IMG/VR virus record: IMGVR_UViG_3300007516_000029
Coordinates: 1 to 49,733 of that record
Origin: a virus
Reading direction: 5' to 3' (one strand)
Length of the DNA stretch: 49,733 nucleotides
Shown in pieces: positions 1 through 49,733 of this stretch. Each line of letters starts with the position of its first letter. Positions within the stretch are counted from its first letter, which is position 1. The notes beneath the pieces are model-generated. The model ran no database searches. It was not told the origin of the DNA and was given only the letters and a program-made list of their open reading frames with translations. A program made the translations under genes and the position numbers.

Positions 1-39
1 AACTTCAAAATTACCATTTTTTTTATATTTAATTTTCAT
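1..39 (-). CDS. 5' end of an unknown gene, cut by the window edge
   Basis: Minus-strand reading from an ATG at 37-39 stays open to the window edge and gives MKIKYKKNGNFEV. It is preceded by a late-type promoter motif (53-62). Another ATG four bases upstream reaches a stop after four codons, so it is not the start. Only 13 residues are visible and no function can be given. It matters because it shows that a new transcription unit begins right after the truncated clp gene. Confidence 0.5.
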   Translation of the reverse strand, partial: MKIKYKKNGNFEV

Positions 40-41
40 AC

Positions 42-85
42 ATTTACTTTTCTTATAAATATATTCAATAGTAAGAAAAGTAAAT
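42..85. repeat. 14-bp perfect inverted repeat flanking a promoter motif
   Basis: The arm at 42-55 (ATTTACTTTTCTTA) is the exact reverse complement of the arm at 72-85, with a 16-base spacer that overlaps the late-type motif TATAAATAT. No T-run follows on either strand, so it does not look like an intrinsic terminator. It could be an operator around the promoter of the gene starting at 39, or an mRNA hairpin. The function is inferred. Confidence 0.6.
53..62 (-). promoter_or_regulatory. late-type promoter motif for the edge gene
   Basis: Minus-strand ATATTTATAA, 14 bases before the ATG at 39. It is one of about 17 orientation-consistent copies in the window and lies between the arms of a 14-bp inverted repeat. 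Confidence 0.5.
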
Positions 86-106
86 AATGAAGTGAAAAAA
101 AGTTAA

Positions 107-910
107 TTAGGTGTTGGTAAACGTATTTAATAAATTAGTTATTGTTGTTTTAAACACTTCTCCAGTCAAATCATTTCTCATAACTACTTCAGTATCAGAA
201 CAAATACACTTACCAACACCTGGTTCTCCAATCAATACTGGGTTATTCTTTTTTCTTCTTGATAGAATTTGGGAAAGACGTTTAATTTCTTGTGAACGAC
301 CAATAACTTGGTCAATCTTACCTTCCTCAACCGCTTTGGTGATGTCCCTACAGAAATTATCTAGTACTGGTGTAGCGTTTACCCCTTTCTTAATGGTGAT
401 TTTTTTGTTTGGTTTGTTACTCTCATAATCAAATCCATAATCTTCATCAGAAGAATCTTCATTTTTATTTCTCATCTCTCTTATCATTTCTTTAAAACTT
501 TTATAATTCACACCTAAATCGTATAGGACCTTAGTTGTTAATGTATTGTTAACAATAATTGACAACATTAAATGTCTAGTATCAATCATTGAATCACCTA
601 ACGTATCACACTCACTATCAACCGTGTTAAAAATTAATTTAGTTAAGTTACTAAATGGTCTTCTAATCTTTTTGGTTTGTGTTACTCTTGGTGTCATATC
701 TGACTTGAACGTGATTTCATATACTAAATCATATAATTTATTAACGTCAACACCCATTGCAATTAAAACGTCAACACATTGGTTGTTATTATCCCTTAGT
801 ATTGAAAGTGTTATGTGTTCTGGTGTGACATCAACATGGTCTAACTCTTTAGCTATGATGGCTGCATTACCGATTATTTTTTTGACCTTAGGTATAATTT
901 CTCTATTCAT
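107..910 (-). CDS. ClpC/ClpA-like AAA+ chaperone N-terminal part ending in an N-intein fragment
   Basis: Known family: ClpA/ClpC are hexameric AAA+ unfoldases that feed substrates to ClpP. The 267 residues contain a double Clp-N-like domain (about 1-145), an acidic and basic linker (about 146-180), and the start of the first AAA+ domain with [15 protein letters not shown] (202-216) and the P-loop GEPGVGK (228-234). Directly after the P-loop Lys the protein changes to [12 protein letters not shown], a canonical intein block A, and stops 33 residues later. The remaining AAA+ domain and the rest of the intein are absent from the next 106 bases, which instead hold a new promoter and gene start. 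P-loops are a favourite intein site. The fragment probably trans-splices with a C-terminal half encoded elsewhere. A dead remnant is the alternative. A host-type promoter lies immediately upstream and leaves a very short leader. Confidence 0.85.
110..208 (-). other. N-terminal fragment of a probable atypically split intein
   Basis: Residues 235-267 of the clp product. Cys235 would be the N-terminal splicing nucleophile. The block A pattern CxxxDTxV is followed by a short beta-rich stretch ([12 protein letters not shown]) and then the stop codon. At 33 residues it is far shorter than the N-halves of about 100 residues in DnaE-type split inteins, but it matches the size class of atypically split inteins known from phage metagenomes, such as AceL-TerL. 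No endonuclease or C-terminal block is visible in the window. Confidence 0.75.
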
Positions 911-918
911 AATTTCTC

Positions 919-950
919 CAAATATACTACATTATTTTTTATAAAACAAG
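919..950 (-). promoter_or_regulatory. Bacteroidota-type promoter for the clp gene
   Basis: Minus-strand -7 box TATATTTG at 919-926 and -33 box CTTG at 947-950, separated by 20 bases. The clp ATG is only nine bases after the -7 box, so the transcript is nearly leaderless. The -33 box abuts that of the divergent KTSC/thyA promoter. Confidence 0.65.
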
Positions 951-981
951 GTTGCTTTTAATAATAAATATTGTATATTTG
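951..981 (+). promoter_or_regulatory. Bacteroidota-type promoter for the KTSC/thyA unit
   Basis: -33-like GTTG at 951-954 and a perfect -7 box TATATTTG at 974-981, spaced 19 bases. It is back to back with the clp promoter, so the -33 boxes of the two divergent promoters are directly adjacent at 947-954. Confidence 0.65.
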
Positions 982-1020
982 TACAATAATAAAATAACAG
1001 TAAAAGTAAATCTTAAAAAT

Positions 1021-1476
1021 ATGCTATTAAACAAAACAGAAAAAGACGGAGTTATAAGTGCACACTATGATTCGACTAACATTCTAGCTTCTAAGTGGGA
1101 TGGTAAACACTTAACAGTAATATTCAAACATGGTGCATCATATACGTACAACGATGTATCTAGAACCGATTACACTAGATTTGAGTTGGCAGAAAGCCAA
1201 GGTGCGGTATTAAACGCTAAAATCAAAGCGTATAGTTTCACAAAAAATGATGGTGTTGATTCATCAGCAATTCTTAAAGAAATTGAGGATAATAAAGCAG
1301 CTAACTTAAAGAGATTCGAAGAGGGTATTGTGGAACAAATGAGGCTTATATCTTCTGCATATGAGGCTAATCCAGTGCTTACTAAGACTTCTTTAGAAAG
1401 ATTGGGTGAAATGCTTATCAAACACAGTGAAATGTCTGGAACCAAATCTGGATTAAAACTTTGTAAATGTGAATAA
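1021..1476 (+). CDS. KTSC-domain protein
   Basis: A 151-residue protein. The first half resembles the KTSC domain, a small fold of unknown role often found in phage and bacterial proteins: ILASKWDGKHLTVIFKHG, then YTYNDVSRTDYTRFELAES and a following Gly. The C-terminal half (about 75-151) is helical and charged, ending in a Cys-containing tail (LKLCKCE). The ATG at 1021 is chosen because an in-frame ATG at 952 lies upstream of the -7 promoter box and could not be transcribed from it. Its last eight bases overlap the start of thyA, so the two are probably translationally coupled. A nucleotide-metabolism or early role is possible from context only. Confidence 0.75.
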   Translation: MLLNKTEKDGVISAHYDSTNILASKWDGKHLTVIFKHGASYTYNDVSRTDYTRFELAESQGAVLNAKIKAYSFTKNDGVDSSAILKEIEDNKAANLKRFEEGIVEQMRLISSAYEANPVLTKTSLERLGEMLIKHSEMSGTKSGLKLCKCE

Positions 1477-2581
1477 TACTGATAAACCATATCAAGACCT
1501 TTTAAAAAGAATTCTTGATGAGGGTAAATTAAGGTGGGATAGGACTGGTACGGGTACTATCTCTATATTCTCTCATACCCTTGAGATGGACATGGCTGAT
1601 GGGTTTCCACTTCTTACAACAAAGAAGATGTTTACCAAGGGTATCATACATGAACTACTTTGGTTCCTTAAAGGGGATACCAATATACAGTACCTTGTTA
1701 AGAATGGGGTTAATATCTGGACACCAGATGCTTATAGAGAATATAAGAACTATGCTGGTAAATTAGAAGAACCAGATTATGATGTTCATATTGACAACCC
1801 AAATGAAAATAGGGTTCGATTAATGACAATTGAAGAGTTTGGTGATAGAATTAAAACTGATGATAAGTTTGCAAAGACATACGGTAAATTAGGTCCAGTT
1901 TATGGTAAGCAATGGGTTAATTGGGGTGTAGTTGATAGAGTACCAAGTGGATGGCATCATGGTGCACCTACGGGTTATAAAGATATTGGTATTAACCAAA
2001 TACAACAAGCTATAGACACCCTTAACAATAATCCAGAATCACGTAGAATTATGGTATCAGCGTGGAATGTAGGTGAAATCTCAGAAATGGCACTCCCACC
2101 TTGTCATTGGGCATTTGAATTATATACTGAGGAATTGACATTAGAAGAAAGATTTAAAATAAAATACCCTGATGGTAGTTTTTATGCTTTTTTTAATAAT
2201 CCTATATATCCTTACAAGACAGCACATGATTATTTAAATAGTGATAATACACCAACAAGAAGGTTATCACTTAAGTGGCATCAACGTTCCGTTGATACAT
2301 TTTTAGGTCTTCCTTTCAATATTGCATCATATGGTTTTTTATTACATATGTTAGCACAACAAACCAATATGGTAGTTGGAACACTTATTGGTGATTTGAC
2401 TAATGTACATATTTACAAGAACCATATTGACCAATGTAAAGAACAGATTGGCAGAGAGCCTTTTGCGTTAGCCAAATTGGAACTTAAAAAAGGTAAAGAT
2501 ATTTTTTCATATAGTTATGATGATTTTAAGATTGATAATTACATATCTCACGATTCAATAAAAGGTGAAATATCTGTGTAA
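1469..2581 (+). CDS. thyA: Thymidylate synthase (ThyA type)
   Basis: Converts dUMP to dTMP with methylene-tetrahydrofolate and so supplies thymidine for phage DNA. Clear ThyA signatures are present: RTGTGTISIFSH near residue 25, FPLLTTKK near 46, ELLWFLKGDTN near 63, and YGKQW. The active-site loop ALPPCHW has the catalytic cysteine at residue 212. Further on come LSLKWHQRSVD, LPFNIASYGFLLHMLAQQ and GDLTNVHIYKNH. At 370 residues it is longer than the roughly 264-residue E. coli enzyme. Extra segments lie between about 95 and 140 and after about 222 (ELTLEERFKIKYPDG and following). It starts with GTG at 1469, overlapping the KTSC gene by eight bases, and no better start exists in frame. It is the last gene before a strong terminator. 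dUTPase (41045-41629) makes its substrate. Confidence 0.96.
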   Translation: MNNTDKPYQDLLKRILDEGKLRWDRTGTGTISIFSHTLEMDMADGFPLLTTKKMFTKGIIHELLWFLKGDTNIQYLVKNGVNIWTPDAYREYKNYAGKLEEPDYDVHIDNPNENRVRLMTIEEFGDRIKTDDKFAKTYGKLGPVYGKQWVNWGVVDRVPSGWHHGAPTGYKDIGINQIQQAIDTLNNNPESRRIMVSAWNVGEISEMALPPCHWAFELYTEELTLEERFKIKYPDGSFYAFFNNPIYPYKTAHDYLNSDNTPTRRLSLKWHQRSVDTFLGLPFNIASYGFLLHMLAQQTNMVVGTLIGDLTNVHIYKNHIDQCKEQIGREPFALAKLELKKGKDIFSYSYDDFKIDNYISHDSIKGEISV

Positions 2582-2653
2582 GTTACGTATTCATAATACC
2601 AAATGATAAAAAATTACAATAACGAAACAGAAGTTAACCACACAAAGATAACT

Positions 2654-2679
2654 AAAGCATCCTAAATGGATGCTTTTTT
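2654..2679 (+). terminator. intrinsic terminator after thyA
   Basis: Stem AAAGCATCC / GGATGCTTT with a five-base loop (TAAAT), running into a T-run. It ends the KTSC-thyA unit. Confidence 0.85.
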
Positions 2680-2690
2680 GTTATATCTGA

Positions 2691-2700
2691 ATATTTATAA
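2691..2700 (+). promoter_or_regulatory. late-type promoter motif
   Basis: ATATTTATAA, 30 bases before the ATG at 2731 and directly after the thyA terminator. Confidence 0.5.
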
Positions 2701-2730
2701 TTATAATACGTTAATTTAAAACTAAATCAT

Positions 2731-2982
2731 ATGCCATTACAAAACGGAATAAATTCAATTATACATACTGCGACTCTTGCTGACGTTACGGGGTTCACAT
2801 ACTCTAAGGTATATGCTGGTGCAGCTGCAACACCAACCATCAATGGAACAGTAACTACAATGGCTGCTGGTTCTACAATTGATATATTGGTAAGAAGTAT
2901 TAGTCCAACTGCAAATGTGTTTGTTATAGGTGATAAAGCTAATACTACAGACCCAGGTAGAACTACTGGTATAATTTTATAA
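2731..2982 (+). CDS. Small unknown protein, probably virion-associated
   Basis: An 83-residue protein rich in Thr, Ala, Gly and Ile with alternating hydrophobic and small residues (TINGTVTTMAAGSTIDILV). This looks like an all-beta structural protein. It has no signal peptide, membrane segment or catalytic motif. It is the first gene behind its own late-type motif and sits upstream of the head-protein block, so a small virion or decoration protein is a reasonable guess, but I do not recognise a family. Confidence 0.6.
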   Translation: MPLQNGINSIIHTATLADVTGFTYSKVYAGAAATPTINGTVTTMAAGSTIDILVRSISPTANVFVIGDKANTTDPGRTTGIIL

Positions 2983-2998
2983 CTTTAAAGAATTTACT

Positions 2999-3010
2999 AA
3001 TATTTATATA
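2999..3010 (+). promoter_or_regulatory. late-type promoter motif
   Basis: AATATTTATATA, 13 bases before the ATG at 3024. Confidence 0.5.
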
Positions 3011-3023
3011 AAAAGATTAATAT

Positions 3024-3827
3024 ATGAAAAACATGAATATAAGACCAACTGGTATAAAAGGTAACGAGAAGATAAATCGTATTAAAGAACTTATGAATGT
3101 AACTCTAATCAAAGAGGGTGTTGATAGGTCAACCGAGGTTATTACTAAGTTAGGTCCAGATGGTAAGGCTTACGCTATCGTTAAAGAGAATAGTGAGTAT
3201 TACATTAAAGTGTCTAACAAAACAACTGACCTTGTAATGGAAGACTTTCAATATATTGGTGGTCTTAAGAATAAAAAAAGTGAAGCTTACCATTCTTACT
3301 CAGAAGCATCTAAGCAATTGAATATGAAATTCATTGGTTTAGCTGAGTCTAGTGAGGATAAGGTTTTCAACATACTTAGAAATGATAATCTTTTAAGAGA
3401 ATCAGTTGAAAACGATGGTACTAGTACTAAAGAAGATAAAAAAACTTCTGGTGATAACTTAGCTTCTGGAAAAGCTGATGATTTTACCAAAGCAACTGCT
3501 GATGGAACAAAAGACGGTAACAAAGGTTCTCATTCTGAGAAACATGTTATGGAAGATGTTGAAATGAGTGAAGAAGAATCTTACATTGATGAGATGCTTG
3601 ACCCAGTTGGTAAAGAAGATGGTGATGTCAACAACGATGGTGAAGAAGATGACCAAGATGATTACATCAAAAACAAAAGAATTAGCATTTCTAAAGCAAT
3701 GAACGAAATGGATGATATTATTGAGTCAGTTACTAATAAGACTGGTGATAAAGTCAACGAATTCTTAACATCACTTACAGAATCAGAACTGAATAACCTT
3801 GTAAACAGGTTAAAAAAAAAAGACTAA
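3024..3827 (+). CDS. Unknown head-associated protein, zero-frame product of a probable frameshift pair
   Basis: A 267-residue protein. The N-terminal domain (about 1-110) is mixed alpha/beta, with GPDGKAYAIVKENSEYYIKV followed by an SEAYHSYSEASKQL segment. An acidic low-complexity linker follows (about 130-215, rich in D, E, G and K), and then a helical end (about 220-263). Residues 29-32 (IKEG) match the (L/I)xE-G/A/S cleavage pattern of T4-type prohead proteases. The gene ends at LKKKD two codons after an A10 run (3812-3821). The -1 frame is open across the run and continues for 380 more codons without a nearby ATG, so a 643-residue frameshifted product is likely. I do not recognise a family. 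An internal head or core protein is inferred. Confidence 0.7.
   Translation: MKNMNIRPTGIKGNEKINRIKELMNVTLIKEGVDRSTEVITKLGPDGKAYAIVKENSEYYIKVSNKTTDLVMEDFQYIGGLKNKKSEAYHSYSEASKQLNMKFIGLAESSEDKVFNILRNDNLLRESVENDGTSTKEDKKTSGDNLASGKADDFTKATADGTKDGNKGSHSEKHVMEDVEMSEEESYIDEMLDPVGKEDGDVNNDGEEDDQDDYIKNKRISISKAMNEMDDIIESVTNKTGDKVNEFLTSLTESELNNLVNRLKKKD
3812..3821 (+). promoter_or_regulatory. A10 slippery run, probable -1 frameshift site
   Basis: Ten consecutive adenines read in zero frame as TTA AAA AAA AAA GAC TAA. A -1 slip continues as AAA AAA AAA AGA CTA ACT GAG and joins the open frame that ends at 4954. It could be ribosomal or polymerase slippage. A homopolymer assembly error is the main alternative. 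Confidence 0.6.
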
Positions 3828-4954
3828 CTGAGACTAAATCAGATGGGATATCTACTGGTCTTTTTCAAGACGAGGAAGAATCATATAATATAGAAGAAAC
3901 TAAATACGTGTTGAAGGGCAGTGCCCCTTCAACCGATTCTTCATTTGATGCTGGTGCCAAATCATTCGATGAGCCAGAGGAAGAAGATATCAATGGACTA
4001 GATGATTTTGAAGATGTTGCACCAGAAGAAGGTGGAGCGGAGAAACCATTTGATGACGAACCATTTGATGCTGGTGTTGAGGCTGATGAAGATACAGACC
4101 CAGCAAAATTCATACAACAACTTTCTGGGAAATTAGGGCAGTCTCTAAGGCAATATACGGAAGATGAAGGTCAACCAGATTTTGACTTAGAGAAATTTGC
4201 AATTAATTCGGTTATTTCTGCAACACACACTGGCGAAATGGATAAAGGTGACCAAAGAGATATTATTAACAAAGTTAAGGGTTCTAGTAACGATGAAGAA
4301 GATAAAGAAGATACAGACATAGATATCGAAGATGGTGGAGTAGATGGTTTAGATTTAGAAGATGAACCAGTAGAGGAAATAGTTGAAGAACTTCCATTAA
4401 ATAATACAGATGTTCCAGTTGATGTATTATCACCAGAAATGGGTGGTATGGTTACTGGGTGTCAACCAGAAGCACAAATCGATGCTGAGGCTGTTAATAT
4501 ATTAAAAGATATCGCTGAGTTGCAAGAGTCAAAAAAATACAGTACCTTTGTGGATACTAAAAAATTGATTAAAGATTTAAGACTTATGGAGAACACAGAA
4601 CCAACTATTCAACCAATCACAAGACCAGATGTTAAACCAGCTAGACCTATGAGGGAGACTGATAGACCATTCCTTCCTAAAAGAAAGGATAAGGTTAATC
4701 CTAGACCTAAGGCTAACATGAACGAAATTGGTGGAATGTCCACAGTTGAGTTTGATGGGAAACAAGTTGACATTAAATCTCTTAGTATTGAAGGGGTTGA
4801 TAAAATAGATTATCCAGATTTTGTAGATGCTTTCTTTAACCATGGTGAATATGCTGATGGTATGGAAATGTCAGATATTGAATTAGAGAAATTCACAGAA
4901 GAAAATGGTGAATTATTAAACGAATTAATTTTCGATAGACAATTATATATGTAA
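3812..4954 (+). CDS. C-terminal extension of the 3024 protein reached by a -1 frameshift
   Basis: An open frame of about 380 codons whose upstream reading stays open back through the A10 run. The first possible start codon is a GTG at 3908, inside obviously coding acidic sequence, and no ATG occurs until well into the protein. Expression as the tail of the 3024 gene is therefore more likely than independent translation. It is highly acidic (PEEEDINGLDDFED; EDKEDTDIDIEDGG), and a Pro/Arg-rich segment follows (RPDVKPARPMRETDRP). The final part (about the last 80 residues) is folded-looking: MSTVEFDGKQVDIKSLSIEG, then VDAFFNHGEYADGMEMS. It ends one base before the next start, in a tight gene string. 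The family is unknown. Confidence 0.65.
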   Translation, partial: KKKRLTETKSDGISTGLFQDEEESYNIEETKYVLKGSAPSTDSSFDAGAKSFDEPEEEDINGLDDFEDVAPEEGGAEKPFDDEPFDAGVEADEDTDPAKFIQQLSGKLGQSLRQYTEDEGQPDFDLEKFAINSVISATHTGEMDKGDQRDIINKVKGSSNDEEDKEDTDIDIEDGGVDGLDLEDEPVEEIVEELPLNNTDVPVDVLSPEMGGMVTGCQPEAQIDAEAVNILKDIAELQESKKYSTFVDTKKLIKDLRLMENTEPTIQPITRPDVKPARPMRETDRPFLPKRKDKVNPRPKANMNEIGGMSTVEFDGKQVDIKSLSIEGVDKIDYPDFVDAFFNHGEYADGMEMSDIELEKFTEENGELLNELIFDRQLYM

Positions 4955-4955
4955 G

Positions 4956-5387
4956 ATGAAAGATTTGTTTTTAATTTATATCAATGTTATCGGTAAAGAC
5001 TGGAAGGGAATTAACTTGTATGAGTTTATATTCTCAGAAAGTAAAGAAAATATTGATGGTGATGATTGGGATGCAATACCAGCTTCTGGTAGGCCAAGTG
5101 CACCACATGAGGAACATGTACAAAAGGTTGGTAGATTAACAACGGAAGATTTTAGTTTACATGTTATTCAAGAAAGTGATTCATTTTCAGTATGGGATGC
5201 TGTTGATGGTGTTATCGCACTAGGGTGGGAAAACATGGATGATTATGAAGAATACCCAGAAACGAGATTGGCGTTTCATTTCGGGGAAGATATAAAGACC
5301 GTGGAGGCTAAACTTTACGCACACGACCTAATACTAGAATACAAAAAAGAGACAAATGGAAAACTCAAAAAAGAAGATACTGAATAA
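4956..5387 (+). CDS. Unknown 143-residue protein
   Basis: It starts one base after the preceding stop, so translational coupling is likely. The sequence looks globular and acidic: N-terminal hydrophobic strand (LFLIYINVIGKDW), aromatic central region (SDSFSVWDAVDGVIALGWEN) and a helical charged end (KTVEAKLYAHDLILEYKKE). It has no signal peptide or catalytic motif. Its last 32 bases overlap the next gene. The location among probable head-internal proteins suggests a virion or assembly role. I do not recognise a family. Confidence 0.65.
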   Translation: MKDLFLIYINVIGKDWKGINLYEFIFSESKENIDGDDWDAIPASGRPSAPHEEHVQKVGRLTTEDFSLHVIQESDSFSVWDAVDGVIALGWENMDDYEEYPETRLAFHFGEDIKTVEAKLYAHDLILEYKKETNGKLKKEDTE

Positions 5388-6216
5388 ATTAAACGAAGGT
5401 AACGATAAAGCTGAAATGCAAAGAACCTTTGATGAAAGATTGCGTGATGCAGAAGATGTTGTTAAAACCTCTATGGGGTCTGATATGGCACCAGAAGATG
5501 TTAAAGATATCGCTGGTAGATTGGCTACAGAATCAGTTGAAAGTGGGGGGTTCAATCCAGTTGTTCAATATCATAGTGATAGAACAGATGAAACACCATT
5601 TATGATAAACGGTACTAAATGGCAATATGTCAACGCAATTTACCCAGACGGTAAAAAAGATATTGGTGTTTACAGATATGGTCATGATTTGGCTTATGAT
5701 TTCAAATGGTTTATGGATAATGTTGTTGGTAAACTTAAAAATGCTACCGAAGGAAAGGTGGTTGAAACTAATCAAGAAAGTACTGGTGAAGACTACGGAG
5801 ATGTAGGTATGCAAGACTTAGAGGTTGGTGCTGATAAGTATGATGAATATAGAGCACTTATGGCACAATTGGCTGCTGAGGAAGGTGGTGAACAAGAAGC
5901 TAGAGTTATGGAAACTGATGACCAAGAACAAACTAATGACCCAGTTAAACTTAAGAATGATGTTGCTAAACTGATGAGTAAATTAGATATGTCTTCAATT
6001 GCACCATATTTAGCTAAGATTGATAACCCTACCGAACAAGCTGAGGTTATTGCACAATTTGCTGAAAAGATTGGTGTTCCTAAGGGTAAATTAAGTTCGG
6101 TGGTTTCACAACTTAAAACTGTTGCTGAGGGTGTTAAAATGACTAAGAATAAACTAATTGAAACTGTTACTGGTAGAAAGGTAATAAAAACAATTAAAGT
6201 AAAAGATATTAAGTAA
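5356..6216 (+). CDS. Unknown protein, probably head-internal
   Basis: A 286-residue protein that begins MENSKKKILNKLNEGND. LNE-G at residues 12-15 fits the prohead-protease cleavage pattern seen in several neighbours. The middle contains a small aromatic domain (FMINGTKWQYVNAIYPDGKK, then YRYGHDLAYDFKWFMDNVV, about 75-125). An acidic linker rich in E and G follows (about 130-190), then a helical C-terminal domain (about 195-286). It overlaps the upstream gene by 32 bases and the downstream gene by one base (TAATG), which suggests coupled translation. I do not recognise a family. An internal virion role is inferred from context and the cleavage-like site. Confidence 0.7.
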   Translation: MENSKKKILNKLNEGNDKAEMQRTFDERLRDAEDVVKTSMGSDMAPEDVKDIAGRLATESVESGGFNPVVQYHSDRTDETPFMINGTKWQYVNAIYPDGKKDIGVYRYGHDLAYDFKWFMDNVVGKLKNATEGKVVETNQESTGEDYGDVGMQDLEVGADKYDEYRALMAQLAAEEGGEQEARVMETDDQEQTNDPVKLKNDVAKLMSKLDMSSIAPYLAKIDNPTEQAEVIAQFAEKIGVPKGKLSSVVSQLKTVAEGVKMTKNKLIETVTGRKVIKTIKVKDIK

Positions 6217-7466
6217 TGGACTATAGAAAATTAGCAAAAAAATCATTGGATGAGGCGACAAAACCTAAAAAGGTTATTAATGAGCGTATCACCTATTCTG
6301 AGGGTCATAGCGAAAGAATGGACCCACAGCTTGAAAGAGAGTTGAGGGAAAGAAAGCATTCGTTGGGTGACCATCCTATTTTTCCAGAGGGTGACGAAAA
6401 GACATTTGAACAAAAAATTATGGGTGAAAGGTTTGATGATGTAATGAAAAATTACAAAGCAAAATTTGATGTTTCAACTATCAATAATGATGAGGTTATG
6501 AATGGTCAAATGGGTATGGTTTATGAATGTATGGAAATGGAATCTACTCATAAAAAAGAACTAGAAGAACTAGCGGTTAAAATGATTAGAGATGAATATA
6601 ATATTTCAGAGGATGTTGTTGAAATCATCGCAGAATTAACTGATAAGATTAGTCTTGAAGGAACTAGTAAAAATGAACTCCCAACAATGGTTGAAGTTGA
6701 ATTTGATAACCATAATTCAATAGCTGATGCCAACGCAAATGTATATAAAAGAAGATTTCTTAATGCAATGACACAAGGTGCTGCTAAGAAGTCATCACAT
6801 ATGTTCCATATGGTTGATAAAGAACTTTCGGCAATGGACCCAAGACTTACCACAAAATACGGTAAATTAATGGCTGCGGCTGATTACTGTTATTATGTTG
6901 TTCCAGACATGCACGATGTAATTGAGACTAATGAAGATGGGTTACATGTAGGTAAGACTGTAACTGGTGGTATTGTTAGAGTGACGTTGCCAACAGAAGA
7001 AAACCCTAAGTGTCAGATTCATGCACAAGGTATGGTTTTCCCAGTACTTATCCATGAATTGGTTAAGGGTGTTATGGAGATACTTTCAGCACATGGTCTT
7101 CCAGAAGATGAGAAGATTGCAGAATACGTTATTGGTAAATCAGATTTCCTAGCAGCTGAACCATGGGATATGAGGTTAGGACCAGCAATATGGGATAGAT
7201 TCACAAGGTTGATTAAGGGTGATGATTTTGGATTAAAACATAATGTTTATTCTGAATTGGCTGCACTACCAGTTAAAGAGTTTAATCATAAGATGAGAGA
7301 AATTATGGCTGGGACTAAAGCTGGTCAGCAAATCATCAACGATATTGTTGAGAATTGTAAAAAACGAATCCAAGAAGATGGGTATCGTGATGAAATTGGG
7401 GATGATGATTCAGATGGATTTTCACTCAACGATTTAGATGATATCGATATAAACGAACTACTATAA
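6216..7466 (+). CDS. Unknown 416-residue protein, probably head-internal
   Basis: It begins MDYRKLAKKSLDEATKPKK. LDE-A at residues 11-14 is a good match to the (L/I)xE-small cleavage site. Most of the protein is predicted helical with conserved-looking aromatic patches (YGKLMAAADYCYYVVPDMHD). A segment rich in hydrophobics follows (GMVFPVLIHELVKGVMEILS, about 270-289), and the tail is very acidic (DDDSDGFSLNDLDDIDINELL). The HELVK stretch resembles the start of a zincin motif, but the second histidine is missing, so I do not call a protease. It is the last gene before a terminator and lies directly upstream of the terminase unit. The family is unknown. Confidence 0.7.
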   Translation: MDYRKLAKKSLDEATKPKKVINERITYSEGHSERMDPQLERELRERKHSLGDHPIFPEGDEKTFEQKIMGERFDDVMKNYKAKFDVSTINNDEVMNGQMGMVYECMEMESTHKKELEELAVKMIRDEYNISEDVVEIIAELTDKISLEGTSKNELPTMVEVEFDNHNSIADANANVYKRRFLNAMTQGAAKKSSHMFHMVDKELSAMDPRLTTKYGKLMAAADYCYYVVPDMHDVIETNEDGLHVGKTVTGGIVRVTLPTEENPKCQIHAQGMVFPVLIHELVKGVMEILSAHGLPEDEKIAEYVIGKSDFLAAEPWDMRLGPAIWDRFTRLIKGDDFGLKHNVYSELAALPVKEFNHKMREIMAGTKAGQQIINDIVENCKKRIQEDGYRDEIGDDDSDGFSLNDLDDIDINELL

Positions 7467-7470
7467 AAGA

Positions 7471-7495
7471 AAGCCTCACATTGTGGGGCTTTTTT
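7471..7495 (+). terminator. intrinsic terminator before the terminase unit
   Basis: Nine-pair stem AAGCCTCAC / GTGGGGCTT with loop ATT, followed by a T-run. It closes the 2731-7466 gene string. Confidence 0.85.
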
Positions 7496-7522
7496 GTTTT
7501 TAAGCCATTTAGCTTTTTACGC

Positions 7523-7532
7523 ATATTTATAT
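7523..7532 (+). promoter_or_regulatory. late-type promoter motif for terminase
   Basis: ATATTTATAT, 10 bases before the ATG at 7543 and directly after a terminator. Confidence 0.55.
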
Positions 7533-7542
7533 AGAAAAGAAT

Positions 7543-10500
7543 ATGCTAACAACCAGTGAAATATTTAAGGAATATGCCTTATGCATACAAGACCCAATAT
7601 ATGCAATTGAGAACTATATCGAAACATTTGATAAGACTCAAGAGGGTTTTGTTCCGTTTAAGTTGTTCCCAAGACAGAAACAAATTGTTAAGGCTTATGA
7701 GGATAATAGATATAATTTAGTTACCAAGCCAAGGCAAGCTGGTATATCTACCACTACACAGGCTTACATGGCCGTTAAAGCGGGGTTTGCTGACCCAGAC
7801 AACCCAGAGGTTGTTCTTATAATTGCAAATAAGCTTAAATTATCAGTAAAATTCTTAAAAGGTATTAAAGATTATCTAAAACAGTTACCTAGATGGATAT
7901 GGGGTCCAGCGTATTATGGTACTGAAGAAAACGAAAAGAAATCAATTTTCATTACTGATTCTAAAATCGAAATTGAATTACCTAATGGTTCTCAACTTAT
8001 TGCGGTTGCAACATCTGAGGATGCACTTAGGGGGTATACCCCAACATACCTTGTATTTGATGAGGCTGCCTTTATTGATAATGGTGATGCTGTTTATACT
8101 GCGGCCATGTCGTCAATCTCTACTGGGGGAAAGGTAATACTTATTTCCACACCTAATGGTATGGACCCACTATATTATAAAACATACGAACAATCTAAAA
8201 CTGGAAAGAATCAATATCATATTATTGAAATGCGTTGGTATGAAGACCCAAGGTACAATAAAGACCTTAGGTGGACTAAGAAGGTTGAGGATGGTGATGA
8301 TATAGTTGAAGAAGAACTTGAATTTAATTTAGCATCTTATTTAAGAAGGATTGAGGATGGTTGGAAACCAACATCAACATGGTATGAGAATATGTGTATG
8401 GCATTGAATAACAACGCTAGAAAAATAGCACAAGAGTTAGATGTTTCGTTCCTAGGTTCTGGGGGTAATGTTATCGAGGATGAAACTATCGATATGCACG
8501 ATACGAAGAATGTAATGGAGCCTAAGTATGTTTCTGGTGTTGAGGAAGAATTCTGGATATGGGCAGAACCAGTTGAAGGTCATGAGTATATTATGGGTTG
8601 TTTAACTCTAGGTGAACAAGTTTTAACTGACTCTGGACTAATGAACATTGAAGAAGTTACATTAGATGATAAATTAATTAGTGAAGATGGTGGCTATATT
8701 GACATAATTAACAGACAAATATATCCAGTAATTAATGAGGATATATTTGAAGTTAAAATGGATAACACGTTTAGAACAACAACATTTACAAAAGAACACC
8801 CAATACTTATTAGTAAACCAACACTTAAACGTAATTATAATAAAACTCATAAGGTTTATGACTTCAATCAAAGGTATTGGGATTTTGATTTCAACTATAC
8901 CAGAATGGAAGAGGTTGAGATTGGTGATTGGGTAAAAGTACCTAACATTTATAAAAAGAACATTGACGATATTTTAGATAATAAATGGGTAATAGAAGAA
9001 CCAGTTAGAGATGACTTTAATATACATTCACCATTAGACCAAGAAGATTTTTGGTGGTTTATTGGAATGTGGTTAGGTGATGGTTGGTTAGGTCATTATA
9101 ATAAAGACGCTTATTCAATTTCAATATGCTTTGATAAAGCACATATTGGGTATATTGAAAAATGTGAAGATATTATTAAAAGATTGTTTAAACGCTCACC
9201 ATCATTTATAAATAAAGACTCAACATATGAGATTATATTTAATTCTAAATTCTTATATCATTTTATTTTAGAAAATTTTGGACAATATTCCGATGGTAAG
9301 AAAATTTCTGAATGGGTTAAATATATACCAAATAACCTTAAAGAAGTATTAATTAGAGGTTATTTCGATAGTGATGGTTGTTGGGTGGGTTATAATAAGA
9401 ATGGGAAATTAGACTCTAAAGTTAGTTTTGTTAGTGTAAATTTATCGCTATTAGAATCAATACAAGATATTATTTTCTCGTTAGGGGTAATTTCATCATT
9501 AACTAAATTAAGAGATAGTAAAGAAATTGAAATAATGGGTAAATTATGTAATCAAAAAGAAGCATATAATTTAACCCTAGGTAATAGTGATAGTCTAGAT
9601 TTAATAAAATTAATATATACAGAGGATGATATTAAATTAAATAAATTTAAACTTGATGAGTTTAAGGTTATTAATAGACGAACCATTAGTTCTTGTCATT
9701 TTGATGAAGATAAGGATTATATCTACTTTAAAATTAAAGATATATGTAAGAGTAAATACACTGGTAATGTTTATAATTTTGAATGTGATACACACACCTT
9801 TATGTGTCACCATATAACAACACATAATTGTGATGTATCTAGAGGTGATGGTGAGGATAGTTCAACTATAGTTTTAATCGATTTTACGACTATGGAACAA
9901 GTAATGGAATATCAAGGTAAGATACAACCAGATTTACTTGCACAACACGTATATGATTATGGAAATATGTATAAAGCATATACAGTAGTCGATATTACTG
10001 GTGGTATGGGTGTATCAACGGTTCTTAAATTGATTGAAATGAATTACAGTAATAAATTGATGCATTATGATAAGCCAACTGGGAACATACTACCTAACCA
10101 AGCTAGATTGAATACGGTTAAGAGCAAGGACAAGATACCAGGTTTTAATGCCAATGGTGTTCGTCTACCAATGATTGCCAATATGGAAAAATCACTTAGA
10201 GAGAATACGGTTAAGATTAGGTCTAGAAGACTTGTATCTGAAATGAAAACATTTATCTACAAGAATGGTAGACCAGACCACATGGAAGGTTATCACGATG
10301 ATTTACTTATGTCTTTAGGGATGGCACTATGGGTGTTAGAATATTCGTTTAAAAACCTACAAAAAGCAAACGCACAAAACAAAGCAATTTTGAGTAGTTG
10401 GAGTACTGGTGGTTCAACTGTTAAAGAGATTAATAACGAAAGTTACGATGGTGGTTTTGTAGCAAACAATAACAAAGGGAAGAAAACGGCTCCAAGGCCA

Positions 10501-10578
10501 AGGTTTAATCCAAACGTGTCTAGAGGCATGCAAGACCCTAATGGGGATTACATGTGGTTATTTAGCGGAACAAGATAA
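7543..10578 (+). CDS. terL: Terminase large subunit (gp17-like) interrupted by an intein
   Basis: Packaging motor ATPase and headful nuclease. The ATPase has the Walker A-like PRQAGIST (63-70) and Walker B YLVFDEAAF with catalytic Glu174 (169-177). The motif VILISTPNG near residue 200 fits the coupling motif. The RNase H-fold nuclease resumes after the intein with CDVSRGDGEDSSTIVLIDF, whose aspartate is the first metal ligand. A later HDDLLMSLGMALW segment supplies the other acidic residues. An intein occupies residues 353-762. Removing it leaves 601 residues, close to the 610 of T4 gp17. The C-terminal tail (about 940-1011) is rich in Asn, Gly and basic residues. It begins after a terminator and a late-type motif and is followed six bases later by a small gene. 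No small terminase subunit is recognised nearby. Confidence 0.95.
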   Translation: MLTTSEIFKEYALCIQDPIYAIENYIETFDKTQEGFVPFKLFPRQKQIVKAYEDNRYNLVTKPRQAGISTTTQAYMAVKAGFADPDNPEVVLIIANKLKLSVKFLKGIKDYLKQLPRWIWGPAYYGTEENEKKSIFITDSKIEIELPNGSQLIAVATSEDALRGYTPTYLVFDEAAFIDNGDAVYTAAMSSISTGGKVILISTPNGMDPLYYKTYEQSKTGKNQYHIIEMRWYEDPRYNKDLRWTKKVEDGDDIVEEELEFNLASYLRRIEDGWKPTSTWYENMCMALNNNARKIAQELDVSFLGSGGNVIEDETIDMHDTKNVMEPKYVSGVEEEFWIWAEPVEGHEYIMGCLTLGEQVLTDSGLMNIEEVTLDDKLISEDGGYIDIINRQIYPVINEDIFEVKMDNTFRTTTFTKEHPILISKPTLKRNYNKTHKVYDFNQRYWDFDFNYTRMEEVEIGDWVKVPNIYKKNIDDILDNKWVIEEPVRDDFNIHSPLDQEDFWWFIGMWLGDGWLGHYNKDAYSISICFDKAHIGYIEKCEDIIKRLFKRSPSFINKDSTYEIIFNSKFLYHFILENFGQYSDGKKISEWVKYIPNNLKEVLIRGYFDSDGCWVGYNKNGKLDSKVSFVSVNLSLLESIQDIIFSLGVISSLTKLRDSKEIEIMGKLCNQKEAYNLTLGNSDSLDLIKLIYTEDDIKLNKFKLDEFKVINRRTISSCHFDEDKDYIYFKIKDICKSKYTGNVYNFECDTHTFMCHHITTHNCDVSRGDGEDSSTIVLIDFTTMEQVMEYQGKIQPDLLAQHVYDYGNMYKAYTVVDITGGMGVSTVLKLIEMNYSNKLMHYDKPTGNILPNQARLNTVKSKDKIPGFNANGVRLPMIANMEKSLRENTVKIRSRRLVSEMKTFIYKNGRPDHMEGYHDDLLMSLGMALWVLEYSFKNLQKANAQNKAILSSWSTGGSTVKEINNESYDGGFVANNNKGKKTAPRPRFNPNVSRGMQDPNGDYMWLFSGTR
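8599..9828 (+). mobile_element. Intein in terminase with LAGLIDADG endonuclease (410 residues)
   Basis: It starts at Cys353 (CLTLGEQVLTDSGLMNIEEV, block A) and has block B TTTFTKEHPILIS. It ends in HN at 9826-9828 followed by Cys+1 of the extein, so all key splicing residues are present. Two LAGLIDADG motifs are visible: FIGMWLGDGWL (about 506-516) and IRGYFDSDGCW (about 604-614). It is therefore a full-length, potentially mobile intein. It interrupts the host protein one residue before the first catalytic aspartate of the nuclease domain. Confidence 0.93.
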
Positions 10579-10584
10579 TAAATT

Positions 10585-10830
10585 ATGAGTTTATGTAAAA
10601 AGGTATTTACAAGGAATAACGGACTTCAAAAAGGTGGACAATTATATAAATGGTGTCCAACTCCGAATGATAAAAGAGCAACTAAACTTGATACTGGTAA
10701 AAAGTATTACTGTACTGCTACACCACATTCTCAAGGTGAGGATTGGTTGGTAACTTACTTGTATGTTATTACTGTTGTTAATGGTGTACAACAAAAGATT
10801 GCATACGTTGCATGTGATTATGTAAAATAA
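10585..10830 (+). CDS. Small unknown protein
   Basis: An 81-residue protein six bases after terL, with a C-terminal beta-rich half (WLVTYLYVITVVNGVQQKIAY) and four cysteines (CKK, WCPTP, YCTAT and ACDYV). The spacing of the cysteines does not fit a standard zinc ribbon. It is basic at the N terminus (KKVFTRNN). It is probably co-transcribed with terL. I do not recognise a family. Confidence 0.6.
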   Translation: MSLCKKVFTRNNGLQKGGQLYKWCPTPNDKRATKLDTGKKYYCTATPHSQGEDWLVTYLYVITVVNGVQQKIAYVACDYVK

Positions 10831-10878
10831 CCATTTATTTATTATTAAAATTCATTACATTATAGAAAAACATTAACT

Positions 10879-13800
10879 ATGGCTAATAAGAGAAAACTCA
10901 CAGTCTTTCAAAGAATGAATAACATGTTTGGTCCAGATGGTATAAACGTACCTAGAGACCAAACAAACAGATATTCTATTGGGAGCGGTGAATTACTAAA
11001 AACGGATAATAAGGCTGATTACGAGGCCGCAAAATTACAAGCACAACAATCGAAATATATTAGTGGTCAATGGAAGAAAGTTGATAACGAACTTTTCCAA
11101 CAATCGATTCATTATGAGACAACTCGTGTTGGTTCATATTCTGATTTTGAGAACATGGAATTTTACCCAGAGATTGCAGCTGCTTTAGATATTATGATGG
11201 AAGAAGCGACCACTGTTAACGATAAGGGTGAGGTAATCAACATTTACTCAGATTCAAAAAGAGTTAAAAAGATATTAAAGGATTTATTTCATAACAGATT
11301 AGATATTCATACTTCATTACCAATGTGGACAAGAAACACTTGTAAATATGGTGATAATTTTGTTTTTTTAAATATTGATGATAAAGCTGGTGTTATTGGA
11401 GCTAAACAAATGCATAACTTTGAAATGGAAAGAAGAGAGGGTAGTATTTACGATGCAATTTCTAGACAACATTCAACTGGTGATAATAGAGATGATAGTA
11501 AGGTTAAGTTCTACTGGAAAGGTAGAGATGTTGAGTTTTCATCTTGGCAAATGGCACATTTCCGTTTATTAGGGGATGATAGAAGACTTCCTTATGGAAC
11601 GTGTTTAAAATATAATTCTAGAGTTGAGACAAGTGAGGGGTATAAGGAGATAAAAGATATTGTTATTGGTGATATGGTTTATTCATTTGATGAGATGAAT
11701 CAAGTGAAAGTATTGTCAAAAGTATTGGATACTGTTAATTCTGGTAATAAAAAAACTTATAAACTTAGTACCAAACATAATTTTATAGACGCATCTAAAG
11801 AACATAAGATAATGTATTATAATACTGAATTAAATAAATTCGATTATAAAAATACACTAGATTTTAAACTAGGTGATTTATTGGTTGTTGATAAAATTAA
11901 TCTAAATAATGTTAACGTTCCAATAATTAAAAATAAACCAGAATCAAACAAAAATGGGTTTTGGAATAATGTTGGGTTGATACCTGATTTTGTTGACACT
12001 AAATTTGCAGAATTTTTCGGTTATTTAATAGGTGATGGTTGGATTCACAATGATTCAGTTTTTATAGCTTTATCAGAACATAAATCAATAAATAAAAAAT
12101 ATATTCAATATATGAATCAAATTACTGGTAGAGATATTAAATTTTCTGGTGGTGATAATGGTATGGCGCAAGGTATCTGTAATTCTAAAACTTTGTCGAT
12201 AATTCTTAGAGATATGGGTTTCCTAGGTGATGTTTATAGTAAAAGAATACCTAAATGGGTTTATACTTCTTCTATGGAGGTAAGACAAGCTTTCTTGAAT
12301 GGTATTATTGATGCTGATGGTTCGTTATTTATAGATAAATGGGATTGTCTAAGATATTCTATCGAACTATCAAATGAAGAACTTATTAACGATATCAAAA
12401 TTTTAGTTCAATCTTTGGGTTTGAAATCTGGTAAAATATGTAGTAGACTTCGTAAGGGTTCTGGTATTGGTGATAGGGAATTTAAAACACAACAAGAAAG
12501 TTTTTATTTTTATTTTTATGATAGTAGTGTAAGGCAAAAAAATAAATATGATTTAATTGGTGATAGGTTAACTAACGATTTTATTTTAGAACCGATTAAA
12601 TCAATTGAGGAAAGTGGTGAACACGAAACATACGATATATATGTTGAAAATGATAACCATAATTTCTATGCAAATGGTATCGTTGTCCATAATTCTGTTT
12701 TAGAGAAAGCTAGACGAATATGGAAACAATTGATATTATCGGAAGATTCCATGTTGGTTTATCGTGTTACTCGTGCTCCTGAGAGACGTGTATATAAAAT
12801 TTATGTAGGTAATATTGATGATGGTGATGTTGAGGCGTATGTAAACGCTATTGCGGATAGATTTAAGCGTATGCCTATTATCGACCCACAAACAGGTCAA
12901 ATGGATTTAAGATTTAATCAACTTAGTAATGACCAAGATTATTTTATCCCTGTTCGTACTGAAGATGCACCAAACCCAATTGATACTTTACCTGGGGCTT
13001 GTATCGCATTAGATACCCGAATACCATTATTAGATGGTAGAACGTTAGAATTAAATGAAATAATAAGTGAATGGGATAATGGTAATAGAGACCTTTGGGT
13101 GTATTCTTGTGACCCAAATACTGGTTCTTTAGCCCCAGGATTAATAACGTGGGCTGGTGAAACTCGTAAGAATACTGAAGTTTTAAAAATAACACTTGAT
13201 AATGGTGAAGAGATAATATCAACACCAGACCATAAGTTTGTACATAGAACTAATGGATTTGTTGAAGCTAAAGATTTAGTTATAGGTGATAGTCTAATGC
13301 CATTTTATACAGATACGAAAAAAATAAAAACTAATACTAATGGTGATTACCATAGAGTTTGGGATTCATCAAAAGAAGAGTGGGTATTCACACATAGATT
13401 AGTTGTTGATGGGTTAGATAGTCATGGATTAATTAAAGAGTTTTTATTTGATGAAAAATATCTTAATACTGATAAGAAAATAAGACACCATAAAAACCAT
13501 GATAGGTTTAATAATAACCCAGAAAATTTAGTTTGGATGAATGGTGGTGACCATATGAGATATCACCAATCTGTGATTAAAGAAACTATTTGGGCTAACC
13601 CAGAAGAGAATAAAGCTAAGATTAAAATTGGAATTGATAAATATATCTCAAATTTAACTGTGGTGGAAAAAGAAATTAGAAGTGAAACATCTAAAAATAA
13701 TTCTATTACCACAAGAAAAAAATCAACAGAAACATTTAATAACAACCCAAATAAAGAAAAAATAATTAGAAATAGAGGGATAGCACTTAGTAAAGTAAAA

Positions 13801-15360
13801 TCAACACCAGAATTTAAAGAAAAATTTTCATTGATTGCTAAAGAACAATGGTTAAATGAAGATTATAAAAATAAAGTGTTTAGTAAAAAACAAACAATTA
13901 CATTCACTAATGAACTTTATAATATGTTCTTTGAAATGTTTAAAGTTTATGGTAAAGCTGATTTAACACTTAACGAATTGAATAATTCATCAGAATTTTT
14001 AAATGAGTTTAAAACTTCAAATTATGAAATTAGAAGTTCAATAACCAATCTAAGTGAATTCACAGCAAATCATTTATCTAAGATGCTTAAAATCAATGGT
14101 TTTAAAAATTACAGAGACTGGTGTAAACAAACGGCCAAAGAATTAGGTTATAAAAATGTAAGAGCATGGAGATACTTTATTGAAAAAGAAAACAAAAAAG
14201 AACTTTATAACCACAAAATAGTTAATATTGAATGGTTATCTGAGCGTAAAAATACTGGTACCATTACGGTAGATGGTGATGAGATTTATCACAATTATCA
14301 TACATTTGCTATTGAATCTGGAGTGTTTATTAAAAATTCTAACTTAGACCAAATAGCTGATATTGAATATTTGAGAAGTAATTTATTTACAGCACTTAGG
14401 GTGCCAAAACCATTTTTAGGTTTTGACGATGCGGCTGGTGAGGGTAAAAACCTTGCTTTACAAGATATTCGATTTTCAAGAACGGTAAATAGAATACAAC
14501 AAGCAATGTTACAGGAGCTTAATAAAATAGCTATAATCCATTTATACTTATTAGGTTTTGAAGAAGATTTTGATAATTTTACACTAACATTAAATAACCC
14601 ATCAACCCAAGCTGAAATGCTTAAAATTGAACATTTACAAGCCAAAGTCACTTTGTATAAGGATGCGGTTTCGGATGCTGGAAATGGTTTTGGTGCGTAT
14701 TCAATGACACGTGGTAAAAGAGATATATTAGGTATGTCTGATGATGATATAAAATCAGACTTACTTGAACAAAGAATGGAGAAAGCTGCTGCCGCTGAAT
14801 TAGCTAACTCAGCAAACGTTATTAAACATACAGGTATGTTTGATATTGTTGACCGAGTTTATGGTGATTTCAAAGTCGCCCTTGAAGGTGGAGCTATTGC
14901 TGGTGGTGAAGGTGGAGAAGAAGGTGCTGATGGTGGTGGAGGCGGTGGAGGCGGTGGAGGTGGTCTCGGAGGCTCATTCGGTGGAGGTGGTGTAGGTGGT
15001 GAAGATTTAGATTTCGGTGATGAAGGTGATGAAGAAGGTGAAGAAGGTGGTGAACTTGGTGGTGAAGTTGGTGGTGAAGTTGGGGCTGAAGATGAGCTTG
15101 CTGATGCTGAACCAGAAGAGGTTTCTGAAAGAATCAAAAAAGTTAATAAAATTTTAACGGAACGTAAAGAATTATTAACTAAAAAACTAAACACTAGAAC
15201 CAAAAAATATAAAGATAGATTTGTTGAAGCACTGATTGAATCTATAAAACCAGAACCAAGTAAAATGGTTGATAAGGTTAAAATTTATGATAAAAACATC
15301 AAAGTAAATAAAGAAATTGACGATATGATAAATAACATTGATAAAATGTTAGATGAATAA
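10879..15360 (+). CDS. Portal protein (gp20-like) carrying two inteins
   Basis: Twelve-fold portal at the capsid vertex, docking site of terminase and tail. The extein has typical myovirus portal features: FYPEIAAALDIMMEEATT (about 95), TRNTCKYGDNFVFLNI (about 153), and RLPYGT joined after intein removal to SVLEKARRIWKQL. Next are LPGA joined to SNLDQIADIEYLRSNLFTALRVP, then NLALQDIRFSRTVNRIQQAM. Intein 1 covers residues 242-605 and intein 2 residues 708-1153. The spliced protein would be 683 residues, longer than the 524 of T4 gp20. The excess is a Gly/Glu-rich low-complexity stretch (bases 14887-15120, including a run of 11 glycines) followed by a basic coiled-coil-like tail (about 1415-1493). 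It lies between the terminase unit and the protease unit. Confidence 0.93.
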   Translation: MANKRKLTVFQRMNNMFGPDGINVPRDQTNRYSIGSGELLKTDNKADYEAAKLQAQQSKYISGQWKKVDNELFQQSIHYETTRVGSYSDFENMEFYPEIAAALDIMMEEATTVNDKGEVINIYSDSKRVKKILKDLFHNRLDIHTSLPMWTRNTCKYGDNFVFLNIDDKAGVIGAKQMHNFEMERREGSIYDAISRQHSTGDNRDDSKVKFYWKGRDVEFSSWQMAHFRLLGDDRRLPYGTCLKYNSRVETSEGYKEIKDIVIGDMVYSFDEMNQVKVLSKVLDTVNSGNKKTYKLSTKHNFIDASKEHKIMYYNTELNKFDYKNTLDFKLGDLLVVDKINLNNVNVPIIKNKPESNKNGFWNNVGLIPDFVDTKFAEFFGYLIGDGWIHNDSVFIALSEHKSINKKYIQYMNQITGRDIKFSGGDNGMAQGICNSKTLSIILRDMGFLGDVYSKRIPKWVYTSSMEVRQAFLNGIIDADGSLFIDKWDCLRYSIELSNEELINDIKILVQSLGLKSGKICSRLRKGSGIGDREFKTQQESFYFYFYDSSVRQKNKYDLIGDRLTNDFILEPIKSIEESGEHETYDIYVENDNHNFYANGIVVHNSVLEKARRIWKQLILSEDSMLVYRVTRAPERRVYKIYVGNIDDGDVEAYVNAIADRFKRMPIIDPQTGQMDLRFNQLSNDQDYFIPVRTEDAPNPIDTLPGACIALDTRIPLLDGRTLELNEIISEWDNGNRDLWVYSCDPNTGSLAPGLITWAGETRKNTEVLKITLDNGEEIISTPDHKFVHRTNGFVEAKDLVIGDSLMPFYTDTKKIKTNTNGDYHRVWDSSKEEWVFTHRLVVDGLDSHGLIKEFLFDEKYLNTDKKIRHHKNHDRFNNNPENLVWMNGGDHMRYHQSVIKETIWANPEENKAKIKIGIDKYISNLTVVEKEIRSETSKNNSITTRKKSTETFNNNPNKEKIIRNRGIALSKVKSTPEFKEKFSLIAKEQWLNEDYKNKVFSKKQTITFTNELYNMFFEMFKVYGKADLTLNELNNSSEFLNEFKTSNYEIRSSITNLSEFTANHLSKMLKINGFKNYRDWCKQTAKELGYKNVRAWRYFIEKENKKELYNHKIVNIEWLSERKNTGTITVDGDEIYHNYHTFAIESGVFIKNSNLDQIADIEYLRSNLFTALRVPKPFLGFDDAAGEGKNLALQDIRFSRTVNRIQQAMLQELNKIAIIHLYLLGFEEDFDNFTLTLNNPSTQAEMLKIEHLQAKVTLYKDAVSDAGNGFGAYSMTRGKRDILGMSDDDIKSDLLEQRMEKAAAAELANSANVIKHTGMFDIVDRVYGDFKVALEGGAIAGGEGGEEGADGGGGGGGGGGGLGGSFGGGGVGGEDLDFGDEGDEEGEEGGELGGEVGGEVGAEDELADAEPEEVSERIKKVNKILTERKELLTKKLNTRTKKYKDRFVEALIESIKPEPSKMVDKVKIYDKNIKVNKEIDDMINNIDKMLDE
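11602..12693 (+). mobile_element. Portal intein 1 with LAGLIDADG endonuclease (364 residues)
   Basis: It begins at Cys242 (CLKYNSRVETSEGYKEIKDI) and ends ANGIVVHN before Ser606, so the nucleophile, penultimate His, terminal Asn and +1 Ser are all present. LAGLIDADG motifs are FFGYLIGDGWI (about 379-389) and LNGIIDADGSL (about 473-483). It sits in the RLPYGT/SVLEKAR motif, one of the best conserved segments of the portal. Confidence 0.93.
13000..14337 (+). mobile_element. Portal intein 2 with HNH endonuclease (446 residues)
   Basis: It starts at Cys708 (CIALDTRIPLLDGRTLELNE), with block B EEIISTPDHKF, and ends SGVFIKN before Ser1154. The penultimate residue is Lys rather than the usual His. 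The insert is not LAGLIDADG. It holds an HNH-type core with HH at 870-871 (RHHKNHDRFNNNPENLVWM) followed by HMRYH, and then Lys-rich helical segments likely to bind DNA (about 900-1090). Endonuclease class and splice-site chemistry therefore differ from intein 1 in the same gene. Confidence 0.9.
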
Positions 15361-15380
15361 TGTTTTTAAGATAAAATAGC

Positions 15381-15390
15381 ATATTTATTA
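15381..15390 (+). promoter_or_regulatory. late-type promoter motif
   Basis: ATATTTATTA, 12 bases before the ATG at 15403, in the gap after the portal gene. Confidence 0.5.
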
Positions 15391-15402
15391 ATAAATTAAA
15401 AG

Positions 15403-16188
15403 ATGTTAGATATAACAAAAATATCAAGAAACTTTGGTACTATAAAAAATGTTTTTAACAATATTTTATCTGAAGGAGTTATTGAAAAAGACGATTCTAG
15501 AAAAGAATTATTTAAAGAGTATGTTAAAGCTATAAAGAAAAATAAAATTCTTAGAACTCAATTTTTGGTTTACACTAATATTGAAAATAAGGTTGAAACT
15601 GATGTAGTAAAAGCAACGCAATTTGTAAAAGAAAACATTGATTTATTTTCAAAGATTAGCAAAAAAAATATTCTAGAAGCAAATAGTCAATTAGTTCATA
15701 AACTTATCTTTGAAATTGTTGGAGAAGATTCTAAATCTGAATTATATGAAAATATTTCAACTCTTATTTTCACACCAAAAAGGCCAGACACTATAGATAC
15801 TATAGTTGAAGCTACGAGTAAGGTTGTTAACTATATTTTAGAGAACAAAATTAAAGAAACCAATGAATTAATTGATTTACCTATTAGTATGATTAGTACT
15901 ATAATGGTAGATAAATACAATGAAAAATATTCATCTTTGGATGAGTCGGAAAAAAAGGTTTTAAAAGTATTAATTGAGTCAACTGATGAACAAAAAAAAG
16001 AAGTTTATACAGATATGCTTAGGGAATGTATCAATTTGATAGATGAGAATTTAAAAACTTCTGATTTAGAAACAAAAGATAGGCTTCTAAAAGTTAAAGA
16101 TAAACTTCTTAATGATAATCAAAAAATAGACGAAGGGTTTTACAAAAATATTTCAAAGCTAGTTGAGCTAAGAGAAAATCTGAAATAA
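15403..16188 (+). CDS. Unknown helical protein between portal and protease
   Basis: 261 residues, almost entirely helical and highly charged (many K/E pairs), with no membrane segment. LSE-G at residues 22-25 fits the prohead-protease cleavage pattern. In T4 the interval between portal and protease encodes the prohead core proteins gp67 and gp68. The position and composition here are compatible with a core protein, but there is no recognisable sequence match. It has its own late-type motif and is followed after 25 bases by the membrane/GAF-like gene. Confidence 0.65.
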   Translation: MLDITKISRNFGTIKNVFNNILSEGVIEKDDSRKELFKEYVKAIKKNKILRTQFLVYTNIENKVETDVVKATQFVKENIDLFSKISKKNILEANSQLVHKLIFEIVGEDSKSELYENISTLIFTPKRPDTIDTIVEATSKVVNYILENKIKETNELIDLPISMISTIMVDKYNEKYSSLDESEKKVLKVLIESTDEQKKEVYTDMLRECINLIDENLKTSDLETKDRLLKVKDKLLNDNQKIDEGFYKNISKLVELRENLK

Positions 16189-16213
16189 CGTTGTTACTAA
16201 AATCTTCATATCG

Positions 16214-16864
16214 ATGATTGAATTTTTTAAAACCTTTTTGTTACCTATTATATTAGCTTTGATTAGTTTTTTAGGAATAATAACACCAATTATATTAAAT
16301 CTTAGGGCTCAAAATAAAAACTTAAGAAAAGAAAATAAACAAATAAAAGAAGTCGCTGCTGATTTAAGTGAAGATGTAATCAATGATTTAAACACGTTTA
16401 ATAAAATTCGTGAAGTTGTTGATAACATATTATCCCAAACAATAGCTGATAGATTTTTAATTCTTGTAGCTAATAACGGAAAACAAGATATGAGATTCGC
16501 AACAGCTATTTATGAACAACATAAAGGTATTGATTCTGTTGTTTTATCTTTTGGGGCTACAAACAAATTTATAAACTTTGAAATAGATTCACAATATAAA
16601 GAAATGCTTAAAACAGCCGAAAGAGATGGTAGAGTTAACCTAGTTGTTGATAATATGCCACCTTCGGATTTAAAATTTATTTATAATGGTGAAAAAGTTA
16701 AAAATAGTCTTATTTTCTTTCTAAAAAGAATGCCAATTAACTCAGAACACGATAGAATTTTATATTGTTCAATTGCTAGTCATAGCGGTATTTTTAACGA
16801 AGAAGAAATCACGTTATTAAAAAGTTATACATCAAACATTAAAACCATAATGCAAGGGATATAA
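16214..16864 (+). CDS. Membrane-anchored protein with coiled coil and GAF-like domain
   Basis: 216 residues. A single N-terminal transmembrane helix (about 5-28, FLLPIILALISFLGIITPII) is followed by a basic coiled coil (about 33-60, RAQNKNLRKENKQIKEV). A C-terminal alpha/beta domain (about 75-216) comes last, with DRFLILVANNGKQDM, ATAIYEQHKG and RILYCSIASHSGIFNEEE. The layout, ending in a helix after FNEEEITLLKSYTSNI, is reminiscent of GAF-type sensor domains. That assignment is by pattern only. The N terminus would insert in the host membrane with the domain in the cytoplasm. Its place inside the head-gene block is unusual. A prohead-initiation or membrane-docking role is possible (T4 proheads assemble on the membrane via gp40), but this is inference. 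Confidence 0.65.
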   Translation: MIEFFKTFLLPIILALISFLGIITPIILNLRAQNKNLRKENKQIKEVAADLSEDVINDLNTFNKIREVVDNILSQTIADRFLILVANNGKQDMRFATAIYEQHKGIDSVVLSFGATNKFINFEIDSQYKEMLKTAERDGRVNLVVDNMPPSDLKFIYNGEKVKNSLIFFLKRMPINSEHDRILYCSIASHSGIFNEEEITLLKSYTSNIKTIMQGI

Positions 16865-16866
16865 TA

Positions 16867-16898
16867 TTTGACTATTAATTATGTTTTCACTATATTTG
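16867..16898 (+). promoter_or_regulatory. Bacteroidota-type promoter
   Basis: Perfect -33 TTTG (16867-16870) and -7 TATATTTG (16891-16898), 20 bases apart, 15 bases before the ATG at 16914. This is the best consensus match in the window. Confidence 0.75.
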
Positions 16899-16913
16899 TA
16901 AAAACCAGGTATT

Positions 16914-17351
16914 ATGAAAACAGGAAAAGAAATAAAAACCACAACTAAAAACTACAATGTAGTCTTTGGAAGTGTCAATAACAAAACTCCAAGAGCAGTA
17001 TATATAAACATATCTGCTTGGGGAGAACCAACAAGTGAAGGTGATAACATTAATTATAACAGATTGATTAAAAACATAAACAAAAGAGTTAAACAATTAT
17101 TATACCTTACATTTGAAAACGATGAAACTTTTTCAAAGGATAAAACAATTGTAGATTTGGATATAAGGGAGTCTGGTATAAGGTTTGGTAAACGTAGTTT
17201 TATGAGTTGTGAAATAACATTGTTCTCGGACCTAAATATTCCTGTGAACACAGAATTTATGAAAAAAAAACTAAATGAAATCATTAATATCGTCACAAAG
17301 AAAGTTTTTGATAGCAATGATGATTTCGATTTTCATAAGAAAAAGAAATAA
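16914..17351 (+). CDS. Unknown 145-residue protein under a host-type promoter
   Basis: Basic at both ends (MKTGKEIKTTTKNY; DFHKKKK). The middle alternates strand-like segments (RAVYINISAWGEPTSEG; IVDLDIRESGIRFGKRSFMS) with helices. No catalytic motif, signal peptide or membrane segment is seen. It is a monocistronic unit: a consensus Bacteroidota promoter is directly upstream and an intrinsic terminator directly downstream. It would be expressed by host RNA polymerase although it sits in the late head block. This suggests an early role or a later insertion (a moron-like gene). I do not recognise a family. Confidence 0.65.
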   Translation: MKTGKEIKTTTKNYNVVFGSVNNKTPRAVYINISAWGEPTSEGDNINYNRLIKNINKRVKQLLYLTFENDETFSKDKTIVDLDIRESGIRFGKRSFMSCEITLFSDLNIPVNTEFMKKKLNEIINIVTKKVFDSNDDFDFHKKKK

Positions 17352-17374
17352 AAACAAATATAATAAGAAATAAG

Positions 17375-17405
17375 AAACCCTGTTCAATAAGAACGGGGTT
17401 TTTTT
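17375..17405 (+). terminator. intrinsic terminator before the protease gene
   Basis: Eleven-pair stem AAACCCTGTTC / GAACGGGGTTT with loop AATAA, followed by a T-run. Confidence 0.88.
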
Positions 17406-17416
17406 ATTTATAGAAC

Positions 17417-17426
17417 ATATTTATAT
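17417..17426 (+). promoter_or_regulatory. late-type promoter motif for the protease gene
   Basis: ATATTTATAT, 17 bases before the ATG at 17444 and directly after a terminator. Confidence 0.55.
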
Positions 17427-17443
17427 CTATAAACTAGCTAGAT

Positions 17444-18166
17444 ATGAATATAGATTATAATGAAATTAAAGTTCTTAAACGAGGACAAACTGGTTTTGGC
17501 TTTTTAATTGAACATGATGCTGGTTATATTAGCCCAGATGAACCTAGGAACCTTCCTTTCATTACTGAGATGAAGAAATTAGAAACAGGTAAACTTATAA
17601 TAGCAGAACCATTAGTAGTGTATGTTATTTTACAGAAATACGGTATTCTAAATAAAAACGGAAGAGTTTACCCAGAGAAAGTATTAAGAAGACAAGACGC
17701 GCTTTATCAAAACGCTATTAAAGAACGTAGTGCAATTGGTGAATTAGACCATCCAGAAAGCTCAATTATATCTGGTGATAGAATTTCACACAATATTATA
17801 GAAACATGGTGGGAAGGACATACTCTCATGGGAAAAATGGAAATTTTAATGACCCCAGGTTATATAAAATTCGGTATCGTTTCAACCAAAGGTGACCAAG
17901 TTGCCGATTTACTACGACACAGAATAAAAATAGGTGTATCATCTAGGGGTGTTGGAAGTCTTATTGATGGGGAAAACGGTGAACAGATTGTACAAGATGA
18001 CTTTGAAATAATTTGTTGGGATATCGTTACCGCACCTTCAACACCAGATGCGTGGATATTTAAAAACATAGAATCAGCTAGACCTTACGTAGAAGGAGTT
18101 GAAAATAAAATCACAAATATATCTTTAAACTTAATAAATAAACTTGACAAATTTTTATTTGATTAA
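17444..18166 (+). CDS. Prohead protease (gp21-like serine protease)
   Basis: Maturation protease of T4-type heads. It cleaves scaffold, capsid and internal proteins after (L/I)xE. The signatures are clear: NKNGRVYPEKVL (about 70-81), SAIGELDHPESS with the catalytic His103, and KIGVSSRGVGS with the nucleophile in the Ser166/Ser167 pair. DIVTAPSTPDAWIF follows near 195-209. At 240 residues it is close to T4 gp21 (212). It has its own late-type motif and is followed by scaffold and capsid genes in T4 order. Candidate substrates in this window are the capsid protein (LTE-A at 58-61), the scaffold, and several N-terminally tagged neighbours. Confidence 0.94.
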   Translation: MNIDYNEIKVLKRGQTGFGFLIEHDAGYISPDEPRNLPFITEMKKLETGKLIIAEPLVVYVILQKYGILNKNGRVYPEKVLRRQDALYQNAIKERSAIGELDHPESSIISGDRISHNIIETWWEGHTLMGKMEILMTPGYIKFGIVSTKGDQVADLLRHRIKIGVSSRGVGSLIDGENGEQIVQDDFEIICWDIVTAPSTPDAWIFKNIESARPYVEGVENKITNISLNLINKLDKFLFD

Positions 18167-18205
18167 TTTATTTTAACTCAAAAAAGACTTTTCAACAAAA
18201 GATAT

Positions 18206-18215
18206 ATATTTATTA
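18206..18215 (+). promoter_or_regulatory. late-type promoter motif for scaffold and capsid
   Basis: ATATTTATTA, 57 bases before the ATG at 18272. It probably serves both scaffold and capsid genes, since none is found between them. The leader contains AGGTGATTTAATTACCT, a small inverted repeat (18222-18238). Confidence 0.5.
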
Positions 18216-18271
18216 TCAAATAAGGTGATTTAATTACCTGATAATTTTAGCAAAAAAACTTAAACATTAAA

Positions 18272-19531
18272 ATGGCAGATAATAAATCAATACTTGAAGA
18301 AGCTCTTTTGGATATCAAAAATATTCAAAACGCTCTTAATGCCAACACAAAAGAAATACTTCGTAGTGTAACTAGAGAAGAAATTGACAGTGTGGTGAAA
18401 GAATCCTTAAAAGAAGGGATTTATGACGAAGAAGATATTGAAACTGACGAATTAGGTATGGATGCTGATGCAGCATCAACCGATATCGAAAGTGGAATGG
18501 ACGCTTCACTTGATGGTGGGTTAGATGACATGCAAGGCTCTGAAGAAGTGGCTCCAGAAATGGAACCAGAAATGGGAATGGACGCACCAGCGTTGGACGG
18601 AGAAGAAATGGATTTAACAGGTTCATCAGATGATGACATAATCGCAATTTACAAGAAATTGACTGGCGAAGATGAAATCGAAATTATAGGTGATGAAATT
18701 CATCTAACAGTATCCGAACCAGGACAATACGTAATCAAAACATCAGACGTTACATCAGCTCCAGCAATGGGTGGTGGAATGGACTCAGGAATGGGTGACG
18801 AAATGGGTGATGAAATGGGTGACGTAGATTACGAAATCGAAATGGGTGACGAAGAAGAAGAAGGTGGTGAGCCATCTGATTTAGTTCCAGTAGATGACGA
18901 AGGTGAAGGAGAGGGTGAAGAAGCTGGCGAAACACCAGATTTCGGTGGTGATGATGAAGAAGAGGAAGAAGAAGTCGAACCAATCGATGAACAAATTCCA
19001 GTTGGCTCTGGCCAAGCTCATCGTTTACAAGCAAAGCAAACCAAAGGGGTTCCTTTAGGTGCTGGTGCTGACAACCTAAGAGAAGCTGTCGCAGCTAAAA
19101 AATTAGTTTCTGAAACGAGTAGAAAATATAATATGTTATTAACTGAAGCTAACAAAATCAAAACTGAGAACGTAGAGTTCAGAAAAGCTTTGAAAGAATT
19201 TAGAACAAAGTTAGTGGAAACAGTAGTATTCAATAGTAACCTTACATATGTAACTAAATTGTTTACTGAACACACAACAACTAAGAGTGAAAAACAAAGC
19301 ATCATTTTAAGATTTGATGAAGAAGTTTCTAACCTTAAAGAATCTAAAAAGTTATACAAATCTATCGTGAATGAATTGGAATCTAGAAAACCAATTTCTG
19401 AATCAATAGAAAGAAAAATAATCAAAGAGGCAACAAGCAGTTCTTCAAAACAATTGAACGAAAGTACCGCATACGTTGACCCATCAATTCGAAGAATTAA
19501 CGATTTAATACACAGAATTGAAAAAAAATAA
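18272..19531 (+). CDS. Prohead scaffold/core protein (gp22-like)
   Basis: 419 residues. A helical N terminus (1-60) is followed by a very acidic low-complexity middle (about 60-245) with tandem GDEM repeats (bases about 18792-18830). A long helical C-terminal part (about 270-419) comes last. No strong sequence signature is expected in this family. The call rests on position between protease and major capsid protein, acidity, helicity and processing sites. Sites of the form (L/I)xE-small occur at LEE-A (8-11), LTE-A near 290, IKE-A near 387 and LNE-S near 397. That fits a core that is digested to peptides during maturation, as T4 gp22 is. It is followed after 24 bases by the capsid gene without a separate promoter motif. 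Confidence 0.82.
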   Translation: MADNKSILEEALLDIKNIQNALNANTKEILRSVTREEIDSVVKESLKEGIYDEEDIETDELGMDADAASTDIESGMDASLDGGLDDMQGSEEVAPEMEPEMGMDAPALDGEEMDLTGSSDDDIIAIYKKLTGEDEIEIIGDEIHLTVSEPGQYVIKTSDVTSAPAMGGGMDSGMGDEMGDEMGDVDYEIEMGDEEEEGGEPSDLVPVDDEGEGEGEEAGETPDFGGDDEEEEEEVEPIDEQIPVGSGQAHRLQAKQTKGVPLGAGADNLREAVAAKKLVSETSRKYNMLLTEANKIKTENVEFRKALKEFRTKLVETVVFNSNLTYVTKLFTEHTTTKSEKQSIILRFDEEVSNLKESKKLYKSIVNELESRKPISESIERKIIKEATSSSSKQLNESTAYVDPSIRRINDLIHRIEKK

Positions 19532-19555
19532 CCAAAAATAAAAACAAATAAAACT

Positions 19556-21448
19556 ATGTCACATTTATTAACATCTGGACAAGTGGGTAATATCGGATTG
19601 AACCACATGAAGGCTATCCGTTTGGAAACTCAAACAAAATGGGAATCATTAGGTTTCCTTGACGGTCTTAAAGGCCATGTAAAAGAAAACGTTGCTCAAT
19701 TATATGAAAACCAAGCGTCTTCATTATTGACTGAAGCGACAACAGCGTCATCTTCTGGTTCTTTCGAAACAGTTGTGTTCCCTATTGTTCGTAGAGTTTT
19801 CTCTAAATTATTGGCTAACGATATCGTTTCTGTACAAGCTATGAACATGCCAATCGGTAAATTGTTCTTCTTTGTACCACAAACATCTAGCCGTGTTAAC
19901 GGTGCTAACCCAGCTCTTGCTGGTAACAACTATAATGGCCTTTCTTCAAGCAACGCTACTTATGGTACTCAATTTTCTGCTCACACAGGTCTTAACGGTG
20001 AACATGATGGTTCTGCAACTTCGGCTGCTGTTCCAGCAATCGTTGCTACTAACGGAGTTAAATTGACTCAAATGCAAGCTAAGAACTTGTATGACGCATT
20101 CTACAACGATGGTCTATTCGATAACTCTAAAGGTACTTTAACAATGAAGACGTATGCTATCACAGATGCAAACGCAAACTTCTTGAATGCTGATGGTAGT
20201 ATGACAGTATTAGGTGCTGCGGCTTCTTTCCCAGTTGCAACTGACGGTTCTGTAAGAGGTTTACTTCTTACTATGAGTGGATTCACTGGTGGTGCTGGTG
20301 CGGCTAATGGTCGTGAAGTATTAACTGGTCCTGATGGTAACAACATGGATACTGAATCATTCTTGGCATCATTGCATTGTGTAACAACAAACGGAATTCT
20401 TGACCGTGATGGTAACACTATTGTTAAAGCTGGTCAATCAGTTCCATTCCGTTTGGTATCGCAACAATACGGTAAAGCAATCGTTCAATCAACTGGTTCT
20501 TTAACTACACCTAATGGTGTTATGTTCGTTGAGGTTGACTTACGTCACCCAGTTGGTACGACTGAAGTTGGGGCTGTAAATCCTGGAACTTCAACATTTG
20601 ATGGTTACGTTGGAGCTTCTGCAACAACTGTATCAGCATATACTACAACAGCTGGATTAGTTTTCGGTTGGGCTGAATACGCTTCTCTTGAACTAGAAAC
20701 AGAACTTGGTGAAGTTTCTTTCAAATTGGATGAAGTTGTTGTTGCTGTTGAAGAAAGAAAACTACGTGCAACGTGGTCACCAGAATTAGCGCAAGATGTT
20801 AGTGCATTCCAAAACATCGATGCTGAAGCTGAATTAACAGCTATGCTTTCTGAGCAAGTTGCTGCGGAAATTGACCGTGAAATCCTAAGAGACCTTCGTA
20901 CAGCTGCTGCATGGCAACTTCGTTGGGATTATAACGGATGGAGACGTGCTGCTACATCTGCTAACCCTTACACTCAAAAAGACTGGAACCAAACTCTTAT
21001 CACAAGAGTTAACCAATTGAGTGCTCAAATCCACAAGTCAACTCTTCGTGGTGGTGCTAACTTCATCGTTGTTTCTTCTGAAATCAGCGCAATCTTCGAT
21101 GACTTAGAATACTTCCACGTTTCTGATGCCAACCCAGAGCAAGACTCTTACAACATGGGTATCGAAAGAATTGGTACTTTAAGTGGCCGTTACCAAGTGT
21201 ACCGTGACCCTTATGCACCAGCTTACTCAATAATTGTAGGACATAAAGGTAAATCATTATTGGATACTGGTTACATCTACGCACCATACGTGCCTTTGCA
21301 ACTTACACCAACAATGTATAACCCTTTCAACTTCGCACCAGTGAAGGGTATCATGACTCGTTATGCTAAAAAAATTGTTAACAACAGATTTTACGGGCAT
21401 GTACGTGTAGATGGAGTACCAACATTTAACATCGCAGAATTGAGATAA
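19556..21448 (+). CDS. Major capsid protein (gp23-like)
   Basis: Forms the hexamers of the head shell. Typical gp23 features are the N-terminal propeptide with HMKAIRLETQTKWESLGFLDG, then SSLLTE-ATTASSS (a predicted prohead-protease cut after Glu60). FETVVFPIVRRVFSKLLAND and MPIGKLFFFVPQTS follow. The C-terminal half has FKLDEVVVAVEERKLRATWS, DAEAELTAMLSEQVAAEIDR, GGANFIVVSSEISAI and FYGHVRVDGVPTFN near the end. The precursor has 630 residues (T4 gp23: 521), with extra loops rich in Ala, Gly and Thr at about 110-300. Codon choice differs visibly from its neighbours (frequent AAC, TTC, CGT), as expected for the most highly expressed gene. A strong terminator follows. Confidence 0.95.
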   Translation: MSHLLTSGQVGNIGLNHMKAIRLETQTKWESLGFLDGLKGHVKENVAQLYENQASSLLTEATTASSSGSFETVVFPIVRRVFSKLLANDIVSVQAMNMPIGKLFFFVPQTSSRVNGANPALAGNNYNGLSSSNATYGTQFSAHTGLNGEHDGSATSAAVPAIVATNGVKLTQMQAKNLYDAFYNDGLFDNSKGTLTMKTYAITDANANFLNADGSMTVLGAAASFPVATDGSVRGLLLTMSGFTGGAGAANGREVLTGPDGNNMDTESFLASLHCVTTNGILDRDGNTIVKAGQSVPFRLVSQQYGKAIVQSTGSLTTPNGVMFVEVDLRHPVGTTEVGAVNPGTSTFDGYVGASATTVSAYTTTAGLVFGWAEYASLELETELGEVSFKLDEVVVAVEERKLRATWSPELAQDVSAFQNIDAEAELTAMLSEQVAAEIDREILRDLRTAAAWQLRWDYNGWRRAATSANPYTQKDWNQTLITRVNQLSAQIHKSTLRGGANFIVVSSEISAIFDDLEYFHVSDANPEQDSYNMGIERIGTLSGRYQVYRDPYAPAYSIIVGHKGKSLLDTGYIYAPYVPLQLTPTMYNPFNFAPVKGIMTRYAKKIVNNRFYGHVRVDGVPTFNIAELR

Positions 21449-21466
21449 TCAATACTATACAAACTT

Positions 21467-21494
21467 AAAAGGTGGATTTATTTCCACCTTTTTT
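21467..21494 (+). terminator. intrinsic terminator after the capsid gene
   Basis: Ten-pair stem AAAAGGTGGA / TCCACCTTTT with loop TTTATT, continuing into a T-run. Confidence 0.88.
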
Positions 21495-21504
21495 GTTTAA
21501 TATA

Positions 21505-21536
21505 CTTGACTTTATTAACTATTATTAGTATATTTA
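21505..21536 (+). promoter_or_regulatory. Bacteroidota-type promoter for the HNH gene
   Basis: -33-like CTTG (21505-21508) and -7-like TATATTTA (21529-21536, last base A instead of G), 20 bases apart and 13 bases before the ATG. Confidence 0.5.
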
Positions 21537-21549
21537 CAAAAAAGAAATT

Positions 21550-22233
21550 ATGAGTAAAAAAATAGAATTAACACCAGAACAAATAATTGAGTGTGTTAGA
21601 TTATATAATAATGAACTATTGGGGTCAACTAGTATTAGTGAGAAGATGGGAATCCATAAAACAATAATATTACGAACGCTGAAAGAAAATGGTGTTGTTA
21701 CGGGTCCATCTGGTAGAAGAAATATTGGTGGTAAATCAGTTTCTGATAAAAAATATGCAGAAAAGAATAAAGAAAAATTAAACGAATACCATAAAACATG
21801 GTCAAAAGAAAACCATAAAGTGTTAAAAAACTATCACTCTAAATGGAGAGATGAAAATAGAGAACATATAAATAAATACAAGCGTGATTATGAACGTAAG
21901 AGACGTACTGAAGACCCTAAGTATCGTTTAGGTGTTAGAACACGTACAGCTGTCTGGCAATTGCTTAAAGAACGTAATATCGATAAGGCTAATAAGACTT
22001 TTAATTTACTTGGTTACACCATTGAAGAGTTGATGATTCATTTAGAGAAACAATTCACTGATGGTATGACTTGGGAGAACTATGGTGAATGGCATGTGGA
22101 CCATAAGAAACCAATGACATTATTTGAGTTTCATAGTACAGATGATGAAGGGTTTAAAGAGTGTTGGTCATTGGATAATCTTCAACCATTATGGGAAAAA
22201 GATAACCTTTCTAAGGGTATAAGATATTTATAA
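21550..22233 (+). CDS. Free-standing HNH homing endonuclease
   Basis: A 227-residue predicted DNA endonuclease. The N terminus has a helix-turn-helix-like segment (about 8-50, SISEKMGIHKTIILRTLKEN). A very basic helical linker follows (about 65-120, repeated K/N/R-rich helices), then a C-terminal HNH core with WHVDHKKPM and LDNLQPLWEKDNLSKG. This architecture is common in phage homing endonucleases of the intron-encoded HNH type. No intron boundary is obvious in the adjacent capsid gene, so it appears free-standing. It has its own host-type promoter right after the capsid terminator, as for a self-contained mobile insertion. Its last 26 bases recur at 23498-23523. Confidence 0.88.
   Translation: MSKKIELTPEQIIECVRLYNNELLGSTSISEKMGIHKTIILRTLKENGVVTGPSGRRNIGGKSVSDKKYAEKNKEKLNEYHKTWSKENHKVLKNYHSKWRDENREHINKYKRDYERKRRTEDPKYRLGVRTRTAVWQLLKERNIDKANKTFNLLGYTIEELMIHLEKQFTDGMTWENYGEWHVDHKKPMTLFEFHSTDDEGFKECWSLDNLQPLWEKDNLSKGIRYL
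22224..22233 (+). promoter_or_regulatory. late-type promoter motif inside the HNH stop region
   Basis: ATATTTATAA formed by the last codons and stop of the HNH gene, 24 bases before the ATG at 22258. Confidence 0.45.
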
Positions 22234-22257
22234 ATAACTAAATAACTGTTAAGAATA

Positions 22258-22776
22258 ATGAAGATATTACCAATATACGAAAATCTTTTAAATTTTGATT
22301 GTAGTAAAGCAAAGGTGACTCCAGAAATAGCTGCTGAAGTAAGTAAGTTCAATACTGATGAGGAATTTCTTAGAGCTGGTGGTTTATCAACTTCAGCACT
22401 ACATAGGGCTGCATTTGGTTTTACTGATTCAGATATTGAAACTCTTATACCAAACCAATTAAAAATTAAGTGGAAAGATGATTGGAATAATGTTAAATGG
22501 GAACAACAACAAAGTGGTTTATCCAAAATAGCTTATGCTAATAGAATTGATTTGTCCGAACCAATAGATGTTGTGTATGAAAAAAATAACTTTTATGTAG
22601 ATGACGGACATCATAGATTATTTGCAGCTACGATTCTTAAACGCCCACTTAATGTTAATCTTGAAATACACCAAAATCCAATCGATAACTTAGGAATCAC
22701 TGATTATGACCAATACCATAGATGTGTTTTTAAAAAAATAAAATCAAATGAAACAACTAATAAAAAGAATACTTAG
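22258..22776 (+). CDS. ParB/sulfiredoxin-like domain protein
   Basis: 172 residues. The C-terminal half has EPIDVVYEKNNFYVDDGHHR (residues 101-120) followed by LFAATILKRPLNVNLEI. This is the typical ParB/sulfiredoxin-fold core (substrate-pocket DGHHR motif). The N-terminal part is helical and may be a recognition region. ParB-fold proteins in phages include nucleases, CTPases and ADP-ribosylation-like or kinase-like enzymes, so the activity cannot be fixed. No helix-turn-helix domain of a partition ParB is present. Its last 29 bases overlap the next gene. Confidence 0.7.
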   Translation: MKILPIYENLLNFDCSKAKVTPEIAAEVSKFNTDEEFLRAGGLSTSALHRAAFGFTDSDIETLIPNQLKIKWKDDWNNVKWEQQQSGLSKIAYANRIDLSEPIDVVYEKNNFYVDDGHHRLFAATILKRPLNVNLEIHQNPIDNLGITDYDQYHRCVFKKIKSNETTNKKNT

Positions 22777-23488
22777 AGAGGGTTTATTAACTGAAAAATT
22801 AACTAATATCGATGAAGATGTTAATCTACTTTACACCAGTTTTTTTGAATATGACGTTAAGAAATTAGAAAAAACTGGTTTGATTACTAATGATTTGTTT
22901 CTTGTTAATGAGACTAACACATCTATTTTAAAAACTGAGGATTGTGTTAAAGCAAACGAAAGTAATAATTGTGTAATTCTTATAAATGAAGGTAGCAATT
23001 TCTATAAACCAAGCACTAAAAAAATTAGTATTAGTGTAAATGATGACGCTATAAATTATGTTAAAGATTACTTTGGTGGTGATTTAACCCAAGGAGAAGG
23101 TTTAATATTAAAAGAGTTTACTGAAGAAAAAATTAAAGGCTCTATCCACCACGAATTGGTTCATTGGATTGATGATACATTAAACAATCGACATCTTAGT
23201 AAGAGATTAAATAAAACCGCTGAAGCTGGAACACTAGATTTAAATAACATACCAGTTAACTCTACTAAATTTGAAATTCAAGCTCAAATACATAATATAA
23301 AACAATTATACAATAAACATTCTGATATATGGGATACCTTAAGTTTTGAAGACATGATAAAATATTCACCACCATTAAATACTGTTTTCAAAAATTTACC
23401 TAAAGTTTTTAAAACTAGATGGATTAGAGATTTAAAAACTAGAATGTATAGAGAAAATTTATTAGGTAAAAACATGAATAACAGTTAA
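22748..23488 (+). CDS. Zincin-type metallopeptidase with probable capsid-targeting N terminus
   Basis: 246 residues. SIHHELVHWIDD holds the HExxH zinc motif at 135-139 (His135, Glu136, His139). The third ligand is not certain. Glu224 or the acidic residues after LNNRHLSK are candidates. The N terminus, MKQLIKRILREGLLTEKLTN, resembles the short capsid-targeting sequences of T4 internal proteins. It has two (L/I)xE sites, LRE-G (9-12) and LTE-K (14-17). No signal peptide is seen, so a cytoplasmic or injected role is more likely than secretion. It overlaps the ParB-like gene by 29 bases. The activity is supported by the motif only. Confidence 0.72.
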   Translation: MKQLIKRILREGLLTEKLTNIDEDVNLLYTSFFEYDVKKLEKTGLITNDLFLVNETNTSILKTEDCVKANESNNCVILINEGSNFYKPSTKKISISVNDDAINYVKDYFGGDLTQGEGLILKEFTEEKIKGSIHHELVHWIDDTLNNRHLSKRLNKTAEAGTLDLNNIPVNSTKFEIQAQIHNIKQLYNKHSDIWDTLSFEDMIKYSPPLNTVFKNLPKVFKTRWIRDLKTRMYRENLLGKNMNNS

Positions 23489-23497
23489 TATGGTATA

Positions 23498-23523
23498 CTT
23501 TCTAAGGGTATGAGATATTTATA
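23498..23523 (+). repeat. Second copy of the HNH gene's 3' end (26 bp, one mismatch)
   Basis: The sequence matches 22207-22232 (the end of the HNH gene, LSKGIRYL) at 25 of 26 positions and includes the late-type motif. It is either a remnant of another endonuclease copy or a duplicated promoter segment. Confidence 0.7.
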
Positions 23524-23524
23524 T
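23515..23524 (+). promoter_or_regulatory. late-type promoter motif
   Basis: ATATTTATAT, 14 bases before the ATG at 23539. Confidence 0.5.
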
Positions 23525-23538
23525 AAAAAGAAAACACT

Positions 23539-23823
23539 ATGAGAAAACAAGAAAAACTAGAAAATATGTTAAAGAAAAACATATTAGTAGAACAAGAATT
23601 TATCAATAAAGAACTAACGGAAAACGAAGGTGGTAATGGTATCAATTTTAGGTCTCTATTAGATGGTGAATTAGCTATGGCCGCAAGTCAGCTTGATTTA
23701 AATGATTATCGTCAAAGAAATGAATTCATAAGTAAATTAGAAAACAGATTGAGTGAAAGTGATTGGATATCTATGTCTAATGGAACTTCTTTTGAAAAAA
23801 CATTTACACCGTCACAAAGATAA
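23539..23823 (+). CDS. Small unknown protein with MRKQ-type N terminus
   Basis: 94 residues, helical and charged. The first 28 residues (MRKQEKLENMLKKNILVEQE then FINKEL) align with those of the 26545-27048 minus-strand protein (MRKQDKLNSLKKANLLLEER then YISERI), while the remainders differ. A shared N-terminal module with variable cargo suggests a targeting or docking tag. It lies nine bases before the next gene and behind its own late-type motif. No catalytic motif is visible. Confidence 0.65.
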   Translation: MRKQEKLENMLKKNILVEQEFINKELTENEGGNGINFRSLLDGELAMAASQLDLNDYRQRNEFISKLENRLSESDWISMSNGTSFEKTFTPSQR

Positions 23824-23831
23824 TTCATTTT

Positions 23832-24596
23832 ATGGATAATTTAATAAAGAAGCTACTTAGAGAATCACTTAAGTTAAGAGAAAATGTTGAGTCTAGAAAA
23901 GACTTTTTTGAACGTTTTAAATTAAAAAATTCTAACCCTAGTTTTATTGAAGATAGTTTTAAAAATCCAGAATTTGATTTTAGATTATCCAATGGTGGTG
24001 GTGTTGTTTCTCATAATTATAGAAGCGGGATGAGAAATAAATGTGAAAGAAATGTATTCAATTTCATAAAAAATACTGCCAGAAATAGTAATAGATACTA
24101 TCCCGTTAGTGGCTGGGGTTTCCTTCAGAGTACAACATATTTTGAACATTTTTGGGTGTATGATTCTCTTAAAGATTTATATATTGAGTTAACACCAATG
24201 GAAAACGAACAAAATGGTATGTTATATGGGTATGGTGGTGTTATAAATAAAGAAATTAATGATGACATACTCAAAGCTGAAAATTTCTTTGATGTGGATT
24301 TTTTGCGTGGTAAAAGTAGTCAGTCTTTATTTAAAAACTTTTCAGATAAAGAAACCAATATAAATTCAATTTCTGATAGGTCCAATACCCCAGACTTATT
24401 TGATTTAATTAAATCACATCAAGGATATACCGAACTTAAAAAATTTATTGACAGTGAAGGAATTACATCAGTAGATGAATTGAAGGGAGAGGTTCGAAGA
24501 ATTAAAAATGTGATGGATACTGTTAGAAGTAGTCGTGAATATAATTTCTTCGAAAACTTACTAAAACAAATACAATCTTTAAATGACTTAGAGTAA
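23832..24596 (+). CDS. Unknown protein, possible cysteine-peptidase/transglutaminase-like, tagged N terminus
   Basis: 254 residues. The N terminus MDNLIKKLLRESLKLREN resembles that of the metallopeptidase gene and has LRE-S at 9-12. The central region has NKCERNVFNFIKN (Cys71), RYYPVSGWGFL, and FEHFWVYDSLKDLYIELTPM (His106, Asp111). A Cys, then a His followed closely by an acidic residue in strand-rich sequence recalls papain/transglutaminase-like folds, where HxWV...WIDLTP patterns are frequent. This is a weak inference without a known family match. The C-terminal third (about 180-254) is a helical, charged region. It could be a co-packaged effector. It is followed by a terminator. Confidence 0.6.
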   Translation: MDNLIKKLLRESLKLRENVESRKDFFERFKLKNSNPSFIEDSFKNPEFDFRLSNGGGVVSHNYRSGMRNKCERNVFNFIKNTARNSNRYYPVSGWGFLQSTTYFEHFWVYDSLKDLYIELTPMENEQNGMLYGYGGVINKEINDDILKAENFFDVDFLRGKSSQSLFKNFSDKETNINSISDRSNTPDLFDLIKSHQGYTELKKFIDSEGITSVDELKGEVRRIKNVMDTVRSSREYNFFENLLKQIQSLNDLE

Positions 24597-24600
24597 AACA

Positions 24601-24633
24601 AAAAAACCGAAGAAACAAATCCTCGGTTTTTTT
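24601..24633. terminator. bidirectional intrinsic terminator
   Basis: Stem AAAAAACCGA / TCGGTTTTTT with a 12-base loop. T-runs are present on both strands, so it can end the plus-strand string at 24596 and, on the minus strand, the old 3' end of the zinc-ribbon gene. Confidence 0.75.
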
Positions 24634-24651
24634 ATACGTTAACTTTTTTAT

Positions 24652-24708
24652 TTAGGTTTTGGTACCGCAGTTACTACAGAATATAAGTCTTTTTTTTAAA
24701 ATATCATG
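24652..24708 (-). pseudogene. Orphan zinc-ribbon 3' end separated from its gene
   Basis: The minus strand reads HDILKKRLIFCSNCGTKT and then a stop at 24652-24654. It aligns with the last residues of the 25512-26393 protein (DKFCSQCAKKV, stop), including the stop position. No start is present. It looks like the original C-terminal end of that gene, stranded when the LAGLIDADG gene (24730-25515) inserted with a replacement 3' end. Confidence 0.55.
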
Positions 24709-24718
24709 ATATTTATAA
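24709..24718 (+). promoter_or_regulatory. late-type promoter motif for the LAGLIDADG gene
   Basis: ATATTTATAA, 11 bases before the chosen ATG at 24730. Confidence 0.45.
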
Positions 24719-24729
24719 TAAAACAAAAT

Positions 24730-25515
24730 ATGAAATACCAATATAATTTAACAGCTTTTGAAAAAATAAATGAAGATTCAGCCTATTTCTTAGGTTTACT
24801 ATATGCTGATGGTAATCTAAGTGATAAAGGTTGTATTACGTTAAACCAATCAATTAAAGATATTGATATTGTAGAAAAATTTAAAACATTTTTAGGAACA
24901 AATAAACCAATTAGAGTAGTTGAAGTAACTAATTCAGTCTCATTTAGTTTTCAAAATAAAATGATAACAAAACAATTAACAAATCTTGGGTTGGAACCTA
25001 GAAAATCATTAACACTTAAATTTCCAATGTTCATAGAAAAAATTTATTTAAAAGATTTTATTCGAGGATATTTTGATGGTGATGGTTGTGTTTCTTTAAC
25101 TAAAAACAAAACAACTTCTAACCTTAGAATACATTTAGTTGGAACTTATGATATGTTATTTAATATAAAAAAATATTTAACAGATGTATTATTAATTAAT
25201 GATAGAAAAATAAGTCAAATAACTATCGGTAAAAATACTTTTCAATTAGAAATAACAAAAAAACTTGATGTTCAAAACATTAAAGATTTATTGTATAATA
25301 ATTCAAAATATTTTTTATCTCGTAAAAGAAATATTTTTTTTACAAATATTAATAATAACAATGAAGATTGTTCATTAAGTTCGAGATATAAAAATATTTG
25401 TTATCGAGAAAAAAGAAAAAGATGGAGAGCAACTTATTATCTTAATAATATTAGAAAAGAAAAAAGCTTCAAACATGAAATTGAAGCTTTTAATTTTCTT
25501 GAATCTTTAGACTAA
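24730..25515 (+). CDS. Free-standing LAGLIDADG homing endonuclease
   Basis: 261 residues. Two LAGLIDADG motifs are clear: YFLGLLYADGN (about 20-30) and FIRGYFDGDGCV (about 113-124). This makes a single-chain two-motif endonuclease of the usual size. The C-terminal 45 residues (YKNICYREKRKRWRATYYL, then EIEAFNFL) look like an AP2-type DNA-binding tail, a common accessory of phage homing enzymes. The start at 24730 is preferred over an in-frame ATG at 24706, because the latter overlaps the promoter motif. The gene runs against the zinc-ribbon gene and their stop codons overlap. No intein splice motifs flank it. Confidence 0.9.
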   Translation: MKYQYNLTAFEKINEDSAYFLGLLYADGNLSDKGCITLNQSIKDIDIVEKFKTFLGTNKPIRVVEVTNSVSFSFQNKMITKQLTNLGLEPRKSLTLKFPMFIEKIYLKDFIRGYFDGDGCVSLTKNKTTSNLRIHLVGTYDMLFNIKKYLTDVLLINDRKISQITIGKNTFQLEITKKLDVQNIKDLLYNNSKYFLSRKRNIFFTNINNNNEDCSLSSRYKNICYREKRKRWRATYYLNNIRKEKSFKHEIEAFNFLESLD

Positions 25516-26393
25516 ACTTTTTTAGCACACTGGCTACAGAATTTATCAGTTTTACCTAATTTAGACCCACAGTTTGTGCAGTATCTTTTTACATTAATAT
25601 CGTCACTTGTGATTGTTTTTAGTGATATTGGTAACATTTTATATTCAACTGTATGAAATGGAAATGTATAAAAATCTCTATTTACTATTTTGAATTTTTG
25701 GTCGGAATGTGAACCTTGTTCAACTCTACCAGTTTCAATAGATTTTGATTTTTTACTTCTTAGTTGTTTAAATGGTTTTTCAGTATCACCTAAAACATCC
25801 ATTCCTACAGTCTTATCCATCCCCAGTTCTAAAGATGATATATCTATAGAAGTAGATAATGAGGAACCTACCCCAACTCCAGAGTTAGTTGTTATAGTAC
25901 CTAATACTGGGTTATTGTAGTCAGCAAATGGCGTACCAGTAAATTTTCCAGAAACATCATAATCACCCAATGTTCCATTATTAAAACCTCTAGAACAATC
26001 AAAATAACCCAAATTAGGTATTATAGCTAATTCTCTATAAAATTCTATTTTTATATCTCCATTATTTTCAATTGCTTTTTTAACTTCAGAAGTATTAGCT
26101 ACTTCATATGTGTCAAATAAGAATTTTTTAGATATATCAAAATAACGGTCCAAAAATACTCTCTGTCCAGGATTTAAAACCAAACCTCCCTGAGAGATAG
26201 CTTTACCGTTAAGAATTATTTTTGCCATAATGACTTCAGATGATGGGTTGAAAATTTCAATTTCAAACTCTTGCCCTTTTTGTAGATAATAGGTTGGCAT
26301 TTCAAACCCATTCGTGTAGAGCTTAATACGCCCTTTGTTTACAGCAATGTTAGCTGTCGGCATCGCAGATGCCTCATAATTTTGTTTGTACAT
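25512..26393 (-). CDS. Unknown virion-type protein with C-terminal zinc ribbon
   Basis: 293 residues. The N-terminal half (about 1-150) is beta-rich (GRIKLYTNGFEMPTYYLQKG, then FEIEIFNPSSEVIMAKIILN). A low-complexity Gly/Ser/Thr region follows (about 150-215). The C-terminal zinc ribbon has two CxxC knuckles: RYCTNCGSK and DKFCSQCAKK (about 270-291). Low-complexity linkers between a beta domain and a ribbon are compatible with a virion protein. The final residues appear to have been swapped by the neighbouring LAGLIDADG gene. A second, stranded copy of the last knuckle lies at 24652-24708. It has a long leader of about 105 bases after its promoter motif. I do not recognise the family. Confidence 0.65.
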   Translation of the reverse strand: MYKQNYEASAMPTANIAVNKGRIKLYTNGFEMPTYYLQKGQEFEIEIFNPSSEVIMAKIILNGKAISQGGLVLNPGQRVFLDRYFDISKKFLFDTYEVANTSEVKKAIENNGDIKIEFYRELAIIPNLGYFDCSRGFNNGTLGDYDVSGKFTGTPFADYNNPVLGTITTNSGVGVGSSLSTSIDISSLELGMDKTVGMDVLGDTEKPFKQLRSKKSKSIETGRVEQGSHSDQKFKIVNRDFYTFPFHTVEYKMLPISLKTITSDDINVKRYCTNCGSKLGKTDKFCSQCAKKV

Positions 26394-26438
26394 TTTTTTT
26401 AACTTTTTTATTTATTGTTATTTTGTACCAATTCCTTT

Positions 26439-26452
26439 GTTGTTTAAACAAC
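26439..26452. repeat. 14-bp perfect palindrome in the leader of the zinc-ribbon gene
   Basis: GTTGTTTAAACAAC, between the promoter motif (26499-26508) and the start codon (26393). It is a possible operator or short hairpin. No T-run follows. Confidence 0.5.
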
Positions 26453-26498
26453 TCTAAACCTTTTGAGGGGTCGGGACCAATACGTTTAGTTAACGTAA

Positions 26499-26508
26499 AT
26501 ATAAATAT
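26499..26508 (-). promoter_or_regulatory. late-type promoter motif for the zinc-ribbon gene
   Basis: Minus-strand ATATTTATAT, 105 bases upstream of the ATG at 26393, which is much farther than at other genes. Confidence 0.4.
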
Positions 26509-26544
26509 ACGGTATTTTGAAATATTGTCAAGTGAATAGAAAAA

Positions 26545-27048
26545 TTATAAATCTTCTTGGACCCTTTTAATCATTCGTATCATTCTTCTTTGAAATACCT
26601 CTGGTAAATTAACGTCTGATTTGTTTTTTTTCAGAAAATATTTATCTTTAAACACTTGAAAGGCAAAATCATAATCATAATAACTTGGTTTATTTGGATT
26701 ATTTGGTTGATTATCACCAAGTATAAAATAAAGACTTATTGATGCTACAGCATTTCCACTGTGTGCGTCTACCCCTCTATCTATTGAGAAGTTATAACCA
26801 TATTGATTGGCCAAGATGGTCATTTCATTTTTAATTTCTGGGTTAACATGTGATTGAATCCTATCAGCAAAATTTATTCTTTTTCGTTTTTCTAATTGAT
26901 TTGTATCATCACCTATGCTGTCTGCATCTTGTTGGGCCTTATCAAAGGCTCTGTTTTTTAAATCTCCAGAAATCCTTTCTGAAATGTAACGTTCTTCAAG
27001 CAACAAATTTGCTTTTTTCAAAGAGTTTAGTTTATCTTGTTTTCTCAT
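26545..27048 (-). CDS. Unknown protein with MRKQ-type N terminus
   Basis: 167 residues. The first 28 share the MRKQxKL...KK..LL.E pattern with the 94-residue protein at 23539. A basic helical region follows (about 30-75), then a compact alpha/beta domain (about 75-140) containing YNFSIDRGVDAHSGNAVASI and YYDYDFAFQVFKDKYF. The C terminus is a basic helix. It lies nine bases downstream of the fibre/baseplate-like gene and is probably co-transcribed with it. There is no catalytic signature. A virion-packaged or tail-associated role is inferred only from context. Confidence 0.62.
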   Translation of the reverse strand: MRKQDKLNSLKKANLLLEERYISERISGDLKNRAFDKAQQDADSIGDDTNQLEKRKRINFADRIQSHVNPEIKNEMTILANQYGYNFSIDRGVDAHSGNAVASISLYFILGDNQPNNPNKPSYYDYDFAFQVFKDKYFLKKNKSDVNLPEVFQRRMIRMIKRVQEDL

Positions 27049-27057
27049 AATTTTTTT

Positions 27058-28455
27058 TTATCTTAATTCTACTTGATTTATAATTTGAAACTGTAAAACA
27101 TTTTTTAATGTTGTGACTTCTTGATTGCTGGTGGTTAATATATCTAAATAATAAATATTAGGTAATAAACTATAAGTATCTAATAAAAAGTAATAATAAT
27201 TATTACCCATTTCTATTGGTTGGAAATCTATTACTGTTAATTCTGAAGAACCTTCAGTAACATAAACCCTATATTTTAAACCATCTATTGATTGAGTTTG
27301 TTCTACAGTGTATGGTATTCTAGCAGAAACAATTACTTTACGAATATCCCCACGTTTTATTTTTTCTTTATTTTGGATTCCACTGATTGATACGGCAACT
27401 TTTTTAAAAAACATATCGCTATTTCCTATATTGTAATAATTTACAGAGTCTTTGGTTACAAAATCAATTTCTATATTTCCTCTATTCACACCGTTTATTG
27501 TAATACCAGACCAAATATCAGAATACATAACCCCTTCGTTATCTCCATTTGATGGAACCAAAATATCGATAGAATAAACACCCTTGGTAACATGACTAAC
27601 ATCTGAAGTCGTATACGAGCTTAATACAAGCCCGCTAGGGTCATAAATACCAACACTTGGTAGTGTATCAAGGTTTGTTGGGTTACCACCTAAATTAACG
27701 TACAAATAGAGCTTATTTGGCTTATCTAAAAAGAAGTTGTTTCTATCGTCTTTAATATGGTTATCGTAAAATGTTTCCATGAAAGGTTCAAAGAATGTTT
27801 GTGTGTTGTTTGTAAAAAAACCAACATATTGAACTTGGGTTGTGTTAAGTAATTCATAAGGTCTAGAAAAAGCTAACCCTAACCCGTTATTTGTATTTCC
27901 TGTTAAAAGTCCATTTACATAATCAGTGATATCCATTTCAATATTTTCATTTCCTTTATCAAAATGTTGTGTTGATACTGTAATACCAGAAGGACTTCCA
28001 GAATAAACACCAGAACCGTTAGCCCAAGCAATACCAGTTTGCGAGTCAACCCAATTTGAAGCACCGTTTGAGTAGGCTGTATCATCTAATAAAAGAAGTG
28101 GGATATCATAATCATAACCAACACCATTATCCCAAGGTTGGTTGATTTCAAAGGCTATTAAATCAAACGAATTCGCTCTATCTTTTCCAGCCATTGTTCC
28201 GTTAAGAAGTCTAGTGTCAAATGAACCAGTGTTTGTTAACCTAAGTGTGTGTGTTAATTTTGTTAAATCAGTATATGTACCACCAGTATATAGTTCAATA
28301 AGTCTAGAGGCATCAAATTGAAATAGAAACCTACTATTTTTTTGTTGACCGAAAGCACCACCATAAAATAACTCGGAAACAGGATTTAACCCTGTGTTTA
28401 CGTCTACGTTATTAACAATAGTATTATTTTTATCGAAGTATGTACGAATAACCAT
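27058..28455 (-). CDS. Beta-rich tail or fibre-type structural protein
   Basis: 465 residues, almost entirely strand-rich with many aromatic and Asn/Gly/Thr turns. The N-terminal half (about 1-230) resembles the carbohydrate-binding-like DNRLRE type of extracellular domain by composition: TYFDKNNTIVNNVDVNTG, then FLFQFDASRLIELYTGG. The FYDNHIKDDRNNFFLDKPNK segment lies near 228-247. After it come two or three Ig-like beta domains (about 245-465). No signal peptide is present. It heads a minus-strand string behind a late-type motif and lies next to the gp5-like spike gene, so a tail surface or baseplate role is likely. The exact family was not recognised. Confidence 0.65.
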   Translation of the reverse strand: MVIRTYFDKNNTIVNNVDVNTGLNPVSELFYGGAFGQQKNSRFLFQFDASRLIELYTGGTYTDLTKLTHTLRLTNTGSFDTRLLNGTMAGKDRANSFDLIAFEINQPWDNGVGYDYDIPLLLLDDTAYSNGASNWVDSQTGIAWANGSGVYSGSPSGITVSTQHFDKGNENIEMDITDYVNGLLTGNTNNGLGLAFSRPYELLNTTQVQYVGFFTNNTQTFFEPFMETFYDNHIKDDRNNFFLDKPNKLYLYVNLGGNPTNLDTLPSVGIYDPSGLVLSSYTTSDVSHVTKGVYSIDILVPSNGDNEGVMYSDIWSGITINGVNRGNIEIDFVTKDSVNYYNIGNSDMFFKKVAVSISGIQNKEKIKRGDIRKVIVSARIPYTVEQTQSIDGLKYRVYVTEGSSELTVIDFQPIEMGNNYYYFLLDTYSLLPNIYYLDILTTSNQEVTTLKNVLQFQIINQVELR

Positions 28456-28466
28456 TTTACTTTTGT

Positions 28467-28476
28467 TAATAAATAT
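28467..28476 (-). promoter_or_regulatory. late-type promoter motif
   Basis: Minus-strand ATATTTATTA, 11 bases before the ATG at 28455. Confidence 0.5.
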
Positions 28477-28485
28477 CTAAAAAAG

Positions 28486-29466
28486 TTAGTTTATTCTAAT
28501 ATTTTGACTCAACATAGATTTTTCTAATTCATCTGCTTTGGTTTTAAAGATAGCCAAAGCTTGTTTGTTACCAGAAATAGTTAAATCAGTTGCTTGGTTT
28601 CCATTTCCGTTATGAACATGAAAAAATATAGCTTCTTTCATTAGTATAAGATATTCCAATAATACATCTCCAAAAGGCAATTGGTGGGCGGTTTGTAAGA
28701 TGTTTTCGAGTTCTTCCATACTAATTAAATCATCTTGATTGGTAACGTTGAATCTTGGACTACCATTCTTGTGTGTAATAAGATTAATTTTATTACTAAC
28801 AATATTTGTTACACTACCCTTTTCTTGTTTTTCACTGTCTGCACTTGAAATGACTACATCGTTTTTTATTTGAATATAAGCTTGAGATTTTATATTAAAT
28901 TTAAATGGGTATGGGTTATTTTCATTTGTTGATGATAATTCGAACTTACCAGCCCTTATTACCACCTCATTATGTTTTTGAGTTATATCGGTATTAAACC
29001 TTCCTTGGATAGAGACATCATCTGCTTTGGGGAATATACCATCCAATTCAGGTATTGAATCTATTGTTGTGTTTGGGGACTGACTTGCGAATGTAAAACC
29101 TCTTAATGCGGTTGTGTAAAATGGGTCAAAATTTAATTTATCAGGTTGTGATATAATTGGACCCATGTACATTCTATCAGCATGTTCTCTATCTTTTGAA
29201 AAAACAAAAATAAAAACAGCTTCTTTGACTTTAGGTTGTCCGATAAAGTACTTCGGTAGCAAGGGAAAAGCCCAAGGCAAATCTTTGTCTTTAACACCGT
29301 CATCACCACCCAAGTTTCTAGGACCTTTTATTCTAACTTTTATTCGATTTAAATGGTAAGGGTCGTTGACTGACACAACTTCTCCAACATCAAGTATTTT
29401 AGATGAATTTTCATTTTTTTCTGATTCCCTATTACCTCTAGCTAATCTTATACTACTTTCACTCAT
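28486..29466 (-). CDS. gp5-like baseplate hub/spike protein with OB fold
   Basis: 326 residues. The N-terminal OB-fold signature of T4 gp5-type proteins is clear: ILDVGEVVSVNDPYHLNRIK then VRIKGPRN (about 24-51). KDKDLPWAFPLLPKYF (60-75) and EAVFIFVFSKDREHADRMYMG (about 82-102) follow. The remainder is beta-rich, with a KQAYIQIKND-type segment and a C-terminal helical part. The lysozyme domain found in the middle of T4 gp5 is absent, so cell-wall cutting must come from another protein. FFHVHNGNGNQ near 280 is a typical spike-like turn. It overlaps the upstream 58-residue gene by the four-base ATGA junction. It acts at the baseplate centre, joining tube and puncturing needle. Confidence 0.8.
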   Translation of the reverse strand: MSESSIRLARGNRESEKNENSSKILDVGEVVSVNDPYHLNRIKVRIKGPRNLGGDDGVKDKDLPWAFPLLPKYFIGQPKVKEAVFIFVFSKDREHADRMYMGPIISQPDKLNFDPFYTTALRGFTFASQSPNTTIDSIPELDGIFPKADDVSIQGRFNTDITQKHNEVVIRAGKFELSSTNENNPYPFKFNIKSQAYIQIKNDVVISSADSEKQEKGSVTNIVSNKINLITHKNGSPRFNVTNQDDLISMEELENILQTAHQLPFGDVLLEYLILMKEAIFFHVHNGNGNQATDLTISGNKQALAIFKTKADELEKSMLSQNIRIN

Positions 29467-29639
29467 TCTTTTTTCAATCGTTTTAAAATAATTTTATTGG
29501 CTCTATCAAAATTTCTTTCAAGTTCTTCCATTTTATCATAATCCTTTAACATTTTTATTTTTAAAGCATCATAATCTGCTTGTATTTGCTTTATATCAAA
29601 TAAAATTTCGTTATTTGATTTGTTTTCTAAGTCTTCCAT
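29463..29639 (-). CDS. 58-residue coiled-coil protein
   Basis: Reads MEDLENKSNNEILFDIKQIQ, then a heptad-like helix (ADYDALKIKMLKDYDKMEEL) and a basic end (RLKKE). The stop overlaps the gp5-like start (ATGA) and the start is three bases after the preceding stop, so the gene fits tightly into the tail-gene string. This tight packing and the coiled-coil pattern support it as real. It could be a baseplate chaperone or a small structural helix. The function is unknown. Confidence 0.7.
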   Translation of the reverse strand: MEDLENKSNNEILFDIKQIQADYDALKIKMLKDYDKMEELERNFDRANKIILKRLKKE

Positions 29640-29642
29640 ATT

Positions 29643-30077
29643 TTATCTTATTATACCATCCCCAATACCGATTGCTGTTGTTGAACCCTGAGATACGACA
29701 GGAGCCCCTAAGTTTCCAACACCTACTGTCATGACAGATATTCCTGGGTTTATTACGACATCTACTTTTGCTTCTGTTAACAAAGCATCAACAATTGCTT
29801 TAACCCTTATGTATTCCATTGCTTCTTCAACGTTCGGTCCGTCAGCAAAAACATCACCAACAACTCTACCAGCATCTGATTGTCTACTAATTATCTCAGC
29901 CGCAATACTATCAGCTGATAAACCAGGTCTTAACTTAGCACCAAACATAATCAATGGAGGTGGAAGTGGTTCAACTGGTGTATCTGGAATATTAAATGAC
30001 GCTAAAATAGTGTTCATAACTCCATTTATTGAATTAAGGTTAAAACCAGAATTTGGTATTGGTTTGGGGTTTGGCAT
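29643..30077 (-). CDS. Unknown Pro/Gly-rich baseplate-region protein
   Basis: 144 residues. The N terminus is rich in Pro and Asn (PNPKPIPNSGF; TPVEPLPPPLIMFGAK), a helical middle follows (SADSIAAEIISRQSD; VEEAMEYIRVKAIVDALL), and the end is glycine-rich and strand-like (ISVMTVGVGNLGAPVVSQGS, then TTAIGIGDGIIR). The glycine-rich beta end is vaguely reminiscent of spike-tip proteins but has no PAAR histidine/cysteine pattern, so I do not call it one. It overlaps the upstream gene by one base and precedes the coiled-coil and gp5-like genes. Confidence 0.62.
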   Translation of the reverse strand: MPNPKPIPNSGFNLNSINGVMNTILASFNIPDTPVEPLPPPLIMFGAKLRPGLSADSIAAEIISRQSDAGRVVGDVFADGPNVEEAMEYIRVKAIVDALLTEAKVDVVINPGISVMTVGVGNLGAPVVSQGSTTAIGIGDGIIR

Positions 30078-31498
30078 TATATTGTGTTGTTTAATGAATC
30101 TTTAATTTGACTTGATGGAACCCCACCAAGACTTTGTAATTGCGCCTGTTTATTTATAGCTTTTTCTTTTTGTTTTTTTATCGCTTTAGCGGCAACCAAA
30201 GAGGCTATCTCTTTTAACGCAACGCCCATCAATATTCTTATTATTTCCTCACTAATTGTTCTCATTATTGAGTTAGTCAGGTTTTTATTTTTCTTTATGA
30301 AATCAATGGCATCAGTAAATGTTGCATCAGGACCATAAACTATTTTATGATTTATAATGAAAGATAAAATTATTTTTGGGGTTAAGATAATACTAATAAT
30401 TCCTTTGATAAGGTTGTTTATTATTTGTTGGATAAAATTAACTTTAACCGTAGGAACGTCCATTTGAGATAAAACATTTGACGCACTTTTTGTCGCCATG
30501 TTATTAAGGTTGGTTGTTAAAAAATCTTTCTTTTCAATTATACTTGAAGTTGAAAGCATGTTTTGGTTAAAAGTTGTCAAATCTTCAATTGGTACTGAAG
30601 AGGTAACAGTTTTTCCTACTTCAATTATTGCCGAACCTTTTTTTCTGTTCATAGCATCCAACTCATGTGAATAGATTTCTTCCTTTGTAAAAGAAAAAGC
30701 CGAATCGTTTATTGGATTAATATTGGTGTTATTAACCATTTTATCAATAACATTGTTTATCTCAGATTCTTTTTTCAATTGTTTGATAGACTTACCGATA
30801 GTCGATGAAATCGAACCATAAATTAAATCAACAATTTTATTTACAATATTTTCAGTGTTAAATAATGATAGACTATTGATGTAATCATTATTAACATCAG
30901 TTAGTGTTTTGTTATCATAACTTTGGTTGGCCTTTATAGTTAAGGTGTTGTTTGGAACACCAGCAACACCTAGGGCGTTAAAGGTAATATCTAAGATAGT
31001 TTCCCATGTATATGTTACACCATCATCTTGAATAACCCCATACAAAAAAGTATTAAAATCTGAGCTGTTTGTTAGTGGTGATGTAATATCGTTATAAATC
31101 AAATTACCACCAATTGAATTTGGGTCTGTTCTTAAAATATCGATAAAATCTATTTTACTAACTTCAATTATAATCCCACTTCCAGATGATTTTATCCAAG
31201 TAGGTAATTGTGGGTTAACTCCGCAACTAACAATATTCTTTAATTCTATTTTTAAATTTTGTTTGATGTCACGTTCAACTTTAGGTAGTGAATGAATAAG
31301 CGTATCAACAACGCTTGACACCAAAGCTTGAAACCCCACCAAAGATTTGATGAGGTCTGTTAAAAAAGTAATTGAATTACCTTTGTTGTTTATTGAAGGA
31401 AACGAAGAAGAATTTTTTAATTTGGGTAGACCTTCTGTTAATGTTTTAGCAGCAGCGATTTTCCCAAATATTTTTTTCTTTTTATCAATTATCGCCAT
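30077..31498 (-). CDS. Large unknown tail/baseplate protein
   Basis: 473 residues. Long helices alternate with strand-rich regions. A hydrophobic helical segment lies at about 355-385 (FIQQIINNLIKGIISIILTP), and the last 60 residues are helical and basic (ALKEIASLVAAKAIKKQKEK). The hydrophobic stretch is moderate and followed by polar sequence, so a true membrane helix is uncertain. It sits between a small coiled-coil gene and the Pro/Gly-rich gene in a continuous tail-gene string, so a baseplate or tape-associated role is inferred. No family recognised. Confidence 0.62.
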   Translation of the reverse strand: MAIIDKKKKIFGKIAAAKTLTEGLPKLKNSSSFPSINNKGNSITFLTDLIKSLVGFQALVSSVVDTLIHSLPKVERDIKQNLKIELKNIVSCGVNPQLPTWIKSSGSGIIIEVSKIDFIDILRTDPNSIGGNLIYNDITSPLTNSSDFNTFLYGVIQDDGVTYTWETILDITFNALGVAGVPNNTLTIKANQSYDNKTLTDVNNDYINSLSLFNTENIVNKIVDLIYGSISSTIGKSIKQLKKESEINNVIDKMVNNTNINPINDSAFSFTKEEIYSHELDAMNRKKGSAIIEVGKTVTSSVPIEDLTTFNQNMLSTSSIIEKKDFLTTNLNNMATKSASNVLSQMDVPTVKVNFIQQIINNLIKGIISIILTPKIILSFIINHKIVYGPDATFTDAIDFIKKNKNLTNSIMRTISEEIIRILMGVALKEIASLVAAKAIKKQKEKAINKQAQLQSLGGVPSSQIKDSLNNTI

Positions 31499-31501
31499 AT
31501 T

Positions 31502-31900
31502 TTATTCTGTTTCAGAATCTGTTTCGTTATTTGATTCAAACGCATTATTTTTAATCATCTCCCTAATTGTTTTGAAGTTTTTCGTTAAATCACTTTCTTC
31601 ACTTCTATTAGTTGTAGTTGAATCAACATCGCCTCGGCTTTTGATTATGTCGCTTTGTAGTTTGGCTATTTCTAGTTTAATCCTAATAGCTGAATCTTTG
31701 ATTTTTAACAAACCACCTTTTTCTTTTACCACTTTGGTTACATCATCGATGTCTATAGGGGTTATAGTAGCGGTTAATTCATTAATCGTTTTCTGAGCTT
31801 CGTTTATTTGTAAACAAGCATCATTATACGTTTCTTGCATTAAACCTTCTAATGACTCTGAGTCGTTGACTTTTACGTCTTGTTTTCTTTTTCTTGGCAT
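31502..31900 (-). CDS. Unknown coiled-coil protein
   Basis: 132 residues. A basic N terminus (MPRKRKQDVKV) is followed by one long helical region with heptad-like spacing (about 18-90, INEAQKTINELTATI; IKLEIAKLQSDIIKS) and an acidic end (ESNNETDSETE). It is directly downstream of the late sigma factor gene and three bases before the large tail protein gene, behind its own late-type motif. A tail or adaptor component is plausible. A small regulatory partner of the sigma factor is also conceivable, but there is no sequence evidence. Confidence 0.62.
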   Translation of the reverse strand: MPRKRKQDVKVNDSESLEGLMQETYNDACLQINEAQKTINELTATITPIDIDDVTKVVKEKGGLLKIKDSAIRIKLEIAKLQSDIIKSRGDVDSTTTNRSEESDLTKNFKTIREMIKNNAFESNNETDSETE

Positions 31901-31914
31901 GATTTATATTTTTA

Positions 31915-31924
31915 CTATAAATAC
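31915..31924 (-). promoter_or_regulatory. late-type promoter motif (variant)
   Basis: Minus-strand GTATTTATAG, 14 bases before the ATG at 31900, keeping the TATTTATA core. Confidence 0.45.
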
Positions 31925-31951
31925 TTACTAATTCAGTTTTTTATAAAAATT

Positions 31952-32677
31952 TTATAACCCGTACTGTTTAAGTAAGCTATAAAGTTCTATAAATCTTTTC
32001 ATACCCAATCTAATGTCTTTGGTTGATAAGTTGGTATAATTTCTCATTGTTTCTAAAACAGAGTTTTTATTATACTTTGAACCACCTTCCATTGATTCGA
32101 ATGCTGTCTCCCAATTCTCCAAAATTTCAATCAAAGCATAACCAACTTTACGTTCGTTTTCATTTAATTTCTTTTTCGGTGGATTTTTTTCGTTATTTAA
32201 TTCGTCTTTTATCCCATCAACAATTTTCTTTAAAAAATCATCCATAGGAAAATCCTCAGAATCGATGACATAAGATAAGTCCTCTCTACCCTCTAAACTC
32301 CCTGAAACATCCTCATATGATGATGTTTGTTTCATATATTTTTCATCTTTGATAAGTAATCCTAATATATAGTTTTTACTTATGGTTCCAAAATATGAAT
32401 AAGCTTTTTTACCTCGTCCTCTCTCGAACTTATGTACTTTTGTTACTAAAAAGGAAACTGTATCACCATGTAGGTCATCAAATGTCACGCCTTTTCTATA
32501 TAACTTATACCTTCTAATTATCGATTCTACCATTTTACCAAGCGGTGCGTTTAACCACTTGTTAAAAATTAGATTCCTTTCTGTTTCGTCTGTTGACTCT
32601 AAAAATTTAATAACTGCTTCTTCTTCATTTGGACCAAAATACATTTCAGTTTTTCTTTTGCGTCCTCTTTTAATCAT
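31952..32677 (-). CDS. Late-transcription sigma factor (gp55-like)
   Basis: 241 residues. The core matches sigma region 2 as in T4 gp55: ESIIRRYKLYRKGVTFDDLH (51-70), then GDTVSFLVTKVHKFERGRGK (71-90) and KAYSYFGTISKNYILGLLIK (91-110). This corresponds to the region 2 helices DL...G...A...KFD..RG..F..Y....... of sigma-70 proteins. No region 4 helix-turn-helix is obvious. The C-terminal part (about 150-241) is helical and may contact a sliding-clamp or coactivator system as in T4. The N terminus is basic (MIKRGRKRKTEM). It would redirect host RNA polymerase to late promoters, most likely the RATATTTATA motif found throughout the window. Its start overlaps the stop of the preceding glycosyltransferase gene by one base. 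Confidence 0.8.
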   Translation of the reverse strand: MIKRGRKRKTEMYFGPNEEEAVIKFLESTDETERNLIFNKWLNAPLGKMVESIIRRYKLYRKGVTFDDLHGDTVSFLVTKVHKFERGRGKKAYSYFGTISKNYILGLLIKDEKYMKQTSSYEDVSGSLEGREDLSYVIDSEDFPMDDFLKKIVDGIKDELNNEKNPPKKKLNENERKVGYALIEILENWETAFESMEGGSKYNKNSVLETMRNYTNLSTKDIRLGMKRFIELYSLLKQYGL

Positions 32678-33477
32678 TATACAGTAGTTTGTTCGTAGGT
32701 AGTATTTCGGTCTTTTAAGAAATAATACTCTTTTTTAGCTTGAGCTATCCACCATTTGGTTTCATTCGGGTTAAGAGTTTGCTTTAAAGAAGCAAATAAA
32801 GACCCTACACGTTGATTCATGTGCATGTAACCAAATCTAGGTATAACCATAGTTTTAACGGCTTTAAATGTCATCCTTAACAAGAATTCATAAACAAAGG
32901 TTAATTTAATACTGGGTTTAAGACCACCGAAATCTTGAAATAACGATTTCTTCATTACAACTCCATCAATACTAAAGTTTTGATAAGCTAACAATGCGTT
33001 GTTATCCAATATTCCTAATTCATCTGAAAAACCATGGGCCCAAACAGCTTCGTTTGAAAACCCGATAAATTCCTTATCGCCATTAACATCGACTATAATC
33101 GGCATAAATATTTCAACATCAGAATGTGCTTCTCTATATTTAACCACGTTTTTAAACCAAATTGCAGCGTATTCGTCATCATACTCTAAAAAACTAACCC
33201 AATCTGATTTAGCAACGCTAACTCCATAATTGGTTTGGGTAGCAAAGTCAGTTTCCCCTTCATTTTCTGCGATGGTTACTATTGATTTAATAGCCCCGAA
33301 ATCATATGATTTCATAAATTCGTAAGCTTCACTACCTTTTGGTACTACGATAATCAGTTCGTCTGGTAGTGTGCTTTGTCCAGCAACACTTAGTATTGCG
33401 TTGTTAAACAATTTTTTTGTTTCTTCGTTCAATTCATGAACGGATAAAATTACTGATATATTTGTTTTTTCTTCCAT
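32677..33477 (-). CDS. GT-A (family 2-like) glycosyltransferase
   Basis: 266 residues. The fold signature is NISVILSVHELNEETKKLFN then AILSVAGQS (about 5-35), with SDWVSFLEYDDEYA near 90-103, where EYDDE is the metal/nucleotide-sugar DxD-type motif. The C-terminal part has GVVMKKSLFQDFGGLKPS, typical of GT2 acceptor regions. It would transfer a sugar from a nucleotide donor in the cytoplasm. It has no membrane segment. It sits between the late sigma gene and a GT-B gene, and both are probably co-transcribed. Confidence 0.82.
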   Translation of the reverse strand: MEEKTNISVILSVHELNEETKKLFNNAILSVAGQSTLPDELIIVVPKGSEAYEFMKSYDFGAIKSIVTIAENEGETDFATQTNYGVSVAKSDWVSFLEYDDEYAAIWFKNVVKYREAHSDVEIFMPIIVDVNGDKEFIGFSNEAVWAHGFSDELGILDNNALLAYQNFSIDGVVMKKSLFQDFGGLKPSIKLTFVYEFLLRMTFKAVKTMVIPRFGYMHMNQRVGSLFASLKQTLNPNETKWWIAQAKKEYYFLKDRNTTYEQTTV

Positions 33478-33488
33478 GATATTTTATA

Positions 33489-34649
33489 TTATTTGTCGTT
33501 AGTGTTCTCTAAAGGTTCTTTTATTTGTTCCTCCATATTAGAAATCATTTGTGATAATTCTTCTTTTCTATTTTCAACCAAACCAAAATAAACGTTTTTA
33601 ACAGCTTCTTTTTGTTTTTCTACTGTATAGCTACCTTTTGTCTCTTCCATGCTTTCTAGCATGTCCGTTGGTACTGAATCTTCTAACCACACCTTGATGT
33701 ATGTTGCAATTAATTCTGGGATGTTTACTGTTGTGTTGGTCCAGATACCGTTATTTTTGATTGAATAATTACCTTCAGCGTCTTTGGTTTCCATCCATTC
33801 TGGAATAAGGTTTGGCATTTTACCGATAACAGGTGTGTTACATTGAATAGCTTCCAATGGAAAAGTACCAAAACCAGCTTGGTCGTCAATCCAAACAGCC
33901 AAACAAGATTTAGCTAATTCCAAAGCAAAATCTTCTCTTGGGAGACCTCTTAATTCTCTAAAAGTAACCCATTTATAAACTGGAAATTGTAAGATAAATG
34001 ATTTGGCTATTTTAGCCGCATCACCATGATTTCTAGTTAGGATACTAACAACAGGAATTTTAGGTTTATCGCTATCCTCGAAGTAAGTTGGGATTGAAAC
34101 TGGAACAATGTGTGTTCTAATTGATGGGAAAAGGTTATTTAAATACCTTGCTTGTTTTTCAGTTGTTGTGATTACATCATGGAAACCAAAATCAGTGTTC
34201 CATCTTTTTCCAATTGGAAGGAGCTCCAATAGATAATCATAACATTGAGAGAATACAATTTTTTTACAAGGAAAGTTCTTAACTTGGTCCATGACATTGG
34301 CAAAAATTTCTGGAATAACAATAAAATCAGCTGGAGAAACATTTAGTTCTTTTCCTTCTATCGATACGTGAGGTAAGTCAGCATATTCTTTACCTAGCCA
34401 TTCACAAACACTTTGACCATCGGCATCACCAATTAGTTTGTAATCACTTTTTTCATGTAAAATAGCAGCTTTATATCCTAATTCAGTAAGCATTTTAACG
34501 TGTTCATAGATATTAGCAATACCAGCTGTTGGGTTACCCTTGGTATCCAAGGTGAAAAAATAAATATTAAAATCTTTATTTTCCAATCTATCAATAACTC
34601 CTTTAGCTTGTTTGATTTGGTCTTCTAGTTGTTTGTTTTGTTCGTTCAT
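33489..34649 (-). CDS. GT-B glycosyltransferase (family 4-like)
   Basis: 386 residues. An N-terminal coiled-coil start (MNEQNKQLEDQIKQAKGVID) precedes the first Rossmann domain (IYFFTLDTKGNPTAGIANIY, about 29-48). The C-terminal donor domain carries VVSILTRNHGDAAKIAKSFI and AGFGTFPLEAIQCNTPVIGK. Its G-F-G-x-F-P-L-E-A pattern resembles the E-x7-E donor site of GT4 enzymes. The C-terminal 40 residues are acidic and helical. Donor and acceptor cannot be read from sequence. The setting among virion genes suggests a virion or cell-surface substrate. Confidence 0.8.
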   Translation of the reverse strand: MNEQNKQLEDQIKQAKGVIDRLENKDFNIYFFTLDTKGNPTAGIANIYEHVKMLTELGYKAAILHEKSDYKLIGDADGQSVCEWLGKEYADLPHVSIEGKELNVSPADFIVIPEIFANVMDQVKNFPCKKIVFSQCYDYLLELLPIGKRWNTDFGFHDVITTTEKQARYLNNLFPSIRTHIVPVSIPTYFEDSDKPKIPVVSILTRNHGDAAKIAKSFILQFPVYKWVTFRELRGLPREDFALELAKSCLAVWIDDQAGFGTFPLEAIQCNTPVIGKMPNLIPEWMETKDAEGNYSIKNNGIWTNTTVNIPELIATYIKVWLEDSVPTDMLESMEETKGSYTVEKQKEAVKNVYFGLVENRKEELSQMISNMEEQIKEPLENTNDK

Positions 34650-34669
34650 TTTTGTTTGTTTTTTTATTG

Positions 34670-35026
34670 TTAGTCTTTTTCTTTTAATATTCCGTAATTA
34701 AATAACGTGTTAAAAGCTATTTTGTAAGCTAAAGTTGTTTTTTCCAACGCTCTTTCAGCACCTAAAGATGTGTCTGATTCATCGTTATAATCCAAAATAA
34801 CATCAATCATTGTTCTGATTATTTCAAATTTAGTAGCGTCAATTTCTTTTCCTCTAAGAATTGAGGTTGTATAGTCTTCCGAACTAGTTACATGACCTTG
34901 ACTATCTCTGTAAGTTTTAAATTCAGTTGTTATTATTTTATCAGTTGGTTTAACCCCAACTGGTGTTATAGCCTTATCAAAAGCGGTTAAGTCAATATAG
35001 TAAATTATTCCACCGAAATCTATCAT
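34670..35026 (-). CDS. Unknown 118-residue protein
   Basis: A strand-rich N terminus (MIDFGGIIYYIDLTAFDKAI) is followed by a short KTYRDSQGHVTSSED loop and a helical C-terminal half (EIIRTMIDVILDYNDE; ALEKTTLAYKIAFNTLFNYG). Its start overlaps the stop of the HAD-like gene by the ATGA junction, implying coupled expression. No motif suggests an activity, and no family was recognised. Confidence 0.62.
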   Translation of the reverse strand: MIDFGGIIYYIDLTAFDKAITPVGVKPTDKIITTEFKTYRDSQGHVTSSEDYTTSILRGKEIDATKFEIIRTMIDVILDYNDESDTSLGAERALEKTTLAYKIAFNTLFNYGILKEKD

Positions 35027-35634
35027 CCTTTTACTTCTTCGAAACTTGTTGTTATTGTCTTGGTTAGAATTTTATTTCTAAGTTTATCATTTTTAATAAA
35101 ATCTAAAATTGAATTAATTTCATAATCAGCTTTTGTGTCAGTATTATAATTAGATTTAACCTTCACACTGATTTTACCTTCTGGTTTTGCTTCAAGAGAT
35201 TTTGGGTCTGCTGTTACAAGAACATCTAAAGTATCCCATACTTTTTCATGAGAGTTTACAAACCTAATGTTTGTAGCTCTGCAACCAGTTTTGGATAAGA
35301 AAAATAATGTTGATGGGATGGCCTTGTTAACTTCACGGTTAACTATTTCAATTTCATGTTCACCTTCAAATTCCATTTCTGAAAGAAATGTATTGAAATG
35401 GTTAATTAACCCATCAGACATTTGGTCTGCATGACCAAAAATTTCTAGTGGGGCCTCTAAATATAAAAAAGAGTTTAGTTTATCGATACTATCAAATTTA
35501 AAATATTCGATTAGTTCGAAAGTTGTAATATCATTGATTGTTAAATCACAATCATTAATATACTTATCGTAAGTATAAACAAGTTGTTCTATAAAACTTC
35601 TTAAAACTTCATTTAATGAGATTCCTATTTTCAT
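35023..35634 (-). CDS. HAD-like nucleotidase-fold protein with missing catalytic aspartates
   Basis: 203 residues. The layout recalls the 5'(3')-deoxyribonucleotidase branch of the HAD superfamily. It has an N-terminal MKIGISLNEVLRSFIEQLVY strand-helix, a central STLFFLSKTGC, and KVWDTLDVLVTADPKSLEAK then a following ISVKVKSNYNTD. In active members the first strand reads IGIDLDGVL. Here the nucleophile and general-acid aspartates are replaced (ISLNEVL), so catalysis is unlikely. It may have been kept as a binding or structural protein. The assignment is by pattern and uncertain. It lies downstream of PhoH, separated by a 15-base palindrome. Confidence 0.5.
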   Translation of the reverse strand: MKIGISLNEVLRSFIEQLVYTYDKYINDCDLTINDITTFELIEYFKFDSIDKLNSFLYLEAPLEIFGHADQMSDGLINHFNTFLSEMEFEGEHEIEIVNREVNKAIPSTLFFLSKTGCRATNIRFVNSHEKVWDTLDVLVTADPKSLEAKPEGKISVKVKSNYNTDTKADYEINSILDFIKNDKLRNKILTKTITTSFEEVKG

Positions 35635-35637
35635 GTA

Positions 35638-35652
35638 ACCAATTTAATTGGT
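35638..35652. repeat. Palindrome upstream of the HAD-like gene
   Basis: ACCAATTTAATTGGT has seven-base arms around a central T, four bases before the start codon at 35634. It could be an operator. No T-run follows, so it is not an intrinsic terminator. Confidence 0.45.
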
Positions 35653-35681
35653 GAATGAAATAAGTAAAGCAAAAAATTTTA

Positions 35682-36524
35682 CTAGTTAAAGAATTTTTTA
35701 AGTTTATCAATAAAGTTTAATTTCTTGATAATTTTTATAGGTCTTTTTGGTGCTTCTTCAATCGGAACAAAACTATTTCTTTTTGGTTCTTCTTTAAAAA
35801 TATTTATGAAGTAGTTTGTTAACCTATGTCTTACTATATCAGACTCAAGAAATTCAACAACCTCAACACCTTCTATTGGGTTATTTTTAACTTTTTCACT
35901 TAGTAAACTTAGTGAACTTTGTTTTTTATCTTTAATGTCAATTTGTCCACTATCACCAAGAACGATAACTTTTGTGTTATCTGAAAATCTAGTAAGAAAT
36001 GTCTTGGCATTATCATGTGTTATGTTTTGAAATTCATCAATGATAAGAATAGCGTTTGTAAACGACCTTCCTCTTATCGAACCGAAAACTTCAAAATTTA
36101 CCAAACCAGCATCAATTAATTTAGTTGTAGTACTCTCACCAATTAATTTATAGAAAGCATCTAGAAAAGACATCATCTGGAATTTAAGTTTTTCTTTCTC
36201 ATCTCCAGGCAAAATACCCAAATCCTCGTTTTTAAGTTGAGTAATAGATTTTACCAACTTTATCTCTTTATATATTTCTGGTTGATTTTTTAAAAGCGTT
36301 ATCGCTTCGAAAACACTCAAAATTGTTTTCCCAGTACCAGAAGGTCCAGTACAAATTACCACATCATTTTTCTTGATTGCGTTGGTTAAATTTTTTTGGG
36401 TTTCGTTTTTGTGTTTTATATCAAGTTTTACTGTTGATAAGATGTTATTCGTTAAAGCTGCATTCACATCGAAATCTTCGAATTCTGTTTTCCTAGTTCT
36501 AGTTGTTGTAGGTTTTTTAGCCAT
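35682..36524 (-). CDS. phoH: PhoH-like ATPase
   Basis: 280 residues. Walker A GPSGTGKT (60-67) and Walker B NAILIIDEFQN (157-167) are followed by TRFSDNTKVIVLGDSGQIDI, the sensor-type segment shared by PhoH proteins. GSIRGRSF near 149-156 is the family's conserved loop. The order of motifs and the size fit the family. PhoH-type P-loop proteins are common in large phages. Their role is unsettled (phosphate stress, RNA metabolism). The basic N- and C-terminal tails are unremarkable. It has its own late-type motif (36538-36547). Confidence 0.92.
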   Translation of the reverse strand: MAKKPTTTRTRKTEFEDFDVNAALTNNILSTVKLDIKHKNETQKNLTNAIKKNDVVICTGPSGTGKTILSVFEAITLLKNQPEIYKEIKLVKSITQLKNEDLGILPGDEKEKLKFQMMSFLDAFYKLIGESTTTKLIDAGLVNFEVFGSIRGRSFTNAILIIDEFQNITHDNAKTFLTRFSDNTKVIVLGDSGQIDIKDKKQSSLSLLSEKVKNNPIEGVEVVEFLESDIVRHRLTNYFINIFKEEPKRNSFVPIEEAPKRPIKIIKKLNFIDKLKKFFN

Positions 36525-36537
36525 GTAGATGTTTTAT

Positions 36538-36547
36538 TAATAAATAT
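36538..36547 (-). promoter_or_regulatory. late-type promoter motif for phoH
   Basis: Minus-strand ATATTTATTA, 13 bases before the ATG at 36524. Confidence 0.5.
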
Positions 36548-36603
36548 CTTAATGAGTTGAGATGTTTATTAATTAACGAAATTTTTAACGTATTTTATCG
36601 TAA

Positions 36604-37500
36604 TCATTTCTTTTCTTTGTTCTTATATTTTTCGTCAAGTTCCACTTGTCTATATTTTTCCAAAATATCTTCACCATTAACTATAACTTTGCCTCTAAAT
36701 TTCACAACATAAGAACCGTTGAATTCAACAATTTTATCTAACGATAATATCTCGTAGTTGAAATATTTAAAATCTTCAACACCCAACGTTTTATATGAAG
36801 TAAAACTAACTTCATTTATTTCAAACAAACTAGATAACGTAGGGGTTTCCATTTCTTTGATAAAGTAATTAACAAACAACCCACTAGTTTTTCGTTCAGG
36901 GTCTGGGTATTTGCTAATATAAAACTCCAACAATCTTTCGTCATCAGTTATTTTTCTAACATGTAATTTATGTGTATATTTTTCAATATTAAATTTGGGG
37001 TGAATTTTTCTACCAACAAAAATAGGTTTTTCACTTTTAAAATTCACTAAATAATCGGAAAGACTTATTGTACGGTCTATTGTATCATATTGATTAGATA
37101 TAGCATCAGCTATACTGGTTGTGATATTATCATTATTAACAGAAAACTCCAAAAGGTATTCATCGCTTGGTTCTAGTTTTATTTTAGATAGGTTAGCCAA
37201 CCTATCAACTTTTTTAGTTTCAACGATTGGGACCCCTTGTTTATCAACACCAATTATTTTAGAACTATATTTGTCCACCTCACGTAATACTTTATAAGTT
37301 CTCCACCTAAGGTTCATAACTTCTTGAGTCATTTCCCCATTTATAAGCGAGTCAGCTAACTGCCCCTGAGTATGTCTTTGACTCTGACTAACATTAACTT
37401 CTAAACCTTCTGAACTCTGTGAAAAAACATCTTTTTCAACATTAGAAAACGTTAACGCAAGCATTGCCGTTTTTCTTCGTAACCATTCTTTTAAACTCAT
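36604..37500 (-). CDS. Unknown 298-residue protein
   Basis: The N terminus is helical and basic (MSLKEWLRRKTAMLALTFSN). A polar region rich in Ser and Gln follows (about 25-50, SQSQRHTQGQLADSLING), with EVMNLRWRTYKVLREVDKYS next. The rest (about 95-298) is beta-rich with alternating charged residues (KLHVRKITDDERLLEFYISK; VEFNGSYVVKFRGKVIVNGE). No catalytic motif was recognised. It is five bases from the upstream methyltransferase gene, so it is part of the same transcript. A virion structural role is possible from the strand-rich composition. Confidence 0.62.
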   Translation of the reverse strand: MSLKEWLRRKTAMLALTFSNVEKDVFSQSSEGLEVNVSQSQRHTQGQLADSLINGEMTQEVMNLRWRTYKVLREVDKYSSKIIGVDKQGVPIVETKKVDRLANLSKIKLEPSDEYLLEFSVNNDNITTSIADAISNQYDTIDRTISLSDYLVNFKSEKPIFVGRKIHPKFNIEKYTHKLHVRKITDDERLLEFYISKYPDPERKTSGLFVNYFIKEMETPTLSSLFEINEVSFTSYKTLGVEDFKYFNYEILSLDKIVEFNGSYVVKFRGKVIVNGEDILEKYRQVELDEKYKNKEKK

Positions 37501-37505
37501 AATTT

Positions 37506-38090
37506 CTATTTTTTATAAATAACTGATGTTATACTATCATAAAAATCATCTTCATTTTTTTTGAAAATTTCACTCTTAAGTATTTTAGGGTAAAAACTAT
37601 GAACAGTTTTAAAATTTTCTTTAATAAAAGCTTCATCTTTAATCCTATCAACCATTTCAAAAGCTGTTTTATCTGTGTTTATATATTCTGGTCTAAATGA
37701 AGTATGTAAATCCTCTATTATATACAACCCGCCATCAACTAGCATCTCATTAAATAGAAAACCAAAGCTATCAATTTGATGACTAGTCAAATGACTACCA
37801 TCATCGATAATTATATCAAATTTTAAATCTTTAAAATTATTTTTAAAAGCGTCAAAATCAATTTGACTCATTTGGTACGTTTTTATACCTTCATCTAAAA
37901 TCTCAACTTTATTTATATCGATACCATGTATTAAAGTATTATTAAAATAACTTTTTAATAACCTTAAACTTTCACCTCTTAAAATACCAATTTCAAGTAT
38001 ATTCAATTTTTCGTTTTTCAACGAACTAAAATGTCTTTCGTAAAAACCCCAATAATTGTGATACGTTATTTTATCTGTATTAAAATCCAT
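37506..38090 (-). CDS. Class I SAM-dependent methyltransferase (macrocin O-methyltransferase-like)
   Basis: 194 residues from the ATG at 38090. Motif I is LNILEIGILRGESLRLL, and the next strand, IHGIDINK, ends in the acidic residue that binds SAM ribose. FDIIIDDGSHLTSHQIDSFG and DGGLYIIEDLHTSF match the sugar/macrolide O-methyltransferase branch (MycE/TylF type, where the DDGSH and ED residues bind metal). It probably methylates a sugar. The longer reading frame to 38114 would begin with TTG, so the ATG is preferred. It lies directly downstream of three glycosyltransferase genes, so a methylated glycan is a reasonable product. Confidence 0.8.
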   Translation of the reverse strand: MDFNTDKITYHNYWGFYERHFSSLKNEKLNILEIGILRGESLRLLKSYFNNTLIHGIDINKVEILDEGIKTYQMSQIDFDAFKNNFKDLKFDIIIDDGSHLTSHQIDSFGFLFNEMLVDGGLYIIEDLHTSFRPEYINTDKTAFEMVDRIKDEAFIKENFKTVHSFYPKILKSEIFKKNEDDFYDSITSVIYKK

Positions 38091-38110
38091 GATTATTTGT
38101 TTTATTATTA

Positions 38111-38761
38111 TCAATTATTAATGATGTAATTACATTTATTAATGAAATTACCAATATTTTTTCTTATTTCAAACTGATGATACAGAAGATTATCTCCATA
38201 AGTAGTTCCATGCCCAAAATACCTACCACCTTTTAACGGCCAAAGATTATTTTCTGAGTGTGTTTTTTCCATCACTTTAAAAGGTATTTCTAATTTTTCA
38301 CAAGTAAATGTTAATTCTTCAGCAACGTCACCCCTGTGTGTTTCGTTAAAAGATACTTTACCAATATAATCATAAAATTTCTTAGAAATAGCGAAACAAG
38401 CTGGACCAGCATAAATATGTTCGGGGAAATTTCTTAAATTAGATTGTTGTTCAATTCCAATCATAGTTTCCTCACCTATCTCATCGATTAAATACTCAAC
38501 TATTTTTGTTTTTAACGGAACACAATCAACATCGAAAAAAATAAAATAATCAGCTTCGATATTGTTGATTATAAAATCAAGAAATTGTGGATGCCTAACC
38601 TCACCAACGTATTGATTAATTGGGATATCTAAATGGTTAAAAACATTTTTTTGGCTGTTGATTATTTCAGTGGGTAAATTTTTAAAAGAGTATGAAGATA
38701 TCAAAATTTTCTTATCATTTATAACCAAGAATTCAGGTTCTTCTCTATCTAATAAAATCAT
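38111..38761 (-). CDS. GT-A-fold glycosyltransferase-like protein
   Basis: 216 residues. ADYFIFFDVDCVPLKTKIVE (about 72-91) carries a DxD motif at the end of the nucleotide-binding core. HIYAGPACFAISKKFYDYIG and GDVAEELTFTCEKLEIPFKV (about 116-175) resemble acceptor and metal regions. GRYFGHGTTYGDNLLYHQF is near the end. There is no membrane segment. The family number is uncertain. It overlaps the GT7-like gene by four bases and precedes the methyltransferase. Confidence 0.72.
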   Translation of the reverse strand: MILLDREEPEFLVINDKKILISSYSFKNLPTEIINSQKNVFNHLDIPINQYVGEVRHPQFLDFIINNIEADYFIFFDVDCVPLKTKIVEYLIDEIGEETMIGIEQQSNLRNFPEHIYAGPACFAISKKFYDYIGKVSFNETHRGDVAEELTFTCEKLEIPFKVMEKTHSENNLWPLKGGRYFGHGTTYGDNLLYHQFEIRKNIGNFINKCNYIINN

Positions 38762-39381
38762 AAAGTAACATTAATCATAACCACATTATCATCAATATTA
38801 TCAATTGTTTTTAAAACATATTCTAATGTGTTCAAACCTTCAGTTTGGTAATCATACACACCTCTACACCTCTCTAAATTTTTACTATAATCTTTGTGTT
38901 CTGGCCCGTTTGGTTTGTGATAAAGTGATTTGTGTTTACAAACCCTTCTATTTACGTTAAAACCAAGACTAAAAACTCTTTTTAATAAATCATCGTCTTC
39001 ACCACCCCAACCCCAAAATTCATTACTAAAACCGTTTATCTTAATAAAATCTTCTTTATTGAATAAATTAACACCGCCATATAAAAAATGAGTAAACTGT
39101 GGAACATCGGTTACTAAATGATAGGGTTTATCTGGGTAAGAATAATCAATTTCTATCGGAACCAAATCAACATCATGAAAACAAAAATAATCTGATTCAT
39201 CTTTCATATAATCAAAACCTATGTTCATGAGTTTGGCTCTGTTGAAAGGTTTTTCATCATTCTGATGAACTACAATTATTTTATAATCATACATTTTCAA
39301 TATTTCTTTAGTTTCACTAATAAATATTTTTAAATGTTCATCTCTATCTCTATAAGGAATTATAATAGCTAATTTCATCAA
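38758..39381 (-). CDS. Galactosyltransferase-like enzyme with GT7 signatures
   Basis: 207 residues. The order of motifs is that of beta-1,4-galactosyltransferases (family GT7): IIPYRDRDEHL (8-18), FNRAKLMNIGF (about 45-55), FHDVDLVP (about 68-75, the metal-binding DVD) and HFLYGGVNLF (about 96-105). INGFSNEFWGWGGEDDDLL (about 113-131) is the acceptor/catalytic loop. The family is best known from animals, where the enzymes are Golgi-anchored. Here there is no membrane anchor. It would transfer galactose or a related sugar to a glycan end. Four-base overlaps with both neighbouring glycosyltransferase genes indicate a tight operon. Confidence 0.85.
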   Translation of the reverse strand: MMKLAIIIPYRDRDEHLKIFISETKEILKMYDYKIIVVHQNDEKPFNRAKLMNIGFDYMKDESDYFCFHDVDLVPIEIDYSYPDKPYHLVTDVPQFTHFLYGGVNLFNKEDFIKINGFSNEFWGWGGEDDDLLKRVFSLGFNVNRRVCKHKSLYHKPNGPEHKDYSKNLERCRGVYDYQTEGLNTLEYVLKTIDNIDDNVVMINVTL

Positions 39382-41027
39382 TCTAAAATTTTTAAGTACT
39401 CGGCAATTATTTGTTTAACAACATTCTTACCATTAAATTTATCAATATCTAAAGGAACATCATACAGTTTTTTTGATATTATATTTCCGCTGCTATCAAC
39501 ATCATAAATCAACCCTTTTTTATTACACATCCAACCTTCAACGGTTGTTCTACCTAATAAAATACCAGCAGTCTCATGACACTGACGTATATATTTTTCA
39601 ACATTTATGGTTGGTGGGAAATATTTTACATGTTCACCCATTTCCAATTCCTCAGCTGTTACACCATTATATTTACCAACAAGCCAAAGTTCTTCATTAT
39701 TTTCTTTGGTTGTTTTAATAAGGTCTTTTATTGTCTCTTTTCTTAAATAATCAATCGTACCTACAAATAAAGTCCTTTTTACTTTAGAGTCAATAAAGGA
39801 TTTAGTTGGGAAGAATTTGTCTACATCTATTGGGTTGTAAATAACTTCAATCATATCTGGTTCGATAGAAAAATTATTTATTAAATAATCTCTTATTTCT
39901 GGTCGAATAGCAATATATTTTTTTATCTGAGGATTTATAACTGGGTTCTCCAAACTTATAACTTCAGAGTGAATAGAACAAATCATAGGTGTTTCTGGAT
40001 ATAAACGAAGCATATGTTCGGTTACTGGTGTGTGATTACAATGAATTACATCAAAATCAATATCAGAAAGTTTATACAACGTATTCGGTGTGGATAACTC
40101 TTCGATACCGTCACCTTTTAGAACCCATTTACCGTCACCTAATTTAAATCCTGGTGGTTCTTGTAGGGAAAATAGTTTTACCCCTAATTTATTCGCGATT
40201 TGACCTAAAGGAGCTCCAATTGTTGAACATATGGTAACATCACAACCTTCTTTGATTAATTGTTTAGCTAATTCAAAAACATACAATTCTGAACCAGTTA
40301 AATTTGAAAAGTTAAGACAACTTATAAGCACTTTAAGTTTCTGACCTTTTCTTAAGACTTTTTTGATATTAACTGGGAGTTCTTCTTTGAATTTTTCAGC
40401 GAATTCTACCCTATTCTTTCCCCATTCATCATTTGTTATTCCAATAGATTTATGATTTACCCTAATAATAGTTGAAACACCTATTTTAACATTAGATAAA
40501 TAATTTTCAAAACAAAACGTAATATCATAATAATGGAACCCCTTTACAGTTTCGTTAAATGGTTTCACCATTTTTGTTTTATCAACAGCGAAAAAAACAC
40601 CATCCACAACAACAACTTCCTCTATTTCTTTGTTTAAATCTTCAGAGTAACTAGATAACCAAGTTTTACCTTCATGGGTATGGGCCACTCGCCCATACAT
40701 TTTTTTTCGGTTCTCCCACCATTTACCACTAGATGGTAGGCTTTTCGTACCAGCAACACCTAATATACCGTAATTTGGGTTTTTATTAAAAAGCTTTAAA
40801 AGTTTTTCACCCCATTGTTTGGTTTCGATAGTTATATCATGGTGACAAAAAACAACAATATCATTTTTAGATTCATTTAACCCACGGTTATATATTTCAG
40901 TTAACGAAAATTCACCCTTGTTTTCATAACCTAAAAATTCAATCTTACCCTCCAATCCAGATGTTTTTACGATGTGCTTTTTAAAATCGTCTAATGGGTA
41001 TTGCGATGAACATACTACTGTAATCAT
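39378..41027 (-). CDS. Bifunctional glycosyltransferase: GT-A domain fused to GT-B domain
   Basis: 549 residues. The first 220 form a GT2-like domain (MITVVCSSQYPLDDFKKHI; DIVVFCHHDITIETKQW with HHD as the metal-type motif; VVVDGVFFAVDKTKM; GFHYYDITFCFE). Residues about 232-549 form a GT4-like GT-B fold with LKVLISCLNFSNLTGSELYV (the GT-B N-terminal glycine-rich start) and DVIHCNHTP. Later segments are VIYNPIDVDKFFP and KRTLFVGTIDYLRKETIKDL. ILLGRTTVEGWMCNKKGLIY has the donor-binding Glu. Two successive transfer steps by one protein are inferred. It heads the transcript containing the GT7-like, GT-A and methyltransferase genes. Confidence 0.83.
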   Translation of the reverse strand: MITVVCSSQYPLDDFKKHIVKTSGLEGKIEFLGYENKGEFSLTEIYNRGLNESKNDIVVFCHHDITIETKQWGEKLLKLFNKNPNYGILGVAGTKSLPSSGKWWENRKKMYGRVAHTHEGKTWLSSYSEDLNKEIEEVVVVDGVFFAVDKTKMVKPFNETVKGFHYYDITFCFENYLSNVKIGVSTIIRVNHKSIGITNDEWGKNRVEFAEKFKEELPVNIKKVLRKGQKLKVLISCLNFSNLTGSELYVFELAKQLIKEGCDVTICSTIGAPLGQIANKLGVKLFSLQEPPGFKLGDGKWVLKGDGIEELSTPNTLYKLSDIDFDVIHCNHTPVTEHMLRLYPETPMICSIHSEVISLENPVINPQIKKYIAIRPEIRDYLINNFSIEPDMIEVIYNPIDVDKFFPTKSFIDSKVKRTLFVGTIDYLRKETIKDLIKTTKENNEELWLVGKYNGVTAEELEMGEHVKYFPPTINVEKYIRQCHETAGILLGRTTVEGWMCNKKGLIYDVDSSGNIISKKLYDVPLDIDKFNGKNVVKQIIAEYLKILD

Positions 41028-41044
41028 ATTCTTTTTTTTAAACT

Positions 41045-41629
41045 CTATTTTATTCCAGTACTTCCAAAACCACCGTCAGAACGTTGGGTATCTTTGGAGA
41101 CAGTATCTTTTTCTATAAATTGAAAATAGTGTTTTCCATAATACGGTACCATCACGCCTTGTGCTATTCTATCACCATTATTTATTATAAAATTTTCCAC
41201 CCCCAAATTAATCAAGATAATTTTAATTTCTCCACGGTAATCGTTATCTATGGTGCCTGGTGAATTTAGAACGGTGACACCATTTTTAGCAGCCAAACCA
41301 CTTCTAGGTCTAATATCCATTGCAAAATTAGTAGGTAATTCAAAAAACAACCCAGTAGGTATAACACCATGTTCACCAACCCCTAAAAAAAACGGTTCGT
41401 CTAAATTAGCTCTAATATCAAAACCAGAAGAACCATCAGTAGCGTATTCTGGTGTTGGGTTTGACGATTTATTCGAAACCTTCAATTCAAATTTTGAACC
41501 GTCATATTTACTCATTTCTTCGTTTACTTTATCTTCGGAAAACTCTTTATCAAAATCTTCTTGAGAATAATTATCATCTTGGTCTGAAATTCTTCGTACC
41601 CCAGCTATCATCTTAGTTATTAAATCCAT
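41045..41629 (-). CDS. dut: dUTPase (deoxyuridine triphosphatase)
   Basis: Hydrolyses dUTP to dUMP, keeping uracil out of DNA and feeding thymidylate synthase. All five trimeric dUTPase motifs are visible: I ATDGSSGFDIRA (about 62-73), II RPRSGLAAKNG, III NSPGTIDNDYRGEIKI with the catalytic Asp, IV GDRIAQGVMV, and V QRSDGGFGSTG at the C terminus. An N-terminal extension of about 45 residues precedes the usual start (family about 150 residues). It starts one base before the stop of the HD-like gene ends, so the two are co-expressed from the host-type promoter at 42242-42273. Confidence 0.96.
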   Translation of the reverse strand: MDLITKMIAGVRRISDQDDNYSQEDFDKEFSEDKVNEEMSKYDGSKFELKVSNKSSNPTPEYATDGSSGFDIRANLDEPFFLGVGEHGVIPTGLFFELPTNFAMDIRPRSGLAAKNGVTVLNSPGTIDNDYRGEIKIILINLGVENFIINNGDRIAQGVMVPYYGKHYFQFIEKDTVSKDTQRSDGGFGSTGIK

Positions 41630-42211
41630 TTATATAGTAGTTTTTGGTTGTTTTATTTTTCTAGAGTTTTGTATAGCTAAAGTGTTACCCATTTTAAGTA
41701 GTTCACCAAGCATTGAATTATAATATTCAGCCATTTTATCATCACCTTTATCTAAGAAAATAATTGCAGAATATTCTTCTTCAGTAAAAGTTATACCGTG
41801 AGATAAAGCATAATAAACACTACGTTCAGATACACGCATAGCAACCAACTCATCATTAAATTCATACATTTTACCTAAGTTTTCACGATGCCAGTTAGAG
41901 GTACAAGGTTTATATAAAAAAGCTTTACCTATACCGTGTAATAAACAAACTTTAAGCAAAGAACTTTGATTAACTTTCTCATCCTCTGGTAATGAATTAT
42001 TTATTCGAATAGCGTAGTTAGCAACGTTAAGTAAAAAGTCTATAAGACCACCGTCAAAAGCGTTATGATAGTCTAACATGTTAGATGCGGGGGCCCCTAA
42101 AAAAGCCTCACCAAGGAATGACATAAGTTCGTCATTCATAAAACCATTTTTTGTTGCAGTTTCAAAATATTTTTTAGCGTTTGAAACAATTTTTGTTTGA
42201 TTTAAAGACAT
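41630..42211 (-). CDS. HD-fold-like protein with altered HD motif
   Basis: 193 residues. YHNAFDGGLIDFLLNVANYA (about 48-67) and SSLLKVCLLHGIGKAFLYKP (about 83-102) follow the layout of HD-domain phosphohydrolases. There the first histidine helix is followed by LLHDIGK. Here the metal-binding Asp of the HD doublet is Gly (LLHGIGK), so activity is doubtful. The C-terminal half is helical. It is directly upstream of dUTPase under a host-type promoter. The pairing suggests an early, nucleotide-related function, but that is inference. Confidence 0.62.
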   Translation of the reverse strand: MSLNQTKIVSNAKKYFETATKNGFMNDELMSFLGEAFLGAPASNMLDYHNAFDGGLIDFLLNVANYAIRINNSLPEDEKVNQSSLLKVCLLHGIGKAFLYKPCTSNWHRENLGKMYEFNDELVAMRVSERSVYYALSHGITFTEEEYSAIIFLDKGDDKMAEYYNSMLGELLKMGNTLAIQNSRKIKQPKTTI

Positions 42212-42241
42212 TGATTTGTGTTAAGCAAATTGTTATTTTTA

Positions 42242-42273
42242 CAAATATACATTTTTTACTTAACACAATCAAG
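42242..42273 (-). promoter_or_regulatory. Bacteroidota-type promoter for the HD-like/dUTPase unit
   Basis: Minus-strand -7 TATATTTG (42242-42249) and -33 CTTG (42270-42273), 20 bases apart, with a leader of about 25 bases. Confidence 0.65.
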
Positions 42274-42288
42274 TTAACAAAAAAATAC

Positions 42289-42813
42289 TTACTTACCACC
42301 AGAACCCATATAATAATCTCGGAGTTCAGGAACCACATCAAACTTTAAATTCATCTCAGTTGAGTTGTTATCTGGTTGTTCTTCTATTGAAATCCCTTGG
42401 TTTCCAATACGTTGTATAAAATCACTCCACAAAAGACTTTTATCCACTGGTTTTTTTTCATTATCAACACCAACATAAGTATCTTTATTGCCACATTCTT
42501 GCTCATGAGTTTTTATTTCCGCACCAAACTCATCCTTAATTTCTTTTATTTTTTTACGGAAAGAATCGTTTTGTCTGTTTGTTATGATACTAATTTCTGA
42601 ATTCTTTTTATCGATACTTTCTACCTTGTTTATTAACCCAACAATATTTTTAGTTTGGTCTGTTAAAAGTTGTTCTACAACATTTTTAGGTTCAACCTTG
42701 GTTTCTTCTACTTTGGTTTCTTCTACTTTGGGTTGTTCAACCTTGGGTTCTTCAACGTTAAGATATTCGGCTAAAAAGTTAAATACTGAAATTAATTGTT
42801 TTTGCTTATTCAT
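42289..42813 (-). CDS. Unknown protein with Pro-Lys-Val-Glu repeats
   Basis: 174 residues. The N-terminal helix (MNKQKQLISVFNFLAEYLNV) is followed by five imperfect PKVE/TKVE repeats (about 21-43, bases about 42685-42755). A long charged helix follows (about 50-110, VEQLLTDQTKNIVGLINKVE; IKEIKDEFGAEIKTHEQE). The C-terminal region (about 115-174) contains KSLLWSDFIQRIGNQGISIE. The repeat array is spacer-like and probably exposed. It may be a structural or adaptor protein. No family recognised. It follows the GT-B gene by 13 bases. Confidence 0.62.
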   Translation of the reverse strand: MNKQKQLISVFNFLAEYLNVEEPKVEQPKVEETKVEETKVEPKNVVEQLLTDQTKNIVGLINKVESIDKKNSEISIITNRQNDSFRKKIKEIKDEFGAEIKTHEQECGNKDTYVGVDNEKKPVDKSLLWSDFIQRIGNQGISIEEQPDNNSTEMNLKFDVVPELRDYYMGSGGK

Positions 42814-42826
42814 AGTTTGTTAATTT

Positions 42827-44074
42827 TTAAATGTTTTTATTTTGTTTTTCAACCAAAGAATGGTAAAGATTTCGTCTTGTCTCAGTTACACGATTTATTG
42901 AATAAGTATCTTTAACTGTTTCATATAAATTTTCTTGTAATGTTTTAACTATCTCTGGGTTTTTGATGAATTTTTTAATTGCGTCATACCAATCTTTATG
43001 GTTTTTAACTGAGTCAATCAAAACAGCGTTCCCAGTTAAATCAAATCCACCACCATATTGAATAGCGTTTTTCAAATCTATTTGATAAGGGCCAAAATTT
43101 TGGGCGATAATTGCTTTTTTATGAAAACCAGATTCAATTACCTTAAGTTGGCTTTTTACTTTATTAAACATGTTTTCTTCAAGTGGGGCCAAAGAAATAT
43201 CAAATAGGTTATAGTTTGAAGCGTAACCTGATATATGTTTTGTCCAAACTCTACGATAAGGTTCATTAGCAACGTTAGGGAAATCTTTTTCTTTGAATTT
43301 TAACAAAAAATCTTTATACTCTGGGCTAATAGATTGGTAGTTATTCGTAAATATTTTTTCATACTTATACCACACACTTTCTTTAGGTGAGATATTTCTA
43401 ACCTTTTCTTCTTTTGTTATTGGGTCAATATCTGTATGGTTACCTCTTAAATCAAAACCACATAATACAAACTGAACTTTATCTATAAGACCTTCACCTG
43501 TTAATTTATTAACAACACCTTCTAATAAAGATAAATCTTTCAAGTGACTGCTTCCCCCTAACCAACCTATTCTAAGTCTACCGTTAGATGGTTCTAGTTT
43601 AGGTGTAAATTGAGCTTCATCAGGGTTAATCGCGTTTGGTATAACAAAGACATTCTTATTTAATTTAGAGATTTCATTAGCAAAAACACTTGTAGTTGTG
43701 GTAATGTATTGAGCAACCTTTAAATTGTTTTCAATCTTTTTATCCAATTGGTTGTTCTTTATTAAATGATAAGCTGGGTGATGAGTTCCTGGGGCCCAGT
43801 AATCATCTAAATCCATTATAGCAACAATACCTAGATTTTTTAATTTTTCAATAAAGGCACCCATTTGGTCATAACCAACTAACGTTCTATGATAATGAAT
43901 GATGTCATATTGTTTTAACCAATTATCATCATTAAAATTTGGTTCATAATCGATATCAACATGAAACTCATCTGGGTAATTATTTTCTAACGTTAAATGT
44001 GGGGTTGTTGAGCGATAGTAAGAAACACCTGTTCTGTCACTAGGGACTACTAAAATTTTTAATTTTTTCTTCAT
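42827..44074 (-). CDS. GT-B glycosyltransferase (family 4-like)
   Basis: 415 residues. Two Rossmann-like halves are visible: KKLKILVVPSDRTGVSYYRS (3-22), YDIIHYHRTLVGYDQMGAFI, and AIMDLDDYWAPGTHHPAYHL (about 89-108). The donor domain has RLRIGWLGGSSHLKDLSLLE then FVLCGFD. A late VKSQLKVIESGFHKKAIIAQ carries the donor-site Glu region. The motif order is that of phage GT4-like enzymes. Donor and acceptor are unknown. A terminator lies just upstream on the minus strand, so it begins a new transcription unit, although I could not find a confident promoter (a weak TATACTTG lies at 44101-44108). Confidence 0.8.
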   Translation of the reverse strand: MKKKLKILVVPSDRTGVSYYRSTTPHLTLENNYPDEFHVDIDYEPNFNDDNWLKQYDIIHYHRTLVGYDQMGAFIEKLKNLGIVAIMDLDDYWAPGTHHPAYHLIKNNQLDKKIENNLKVAQYITTTTSVFANEISKLNKNVFVIPNAINPDEAQFTPKLEPSNGRLRIGWLGGSSHLKDLSLLEGVVNKLTGEGLIDKVQFVLCGFDLRGNHTDIDPITKEEKVRNISPKESVWYKYEKIFTNNYQSISPEYKDFLLKFKEKDFPNVANEPYRRVWTKHISGYASNYNLFDISLAPLEENMFNKVKSQLKVIESGFHKKAIIAQNFGPYQIDLKNAIQYGGGFDLTGNAVLIDSVKNHKDWYDAIKKFIKNPEIVKTLQENLYETVKDTYSINRVTETRRNLYHSLVEKQNKNI

Positions 44075-44132
44075 TTCTAGATTTTAATTTTTATAATAGT
44101 CAAGTATAATCTATTGAAAAACATTTGTAAAC

Positions 44133-44158
44133 AAAAAAAGACCCGATGGGCCTTTTTT
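44133..44158 (-). terminator. intrinsic terminator, minus strand
   Basis: Minus-strand stem GGCCC / GGGTC (one G-T pair) with loop ATC and flanking A- and T-runs. It ends the 46525-44177 gene string. Confidence 0.7.
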
Positions 44159-44176
44159 TTTTTGAATATAATAAGA

Positions 44177-44764
44177 TTATTTCTTTTTTACTGAAAGTTT
44201 ACCTTCACTAATCAAAGTGCTAATAGTTTTTTTAATCGCTTGTTCAGATATTGTTTTTGTGTACATTTTGGCCAAGATAGCGTTTACTCTATTATCAATC
44301 ATTTCATTAAGAAGTTCAACAGTGATATTAATAGTTGGGGCTTGATATGTACCAGAAGATTCGTGAATTGGAACTCCTGGGCTTTTGAATTTATTTTTTG
44401 GTTTATCAACAAGGTCACCCATATCTTCTAAAGAAAACGATGTAGGTTGTCCAGAATATTTTGGTATCGGGGTACTTAACATAATTTTTTTAATGTTATC
44501 TGGTAACCTAGAGTTCAATACAGCTTGTTCACTATAAACCATCGGTTTATGTAAGGTAGATTCTGCACTTACTTGGTATTCTGGTTCTCTCTCATCTCTT
44601 GAATCATAAATTGGAGCTTGGGAGTAATCTTCATTGACACGAGAATCTTTATTATCACCACTTTTACTACCAAATTTTTGGTCAGTTGCATTCATCAATT
44701 TTTTAGCATTACCTAAAATCGATTTCAATTTGTTTATATCTACTGGTATTGGTATTTGTTCCAT
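44177..44764 (-). CDS. Unknown 195-residue protein
   Basis: Begins MEQIPIPVDINKLKSILGNA at 44764, one base after the upstream stop. A longer reading frame to 44836 would overlap the upstream gene by 71 bases and is not preferred. The middle is polar and Pro-rich (about 50-135), and the C-terminal helical domain (about 140-195) has INITVELLNEMIDNRVNAIL and ISEQAIKKTISTLISEGKLS. The last part may be an oligomerisation helix. It is the final gene of a string of small virion-type genes and is followed by a terminator. No family recognised. Confidence 0.62.
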   Translation of the reverse strand: MEQIPIPVDINKLKSILGNAKKLMNATDQKFGSKSGDNKDSRVNEDYSQAPIYDSRDEREPEYQVSAESTLHKPMVYSEQAVLNSRLPDNIKKIMLSTPIPKYSGQPTSFSLEDMGDLVDKPKNKFKSPGVPIHESSGTYQAPTINITVELLNEMIDNRVNAILAKMYTKTISEQAIKKTISTLISEGKLSVKKK

Positions 44765-44765
44765 A

Positions 44766-45215
44766 TTATATGTTTTTTGATTGTGGTTGGTCCACGTTGA
44801 CTTTATAGATGACATTTGCCATTGTTTTATCACCATTTGAGTTATATTTTGGTATACTAGAATCTTTATTAGATACTGGTTCTACCCACTTAACCTTAGT
44901 TGGGTACCAACCTACGATTCGGTCCAATCTAAAAATTTTCCAAAAACCTGTTGCTCTAGTCTTTTGTTTAGAACCACCGAAAATTTGATAACTTCTAATA
45001 GCCTTATTTCCAGCTTTCGTTTTAGAAAAGTTGTACACTTGAATATACCTACTACTAGGCGGTTTGTTCTTATAATCTCGGTATAAAATATTAACATTGT
45101 ATTTACCATCTATTGCTAGTTTAACATCATCGGTAGAGACTCCTTCAGAAATTAATCTTTGGTTTTTCTCAATTTCTTCTAATATAACTTCCTGTAATAA
45201 ATTGTAAAGCTTCAT
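44766..45215 (-). CDS. Unknown protein with WYL/SH3-like beta domain
   Basis: 149 residues. The N-terminal helix (MKLYNLLQEVILEEIEKNQR) is followed by ISE-G at 22-25, a fit to the prohead-protease site pattern. Residues about 35-112 form a beta-rich domain (YNVNILYRDYKNKPPSSRYI, then QVYNFSKTKAGNKAIRSYQI). FWKIFRLDRIVGWYPTKVKW follows, with the FRLDRI-type end recalling WYL-like ligand-binding domains, though the WYL triad is not present. A tail of about 35 polar residues ends the protein. It could be an internal or adaptor protein. No family is certain. Confidence 0.58.
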   Translation of the reverse strand: MKLYNLLQEVILEEIEKNQRLISEGVSTDDVKLAIDGKYNVNILYRDYKNKPPSSRYIQVYNFSKTKAGNKAIRSYQIFGGSKQKTRATGFWKIFRLDRIVGWYPTKVKWVEPVSNKDSSIPKYNSNGDKTMANVIYKVNVDQPQSKNI

Positions 45216-45216
45216 A

Positions 45217-45603
45217 TTAATAAATTATAACTTGTCCTACGTTTAAAGACATATCTGGAAGAGTATAATTACTCATACCCAAACCAATTGGTCCATAACC
45301 CCATAAAGAGCTGTTACCACCCAACATAGGTAATCTACCAGAACCCAAATATAAGTTTGGGTTTCCATTTATATCTAAGTCACCACCAACACCACCGTAA
45401 TTTTCAATATCTAAAAATTGACCAGAACCCTTACCGTGAATAGGTGTTGTTTGGTCAGATAAAGCTCTAGTGTGGGTAGCGTTATACTCATTCGTATAAG
45501 CGAAGTTATTATAAGTGTTGAATGGAATAAGAGTGTTTCTAGCTGCTATTGCGGCTGCTTCCAATGGTGTTTGACCACCGTTATAAGGGTTTCCTACTGG
45601 CAT
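45217..45603 (-). CDS. Unknown Gly/Asn-rich small virion-type protein
   Basis: 128 residues, rich in Gly, Asn, Pro and Tyr (NPYNGGQTPLEAAAIAARNT; NYGGVGGDLDINGNPNLYLG) with no predicted long helix after the first 25 residues. The composition suggests an extended or surface-exposed structural protein. It ends one base before the next gene. No motif or family was recognised. Confidence 0.6.
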   Translation of the reverse strand: MPVGNPYNGGQTPLEAAAIAARNTLIPFNTYNNFAYTNEYNATHTRALSDQTTPIHGKGSGQFLDIENYGGVGGDLDINGNPNLYLGSGRLPMLGGNSSLWGYGPIGLGMSNYTLPDMSLNVGQVIIY

Positions 45604-45606
45604 GGT

Positions 45607-46056
45607 TTATAGTTTTTGTTTTTTATTATTTGTCATGTATTCTATTAAATATCTTATTTCAGATATTTCTTTAATAATATTTTCATTATAAACTTCTTGG
45701 TTAGACATAATTTTTCGGTTTATATCACCTTTCGTCATTTTAGGTACCCCACCAACGCCTGTTGGGTTAGCGTTATCTCTATCTTTTTCGTGTTTTTTTA
45801 TAAATTGATTTTCTCTTCCAGCTTTCATACCAACTTCTTTTTCATTAAAATTGGCATCTTTGGCTGTTTTAACTAGGTTACTTATTTCTTTTAACCTTTG
45901 TTCACCACCTAATTGACTAAACTCACCACACATTTTTGTTAGTTGACAAGTCTCTTTGGCTTTTTTAAGTCTAGATATTTCCATAGAAAACGCTTGATGG
46001 TTTTTATCTTCACCATCATTGGTAACATGTATATCTTTACTTATTTGTGAATTCAT
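45607..46056 (-). CDS. Unknown charged helical protein
   Basis: 149 residues starting MNSQISKDIHVTNDGEDKNH. The ATG at 46056 lies one base after the upstream stop and is chosen over a farther in-frame ATG at 46110 that would overlap the upstream gene. The central part is helical and basic (SRLKKAKETCQLTKMCGEF; RLKEISNLVKTAKDAN), with two Cys. A Gly/Pro-containing stretch (NPTGVGGVPKMTKGD) precedes a final helix. No family recognised. Confidence 0.6.
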   Translation of the reverse strand: MNSQISKDIHVTNDGEDKNHQAFSMEISRLKKAKETCQLTKMCGEFSQLGGEQRLKEISNLVKTAKDANFNEKEVGMKAGRENQFIKKHEKDRDNANPTGVGGVPKMTKGDINRKIMSNQEVYNENIIKEISEIRYLIEYMTNNKKQKL

Positions 46057-46057
46057 T

Positions 46058-46525
46058 TTATAATTTTTTTGTTTTTTCTTTATTTTGAATAACTTGTTTA
46101 AGGTCCTCAATTTGTTTTTCAGTTAATTCAGAGTCTAGAATCGTTTTTATAATATTGGCAACTTTCGGGTTGTAATCTTTTTCAGTTACATCAAAAACAT
46201 TTGTTTTTTTAACCAAATCTTCAATTTTTTCTTCTACGCTATTTTTTGTTAAAATAACACTTTCAAAAGTTCTGACGTTTCCACCATGAGCACCTGAACC
46301 ACCGTAACTATAAACCGCAAACCAAGGGATGTCTTGTCTATAACGACCAAAAACAACATCACTAGTAGGTGGCATACCTTTTTCATATTCAGAATTATCA
46401 TTATGGGGTTTTTGAACTGGTCCAGTTTCAATTTCACTATCACTGTTGGTCATTTTATCACCACCATTGGAATACATGTCACCACCAACCAGCTCCATTA
46501 AATCTTTCTTTTTTATTGTACCCAT
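46058..46525 (-). CDS. Unknown 155-residue protein
   Basis: First gene of the minus-strand string, behind its own late-type motif. The N terminus is Met/Gly/Asp-rich (MGTIKKKDLMELVGGDMYSN). Residues about 55-92 are strand-like and aromatic (RYRQDIPWFAVYSYGGSGAH). The C terminus is a helical, charged region (LDSELTEKQIEDLKQVIQNK). No catalytic motif seen. It is probably a small virion component, by context only. Confidence 0.6.
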   Translation of the reverse strand: MGTIKKKDLMELVGGDMYSNGGDKMTNSDSEIETGPVQKPHNDNSEYEKGMPPTSDVVFGRYRQDIPWFAVYSYGGSGAHGGNVRTFESVILTKNSVEEKIEDLVKKTNVFDVTEKDYNPKVANIIKTILDSELTEKQIEDLKQVIQNKEKTKKL

Positions 46526-46538
46526 GAGTTATCTTTTC

Positions 46539-46548
46539 TTATAAATAT
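46539..46548 (-). promoter_or_regulatory. late-type promoter motif
   Basis: Minus-strand ATATTTATAA, 13 bases before the ATG at 46525. Confidence 0.5.
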
Positions 46549-46662
46549 ATTAAAAACATGAAATACTTATATGAAAGTTAGAGTTTTCACATACTGAATA
46601 AGTTAGCTTCTGATTAATGTAACAAAAACATTAATTTTGTACGTATAATTAAACTAATTTAG

Positions 46663-46672
46663 ATATTTATAA
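46663..46672 (+). promoter_or_regulatory. late-type promoter motif, divergent partner
   Basis: ATATTTATAA on the plus strand, 52 bases before the ATG at 46725. Together with 46539-46548 it forms a divergent late promoter region of about 135 bases. Confidence 0.5.
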
Positions 46673-46724
46673 GAAAGCATTGTTTCACGAGTTTTAATTA
46701 TAACGTTAATTTAAAATCAAAACA

Positions 46725-47216
46725 ATGATTTATCCTATTTTTAAGAGTTTAGCTCTTCTTCTTTTGTTGGAATGTTTTCTATTTGTTCAAGGTTTTTATG
46801 TTTCTAATCTAAATGAGACTGAATTGGTGTTAGATAAAACAACAACAATCACCCCCATTATAGATAATGAAGAATATTTTAAAGATGCTTATGTTAGAAC
46901 CTTAAAGGTCAAATATAAAGATTTAAATAGAAATAAGAATAACCGAATAAATGATTCAACATATTATAGGTGTGCTCATGAAACAAGGGTTATTTTTTAT
47001 TCACCTTTCGATTCATTAGTTCTGAATAGTCAATCACGAAAATCTTGTGATATAACAGCGTTCTTCGATTTGGAAACCAAAGAAAAAGAATGGATGATAA
47101 AAAATTATATTTATTACATCAAGATAATAAATATGAACACCAAGTACGAGCTTATTCTAGACAACCCACAACCTAGATATTTGAGTAACTTTTTTTTCAA
47201 ATATAAAGGAAAATAA
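46725..47216 (+). CDS. Small protein with N-terminal signal/membrane segment
   Basis: 163 residues. The N terminus has a hydrophobic helix (about 5-24, IFKSLALLLLLECFLFVQGF) with a Cys at residue 17 and little positive charge before it (Lys7). It could be a signal peptide or a membrane anchor, with a lipoprotein-type Cys not well placed. The rest is a beta-rich domain with two further Cys (YYRCAHETRVIFYSPF; QSRKSCDITAFFDLETKEKE). Exposure outside the cytoplasm is inferred. It could be a host-envelope or superinfection protein. No family recognised. Confidence 0.6.
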   Translation: MIYPIFKSLALLLLLECFLFVQGFYVSNLNETELVLDKTTTITPIIDNEEYFKDAYVRTLKVKYKDLNRNKNNRINDSTYYRCAHETRVIFYSPFDSLVLNSQSRKSCDITAFFDLETKEKEWMIKNYIYYIKIINMNTKYELILDNPQPRYLSNFFFKYKGK

Positions 47217-47236
47217 TGTCTTAATTTTTAAGTTGG

Positions 47237-47246
47237 ATATTTATAT
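47237..47246 (+). promoter_or_regulatory. late-type promoter motif for the large fibre-like gene
   Basis: ATATTTATAT, 10 bases before the ATG at 47257. Confidence 0.5.
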
Positions 47247-47256
47247 TGAAACAGCA

Positions 47257-49050
47257 ATGGGTGATATAAAAAACTTCAACTTTAATAAATTAGATTTGAG
47301 ACTTTCTAGTAGCGATTATTGGGATTTCTACTTGGCTACAGACGAAGGTAGTGTTCCTTCATCAAATGAACTCATCTCTGGTGATTGTTTTGTTGTTTGG
47401 TACGATTTTAATAACCCATTAATTTATGTTGATAGTGCAACGACTGATTCTTCAATTTATAGTTTGGTTTCTTGGACTGGTTCAACCAATACTGGTTATA
47501 CCTTAAATACTGTAGGGTTAACTGGTTTAGATAATGGCCTAATAACTTTTGAACGCGATAGTTTAGACCAATCAAATCAAGCTTTGTTATCAGCTCTTAC
47601 TGGGACGACCTTGGTAATTAATTCTGGTGATACTAGGCTTATTTTAACACCCGTTACAGGGACAACAGAACAGTTTGTTTACCCTATCCAAGAAGTAAGT
47701 GGGATAACTGGGAATTATAAACAATTTTGTGGTGGTTTTTACCAAGGATTTTATAAAATTGACGGGACATCATACGAAGTTTTACCAAATAGAGTAAAAC
47801 ATGGGTGGAGTGCTGAATTTTGGTTAAGGCCAGAGTCTTGTTCTGGTTCTACTGGTGTAATATTAAACGATATTTATCCAGAAAATAAAGGATTCTTTTT
47901 TTATATGGGAACACGTTCTGAAAATAAATTTTGGAACCAATTTTACGGTGCTGATACTGGTTGTACTAGTGGTTGTACGATACCTGATAGTGCATGTACT
48001 GACACCCTTAGTACTTTTTGTACTGTATTAAAGGAAACAGAAATTACATTGATAGGAGATTATGGTTTTGGTATTCCTTTAAGTCCACCTCAAGTAGAAA
48101 TAGAAATAGTAACCAACCCGTTTTTAATATATGGTAGAGCAAGAGATAGTAGAGCTGAAAAATTAACTGGGGATTCAGGGAGTATTATTTTTTCGAGTAT
48201 CACAAACACATCAAGCGATAATAATTGTTGTGAATTATCTAGTTCTGATGGTTTAGGAACACAAACCGCTTGTTCTTATGATGGAAAAGGAATTGTAATA
48301 GCAAAAACAAAAGAGATTCAAACTGATTTTAGAAACCCATTCTTAATATATGGTAGAAGTACTAGATATGGTAGTGGTTGCACTTGTTCACAATGTTGTG
48401 GTAGTGGTGATGGTTTAGCTAATCAAACTGCTTGTTCTTATTCAGGAAGTTCATCACCAGAAATACAAATAGATTATAATCTAGATATCATCGACAACGC
48501 TTTAGGTTTTAGAATAAAAGATGATGGTTCAATTGGTTATAGAATGTTAACAGTAACTGGTGAATGTCTTACCGTTAGCGGTGAAACAATCTATTCTAGT
48601 GGTATAACAGTTCAAGAAGAATATTCAATAAGCGGGTTGGTTTCGAATGATTCTTGGTCATATATTACCATAAGATTTATTACAGATTTTAAAGAAGGAT
48701 GTAATCTCGAAACCTCGAAACGTAGAACAGGTAGGCTTATGTTTTATATAAACGCAAAATTAAAATTTGTTGTTGAAGATTTTCCAGAATTTATGGGAAA
48801 AAGACTTGAGGAAAATAAATTAAAACAAGTTGGTGTTCCATTTAATTTTAGTTTAGGTGGTGGTAGTCAAGGTCTTATTGAAAGCCAAACTTTTGACGGA
48901 TTGGATATGGCCGATAGAGGGTTACCTATTGAAAGTAATTTTGGTGGTACATTTATTGGAAACATATCTCAATTTAAATTTAATATTTGTGATTTAGAAT
49001 ATAGTAATATTCAATTAAATTACTTAAATGATATTACTAGATATTTATAA
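47257..49050 (+). CDS. Large Cys-rich fibre-like structural protein
   Basis: 597 residues from the ATG at 47257. A longer frame starts with TTG at 47233 but overlaps the promoter motif. Strand-rich throughout, with many Thr, Ser and Gly. Residues about 175-230 (YKQFCGGFYQGFYKIDGTSY; KHGWSAEFWLRPESC) and the C-terminal 130 resemble LamG/concanavalin-like sheets. An internal duplication contains NPFLIYGR (48115 and 48333 in the DNA), a CC pair and QTACSY in each copy. Eighteen or so cysteines are unusual for a cytoplasmic phage product. The gene sits just upstream of a YadA-like repeat fibre, so tail-fibre or baseplate-periphery function is likely. Confidence 0.68.
   Translation: MGDIKNFNFNKLDLRLSSSDYWDFYLATDEGSVPSSNELISGDCFVVWYDFNNPLIYVDSATTDSSIYSLVSWTGSTNTGYTLNTVGLTGLDNGLITFERDSLDQSNQALLSALTGTTLVINSGDTRLILTPVTGTTEQFVYPIQEVSGITGNYKQFCGGFYQGFYKIDGTSYEVLPNRVKHGWSAEFWLRPESCSGSTGVILNDIYPENKGFFFYMGTRSENKFWNQFYGADTGCTSGCTIPDSACTDTLSTFCTVLKETEITLIGDYGFGIPLSPPQVEIEIVTNPFLIYGRARDSRAEKLTGDSGSIIFSSITNTSSDNNCCELSSSDGLGTQTACSYDGKGIVIAKTKEIQTDFRNPFLIYGRSTRYGSGCTCSQCCGSGDGLANQTACSYSGSSSPEIQIDYNLDIIDNALGFRIKDDGSIGYRMLTVTGECLTVSGETIYSSGITVQEEYSISGLVSNDSWSYITIRFITDFKEGCNLETSKRRTGRLMFYINAKLKFVVEDFPEFMGKRLEENKLKQVGVPFNFSLGGGSQGLIESQTFDGLDMADRGLPIESNFGGTFIGNISQFKFNICDLEYSNIQLNYLNDITRYL
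49041..49050 (+). promoter_or_regulatory. late-type promoter motif overlapping a stop codon
   Basis: ATATTTATAA formed by the end and stop of the preceding gene, nine bases before the ATG at 49060. Confidence 0.45.
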
Positions 49051-49059
49051 TAAAAAATT

Positions 49060-49733
49060 ATGTCATTAAATTTAGTTTTAAGAACAACATCAAGCCCTTA
49101 TGGGGATACAAACAAGGGTAGTGTGTTAAGTCAACAAGAACTTGACGGAAACTTTATTTCATTAAAAGGGGAAATAATTTATACCGCGATAACATCATCA
49201 GGGAATCTGTATCTACAAAAATATGATGGTACCCAAATTTTACTTCCAATTTCTGTTGGTGGAACCTCATATTGGGTATCTGGTTCAACTGGTATTAATT
49301 CACTAAAAACAATAAATTCAAGTGGGTTGGATGCAACGGGTGATTATGCGTTGGCTGAAGGTCAAGGCACATCAGCGATTGGAGAATCTAGTCACGCTGA
49401 AGGTCGTAACACAACAGCTGAAGGTATAAGAAGTCACTCTGAAGGTGCTGGTAGTCACGCTCAAGGTAACATTAGTCATGCTGAAGGTGCTGGTAGTCAC
49501 GCTCAAGGTAACTTTAGTCATGCTGAAGGGTTATCAACAACAGCGATTGGAGAATCTAGCCATGCTGAAGGTAGTCAAACGATAGCGAGTGGTATTACAA
49601 GTCACGCTGAAGGTGCTAATACAACAGCGATTGGAGAATCTAGCCATGCTGAAGGTAGTCAAACGATAGCGAGTGGTATTACAAGTCACGCTGAAGGTGC
49701 TAATACAACAGCGATTGGACAAGCATCTCACGC
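49060..49733 (+). CDS. Tail fibre with YadA-head-like repeats, cut by the window end
   Basis: 224 codons are visible, with no stop before the window edge. The N-terminal part (1-100) contains the attachment-type sequence LNLVLRTTSSPYGDTNKGSV followed by a beta domain. From about residue 100 the protein becomes a run of SHAEG/SHAQG repeats with spacing of about 14 residues (AIGESSHAEG, TTAEGIRSHSEG, GAGSHAQGNISHAEG). These match the left-handed parallel beta-roll repeats of YadA-type trimeric adhesin heads, here used as a phage fibre shaft or tip. The last repeats become identical 28-residue units. The 3' end and any receptor-binding tip lie outside the window. Confidence 0.8.
   Translation, partial: MSLNLVLRTTSSPYGDTNKGSVLSQQELDGNFISLKGEIIYTAITSSGNLYLQKYDGTQILLPISVGGTSYWVSGSTGINSLKTINSSGLDATGDYALAEGQGTSAIGESSHAEGRNTTAEGIRSHSEGAGSHAQGNISHAEGAGSHAQGNFSHAEGLSTTAIGESSHAEGSQTIASGITSHAEGANTTAIGESSHAEGSQTIASGITSHAEGANTTAIGQASH
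49543..49733 (+). repeat. Perfect 84-bp tandem repeat in the fibre gene
   Basis: 49543-49626 and 49627-49710 are identical 84-base units and a third begins at 49711. Each encodes 28 residues (two 14-residue beta-roll turns). Older, diverged repeats lie upstream from about 49370. Confidence 0.85.

What the first reader, a model, noticed from the sequence alone, without database searches (positions are those of the whole stretch)
107..910. Atypically split intein in the P-loop of a phage ClpC-like protein
The ClpC-like protein ends exactly at the P-loop Lys234 and is followed by a canonical intein start (Cys235, CxxxDTxV), which stops after 33 residues. The next 106 bases contain no further intein sequence but a new promoter and gene. 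An N-intein of about 33 residues is the size class of the rare atypically split inteins (for example AceL-TerL). This would be a fractured AAA+ chaperone gene reassembled by protein trans-splicing. Phage-encoded ClpC is itself unusual.
Basis: partly seen in the sequence, partly recalled or inferred. Interest (0 to 1): 0.85.

Follow-up and report, generated by a model that had tools for sequence, protein, structure and literature searches.

The report
Phage ClpC fractured by split intein
A phage gene for a protein-unfolding machine stops inside its ATP-binding site with the front end of a self-splicing protein element, and related phages carry the matching back end next door, so the machine is almost certainly made as separate pieces that are later spliced together.

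Summary
Confirmed, with one piece off the contig. ORF 107-910(-) is the Clp_N part of a ClpC-type unfoldase (K234 of GEPGVGK) followed by a 33-residue N-intein (C235), then a stop. The window is a 49.7-kb T4-like phage fragment and its left edge cuts 13 codons into the next gene. Nearest relative L012 is 97% identical over the last 106 nt and runs into a decayed homing-endonuclease gene, then a 124-aa C-intein (SHN|T) and ClpC domain D1. In all ten phage contigs with this split that extend far enough, the C-half lies immediately downstream. Several phages (L006, L007, L008, L013) also split the D2 P-loop with a second, paralogous intein, making ClpC from three genes. EDxHD/Vsr-like endonuclease genes sit in most D2 gaps and some D1 gaps. 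Intein halves show dS 0.07-0.14 where exteins show about 1.3-1.5, so they moved recently as a unit. L061 has a contiguous version; its model matches only inteins in its top 50 PDB hits. The two inteins carry swapped charges at one N and one C position, suggesting they do not cross-splice. This is a 'fractured gene', a known kind, in a host gene and three-piece form I did not find described. Splicing itself is untested.

The parts
209..910 (-). N-extein of ClpC: start codon, Clp_N domain and N-terminal part of AAA+ D1 up to the P-loop Lys234
   Evidence: aligned with relatives
209..229 (-). P-loop residues GEPGVGK (228-234) at the splice junction
   Evidence: GxPGVGK conserved
110..208 (-). Atypical N-intein, 33 residues (C235 to T267), [33 protein letters not shown]
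   Evidence: 96% DNA identity to L012 against 77% in the adjacent extein
107..109 (-). Stop codon ending the N-half gene
   Evidence: stops at the equivalent place in 11 relatives
42..85 (-). 14-bp perfect inverted repeat with 16-nt loop in the spacer between the N-half and the next gene; function unknown
   Evidence: no terminator or promoter consensus scored there
1..39 (-). First 13 codons (MKIKYKKNGNFEV) of an EDxHD/Vsr-like homing-endonuclease gene cut by the contig edge
   Evidence: intact homologue L007:10892-12322, decayed homologue L012:10278-10634

Best explanation
The ORF is the first of two (possibly three) genes that together encode one phage ClpC. The ribosome makes ClpN-IntN1. 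A separate gene just beyond the contig edge, after a homing-endonuclease gene or its remains, makes IntC1-D1..., and if the D2 site is also split a third gene makes IntC2-D2. IntN1 (33 aa) and IntC1 (about 124 aa) associate, fold into a HINT domain and trans-splice by the class 1 route (Cys1, block-B His, terminal Asn, Thr+1). This joins GEPGVGK to T(S/A)IVEGLA and restores the Walker A motif, so neither piece can bind ATP properly at that site until spliced. At the DNA level the intein, with the endonuclease that sits inside the break, is a mobile unit that homes into uninterrupted clpC alleles of related phages. Shown: the break, its conservation, the partner genes in relatives, the HINT fold of a contiguous version, recent joint transfer and purifying selection. 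Inferred: splicing in vivo, endonuclease cleavage of the empty site, and the position of the C-half in this particular phage.
For: (1) Same split in 11 other phage contigs; in all 10 that extend past it the C-half follows on the same strand, with gaps of 5-1530 nt. (2) In L023 the halves are 5 nt apart but in different frames, and in L008 two in-frame stops intervene, so a single point error cannot explain it. (3) The L006 pieces tile PHROG 4871 at 227-510 and 510-762, and the window piece at 5-235, of 764. (4) All 36 C-inteins (10 at D1, 26 at D2) end in a (Y/F)(Y/F)T(N/D)xILSHN motif followed by Thr, and all keep the block-B His. (5) L061 carries the D2 intein unbroken; its linker matches the N-extension of the split C-inteins. 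Its AF2 model (pLDDT 71, pTM 0.57) hits inteins in all 50 top PDB matches, including VidaL, Cat and gp41-1; phmmer puts the atypically split CatC first (2.4e-5). (6) dS: window/L012 N-extein 1.38 against IntN 0.10; L006/L012 D1 extein 1.52 against IntC 0.14 with dN 0.013. Both halves therefore moved recently and together, and IntC is under purifying selection. (7) The gap genes end in a domain whose best fold match is the homing endonuclease I-Bth0305I (3r3p, prob 0.99, TM by target 0.67, E 0.15). (8) 56 of 79 loci drawn on the N-half are intact at both P-loops: the patchy distribution expected of homing elements.
Against: The C-half of this phage was not seen (the contig ends), so a decayed partner cannot be excluded here; L012 shows that at least the endonuclease does decay. 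No splicing data exist. The Foldseek E-value for the endonuclease is weak (0.15). The AF2 intein model has only moderate confidence.
Confidence: 0.9

Rival explanations
1. The ORF is a decaying remnant: the phage once had a split or contiguous intein here, the C-half is lost or broken, and the N-half is a pseudogene or makes a truncated Clp_N protein.
For: The C-half is outside the contig. L012 shows that the endonuclease in the gap decays, with stops and a deletion.
Against: IntN of the window is nearly identical to those of L006 and L012, whose C-halves are intact. The N-extein still shows dN 0.43 against dS 1.4. No contig with an N-half that extends far enough lacks a C-half.
Confidence: 0.07
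2. Sequencing or assembly error: a false stop or a chimeric contig end in an otherwise contiguous intein-bearing clpC.
For: The feature lies at a contig edge.
Against: The same break occurs in contigs from many different samples, with an independent gene, a decayed endonuclease or frame-shifted spacers in the gap.
Confidence: 0.01
3. The pieces do not trans-splice but work as non-covalent subunits, or the intein only cleaves and releases the halves.
For: No splicing data. Split AAA+ proteins can sometimes complement non-covalently (general knowledge).
Against: The breaks fall inside the Walker A motif at both D1 and D2 and the splicing residues are kept throughout. Selection would not keep Cys1, SHN and Thr+1 for simple subunits.
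Confidence: 0.02

Closest known systems
Fractured genes with split inteins and EDxHD/Vsr-like homing endonucleases (Dassa et al. 2009, NAR 37:2560; paper not held here, known from citations in PMC10448857 and PMC12350094 and from my own knowledge)
   Same: A phage enzyme gene broken in two by a split intein, with a free-standing Vsr-like endonuclease gene in the gap; patchy and mobile.
   Different: From memory, those host genes were DNA synthesis and repair enzymes. Here the host is a ClpC unfoldase, the split is the atypical early one, and the gene can be broken twice into three pieces.
Atypically split inteins (AceL-TerL, VidaL, Cat consensus, PolB16 OarG)
   Same: Very short N-intein (15-25 aa in the literature, PMC11923092) and long C-intein, split in the early loop. 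CatC and VidaL are among the best sequence and fold matches.
   Different: N-inteins of 28-42 aa, C-inteins of about 121-160 aa with an N-terminal linker extension at D2, host protein ClpC, Cys1/Thr+1.
Contiguous mini-inteins at the TerL Walker A site of Ackermannviridae (Vibrio phage SD25, Serratia phage 3M)
   Same: Same intein family by sequence (37-42% to IntC1), also inserted at GK|T of a P-loop.
   Different: Unsplit and in the terminase large subunit.
gp41-1 / NrdJ-1 / IMPDH-1 natural split inteins
   Same: Phage-derived natural split inteins with the same HINT fold.
   Different: Split at the canonical endonuclease site (N about 90-100 aa), not near the N-terminus.

Membership tests
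Inteins (HINT splicing domain) | Cys/Ser1 with block A CxxxDTxV | tested here: met
   C235 ICSDTEV in the window; Cys1 in all 12 D1 and 23 D2 N-inteins
Inteins (HINT splicing domain) | Terminal His-Asn followed by Cys/Ser/Thr+1 | tested here: met
   SHN|T in 36 of 36 C-inteins of relatives; the window's own C-half is not visible
Inteins (HINT splicing domain) | HINT fold | tested here: met
   AF2 model of the L061 contiguous version; all top 50 PDB matches are inteins
Atypically split inteins | Two genes, N-intein of a few tens of residues at most, C-intein over 100 residues | tested here: met
   33 aa in the window; D1 29-42 and D2 28-36 aa; C-inteins about 121-160 aa in relatives
Atypically split inteins | Trans-splicing activity | not testable with these tools
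   needs co-expression
Fractured genes (Dassa et al. 2009) | Conserved gene broken by a split intein with a free-standing endonuclease gene in the gap | tested here: met
   L007, L059 (D1) and most D2-split loci have the ORF in the gap; in the window only its first 13 codons are visible
Fractured genes (Dassa et al. 2009) | Endonuclease of the EDxHD/Vsr-like family | tested here: met
   Best fold match I-Bth0305I catalytic domain (3r3p, prob 0.99, TMt 0.67, but E 0.15); weak DUF559/MTES_1575 in Pfam
ClpC (two-AAA+ Clp ATPase with N-domain and UVR/M-domain) | Clp_N, D1, M-domain/UVR, D2, D2-small in this order | tested here: met
   Met by the joined set in relatives: Clp_N, AAA, AAA_lid_9, UVR, AAA_2, ClpB_D2-small. 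The window itself shows only Clp_N plus the start of D1

The most novel reading that the evidence does not exclude
A natural enzyme assembled from three separately encoded proteins by two paralogous, mutually orthogonal, atypically split inteins, one in each Walker A motif. Orthogonality would rest on a charge swap: IntN residue 13 is Asp in 12/12 D1 and Lys in 23/23 D2 N-inteins; IntC residue 26 is Lys in 10/10 D1 and Asp in 24/26 D2 C-inteins. A recombinant (L048) keeps D1-type residues at 16, 17, 26 and 29 while the tree places it with a D2 intein. Both ATPase sites stay dead until splicing, which could time ClpC activity during infection.
Probability: 0.5. Interest if true: 0.8.

Novelty: new variant of a known kind. 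Interest (0 to 1): 0.68.

Why it matters
It extends the fractured-gene arrangement, from memory described for DNA metabolism enzymes, to an AAA+ protein unfoldase, and shows it can hit the same gene twice. The loci form a near-complete evolutionary series: empty site, contiguous mini-intein (L061), contiguous LAGLIDADG intein (L031), split with intact endonuclease (L007), split with decayed endonuclease (L012), split with the endonuclease gone (L023). That makes the origin and persistence of split inteins directly testable. It also offers more than 30 new short-N natural split inteins, in natural pairs that must coexist in one cell without crossing, which is what protein-engineering toolkits look for.

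Tried and rejected
Searching the window and its own record for the C-half: not there; the record is the window itself and a motif scan found no other intein half among window ORFs. A DNA pattern from the left edge in viral contigs returned only L012. A sigma-70 promoter or intrinsic terminator in the spacer: no more than chance. ClpP as a required neighbour: found in only 4 of 31 contigs, mostly the largest, so many phages may use host ClpP or none. Bacterial genomes as a source of the split gene: the best hits matched only D2 of ordinary, mostly Bacteroidota ClpC, without intein; L174, whose match ran further, was read and is an intact bacterial ClpC. Sequence search of the endonuclease against the PDB: nothing useful. 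Literature: no paper joins split inteins with phage ClpC, but Dassa 2009 could not be read here, so novelty of the three-piece form is not proven.

Full report
What is in the window. The minus-strand ORF 107-910 encodes 267 aa: Clp_N, the start of AAA+ D1 up to GEPGVGK, then [33 protein letters not shown] and a stop. The window is a complete virus record of 49,733 bases, probably a fragment. It has T4-like portal, terminase and gp23 capsid genes, so it is a phage. Because the ORF points off the left edge, only 106 bases follow it. They contain a 14-bp inverted repeat and the first 13 codons of a new ORF, MKIKYKKNGNFEV. A promoter scan gives no more than chance.

Relatives show the missing half. 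A viral-contig scan with the ORF gave six relatives. L005, L006, L007 and L008 have the same break, L009 is broken only at the D2 P-loop, and L010 is intact. In L006 the N-half (272 aa) is followed by a 492-aa gene beginning with a 124-aa C-intein ending ILSHN and continuing TSIVEGLA... through D1 to GPTGVGK, where it is broken again by a second N-intein, CICGDTQIVIRNKTTGLVEEIDINELKNRIKH*. A third gene carries C-intein 2 and D2. The window piece and the two L006 pieces tile PHROG 4871 at 5-235, 227-510 and 510-762 of 764. Further scans and an ORF survey gave ten contigs in which D1-split halves can be read across the gap, more than twenty D2-split contigs, and several with both. Among 79 loci drawn on the N-half, 56 are intact at both P-loops.

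The window's edge can be placed. L012 is 77% identical to the window in the extein next to the junction (59% over the whole N-extein), 96% in the N-intein and 97% in the 106 nt after the stop. There L012 continues into an endonuclease gene with in-frame stops and a deletion, and then, 424 nt after the N-half stop, into an intact C-intein and D1. The same order on the same strand holds in all ten readable D1-split contigs, with gaps from 5 to 1530 nt. In L023 the halves are 5 nt apart and out of frame, and in L008 there are two in-frame stops, so a sequencing error cannot account for the arrangement.

The elements are mobile and selected. Between the window, L012 and L006, exteins have dS near 1.3-1.5 while IntN has 0.07-0.10 and IntC (L006/L012) 0.14 with dN 0.013. 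Both halves therefore moved between diverged phages recently, as a unit, and IntC evolves under purifying selection. The gap genes form one family with repeated WxxKGxSxxEA-type segments and a C-terminal nuclease. Pfam gives weak DUF559/MTES_1575 hits. The AF2 model (pLDDT 78, pTM 0.36) matches first the catalytic domain of I-Bth0305I (3r3p; prob 0.99, TMt 0.67, but E 0.15), which I know as the structurally solved EDxHD/Vsr-like homing endonuclease. PMC12350094 describes EDxHD/Vsr endonucleases and credits Dassa 2009 for that family.

The intein is a real HINT domain. L061 has an unbroken 173-aa intein at the D2 site; the linker between its two parts aligns with the N-terminal extension of the split C-inteins, so the split halves are the two parts of one intein. 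The AF2 model (pLDDT 70.6, pTM 0.57) returned only inteins in its top 50 PDB matches, VidaL, Cat, PolB16 OarG and gp41-1 among them. By sequence the best solved relative is CatC, the consensus atypically split intein (2.4e-5). Natural atypical N-inteins in the literature are 15-25 aa (PMC11923092; PMC10189870); the ones here are 28-42 aa.

Two inteins in one protein. D1 and D2 C-inteins group by site on a tree, with one exception: L048 at D1 clusters with a D2 intein. Nine of the eleven columns that separate the classes lie in C-intein residues 10-29, and L048 keeps the D1-type residues at 16, 17, 26 and 29. IntN residue 13 is Asp in 12/12 D1 and Lys in 23/23 D2; IntC residue 26 is Lys in 10/10 D1 and Asp in 24/26 D2. 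This looks like a charge-swapped specificity pair that would prevent cross-splicing, which would otherwise join ClpN directly to D2. The Salicola TerL split intein, read by eye, has K13 with D26, like the D2 class. The contact in three dimensions was not verified, and the two classes represent few independent events.

Mechanism and function. Both inteins sit between the Lys and Thr of a Walker A motif, so neither ATPase ring should work until splicing has occurred; whether this is used as a timer is speculation. Four of 31 ClpC-bearing contigs also encode ClpP, including one with a split D1 and one with a split D2. Jumbo phages are known to encode ClpP, ClpA or ClpX (PMC7824862). The closest cellular ClpC sequences are from Bacteroidota, which hints at the host range of these phages.

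Verdict. By kind it is a fractured gene with an atypically split intein. The host gene, the double fracture and the apparent orthogonality make it a new variant. Novelty against Dassa 2009 and other closed papers could not be checked.

Noticed in passing
L098:3992-4885 and L180:1450-1842 (Salicola phage SCTP-2, MF360958.1): A cultured jumbo phage whose terminase large subunit is itself split by a related atypical intein, with the halves about 172 kb apart (N-half ORF near 429.5 kb on the minus strand, C-half gp267 at 256.4 kb); the C-half is annotated simply as terminase large subunit.
   Followed up: partly
window 7543-10578 and 10879-15360: TerL (1011 aa) carries a contiguous LAGLIDADG intein, and the portal protein (1493 aa) carries at least one and probably two inteins, so this phage has several inteins besides the split one.
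   Followed up: partly
L037:5719-6012, 7221-8732 and L043:6849-7127, 7249-8763: A second, different split-intein insertion in D1, three residues earlier (GEPG|C...HN|CGKTAIVEG), with a short N-intein (CVLGDTIIEVEKISVVNTHNIETI in L037) and in L037 another gene in the gap.
   Followed up: partly
L048:8591-10795: Apparent recombinant C-intein: D1-type residues near its N-terminus, D2-type sequence (like L040) in the rest.
   Followed up: partly
L006:13157-14098 and 14091-14432: A C5-cytosine DNA methyltransferase gene sits in the D2 gap next to a truncated endonuclease gene (113 aa, C-terminal part only).
   Followed up: no
L012:10635-12528: The D2 N-intein is fused in frame to an unrelated sequence (KMNKRIKELLEK...) whose relatives appear as a separate gene in L013 and as an N-terminal extension in L036, suggesting gene fusion at the split point; the contig ends before the C-half.
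   Followed up: no
L031:5387-8287; L197, L198, L220, L231: Contiguous inteins starting with Ala (GKA...HN|T) at the same D1 P-loop position; the one in L031 has a LAGLIDADG domain.
   Followed up: no
window 49060-49731: Right-end ORF with YadA-head-like repeats of 21-nt period, probably a tail fibre or adhesin, cut by the contig edge.
   Followed up: no
window 952-1476 and L006:9167-9679: A KTSC-domain gene lies divergent to and just upstream of the clpC N-half in the window; a similar-looking gene is in the same place in L006, suggesting conserved synteny.
   Followed up: no
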